From Bacteroidia bacterium (GTDB lineage Bacteria; Bacteroidota; Bacteroidia; Bacteroidales; Dysgonomonadaceae): a DNA stretch of 13,995 nucleotides. The notes below the pieces were generated by a model. It worked only from the letters and a program-made list of their open reading frames with translations, searched no databases and was not told the DNA's origin. Positions 1-13,995 of this stretch are shown piece after piece (positions within the stretch are counted from its first letter, which is position 1; each line of letters starts with the position of its first letter). The stretch is taken from NCBI GenBank assembly GCA_025999435.1, contig BNXH01000043.1:1-13995 (forward strand). The letters are read 5' to 3'. A program made the translations under genes and the position numbers.

Positions 1-2
1 AA

Positions 3-689
3 TGGTCTCCCAAACAGATACAAGGCCGTGCAAAGTTGGATGGCATAGCCATGGTCAGCCATGAACGTATCTATCAGTTTATACGGGCAGACAAGCAACA
101 GGGAGGCATATTGTGGAAGTATACCCGTCACAAATTAAAACATCGCAAACGCCCGGTAACAGGCAAACAGGTGAATATCAAAAATAAGGTATCCATAGAG
201 TTGCGTCCTGAAGTCGTTGATAACAGGCAACGCTACGGCGACTGGGAGATAGACACGATCATCGGAAAAGATCAGAAAGGTGCTATATTAACAATAACGG
301 AAAGAAAAACAGGCTTTTTGCTAATGGAAAAGCTTAAATATGGTAAACAGGCCGAACCTTTAGCCAGGGTCGTTGTGCGATTGCTGTTTGCCTATAAAGA
401 TACAGTACATACCATAACATCTGATAATGGAAGTGAATTTGCAGCACATGAATATATGGCAAAAAAATTAGATGCTGATTTTTATTTTGCACATCCTTAT
501 TCGTCTTGGGAAAGAGGCCTGAATGAATATACAAATGGACTGATCAGGCAATATATCATAAAAGGTTCGGATTTTGATTTATATGATGATAATTTTATAA
601 GGCTGATACAAAATAAGATAAACAGAAGACCTAGAGAAAAATTATGTTTTCAGACACCTTCTAAAATATTTTATGCATCTTTGAACTAA
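3..689 (+). CDS. IS30-family transposase, 5'-truncated by window edge
   Basis: This is the C-terminal 228 residues of a DDE transposase. The frame is open to the left edge, so the true start lies outside the window; the visible part opens with WSPKQIQGRAKLDG and MVSHERIYQFI, which fit the conserved 'WSPxQIxGR...VSHExIY' segment of IS30 transposases. The catalytic triad is visible, counting from the first codon here: D84 in DWEIDTIIG, D141 in TSDNGSEF and E175 in ERGLNEYTNGL, with 33 residues between the second Asp and the Glu as expected for the family. The C-terminus ends normally (KINRRPREKLCFQTPSKIF), so the visible part looks intact. It is followed at once by a probable terminal inverted repeat. 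It would catalyse movement of the element itself and has no role in the peptide cluster, apart from marking its edge. Confidence 0.93.
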   Translation, partial: WSPKQIQGRAKLDGIAMVSHERIYQFIRADKQQGGILWKYTRHKLKHRKRPVTGKQVNIKNKVSIELRPEVVDNRQRYGDWEIDTIIGKDQKGAILTITERKTGFLLMEKLKYGKQAEPLARVVVRLLFAYKDTVHTITSDNGSEFAAHEYMAKKLDADFYFAHPYSSWERGLNEYTNGLIRQYIIKGSDFDLYDDNFIRLIQNKINRRPREKLCFQTPSKIFYASLN

Positions 690-690
690 A

Positions 691-719
691 TTGTCGCATT
701 GGGTATTTGAATCTGCGAT
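691..719 (+). repeat. Probable right terminal inverted repeat of the IS30 element
   Basis: Directly after the transposase stop lies TTGTCGCATTGGGTATTTGA followed by ATCTGCGAT. From memory, Bacteroidetes IS30 elements end with a sequence of the form 'TTG..CA.TTG..TATTTGAAT..GCGA' just beyond the transposase stop. The partner repeat is outside the window, so the inverted pairing cannot be seen here. Confidence 0.45.
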
Positions 720-757
720 CCTTCTCTTTTATTATGTTTTAGATAAGATAAAAAGAT

Positions 758-765
758 TATATTTG
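758..765 (+). promoter_or_regulatory. Candidate -7 box (TATATTTG) for the + strand GT2 gene
   Basis: TATATTTG matches the Bacteroidetes -7 consensus TAnnTTTG exactly and lies 21 bases before the ATG at 787. The upstream -33 box (TTTG or TTG) is poor; the nearest candidate is a TTTT at 737-740. The site is between the IS30 end and the glycosyltransferase, so the gene may be transcribed independently of the element. Confidence 0.4.
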
Positions 766-786
766 GAATAACCATACTATGAAAAT

Positions 787-1695
787 ATGATAGAGCCTTT
801 AATATCAGTTGTTATACCTGTTTACAATCGTCCAGATACTTTAAAAAGAACTTTGGATAGTGTTGTTAAACAAACTTATTTCAATTTGGAAATATTTGTT
901 GTCGATGATGGCTCAGATCTTGATATATATCCAATTATTGACGAGCTAAAAGATAATAGGATATTTTATCATAAATTAGAACATAAGAATGCCAACGTTG
1001 CCCGTAATTATGGAATAGAAAAAAGTAAAGGACGATACATAGCAATGCTGGATGCAGATGATCTATGGTTGGAGAGCCATATTGAAGAGTGTTTGAAAAC
1101 ATTACAATTTTCTCAGGCTGATGGCTTATATGGAAGTCTTATTTTGAAAAATATAAATACAGGTCAAGAACGAATAGCCTCTGTAAGATATTTACATAAA
1201 GATGAAACCATGATTGATTATTTATTAAGTATGGGATATGGAGCCCAGACATCTACCCTTTTTATGACAGCAGAGAGTGCTGAATCTATATTGTGGAATC
1301 CAGTTTTAAACCGCCATCAGGATTATGATTTTGTCGTAAGATATAGCAAACAGTATCGACTGATACCTAAAACAGAACCGACAGTTATATATCTATTGGG
1401 AGAATCAAAGGAATTAAATATTGATTTTAACTCTTGCATTCAGGTTATAAGAGAAAATGAAGAAGATATCAGCCCAAATCTATATACTAGTTATAATATG
1501 AATATGCTTTTGTTAGCTAGACGCCAAAATGCCCCCATTGAAATTATCGAACATTATAAAAAAGAAGCCACTTATTACAAGGAATATATAAGTTTCTATC
1601 AGTTCCTGATCATAAAGCAGCCCCAGACCGAGGAAGAACAATTAAAGTGTAAAGATGAGTATATATCTTATATCTCGGAGATTCAACTAGAATGA
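787..1695 (+). CDS. GT2-family glycosyltransferase
   Basis: A 302-aa GT-A fold glycosyltransferase of family 2. The nucleotide-sugar binding half is complete: ISVVIPVYNRPDTLKRTLDS near the N-terminus, VVDDGS at residues 38-43, ARNYGI at about 72-77, and the metal-binding DxD motif as LDADD (D89-D91-D92). RHQDYDF (176-182) corresponds to the acceptor-side 'ED/QDYD' segment that carries the catalytic base in many GT2 enzymes. No membrane segment is evident, so it should be cytosolic or peripheral. The sugar donor and acceptor cannot be read from the sequence. It is the only gene here on the + strand between the IS30 end and the peptide cluster, and its last 9 bases overlap those of the convergent GT10 gene. 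It could glycosylate the cluster peptide or belong to an unrelated surface-glycan locus. The ATG at 779 is out of frame and stops at once, which supports 787. Confidence 0.88.
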   Translation: MIEPLISVVIPVYNRPDTLKRTLDSVVKQTYFNLEIFVVDDGSDLDIYPIIDELKDNRIFYHKLEHKNANVARNYGIEKSKGRYIAMLDADDLWLESHIEECLKTLQFSQADGLYGSLILKNINTGQERIASVRYLHKDETMIDYLLSMGYGAQTSTLFMTAESAESILWNPVLNRHQDYDFVVRYSKQYRLIPKTEPTVIYLLGESKELNIDFNSCIQVIRENEEDISPNLYTSYNMNMLLLARRQNAPIEIIEHYKKEATYYKEYISFYQFLIIKQPQTEEEQLKCKDEYISYISEIQLE

Positions 1696-2595
1696 AGGTT
1701 TGTTCTTGTTCCAAAATAGATGTATTAGATTGACTAGCCTTTCAAAAGGGTGTTTCTTTTGGTCTTCTATTAGAGACTTTAATCCACATTTCAGTGGATG
1801 TTTTCGCCACTCTAGTAAAGTATCATATAAAGAATTATCCTGGCAATATTCCTTGAGTCGTTCTGCTAACAGCTCCGGAGAATTATATTTTCTTACATCT
1901 ACGAATGAATTTTCTCCAGGAGAAAACTGTTCGATATTCGAAGCTCCAAGATAGACAGGGACAGAACCCATAATAAGAGGATCGAAGAATTTTTCAGTAA
2001 CATAATCCTCACTTATTGCATTCTCGAAGGCAATAGTAAATTTATACTGTTTTATAATATCCAGTTTTGTTGTATAACCAAGATCCACCTCTACAAAACG
2101 ATTCCGTTGCCATCGTCCATAAGAATCAATATCCAGATATTTCATTAATTCTGATAAATATTCTATCCGCTTACTATTGTTTACTGGGCTGGAAACAAAC
2201 ATGCAAATATCTTTAGTCTTTTTAGAGACAGGGCTATATAATTTATCTAAAAAGGAATAATCATAATAAGGCAATACAATATCTGAATCTAAATGGTATG
2301 TCATCCAAAGGTCAAACAAATCTTTCAGCTCGTCGGAAAACATCCATGGATAATTCGCTTCGCTTTCATAACTCCAGCCTATCCATAATTGATTATCAGG
2401 TTTTTCAATATCACCTTCCAAATCACTGGGTAGAAAAGGAATATTAAAAACGACTGCATCAGCAACAGGCAATAAACTTCGGTCGTATGTAATTTGCACA
2501 TCTTCGGGTAATATATTAGCAATATTATCCATGTCTAGCTGGTCATAGATAGAAAACCTTGTCCTTACAATTTTTCTATAAAATAATATTAGCAT
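1687..2595 (-). CDS. GT10-family (alpha-1,3-fucosyltransferase type) glycosyltransferase
   Basis: A 302-aa protein with the signatures of family GT10, whose known members transfer fucose from GDP-fucose to GlcNAc- or glucose-type acceptors. Seen in order: WSYESEANYPWM (74-85), matching the ESPxNYP region; FDLWMTYHLDSDIVLPY (94-110), close to the 'FDWTMTYRxDSDIxxPYG' motif; SKRIEYLSEL and IDSYGR (141-161); and the donor-site hallmark YKFTIAFENAISEDYVTEKF (184-203) followed by PVYLGASNIEQFSP. No signal peptide or membrane helix is seen, as in other bacterial GT10 enzymes. It is the last gene of the - strand run, 77 bases after the tandem GT2 gene, and overlaps the + strand GT2 by 9 bases at the 3' end. 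Position suggests it tailors the same product as its upstream neighbours, but a lipid-linked or capsular acceptor is equally possible. Fucose specificity is a family inference; some GT10 enzymes could use other GDP-sugars. Confidence 0.88.
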   Translation of the reverse strand: MLILFYRKIVRTRFSIYDQLDMDNIANILPEDVQITYDRSLLPVADAVVFNIPFLPSDLEGDIEKPDNQLWIGWSYESEANYPWMFSDELKDLFDLWMTYHLDSDIVLPYYDYSFLDKLYSPVSKKTKDICMFVSSPVNNSKRIEYLSELMKYLDIDSYGRWQRNRFVEVDLGYTTKLDIIKQYKFTIAFENAISEDYVTEKFFDPLIMGSVPVYLGASNIEQFSPGENSFVDVRKYNSPELLAERLKEYCQDNSLYDTLLEWRKHPLKCGLKSLIEDQKKHPFERLVNLIHLFWNKNKPSF

Positions 2596-2672
2596 AAGAA
2601 AATTTTCATCCTGATTGGTTTATGAAATAACAAAAAATAAGTGAAGTAGAAACACTCTTACTTGTCCTCCAT

Positions 2673-4391
2673 TTATATATTTTTCAAAAATGAATCAAAT
2701 ATACCTGTATTGAAATATTTCAGCTTTCGGTTTTGTTCTTTCAGGCTATTTATAACAGGGTATATATCAATATTCTGATCTTTAATCTTTTCTGATTGTG
2801 TCATCATCAGGGTAAATATCTTCTTTTCTTCTTTTGAAAGTATAAATCCGCATTTTTCTAAGTAATCAAGTCGGATTTGATTGGCATATTCTACCTGCTT
2901 TGCATAATATGCAGATGATATCTGTTTTTGATGTACACGATATTGCATAAGAATATCTCGCACATTCAAAATATTTCCCTTAAGAGCTATCTTACAAGCC
3001 AAATCGTAGTCGGATGCATAACGATATTTTTCGTTATAATATCCAACGGACGCTAAGACTTCTTTTCTTAGAATCAATGAAGGATGCAAAAAGACATTGT
3101 TAGACAACAACATAATTTTCAGTAGTTCGTAATCGCATGGTTTATAACATGTATATCCATTTGAAAAGACAAAGGCACTCCCATGTGCAAGTAATAACGG
3201 ATCATTTTCCATTACTTCAACCTGTTTTTCTATGCGGTTGGGCATGGCAATATCATCACCATCCATAACGCAAATATATTTACCTTTGGCTAGTTTACAT
3301 CCTTCATTCCTACGGACATAATTCCCTTTGTTTTCGGATTGATCTATAAAGATAATCCGATTATCCCAGATACTTTTTATTATCCCAGTGGTATTATCTG
3401 TCGAACCGTCATTGATAATAATAAACTCAAAATTAACATATGTCTGTGATAATATACTGTATATAGATTCTTCTATATAGCTTTCGACATTATATACAGG
3501 CATAACTACTGAAACTAAAGGGAACTCGGGTAAATCTCTTTTATTTAGGATTTGGTTCTTTGATAAAATGTTAGCGTATAATTCAAATACAACAGACTTA
3601 AAAGACTTAAAAGTTATCTTTCCTTGATTCAATAACTGAATAGAATTATCAAAATATTCATATAAACCCGGTTCTTCCTGAACAATCAGGTTCGATACAT
3701 ATTCGGTATATTGTTGCTGAATTAATAAAGTCGTCTTTTTTTGCCTTTTACTATGCTTCCTGGAAATCTGTTTCTGAGAAACCCTATATTGTAACAGTAT
3801 CTCAGGAATATTAGCAAACTTCAATCCATTTTTTATCAGGTCAACCCACAGTTTATAATCTTCTGCGTAGATATATTTTGATTTGTATAAATTAGGATAT
3901 AATTTACACTTCTGTAATGCCTCATTTCTCATTATAACTGTCGGATGGCATAGAGAATTGCCTTTAAGCAAATGTAAGGTAATATCATTATGTTTGACAG
4001 GTGATTTTATAATTCGTGACTCCACACCAAATGTTTCCATCCAAGAGCCACAAACGTCTGTCTCCAGATTATTTTCCATATATTGGTACTGGATTTTCAA
4101 TCGATGTGATAACATAAGGTCATCTGCATCCATTCTGACGATATATTTGCCTTTCGATATATTTATCCCTGTGTTTAAAGAGTGAATAAAATTATGGGGA
4201 TTTTCTATCAGTATAATACGGTTGTTAGAATATGATTTTACAATATCCCTGCTATTATCAGTCGAGCCATCATCTATAATAACCAACTCTAAATCGGTAA
4301 AGGTCTGGGACAGTATACTTTCAATCGATTTGTGCAGATAATTCTCTGCATTATATACCGGCATTACAATACTTATTTTGGGCTCTCCCAT
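2673..4391 (-). CDS. Two-domain (tandem GT2) glycosyltransferase
   Basis: A 572-aa protein with two complete GT2 domains in a row. Domain 1 (about 4-235) has ISIVMPVYNAENYL, IIDDGSTDNS (38-47), the DxD motif as MDADD (D88-D90-D91), HP at 149-150, AEDYKLW (176-182) and QYRVSQKQIS (201-210). Domain 2 (about 290-510) repeats the order: VSVVMPVYNVESYI, IINDGSTDNT (325-334), MDGDD (D377-D379-D380), HP at 436-437, ASDYDL (459-464) and QYRVHQKQIS (483-492). The match in order and spacing shows an internal duplication or fusion of related domains. Both keep donor-binding and DxD residues, so two transfer reactions are possible, either adding two sugars in turn or a repeating disaccharide. No membrane segment is seen. 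It starts 14 bases after the HlyD gene, so it is very likely co-transcribed with the exporter. Donor and acceptor are unknown. Confidence 0.88.
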   Translation of the reverse strand: MGEPKISIVMPVYNAENYLHKSIESILSQTFTDLELVIIDDGSTDNSRDIVKSYSNNRIILIENPHNFIHSLNTGINISKGKYIVRMDADDLMLSHRLKIQYQYMENNLETDVCGSWMETFGVESRIIKSPVKHNDITLHLLKGNSLCHPTVIMRNEALQKCKLYPNLYKSKYIYAEDYKLWVDLIKNGLKFANIPEILLQYRVSQKQISRKHSKRQKKTTLLIQQQYTEYVSNLIVQEEPGLYEYFDNSIQLLNQGKITFKSFKSVVFELYANILSKNQILNKRDLPEFPLVSVVMPVYNVESYIEESIYSILSQTYVNFEFIIINDGSTDNTTGIIKSIWDNRIIFIDQSENKGNYVRRNEGCKLAKGKYICVMDGDDIAMPNRIEKQVEVMENDPLLLAHGSAFVFSNGYTCYKPCDYELLKIMLLSNNVFLHPSLILRKEVLASVGYYNEKYRYASDYDLACKIALKGNILNVRDILMQYRVHQKQISSAYYAKQVEYANQIRLDYLEKCGFILSKEEKKIFTLMMTQSEKIKDQNIDIYPVINSLKEQNRKLKYFNTGIFDSFLKNI

Positions 4392-4405
4392 AATTTCTAT
4401 TTTTA

Positions 4406-5716
4406 TTATTCTAATCCTTCACTAACAGCTTTTCTAATTGGCATAATAAACCGTTCAAGGGCAGAGATATCCTTGGTTATGATATCCGCCTGCCCAGTCA
4501 TTTGAGGCAGATAAGGCAATTCCTTATTGTATGTCGTCATTAAGCCGTTTGGTAATTCTATTTCCACTGTATAATCGGCTGTTTCTTTCCCCTTGGTTGG
4601 TACAAGGGATATGTTCTTTACAATACCTTTTACGATTCCGTATTCGTTATCCGGAAAGTTCTCAAACCGGATATTTACTTTTTGTCCTATTTCAACTTTG
4701 CCTGAACGAGTTGCAGGTAATGATGCTTTCCCCAACAGTTGAACTTTGTCAGTAGGGATTACATTAAATATTTCTTCTCCAGCTGTTATATTCTGATTAG
4801 TCGCCCAATAGTTTGTAAATGTTATTTTGCCCTTGATCGGGCTCGATAGGGCATAGGTTAATTCCCATGATTGGATTTCGGATTGTAATTGGGTGATAAG
4901 GGTTCTTAATTTTGAGTTCAAGGTATTTTCCTTTTCTATATCCTGAGAATTGGCTTCAAACAGATTTTCTTTCATCTGGCCTATCTGGATCTTGCTATTA
5001 TCGACTGATGAAGTAATATTTTCATAAGACAGGATGCCTTGCAGGTATTGATTTTTTGTATTTTCCAATTCTTCATTAGACAGGACGCCTTTTTTGTTCA
5101 ATAAAGAATCTCTTCGATATTTACTTTTTGTGAGCAATAGCTGATCTTCTATTATTTTTCTCTGACGGATCTGGTTTGCCAATTGAGTTTCGTACTGGCC
5201 AATACGTTCGTTTATAATACGAGCTTTAGTTGAGTAATATTTTAATCGTCTATATTCTGAATATTCGAACAGAGTAAGATAGAATGCAGAGTAATTGGAT
5301 TGCAATGTCCCTAGTTGTAAATGTTTGGGCAACAAAGGAATCATCGTGTCTGCATCTAAGTTTATCTTATCCAGATACCCTTTGAGCAAAAGTATATCTT
5401 TTGTCTCAGCCGGATTTTCTATTATGGCCAGATATTGACCTGCTGCTACAAGTTGATTATCATCGATATAAAGTTCTTTCAGTTTACCGGATGACTTGGC
5501 CACAATGGTTGCAGGCGGAGTAGAGCCTGTTAATGTTACGGAGGAAGATATGATATCAGGATACTTGAATATTGCACTGCCTATAAGCAGCATAACAATG
5601 ATAATGGCAAGAACGGTTATACCCCAGCGTAATATCCAATGGGGAACTGTTCCCAGTACATCCTGAAACTCTTCACTCCTTAATTCGATTTTATCTTCTT
5701 CTTTATCTGGCATCAT
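4406..5716 (-). CDS. HlyD-family periplasmic adaptor of the peptide exporter
   Basis: A 436-aa membrane fusion protein expected to link the inner-membrane ABC exporter to a TolC-type outer-membrane channel. It has a short cytosolic N-terminus, one membrane helix (about 28-50, WILRWGITVLAIIIVMLLIG), then a first half of a biotinyl/lipoyl-like domain (about 70-105, ATIVAKSSGKLKELYIDDNQ), a long alpha-helical hairpin rich in Gln, Glu and Lys (about 150-290), the second lipoyl half (SSPIKGKITFTNYWATNQNI) and a C-terminal beta-barrel region ending in PYLPQMTGQADIITKDIS. Length and order fit adaptors paired with peptidase-containing transporters. Its ATG overlaps the stop of the transporter gene by four bases (ATGA), which indicates translational coupling. 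The second codon is also ATG, so the start may be one residue later. No outer-membrane partner gene lies in the window. Confidence 0.92.
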   Translation of the reverse strand: MMPDKEEDKIELRSEEFQDVLGTVPHWILRWGITVLAIIIVMLLIGSAIFKYPDIISSSVTLTGSTPPATIVAKSSGKLKELYIDDNQLVAAGQYLAIIENPAETKDILLLKGYLDKINLDADTMIPLLPKHLQLGTLQSNYSAFYLTLFEYSEYRRLKYYSTKARIINERIGQYETQLANQIRQRKIIEDQLLLTKSKYRRDSLLNKKGVLSNEELENTKNQYLQGILSYENITSSVDNSKIQIGQMKENLFEANSQDIEKENTLNSKLRTLITQLQSEIQSWELTYALSSPIKGKITFTNYWATNQNITAGEEIFNVIPTDKVQLLGKASLPATRSGKVEIGQKVNIRFENFPDNEYGIVKGIVKNISLVPTKGKETADYTVEIELPNGLMTTYNKELPYLPQMTGQADIITKDISALERFIMPIRKAVSEGLE

Positions 5717-7941
5717 TGTCCTAACTCCAATTGATTCTTAACCAATGTATAATAAGCTCCTTTCTTTTCCGTGAGTTTTGTGTGTGTACCTTCTTCTATC
5801 ACTTTACCTTCCTCCAGTACAATGATATTATCAGCATTTTGGACAGTACTTAGTCTGTGTGCTACAATAACTACAGTCTTTCCCTTGTAGAACTCATTGA
5901 GGTTATCCATAATGATGCGCTCGTTATTGGCATCCAGAGCATTGGTGGCTTCATCGAAAAACAGGTATTCAGGGTCTTTGTATACCGCACGGGCTATAAG
6001 CAGGCGTTGTCGTTGCCCCTGGCTGATGCCGTTGCCTTCCATCCCTATTTTAGTATTATATTTTAATGGCAGAGACTCGATAAACTCTTTTATATTGGCT
6101 ACAGTTACGGCATGAAGTAATTTCTTTTTATCGACGCTATCTTCTCCTACGGCAATATTATTGGCTATGGTATCGGAAAAGATAAAGCCATCCTGCATAA
6201 CCGCTCCTGATTTCTGTCGCCATAAATGAGGGTTGATATCACTGACCGGGGTTTTACCTACTTTCAGTTCGCCTTTTAATGGCGGATAAAAACCAAGCAG
6301 TAGTTTTATTATCGTTGTCTTACCACTGCCGCTTGATCCGACAATAGCTGTAACTTTATTCTGTGGAATTCTTATACTCAGCCCATCCAGAACATAATCC
6401 CTGTCGGCTCCGTCATAATTAAAATAAACTTTTTCCAATGATAAACTTTTATCATCCGGTAAATCGTTAATCTTATCGTTAATAGTCTGTTCCTCGTCTT
6501 CTTTGTTATGTATTTCATTTAGCCGTTCTAGGCTTATCTTTGCATCCTGAAGTGACTGGGCAAAACCGATAACTTGTCCGATAGGCCCTGACAATTGACC
6601 GATAATATAGCTTATCGACATCATCATCCCTAAAGTGATATCTCCGTCTATTACCGCTTTAGCAGATAAGAAGGAAACAAACACGGATGTCGTCTGGCTG
6701 AAGAAGATGGATCCCAGTTGCTGGTATTGTCCGAGTGCAGTGCCTTTAATGCTGATTTTGAATAGTTTTACCTGTATACGCTCCCAACGCCAGCGTTGTT
6801 GTTTTTCGCAGTTGTTGAGTTTTATTTCCTGCATGCCTGTAACTAGTTGTATCAGGCTTCCCTGGTTGGCTGACGACTGGGCAAAGCGCATATGGTCTAG
6901 TTTGCGTCTGTACCGCATAAAAAATAATATCCATGCTACATAGATTGTGTTCCCGACTAAAAAAACAAAGAAAATAGTCAGGTTGTAATAGGCTAGTATA
7001 ATAGCGAAAATGAAAAAATTGAAGAATGAGAATAGGGTTGTCAGGGTCGAACCTGTCATAAAGGCTTGTATACGGCTGTGATCACCTATCCGCTGCATGA
7101 TATCCCCAATATTCTTAGCATCGAAAAATCGGAGAGGCAGCTTCATCAGTTTGGTTAGGAAATCAGATATCAGGGTAATACCTATACGGGTATTTATGTG
7201 TAAGGATATCCAGCTGCGGATAAACTCAACTCCCATTTGAGTTACAAATAATACCAATTGTGCTATTAACACAAGAGTAACGAAACTGAGATTATTATTT
7301 CCTATACCCTGGTCTACTACTGCTTGTGTCAGGAATGGGAATATCATGGACAAAACACTGCCGATAAGCATACCAACAACCAATTGTATAATCTGGCTTT
7401 TATACGGGCGAAGGTATCCCCAGAAGTAGCTCAGGTTTTTCTCCTGTTTCTCCTGGTCGTCTTCCTGATGATAAAAATCGGGAGTCGGCTCCAGAAAAAG
7501 GGCTGTACCTGTATCTTTATTGTCCTGCTTACTGCTGAGCCAACATTTAAGGAATGCGACTTTATCCATTGTGTATTTCTCACCACCGGGATCGGATATT
7601 TGTATGGAATATTCAGAATCAGAGCTGCTAAAAAGTTTTTTCTTCCTTTTTATACCGTAACAGACGACGAAATGGTTCTGGTTCCAATGCAGAATACAAG
7701 GTAAATGGACGTCCTCTACGAGTTGCTCAAAATTGATACGCACCCCCTGTGTATGAAATCCGATACTTTCTGCGGCATCGCTTATCCCCAGCATAGAGAC
7801 GCCTTCACGGGTAATGAAGCTTTTCTCACGCAGGGTCTGTAGGCTGTAGCTACGACCGTAATATTTGGCTATCATCCGCAGACAGGTAGGGCCACAGTCC
7901 ATAGAGTCTAACTGGGTGTAGTGGGGAAAGGTGCTTTTCAT
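5713..7941 (-). CDS. Peptidase-containing ABC transporter (PCAT, C39 peptidase)
   Basis: A 742-aa bifunctional exporter that cuts double-glycine leaders and pumps the core peptide out of the cytoplasm. The N-terminal C39 peptidase (about 1-145) has Q10 and C16 in YTQLDSMDCGPTCL, H90 in NHFVVCYG and D117 in ISDPGG, so the catalytic set is complete. The membrane domain (about 175-470) carries hydrophobic helices such as LVVGMLIGSVLSMIF and FFNFFIFAIILAYY. The nucleotide-binding domain has Walker A GSSGSGKT (535-542), a signature motif in the variant form ISQGQ (639-643), Walker B YLFFDEATNALD (659-670) and the switch His in IVAHRLS (H695). Length is normal for a PCAT. The precursor at 13565-13852, with its GG leader, is the obvious substrate. 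The gene is coupled by a 4-bp overlap to the adaptor gene but is separated from the upstream GT4 gene by 327 bases, so it may have its own promoter. Confidence 0.96.
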   Translation of the reverse strand: MKSTFPHYTQLDSMDCGPTCLRMIAKYYGRSYSLQTLREKSFITREGVSMLGISDAAESIGFHTQGVRINFEQLVEDVHLPCILHWNQNHFVVCYGIKRKKKLFSSSDSEYSIQISDPGGEKYTMDKVAFLKCWLSSKQDNKDTGTALFLEPTPDFYHQEDDQEKQEKNLSYFWGYLRPYKSQIIQLVVGMLIGSVLSMIFPFLTQAVVDQGIGNNNLSFVTLVLIAQLVLFVTQMGVEFIRSWISLHINTRIGITLISDFLTKLMKLPLRFFDAKNIGDIMQRIGDHSRIQAFMTGSTLTTLFSFFNFFIFAIILAYYNLTIFFVFLVGNTIYVAWILFFMRYRRKLDHMRFAQSSANQGSLIQLVTGMQEIKLNNCEKQQRWRWERIQVKLFKISIKGTALGQYQQLGSIFFSQTTSVFVSFLSAKAVIDGDITLGMMMSISYIIGQLSGPIGQVIGFAQSLQDAKISLERLNEIHNKEDEEQTINDKINDLPDDKSLSLEKVYFNYDGADRDYVLDGLSIRIPQNKVTAIVGSSGSGKTTIIKLLLGFYPPLKGELKVGKTPVSDINPHLWRQKSGAVMQDGFIFSDTIANNIAVGEDSVDKKKLLHAVTVANIKEFIESLPLKYNTKIGMEGNGISQGQRQRLLIARAVYKDPEYLFFDEATNALDANNERIIMDNLNEFYKGKTVVIVAHRLSTVQNADNIIVLEEGKVIEEGTHTKLTEKKGAYYTLVKNQLELGQ

Positions 7942-8268
7942 TTACTATATTTTAATTTTGCTAATTCACTAGTATAATATCTTCTCATGAAATCATAAAG
8001 TACTAGCTCACATCCGTTTTTTTGATTGAAAAAAATAACCTAACATTGTATAAGAGTCTGTTTAAATTTAATATTCTGAAAAGATTATTGCTCCAAATTC
8101 GTGTATAAAGCTAGCTTTTTTAGCAGTAAAATTGTACTGAAAACAGGATAAGTTCATCTCTAAATATCTATTTCAATAAAACCTTGAAAAGTCTAATCAT
8201 TGATACAATTATTCATATACTAATAACACTATCATTATCCATTGAGAAGTTATTCTAGTATTTTTCTT
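7942..8268. other. 327-bp non-coding gap between exporter and modification genes
   Basis: This AT-rich stretch holds no gene of normal size. I looked for the - strand promoter form (CAAAnnTA as read on the + strand) and found none, and no clear terminator hairpin follows the GT4 stop. What can be seen is a 29-codon open frame on the - strand (8068-8157) that ends immediately before the sequence GAGTCTGTTTAAATTTA (8054-8070, + strand), which looks like an IS-type end. The gap splits the otherwise compact - strand run in two. Confidence 0.6.
8068..8157 (-). pseudogene. Short open frame, possible tail of a decayed insertion sequence
   Basis: The frame would encode a 29-residue peptide, with core residues YNFTAKKASFIHEFGAIIFS, and is open for five more codons upstream of its ATG before a TGA. 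Its TAA is followed directly by ATTTAAACAGACTC. A transposase C-terminus ending at the element's terminal repeat would look like this, and GAGTCTGTTTAAA resembles ends of IS5-like elements as I remember them. No transposase motifs remain, so it may equally be random sequence. Confidence 0.22.
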
Positions 8269-9516
8269 TTAGGTTATCTGTACTATTAGTTTTTTATATT
8301 TATCCTTCATTATTCCATTCATATATTTCCATTCATATGTTTTTCTTGCTTCGTACCCTAATTTATGACACAGTTCAGATGATTGTAATAATTCTATAAT
8401 AGCTTTAGCCAGATTGTGCTGGTATTCTTTTGTATGCTTTCGATTACCAATCTTTGCAATTTTAGCATTTATATTATTAAACATATTGTTCAGACCTAAT
8501 CCATCGGAAACAACTATTGGAAGTCCAAACATCATCATTTCGATACCAGCATATGTACATTGTTCATAATATGACGAAATAACTCCAATATCAGCAATAG
8601 AAAGCCATTTATTTAAAGTTATCCTATTAATCTGCCCAGTTAAAATAACTGATGTCGCTATTGGTGATATTGTATTAACAATTTTTTTCATAGATACTTC
8701 ATTACCATCGCCAACTATAACAAGTTTTACATTTGGATGGCATTTTAATACAATAGGCATTGCTGCTAATAGATCGAATATTCCTTTTTGTCTTGTCGGC
8801 CGACCAATAAATAGTAAAATCTTATCTTCTTTTCGTAAATGCAAACTTTTTTTAGTATCTTCTCTTTGAGAGATGTCAGATATTTGTCTTCGCTTTATAT
8901 CCCGAAGCCCATTAGAAATATAGAATATCTTATTCTTGTTTATTTTATAGATGTGTTCCAATACAGAAAATGTATCTTTAGACAAACAAATAATGTAGTC
9001 TGCACATTCGAACATCTTTTTATCTTTTTTATACATTTCAAAAATAGAGTTCATATAAAGTGACGCTTGGCCGGCAGTTGTAACGGAAATCTTTTTTAAA
9101 ATTCTATTATATTCTTTTAGATTACCCAGAAGTGGCATAGTCCATACAAAATCATGAATAGTAAAGACAATTTTGGACAATGGAAAATGTATTTTTAATG
9201 ATTCCAAAAGATCTCCACAAGGTGTATGATTGATGAAAAAGACATTCTTTGAACTATCTTCAATATATAATCTTAAAAATTTATCAATTACTCCTACTAG
9301 ATGTATAAAATGGTCTTTCATTACAGGAAAAAGTATTTTTTTTATACTCTTTTCTTCTAAAATTTTGAATTCTTCTGTTTCTGCATTAAAAACGATTAAG
9401 CAGACATTGAATTCTAATGAATTAAAGCAATAGAGTAATTCTCGAAGATAAGTACCTATTCCATTTTTTTGGGAACTGACGTACTCGTCTAATATATAAA
9501 TATTTTTCTTTTTCAT
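8269..9516 (-). CDS. GT4-family glycosyltransferase of the peptide system
   Basis: A 415-aa GT-B fold enzyme. The N-terminal half has the glycine-rich NGIGTYLREL (18-27) and TIHDFVWTMPLLGN (119-132). The C-terminal donor-binding half has LLFIGRPTRQKGIFDLLAAM (234-253), LVIVGDGNE, and the E-x7-E motif of retaining GT4 enzymes, E318 and E326 in YYEQCTYAGIEMMMFGLP. The protein has no membrane segment. In Bacteroidales a GT4 subfamily is a known companion of radical SAM enzymes and GG-leader precursors (I recall a TIGRFAM model 'glycosyltransferase, GG-Bacteroidales peptide system', TIGR04157), and the HDxxW...GN segment here fits my memory of it. The ATG overlaps the stop of the LanC-like gene by four bases, so the two are translationally coupled. 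That coupling makes it the best candidate for glycosylating the precursor. Sugar and site are unknown. Confidence 0.88.
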   Translation of the reverse strand: MKKKNIYILDEYVSSQKNGIGTYLRELLYCFNSLEFNVCLIVFNAETEEFKILEEKSIKKILFPVMKDHFIHLVGVIDKFLRLYIEDSSKNVFFINHTPCGDLLESLKIHFPLSKIVFTIHDFVWTMPLLGNLKEYNRILKKISVTTAGQASLYMNSIFEMYKKDKKMFECADYIICLSKDTFSVLEHIYKINKNKIFYISNGLRDIKRRQISDISQREDTKKSLHLRKEDKILLFIGRPTRQKGIFDLLAAMPIVLKCHPNVKLVIVGDGNEVSMKKIVNTISPIATSVILTGQINRITLNKWLSIADIGVISSYYEQCTYAGIEMMMFGLPIVVSDGLGLNNMFNNINAKIAKIGNRKHTKEYQHNLAKAIIELLQSSELCHKLGYEARKTYEWKYMNGIMKDKYKKLIVQIT

Positions 9517-10226
9517 TCTTGTCTTCTTGCATTTATTGCATTAAATAGTATACCTGCTAATCCATTCCTTAATCCTATCGGATAAGAAGATATTTTATTC
9601 TGCAAATTTATCATTTCAACCGCCACAAAATGCGATGCTCCTGTAATATTGTAGTTCACAATATGTTGAGTCGTGTGAAAAGTTATGTAAATATCTAATA
9701 ACAGTTCTAGTCTTTTGTTTATATTTTGTTGTTTCAAAGTCATACCCAATTCATATAGGTCGGATAAGTACATCTTGTCGAAAGGGAATTTTGTCTGTTG
9801 CTTTATCGCTCCCTGTAAGTGATATATTACATAATGTAATAATCCTTCAATACCGTTTTCTAAGGACAAGTCTGAAATCCTTTTTATATCTATTTCCATT
9901 ATACGCTGATCTATTTCCTCACAGATTTCAACACTATCTCCCTCTATATATCCTTGTTGTATTAAATTCTCTATACCCCATCCAATGCCAGTCAACCCAG
10001 AAGCGAATGATAGAGCTAAATCCCCATTTATCCCCTCTGACATATTATTTAAAAGAAATGAAGCTACATCAAAATATACTTTGTTACCCATATATTTAGA
10101 ATATTCAGACATTACTAATGCAATACCCATCTGACCATACCACAGGCTAATGTCAGTAATAAAATACGAGTTTAGCATTAAATAATGAGCTATTCGTTTG
10201 TCATCTTCAAATTTTTGTGAAACCAT
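9513..10226 (-). CDS. Short LanC-like protein lacking zinc ligands
   Basis: A 237-aa protein with the repeating glycine-pair pattern of the LanC alpha/alpha-barrel: GQMGIAL (31-37), SGLTGIGWGIENLI (76-89), NGIEGLLHY (124-132) and NGLAGILF (221-228). The segment GIGWGIENLIQQGYIEGD closely fits LanC-like proteins I recall from Bacteroidetes peptide clusters. Classical LanC cyclases are about 400 residues and bind zinc through two Cys and one His (including a CH pair); here there is only one Cys (C102) and no CHG motif, so zinc-dependent lanthionine cyclisation is not expected. No LanB or LanM dehydratase is present either. It may hold or present the precursor for the radical SAM enzyme or the coupled GT4. 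The frame is open for 16 codons upstream of the ATG but without a start codon or LanC-like sequence, so I keep 10226. A gap of 226 bases separates it from the radical SAM gene. Confidence 0.78.
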   Translation of the reverse strand: MVSQKFEDDKRIAHYLMLNSYFITDISLWYGQMGIALVMSEYSKYMGNKVYFDVASFLLNNMSEGINGDLALSFASGLTGIGWGIENLIQQGYIEGDSVEICEEIDQRIMEIDIKRISDLSLENGIEGLLHYVIYHLQGAIKQQTKFPFDKMYLSDLYELGMTLKQQNINKRLELLLDIYITFHTTQHIVNYNITGASHFVAVEMINLQNKISSYPIGLRNGLAGILFNAINARRQE

Positions 10227-10452
10227 AATATATAATATTGGGAAGTATAAAAAATCAGAATATAAGTTCCAATGTCACTTTGTTCATATCACAATTTTTA
10301 TCTAGTATAATATTTCACGGTTTTGATACGGAAATTTTCAAGTTTAATAATTAGTTTTAAATTACAAAATACTTTATATTGTAACACTCTTCTTGACATA
10401 TTATACAGGGTTATCTCACAGTTATTGGAGAGTAATAAGGGAACTGAAAATA
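10227..10452 (-). other. Non-coding spacer between radical SAM and LanC-like genes
   Basis: An AT-rich spacer with no consensus -7 box on the - strand and no strong hairpin. A 33-codon frame (10298-10399) is present but is Lys/Arg-rich without family resemblance or a ribosome site, so I do not call it a gene. Confidence 0.5.
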
Positions 10453-11793
10453 TCAGGTCATGAGAGGTTCACCTCTATTTTGCTCAATATAGAATTTTAG
10501 AAATTCCGGCAAATATCCTTTATAATAAATACATGGGTTATTTCCTCCATTCTCAAATTTATTCTGTATTCTTTGAATTGGGCATCCCCCACCACAAATA
10601 GGCAGGTATTTACATTTCACACAAATGGCATCCTCCAAAGGATCTGCCCCATATAATTGACGATTAATGTTTGTTTCATTAAATTCTGTCAATTCCCCTT
10701 CAGAATTTAATCTGCCTATTGCATATTTTTTATTACCTATTACTTCCCAACATTTATATGCATATCCTTCGGGATCAAAGGAAATAGCCACATTATTCCT
10801 AATTGCACATTCTCCAAATTGACGATTAGGATATCTAACATACGGGGTTTTTATTCCTTTATGCGCTAACATTAGCATGTGTTTTGAGCGCTCATTATGG
10901 TTAAATAATGTTGAAGCTGGTGAATCTCCACTTTTACATTCAATAGTTCCTCTATCTATAACGAAAGATGGAGAAATCGTAATATTCTTTTGAGGAATGA
11001 ATGTTTTCCGAAATAACTCTAATAGTTGTTCATATTCATGAGCATTCTTTTTTGTTAGGTTAACTCTAATTGTAACCTTAATGTCTGGGGCCAGTTCATA
11101 TAGCAATTTAATATTGTTCCAAACTTTAGAGAAAACATCTTCACTATCCGGCAAGAACTTGATCTGATTGTGAGTTTCTTTCGTTCCGTCTATTGTTATT
11201 TGCATAGAACTAATGCCGATTTTTTTTAATATTTCAATGACATTTTTATCAATATGATATCCTGTTGTAATAATATCATAGTCTATAGTCTTAGTCCATG
11301 TTTTAGAGAGTTTTTCATTAAACTCAATCATTTCTTTTAAACCCATTAATGGCTCTCCTCCAAACCATGTAAGTTTAATTATTTCAATACAATTTTGAGC
11401 ATTAATATATTTGATAATTGAGTCAATTATTTCAGAGGTCATATATTTTTTATCTTTGTATTTTTCAAAGCAATAAAAACAATTGAAACAACAATCCATC
11501 GTTGGCGCAAGCGTTAAATGAAGAAATTTAGTTTGTTCCCGCATTTTTTTTATTATCGCTTTATACTTTAAATAATCATCTTCATCATTTTTTGTAACAA
11601 TCCCATTTTCTAATAAAGTATTATATAATTCTTCATCTAATACAATATTAGACGCCTCTATATTATTTTCATTTTCTTTAAGATCAAAATATGATTGTTT
11701 ATCTATTTCAACAAGAGCATTTGAAAGAGAATTATATACAAAGAAATTGATATTATTAATATGGAAAAGAAACGTATACCTCGAAATTTTCAT
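10453..11793 (-). CDS. Radical SAM/SPASM peptide maturase
   Basis: A 446-aa radical S-adenosylmethionine enzyme with a SPASM domain, the class that modifies ribosomal peptides (thioether, C-C or epimerising chemistry). The N-terminal 90 residues are of the kind seen in peptide maturases and may bind the leader. The SAM cluster motif CxxxCxxC is C101, C105 and C108 in PTMDCCFNCFYC, followed by WFGGEP (143-148) and ITIDGTKETHN (199-209). The SPASM domain shows C329-x13-G-x4-C348, then C391-x2-C394-x5-C400-x3-C404 in CVKCKYLPICGGGC, and C421 in NNPCIYY. That is the canonical set for two auxiliary iron-sulfur clusters. The protein looks complete. It lies 148 bases after the HExxH gene and 226 bases before the LanC-like gene, all in one direction. 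Its substrate is most likely the precursor at 13565-13852. The type of bond formed cannot be read from the sequence; with six core Cys, sulfur-to-carbon thioethers are plausible. Confidence 0.95.
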   Translation of the reverse strand: MKISRYTFLFHINNINFFVYNSLSNALVEIDKQSYFDLKENENNIEASNIVLDEELYNTLLENGIVTKNDEDDYLKYKAIIKKMREQTKFLHLTLAPTMDCCFNCFYCFEKYKDKKYMTSEIIDSIIKYINAQNCIEIIKLTWFGGEPLMGLKEMIEFNEKLSKTWTKTIDYDIITTGYHIDKNVIEILKKIGISSMQITIDGTKETHNQIKFLPDSEDVFSKVWNNIKLLYELAPDIKVTIRVNLTKKNAHEYEQLLELFRKTFIPQKNITISPSFVIDRGTIECKSGDSPASTLFNHNERSKHMLMLAHKGIKTPYVRYPNRQFGECAIRNNVAISFDPEGYAYKCWEVIGNKKYAIGRLNSEGELTEFNETNINRQLYGADPLEDAICVKCKYLPICGGGCPIQRIQNKFENGGNNPCIYYKGYLPEFLKFYIEQNRGEPLMT

Positions 11794-11941
11794 TTTAATT
11801 TATTTTTAAATAATTAACAAAAAACTTATTTTACTGTGGTGAAAATCTTATTTATCTTTCCTTTATTTTAATTTGACAATAAATTAAATACACTAATACA
11901 GAGGTATAATATTCGTTTTTCAATAAACTCATGAAAGGACG

Positions 11942-13324
11942 TTAAAAAAACACAATGTTACAGTTGACATCATTATTCAATTTACAGAATGCGGAAGATT
12001 GAAAAGAATTAGGGTTTAACGTAAAACCGAACTTGTCGTCTTTATCTTGTTTTCCCATCTTCGATTCCAATTTTATAATAAAATTATATTTATCATCACT
12101 CCATTTAATGTTATTAAAATCGACTGGTAATGGCTTGCATTCAGGTGGAATACCGCTAAACCCATAAGAATTGTTCATTGGTTGCGAAAATGTAATTATT
12201 ATCTGATCAAAACCTTCCAAACTAGCACCGGGAGCAGGGAAAATGTTTGTTATATACGGCTTGGAATACTCAAATTCTTTCATTACAAATTCAAAATTAT
12301 TGGCCTTATATTGCAAAAAAGAAATAAGTTGTGGCATGAAGTCCTCAATAGATGGGTAACGCTCTCTATTTAAATAAAAATTATTCATAAAATCCATACT
12401 ACTTTTCATCCATATAAAACCTTTATGAATATTGTTGGCAAGTTCAAACTCTAATGGTTTATAATTTATTTGTTTTAGATACAATAGAACAAATAAATTG
12501 TTTAACCATTCTAAAACCATTGTTTGTGGATTACTATATCCCGATTGATGCATCTGTTTTTTAACAAATGGATAAATTCTATTTGCGGCGTCTGTCATTT
12601 CATCCCAAAAGGAATAAAAAATCAAATTTGAATAATGATGCGATATTTCATGCGCTAAAACAGGAAGGGTTTGTGAATTTGGAGCAGGTAATCCATTCTC
12701 ATCTCCTTTTACTCCAATTATAACACCCCCAGGAAATGCATAATTGTGGCGGCCATTAACAAGGCTTATATAAATATCAACATCTAAACTGTCTACTTTA
12801 CCATAAAACGAATTTAACCATTCAATGTTGAAGTCAACAAGATATTTATTTATGCGCTGTTCGGCGATTTCATATATGCTCTTATGATTATTAAAGAATT
12901 TATTAAAATTACTTTCTTTATAAAACTGATTAAGCATATTTATATATTCCATAAATAATTCTTCATTCCAACGCGAATCTATTTCTATTAAATTAGAGAT
13001 ATTATACTTATGGCTTAAAGTTATTCTCCCTTTTTTTATTTCCAAATGAGCTGTTGCATTAGAAACTGCATTAAACCCAATATGATACTTTTGATTAAGT
13101 TCTCGTACAAATTCAACAGGCTTAGTTAACTCGTAAGGAGTAAAATAGCTTATTATATCCTGTTTATAAGATGGAATTTTACTCTCACAAAATTCAGGCA
13201 CTCCAGCTAAAGCAAAAATTATACTAGTAAGTTCAAAACGTTCATCAACATGCACATTTATTTGTGCTCGTCCAATATAAACATGGCATAATAAAATAAT
13301 GAACAGTAAATATTTTTTTCGCAT
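11942..13324 (-). CDS. Exported HExxH metallopeptidase-like protein, DUF4932-type
   Basis: A 460-aa protein with an N-terminal signal peptide (basic MRKK, hydrophobic YLLFIILLCHVYI, probable cut after A20 in GRA-Q). The Cys at 13 lacks a good lipobox (ILLC), so a soluble periplasmic product is more likely than a lipoprotein. The start of the mature part, VDERFELTSIIFALAGVPEF (26-45), recalls the Bacteroidales family I know as DUF4932. A zinc-protease motif is present: HEISH (225-229) in PVLAHEISHHYSN, with E272 in MVLEWLNNLF as a possible third ligand. Near the C-terminus, FPAPGASLEGFDQIIITFSQ (362-381) followed by PM resembles a Big_5/Ig-like domain. The gene lies between precursor and maturase, which is unusual for a housekeeping peptidase. 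It could process the exported product, act on its target, or give immunity. Catalytic activity is inferred from the motif only. Confidence 0.8.
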   Translation of the reverse strand: MRKKYLLFIILLCHVYIGRAQINVHVDERFELTSIIFALAGVPEFCESKIPSYKQDIISYFTPYELTKPVEFVRELNQKYHIGFNAVSNATAHLEIKKGRITLSHKYNISNLIEIDSRWNEELFMEYINMLNQFYKESNFNKFFNNHKSIYEIAEQRINKYLVDFNIEWLNSFYGKVDSLDVDIYISLVNGRHNYAFPGGVIIGVKGDENGLPAPNSQTLPVLAHEISHHYSNLIFYSFWDEMTDAANRIYPFVKKQMHQSGYSNPQTMVLEWLNNLFVLLYLKQINYKPLEFELANNIHKGFIWMKSSMDFMNNFYLNRERYPSIEDFMPQLISFLQYKANNFEFVMKEFEYSKPYITNIFPAPGASLEGFDQIIITFSQPMNNSYGFSGIPPECKPLPVDFNNIKWSDDKYNFIIKLESKMGKQDKDDKFGFTLNPNSFQSSAFCKLNNDVNCNIVFF

Positions 13325-13513
13325 TATTAAATATGTGTTATGTAAGTTGAATAATTCGGATTCATTTGTAAAACATACAAATTATTAAGTTATGAATTAG
13401 TTTATTCACAAATATTGAACCTCTTTTGAAGAGTCTAGAAAAATAACAATAATTGACCAATTTAAAAGCATGTAAAATCCATTTTATAAAGGATTATAAC
13501 TTTGATTCATTAT

Positions 13514-13551
13514 AGCTCCAATAATCATCTTAAAAGATAGTTATTGGAGCT
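13514..13551 (-). terminator. Long hairpin 13 bases after the precursor gene
   Basis: AGCTCCAATAA (13514-13524) pairs perfectly with TTATTGGAGCT (13541-13551). The stem continues inward with a G-T pair, one mismatch and ATCT/AGAT (13527-13530 with 13535-13538), leaving a four-base loop. It stands 13 bases past the precursor stop and 189 bases before the next gene. On the - strand it is followed by ATAATGAATC, not by a run of T, so it is not a standard intrinsic terminator. It could be a leaky terminator or an RNA 3'-end stabiliser that keeps precursor message above that of the enzymes, an arrangement common in peptide operons. Confidence 0.55.
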
Positions 13552-13564
13552 CTTTAGGCTTATT

Positions 13565-13852
13565 CTATAGATCTCCTCCATAGAAACTTCCTGTGCCACA
13601 ACTAGTACTCCACCAACCAATACCCATACAAGTACTATCCCCATAGTTCATATCTTTACCACATAGAACAGATGAGCCGTCACTCTCATATCCTGTCGGC
13701 ATTGCTGATGGTCCACATGAGGTATAATGCGTCGGAGGATAACCCGAACAAGCATTATAGGGAGAAGACACAGTACATGTCGTTCCTCCACGCAAATCTT
13801 TCATTTCTTCGTTAAGAAGTCGACTTTTAACTAAAATTTTAAACTTTTTCAT
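13565..13852 (-). CDS. Double-glycine leader peptide precursor (RiPP candidate)
   Basis: A 95-aa precursor. The leader is residues 1-23 (MKKFKILVKSRLLNEEMKDL then RGG), with the EEMKxLxGG ending typical of Bacteroidales GG-leader precursors; the exporter's C39 peptidase should cut after G23. The 72-residue core has six Cys (C26, C35, C46, C64, C75, C85), 12 Ser, 9 Thr, 12 Gly and 6 Tyr, one Lys and no Arg. Short motifs recur: YTSCG (43-47), DSTCMG (72-77) and STSCG (82-86). It is the first gene of the - strand run, which holds a radical SAM/SPASM enzyme, a LanC-like protein, glycosyltransferases and PCAT/HlyD. The Cys may form disulfides or radical SAM thioethers, and Ser, Thr, Tyr or Cys could carry sugar. 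I do not recognise the core sequence. No Shine-Dalgarno site or consensus promoter is seen upstream; only 89 bases separate it from the divergent gene at 13942. Confidence 0.88.
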   Translation of the reverse strand: MKKFKILVKSRLLNEEMKDLRGGTTCTVSSPYNACSGYPPTHYTSCGPSAMPTGYESDGSSVLCGKDMNYGDSTCMGIGWWSTSCGTGSFYGGDL

Positions 13853-13906
13853 TTCGAATTAATTTAGATTATATAAATTACATTATTAAATTACCCAAAT
13901 AAGTTA

Positions 13907-13914
13907 TATCTTTG
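13907..13914 (+). promoter_or_regulatory. Candidate -7 box (TATCTTTG) for the right-edge gene
   Basis: TATCTTTG fits the Bacteroidetes -7 consensus TAnnTTTG exactly and lies 27 bases before the ATG at 13942. No good -33 TTTG is seen at the usual distance upstream. It points away from the precursor gene, so it cannot serve it. Confidence 0.45.
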
Positions 13915-13941
13915 TAGTCTCACTGATTAAACAGAAAGACA

Positions 13942-13995
13942 ATGGGACGTAAGGTAAAACAACTAAAGAATTACACTACCGAACAGGTAGAGGCG
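13942..13995 (+). CDS. Start of a gene cut by the window edge, possibly a transposase
   Basis: Only 18 codons are visible: MGRKVKQLKNYTTEQVEA. The basic start and the following 'YTTEQVEA' would suit the first helix of a helix-turn-helix domain, and I recall similar starts in IS630-like transposases of Bacteroidetes, but this is too short to assign. A good -7 box lies upstream. It is transcribed away from the peptide cluster. Confidence 0.4.
   Translation, partial: MGRKVKQLKNYTTEQVEA

Follow-up and report, generated by a model that had tools for sequence, protein, structure and literature searches.

A candidate locus for secreted, glycosylated radical SAM peptides in a Bacteroidales contig

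Clusters that combine radical SAM, LanC and glycosyltransferase genes, and RiPPs that carry oligosaccharides, are already in print. Fernandez-Cantos et al. 2023 describe Bacteroidales regions with a radical SAM enzyme, a LanC protein and a peptide S-glycosyltransferase (41 of 1,340 in Table 1), and BGC3 of the same paper has glycosyltransferases (PMC10352776). DUF4932 proteins are presented as putative metalloproteases that share clusters with a radical SAM/SPASM protein (PMC5410138), and mycofactocin (PMC7491314) and persiathiacins (PMC11406533) are ribosomal peptide products with several sugars. Such multi-sugar peptides seem rare, and a GT10 or fucosyl version of either kind was not found in the literature searched. 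Here we describe a locus that very probably encodes a peptide pathway and in which a radical SAM core is followed by GT4, GT2 and GT10 genes.

Gene content and layout

The window is the whole stretch of DNA analysed, 13,995 bases, and is an entire contig of a MAG with 51% completeness, so both flanks are cut. It contains the following features:

13565..13852, minus strand: GG-leader precursor peptide, 95 aa (TIGR04149 match)
13514..13551, minus strand: RNA hairpin directly behind the precursor gene (folding against shuffles)
11942..13324, minus strand: DUF4932 protein, 460 aa (DUF4932, 230 bits)
10453..11793, minus strand: radical SAM/SPASM maturase, 446 aa (domains and motifs)
9513..10226, minus strand: short LanC-like protein, 237 aa (LANC_like domain)
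8269..9516, minus strand: GT4 glycosyltransferase, TIGR04157 relative (profile match, EX7E)
5713..7941, minus strand: PCAT, a C39 peptidase-ABC exporter, 742 aa (domains, C39 Cys/His)
4406..5716, minus strand: HlyD-type membrane fusion protein, 436 aa (domain)
2673..4391, minus strand: two-domain GT2 glycosyltransferase, 572 aa (domains, D[AG]DD)
1687..2595, minus strand: GT10 (alpha-1,3-fucosyltransferase family) enzyme, 302 aa (PF00852)
787..1695, plus strand: further GT2 glycosyltransferase, 302 aa (domain; convergent with GT10)

Nine co-directional ORFs, all minus-strand, span positions 13852 to 1687, as a preliminary description had counted, although its text named eight and omitted the DUF4932 gene. 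The two 4-bp overlaps it reported are present, between the LanC-like and GT4 genes (9513–9516) and between PCAT and HlyD (5713–5716). The remaining gaps are 240, 148, 226, 327, 14 and 77 bp, the 14 bp separating HlyD from the two-domain GT2; given those of 77–327 bp, multiple transcription units are possible. The GT4, tandem GT2 and GT10 of the same description are all recovered, but a fifth glycosyltransferase domain lies beyond the nine genes, in the plus-strand GT2, whose end overlaps that of the GT10 gene by 9 bp. A transposase-like gene (integrase core, just below the Pfam cut-off) adjoins this GT2. No transmembrane stretch appears in the glycosyltransferases, LanC-like or SPASM proteins by hydropathy scan, and PADLOC gave zero matches for the four proteins tried.

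Precursor, maturase and DUF4932 protein

The precursor scores 24.5 bits against TIGR04149, just under the cut-off of 25, and consists of a 23-residue leader ending in RGG and a 72-residue core with six Cys, several of them in aromatic-x-[ST]-C units. Across 23 precursors from this and related cores, the window included, an aromatic residue stands three positions ahead of Cys in 52 of 135 cases, against 14.2 expected, and Ser or Thr directly precedes Cys in 63 of 145, against 29.1. The hairpin behind the gene (-19.5 kcal/mol, z -4.63; none of 200 shuffles reached this stability) is possibly an attenuator or terminator.

The maturase contains CxxxCxxC and the SPASM Cys block by pattern search. 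Its nearest NCBIfam models are Clo7bot, TIGR04463 and CefB, every score falling below cut-off. TIGR04148 is absent from its best 25 of 52 models, the 25th scoring 46 bits where the TIGR04148 cut-off is 300; the same model scores 517–531 bits in three other loci (L221, L234 and L295 in our numbering). The pseudo-radical SAM protein TIGR04150 was not found among the ten window proteins scanned, and since the contig ends on both sides a farther copy is possible. These results run against the earlier assignment to the GG-Bacteroidales systems. Among 20 maturase relatives (43–58% identity), a DUF4932 gene neighbours the maturase in 18 (a 166-aa piece in L028), a GG precursor lies nearby in 18, PCAT is present in 17, and glycosyltransferases were detected near one, with profiles built for this analysis. 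This distribution indicates a DUF4932-type core to which the glycosyltransferases are an added module. The window holds the GG precursor, DUF4932 and related SPASM genes in order and, judged by sequence, its core is a DUF4932-type radical SAM peptide system, a grouping made here, and not a canonical TIGR04148/TIGR04150 one. A locus of the same genus (L305) encodes part of a maturase together with PCAT and HlyD, with no glycosyltransferase in the 5.7 kb beyond. A scan of viral contigs with the maturase alignment picked up 35 remote loci with identities of 33% or less, which were set aside.

The DUF4932 protein has a hydrophobic N-terminus resembling a signal peptide and a C-terminal Ig/CopC-like domain. 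Its HExxH spans residues 225–229; H225, E226, H229 and E272 are invariant across 20 aligned rows, and Glu272 lies within helix 266–285 of the predicted model, giving the gluzincin arrangement of HExxH plus a downstream Glu on a helix. Foldseek returned no PDB match for the model at E 0.001. The protein is likely a secreted zinc metallopeptidase.

The glycosyltransferases and their recurrence in Bacteroidales

The GT4 matches TIGR04157 over its full length (E 5.5e-101, 338.5 bits; subfamily cut-off 400) and carries EX7E by pattern search. LanC lies directly upstream of 32 of 48 GT4 genes scoring at least 200 bits, a set that includes repeats and near-copies (L013/L104, L051/L165/L260, L069/L070/L072). 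All three GT2 domains carry D[AG]DD by pattern search. The GT2 and GT4 families are both large and diverse in their substrates, which counts against a specific peptide role. The GT10 enzyme (Glyco_transf_10, PF00852, 118.8 bits) contains a FEN...YVTEK block by pattern search, which we take to be the GT10 donor-site motif, and its phmmer matches to solved structures include FUT9 (E 1.8e-30) and glycoprotein 3-alpha-L-fucosyltransferase A (E 4.2e-32). A search of the 51%-complete source MAG found no GDP-mannose dehydratase, the enzyme that usually supplies GDP-fucose; this genome is one of two without the enzyme among 25 of the genus (23 have it).

Near TIGR04149 precursors of Tannerellaceae, LanC occurs in 35 of 60 regions and GT4 in 20, each against none of 20 controls, and GT2 in 23 against one of 20; GT10 occurs in six, three of them weak matches of 26–63 bits, against 0 of 20, which is not significant alone (p 0.33). 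Locus counts of GT2, GT4, GT10, LanC and DUF4932 use profiles built here, with bit thresholds of our choosing (LanC 40, GT4 150, GT2 40, GT10 25), and GG precursors in other loci were detected by a profile made from leaders collected in this analysis. The 60 regions come from 31 genomes picked for GG precursors, some share one contig and 11 were counted though the profile shows no GG precursor; the controls come from five genomes. Overlap lengths at other loci depend on each ORF's first start codon. Three of the 14 GT10 genes in the 31 genomes fall within regions that make up 0.76% of the sequence (p 1.5e-4, binomial), and surroundings were read for 12 of the 14, excluding G528 and G514.

In a GT10 tree of 32 rows, 16 of them with known surroundings, a branch with support 97/94 separates eight GG/LanC-associated enzymes, namely that of the window and seven from GG or LanC cassettes, from eight others; 0 of 500 label shuffles were as clean. 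By profile, neither a GG precursor nor LanC lies near these eight others, which come from the same Tannerellaceae genomes. One cassette (L221) reads GG precursor, TIGR04148, TIGR04150, a beta-propeller-type protein, LanC, GT4, GT10 and GT2, and at the end of another (L234) stand an exporter remnant and relatives of the opposite-strand GT2 (62%) and of the GT10 (49%). Further relatives of the opposite-strand GT2 lie in GG cassettes L103 (55%) and L107 (54%, partial), and this gene probably belongs to the cluster. GT10-GT2 (L220), GT2-GT10 (L296), GT4-radical SAM (L255, one MAG) and GT2-LanC (L102) fusions also occur; they tie GT10, GT2, GT4 and radical SAM enzymes together. A cassette of a Bacteroides fragilis strain (L072) is almost identical to L070 minus the GT10, so GT10 is not essential there. 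One B. fragilis cassette adds a cytidylyltransferase (CMP-sugar synthetase-like) and a sulfotransferase-like gene.

The foremost alternative is that the peptide is cross-linked and bears perhaps one GT4 sugar, while the GT2, GT10 and opposite-strand GT2 genes are a surface-polysaccharide fragment adjacent by chance. The 19 of 20 core relatives at which no glycosyltransferase was detected fit this account, as do the strand of the outer GT2, the transposase-like gene beside it, which makes rearrangement plausible, and the abundance of GT2s in Bacteroidales. It is at odds with the GT10 and GT2 relatives in other GG/LanC cassettes, fused to each other, with the eight Tannerellaceae GT10s that lack such neighbours and with the 14-bp gap behind HlyD, and we regard it as unlikely; the glycosyltransferase module does not resemble capsule DNA that has strayed in. 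The preliminary description placed the GT2 and GT10 genes with the GG-peptide exporter, where they probably belong. It proposed to abandon that link if precursor-maturase-exporter homologues lacked these genes and capsule loci held them: the homologues do mostly lack glycosyltransferases (one of 20 has any by profile; L305 has none in the 5.7 kb beyond), but the close GT10 relatives with surroundings read sit in other peptide cassettes.

With no glycosyltransferases detected at 19 of 20 core relatives, the link between core and glycosyltransferase set comes from the window contig and from weak coincidences of contig size. Outside the genome, homologues fall on equal-sized contigs for maturase/GT2 (16727 and 5158), GT2/GT10 (5918 and 9166) and maturase/GT10 (5576). 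Above 5 kb, 0.29, 0.18 and 0.21 coincidences are expected (p 0.034, 0.012 and 0.19); p is 0.18, 0.11 and 0.58 with the 5-kb cut removed, and we do not rely on them. The same full gene order was not found in another genome, and the two-domain GT2 was found at E 1e-80 in one of 393 genomes of the order, the source's own, in a survey that scored three candidates per genome.

A second, distinctly improbable account has the glycosyltransferases and LanC-like protein modify another partner, such as a secreted lipoprotein or DUF4932. General protein O-glycosylation exists in Bacteroidetes, and several loci hold secreted or lipoprotein-like genes among the cassette genes, their N-termini judged by eye. 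Against it, the GT4-radical SAM fusion points to a shared substrate, the glycosyltransferases look cytosolic and such partners secreted, and a core motif, GYxSDGS, goes with GT4. The window precursor contains GYESDGSS, and GYxSDGS occurs in five of 85 regions, each of which also has GT4 and one of which (L051) lacks LanC, an exploratory association found after looking (p 0.0036), counted without the duplicates or near-copies L001, L069, L072, L104, L165, L219 and L260. As a general glycosylation motif we rejected it, since GT4 is also present in 24 of the 80 regions that lack the motif.

Proposed pathway and known systems

We propose, as the best explanation and one that we hold by a modest balance of judgment, that the locus makes a secreted, cross-linked peptide that is glycosylated stepwise, cleaved and exported. 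Its chemical steps, sugar identity, attachment site and function are inferred from the observed gene content, intact motifs, recurrence and module fusions. The SPASM enzyme would bind the GG-leader precursor and cross-link the Cys-rich core, probably through thioethers in which the repeated aromatic-x-[ST]-Cys units take part. The LanC-like/GT4 pair would attach the first sugar to the core in the cytosol, the LanC-like protein serving as acceptor-holding partner and not as lanthionine cyclase; we consider it probable that GT4 acts on the peptide. The two-domain GT2, extra GT2 and GT10 would then lengthen the chain that GT4 began, a role we lean slightly towards. GT10 would add a fucose-like sugar from a GDP-sugar; that this is fucose itself is a tentative suggestion. 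The PCAT peptidase would cut after GG, and the glycopeptide would be exported by way of HlyD and a TolC-like protein whose gene lies elsewhere. Outside the cytoplasm, DUF4932 may act as a zinc peptidase that trims the product or handles it for self-protection. That it is instead an iron/alpha-ketoglutarate HExxH enzyme oxidising the peptide, and no peptidase, strikes us as improbable.

A true lanthionine cyclase making a lanthipeptide is very improbable: the LANC_like match (23.5 bits) is just above the cut-off of 23.2 and the weak best folds include LanC/LanCL, with no PDB match at E 0.001 in Foldseek for a model of middling confidence (pLDDT 78), but the zinc-ligand pattern C...CH was not found, eight aligned rows share no invariant Cys or His, the protein has 237 residues against about 400 in LanC/LanCL structures, no dehydratase was found among the scanned window proteins, and L102 encodes a fusion of a relative with GT2. 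The LanC-like proteins of three Bacteroidales clusters likewise lack zinc residues (PMC10352776).

The GG-Bacteroidales cassettes (TIGR04149/TIGR04148/TIGR04150/TIGR04157) share the GG leader, LanC-like and GT4 pair and PCAT/HlyD export with the window, and some carry its GT10 subfamily and GT2s; the window differs in its maturase family, its adjoining DUF4932 gene and in that no pseudo-radical SAM protein was found. The window SPASM enzyme aligns near full-length with the ranthipeptide/sactipeptide maturases Clo7bot (TIGR04334) and CefB (NF038107); compared with Clo7bot, CefB and PapB, however, its scores are far below cut-offs, and the Cys of the peptide lie about 10 residues apart with an aromatic residue at -3. 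Neither mycofactocin nor the persiathiacins are known to us to involve a GT10, a LanC-like/GT4 pair or export by way of a GG leader; the mycofactocin oligosaccharide is added by MftF, in a pathway that also uses a radical SAM enzyme. Mycofactocin has a cellulose-like chain on a redox cofactor, and persiathiacins are polyglycosylated thiopeptides (PMC7491314, PMC11406533). The published DUF4932 clusters (29 of 50) add a lanthionine dehydratase and an S41 peptidase, and the passage on them mentions no glycosyltransferase (PMC5410138). The regions of Fernandez-Cantos et al. have the window's combination of enzyme classes, and their main text contains neither a term that begins with fucosyl nor DUF4932, and no GT10 extension that we found (PMC10352776).

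Related glycosyltransferase genes beside similar peptides in other Bacteroidales make this look like a wider, little-described kind of peptide. If fucosylated glycopeptides are made, the role of zinc-less LanC-like proteins, sugar placement and action between gut bacteria or toward the host become testable, with the fusions and the GT10 subfamily as direct biochemical handles. Compared with the systems above, the locus may belong to a modular Bacteroidales class, which we put forward tentatively, in which a LanC-like protein, a TIGR04157-type GT4, GT2s and a peptide GT10 act on unrelated radical SAM cores and place fucosylated, host-like glycans on secreted peptides.

Architecture of the window

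The window is a DUF4932 core (GG-leader precursor, DUF4932 and radical SAM/SPASM maturase) joined to a glycosylation module (LanC-like, GT4, GT2s and GT10) familiar from other GG cassettes. It is one whole contig of 13,995 bases, from a MAG of 51% completeness. The preliminary description counted nine co-directional genes, and nine are present on the minus strand, from the GG-leader precursor to the GT10, but its text lacked DUF4932, the second gene. The 4-bp overlaps it placed at two junctions are confirmed at LanC/GT4 and at PCAT/HlyD (C39 peptidase-ABC exporter and membrane fusion protein); HlyD-GT2 and GT2-GT10 are separated by 14 and 77 bp. Directly after the precursor gene lies a stable hairpin, a common means of making more precursor than enzyme. 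Catalytic motifs are present, and the glycosyltransferases, LanC-like and SPASM proteins look cytosolic.

G+C is uneven along the window (exporter 0.37-0.42, precursor 0.41; DUF4932, maturase, LanC-like and glycosyltransferase genes 0.29-0.34), which agrees with a mosaic origin. Three features mark one internal gap and both ends:

7942-8268, GT4-PCAT gap of 327 bp, across which gene G+C shifts from 0.29 to 0.42
3-689, + strand, left end, incomplete gene, putatively IS30, whose product matches the integrase core (rve) at 31.5 bits, slightly below cut-off
13942-13995, + strand, right end, start of another open reading frame (MGRKVKQLKNYTTEQVEA)

The gap is likely a junction of modules, and both contig ends may fall in mobile elements.

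The DUF4932-type core and its precursors

The maturase has 213 relatives in named genomes, the best 80 of which were listed; our core sample comprised 20 relatives with at least 43% identity (L010-L029, L029 being partial). DUF4932 adjoins the maturase in 18/20 (exceptions L022 and L029; in L028 it is a 166-aa piece), and 18/20 also have a GG precursor no more than 3.5 kb upstream (exceptions L021 and L029). PCAT was found in 17 loci and HlyD in eight, with many contigs stopping early. Checked from the maturase, the window's DUF4932, precursor and PCAT recur in most of these loci and the sugar genes seldom do: custom profiles detected a glycosyltransferase or LanC-like gene in one locus of 20, L013 (a MAG titled Prevotella sp. 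TD116_bin30). No glycosyltransferase lies beyond HlyD in L010, L014, L018, L020, L023 or L025 (each ~5 kb or more there), nor in 5.7 kb beyond HlyD in L305, a locus of the window's genus with a maturase fragment at the edge of its contig, PCAT split into two frames and HlyD. TolC-type genes follow HlyD in L014, L018 and L023. DUF4932 is repeated within loci L010, L011 and L023, as two or three genes or fragments; in L011 a precursor stands ahead of each of two DUF4932 genes.

The 23 DUF4932-type precursors, the window's included, each have 5-8 Cys. Three positions before Cys an aromatic residue stands in 52/135 cases (14.2 expected), and the position just before Cys is S/T in 63/145 (29.1 expected). 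Neighbour counts and Cys-repeat statistics therefore identify the window system as a member of the DUF4932-type radical SAM peptide family. The aromatic(-3)/S/T(-1)-Cys repeats are likely cross-link sites, the bond itself being predicted.

A GYxSDGS core motif is common to the precursors of L051, L070, L083, L013 and the window, otherwise unrelated GG precursors. In an exploratory comparison, GT4 occurred in all five regions (5/5) whose precursor has this motif, a possible sugar site.

The glycosylation module in other loci

At E 1e-40, 8/101 family genomes, the window's own included, have GT4 relatives. In all eight of the other loci read (L100-L107; two from one genome), GT4 directly follows a LanC-like gene or domain, with a 4-bp overlap in five. 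Within the window's genus, L102 has LanC, GT4, PCAT and HlyD ordered as in the window, with a GT2-LanC fusion farther upstream, and L103 combines three GG precursors with a SPASM-type radical SAM gene, PCAT, HlyD, LanC, GT4 and three GT2s; one of these GT2s shares 55% identity with the window's GT2 on the opposite strand (787-1695, +).

TIGR04149 (GG precursor) matches were found in 41/118 Tannerellaceae genomes. We compared 60 regions around such precursors, from 31 genomes, with 20 control regions from other places in five of the 31. LanC (35/60 versus 0/20; Fisher p 9.5e-7), GT4 (20/60 versus 0/20; p 0.002) and GT2 (23/60 versus 1/20; p 0.004) were enriched; GT10 gave 6/60 versus 0/20 (p 0.33).

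The window's GT10 was found at E 1e-20 in its own genome only among 101 family genomes, and at 1e-40 in one further genome, G262, among 393 sampled order genomes. There, a GG precursor and a TIGR04148 maturase are preceded, at a distance of 5-6 kb, by GT10 and GT2; the 20 kb read contained no LanC. The 31 Tannerellaceae genomes hold 14 GT10 genes, three of them within the 60 regions, which make up 0.76% of sequence (p 1.5e-4). We examined the surroundings of 12 of the 14, in genomes chosen for having GG precursors. The four GT10s 45-49% identical to the window's all lie near a GG precursor or LanC (L220, L221 and L234; L296, LanC only), whereas custom profiles found neither near the eight others (29-36% identity), a split with a chance of 1 in 495 in these preselected genomes. 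In the GT10 tree, eight GG/LanC-associated GT10s, two from Bacteroides, share one side of a 97/94 branch with 16 rows without known context.

L234 combines a GG precursor, TIGR04148, TIGR04150 (pseudo-rSAM), a GT2 with a LanC part (by custom profile only) and what remains of an exporter; it also encodes relatives of the window's opposite-strand GT2 (62%) and GT10 (49%). L070 (Bacteroides fragilis Q1F2, NZ_CP018937; 1-21245) carries LanC, GT4, GG precursor, radical SAM genes, cytidylyltransferase, GT10, GT2, a sulfotransferase-like gene, LanC and PCAT; L072 (B. fragilis S82) has nearly this set, without GT10. Alongside its radical SAM genes, this B. fragilis cassette has three or more LanC-like genes. 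Fusions tie these enzymes together: GT10-GT2 in L220, GT2-GT10 in L296, GT4-GT2 in L232 and GT4-radical SAM in L255, the last of which comes from a single MAG and could be an assembly effect:

L255 4494-6518, a single frame of 674 aa that joins a TIGR04157 glycosyltransferase (498 bits) to a radical SAM domain

A cross-linked and glycosylated peptide is the window's likely product, with fucose as a possible sugar. GDP-mannose dehydratase occurs in 23/25 genus genomes and was not found in the window's own, partial genome.

Relation to known systems

Among the matches listed from openly licensed literature, none concerned a Bacteroidales RiPP with a GT10 or a fucosyl group. Multiply glycosylated ribosomal peptides are known, mycofactocin (PMC7491314) and persiathiacins (PMC11406533) among them, and a TIGR04149 cassette is described in PMC4573289. 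PMC10352776 notes LanC proteins without zinc residues in Bacteroidales clusters, glycosyltransferases in BGC3, and rSAM, LanC and S-glycosyltransferase together in 41/1,340 Bacteroidales regions, the same combination of enzyme classes as in the window.
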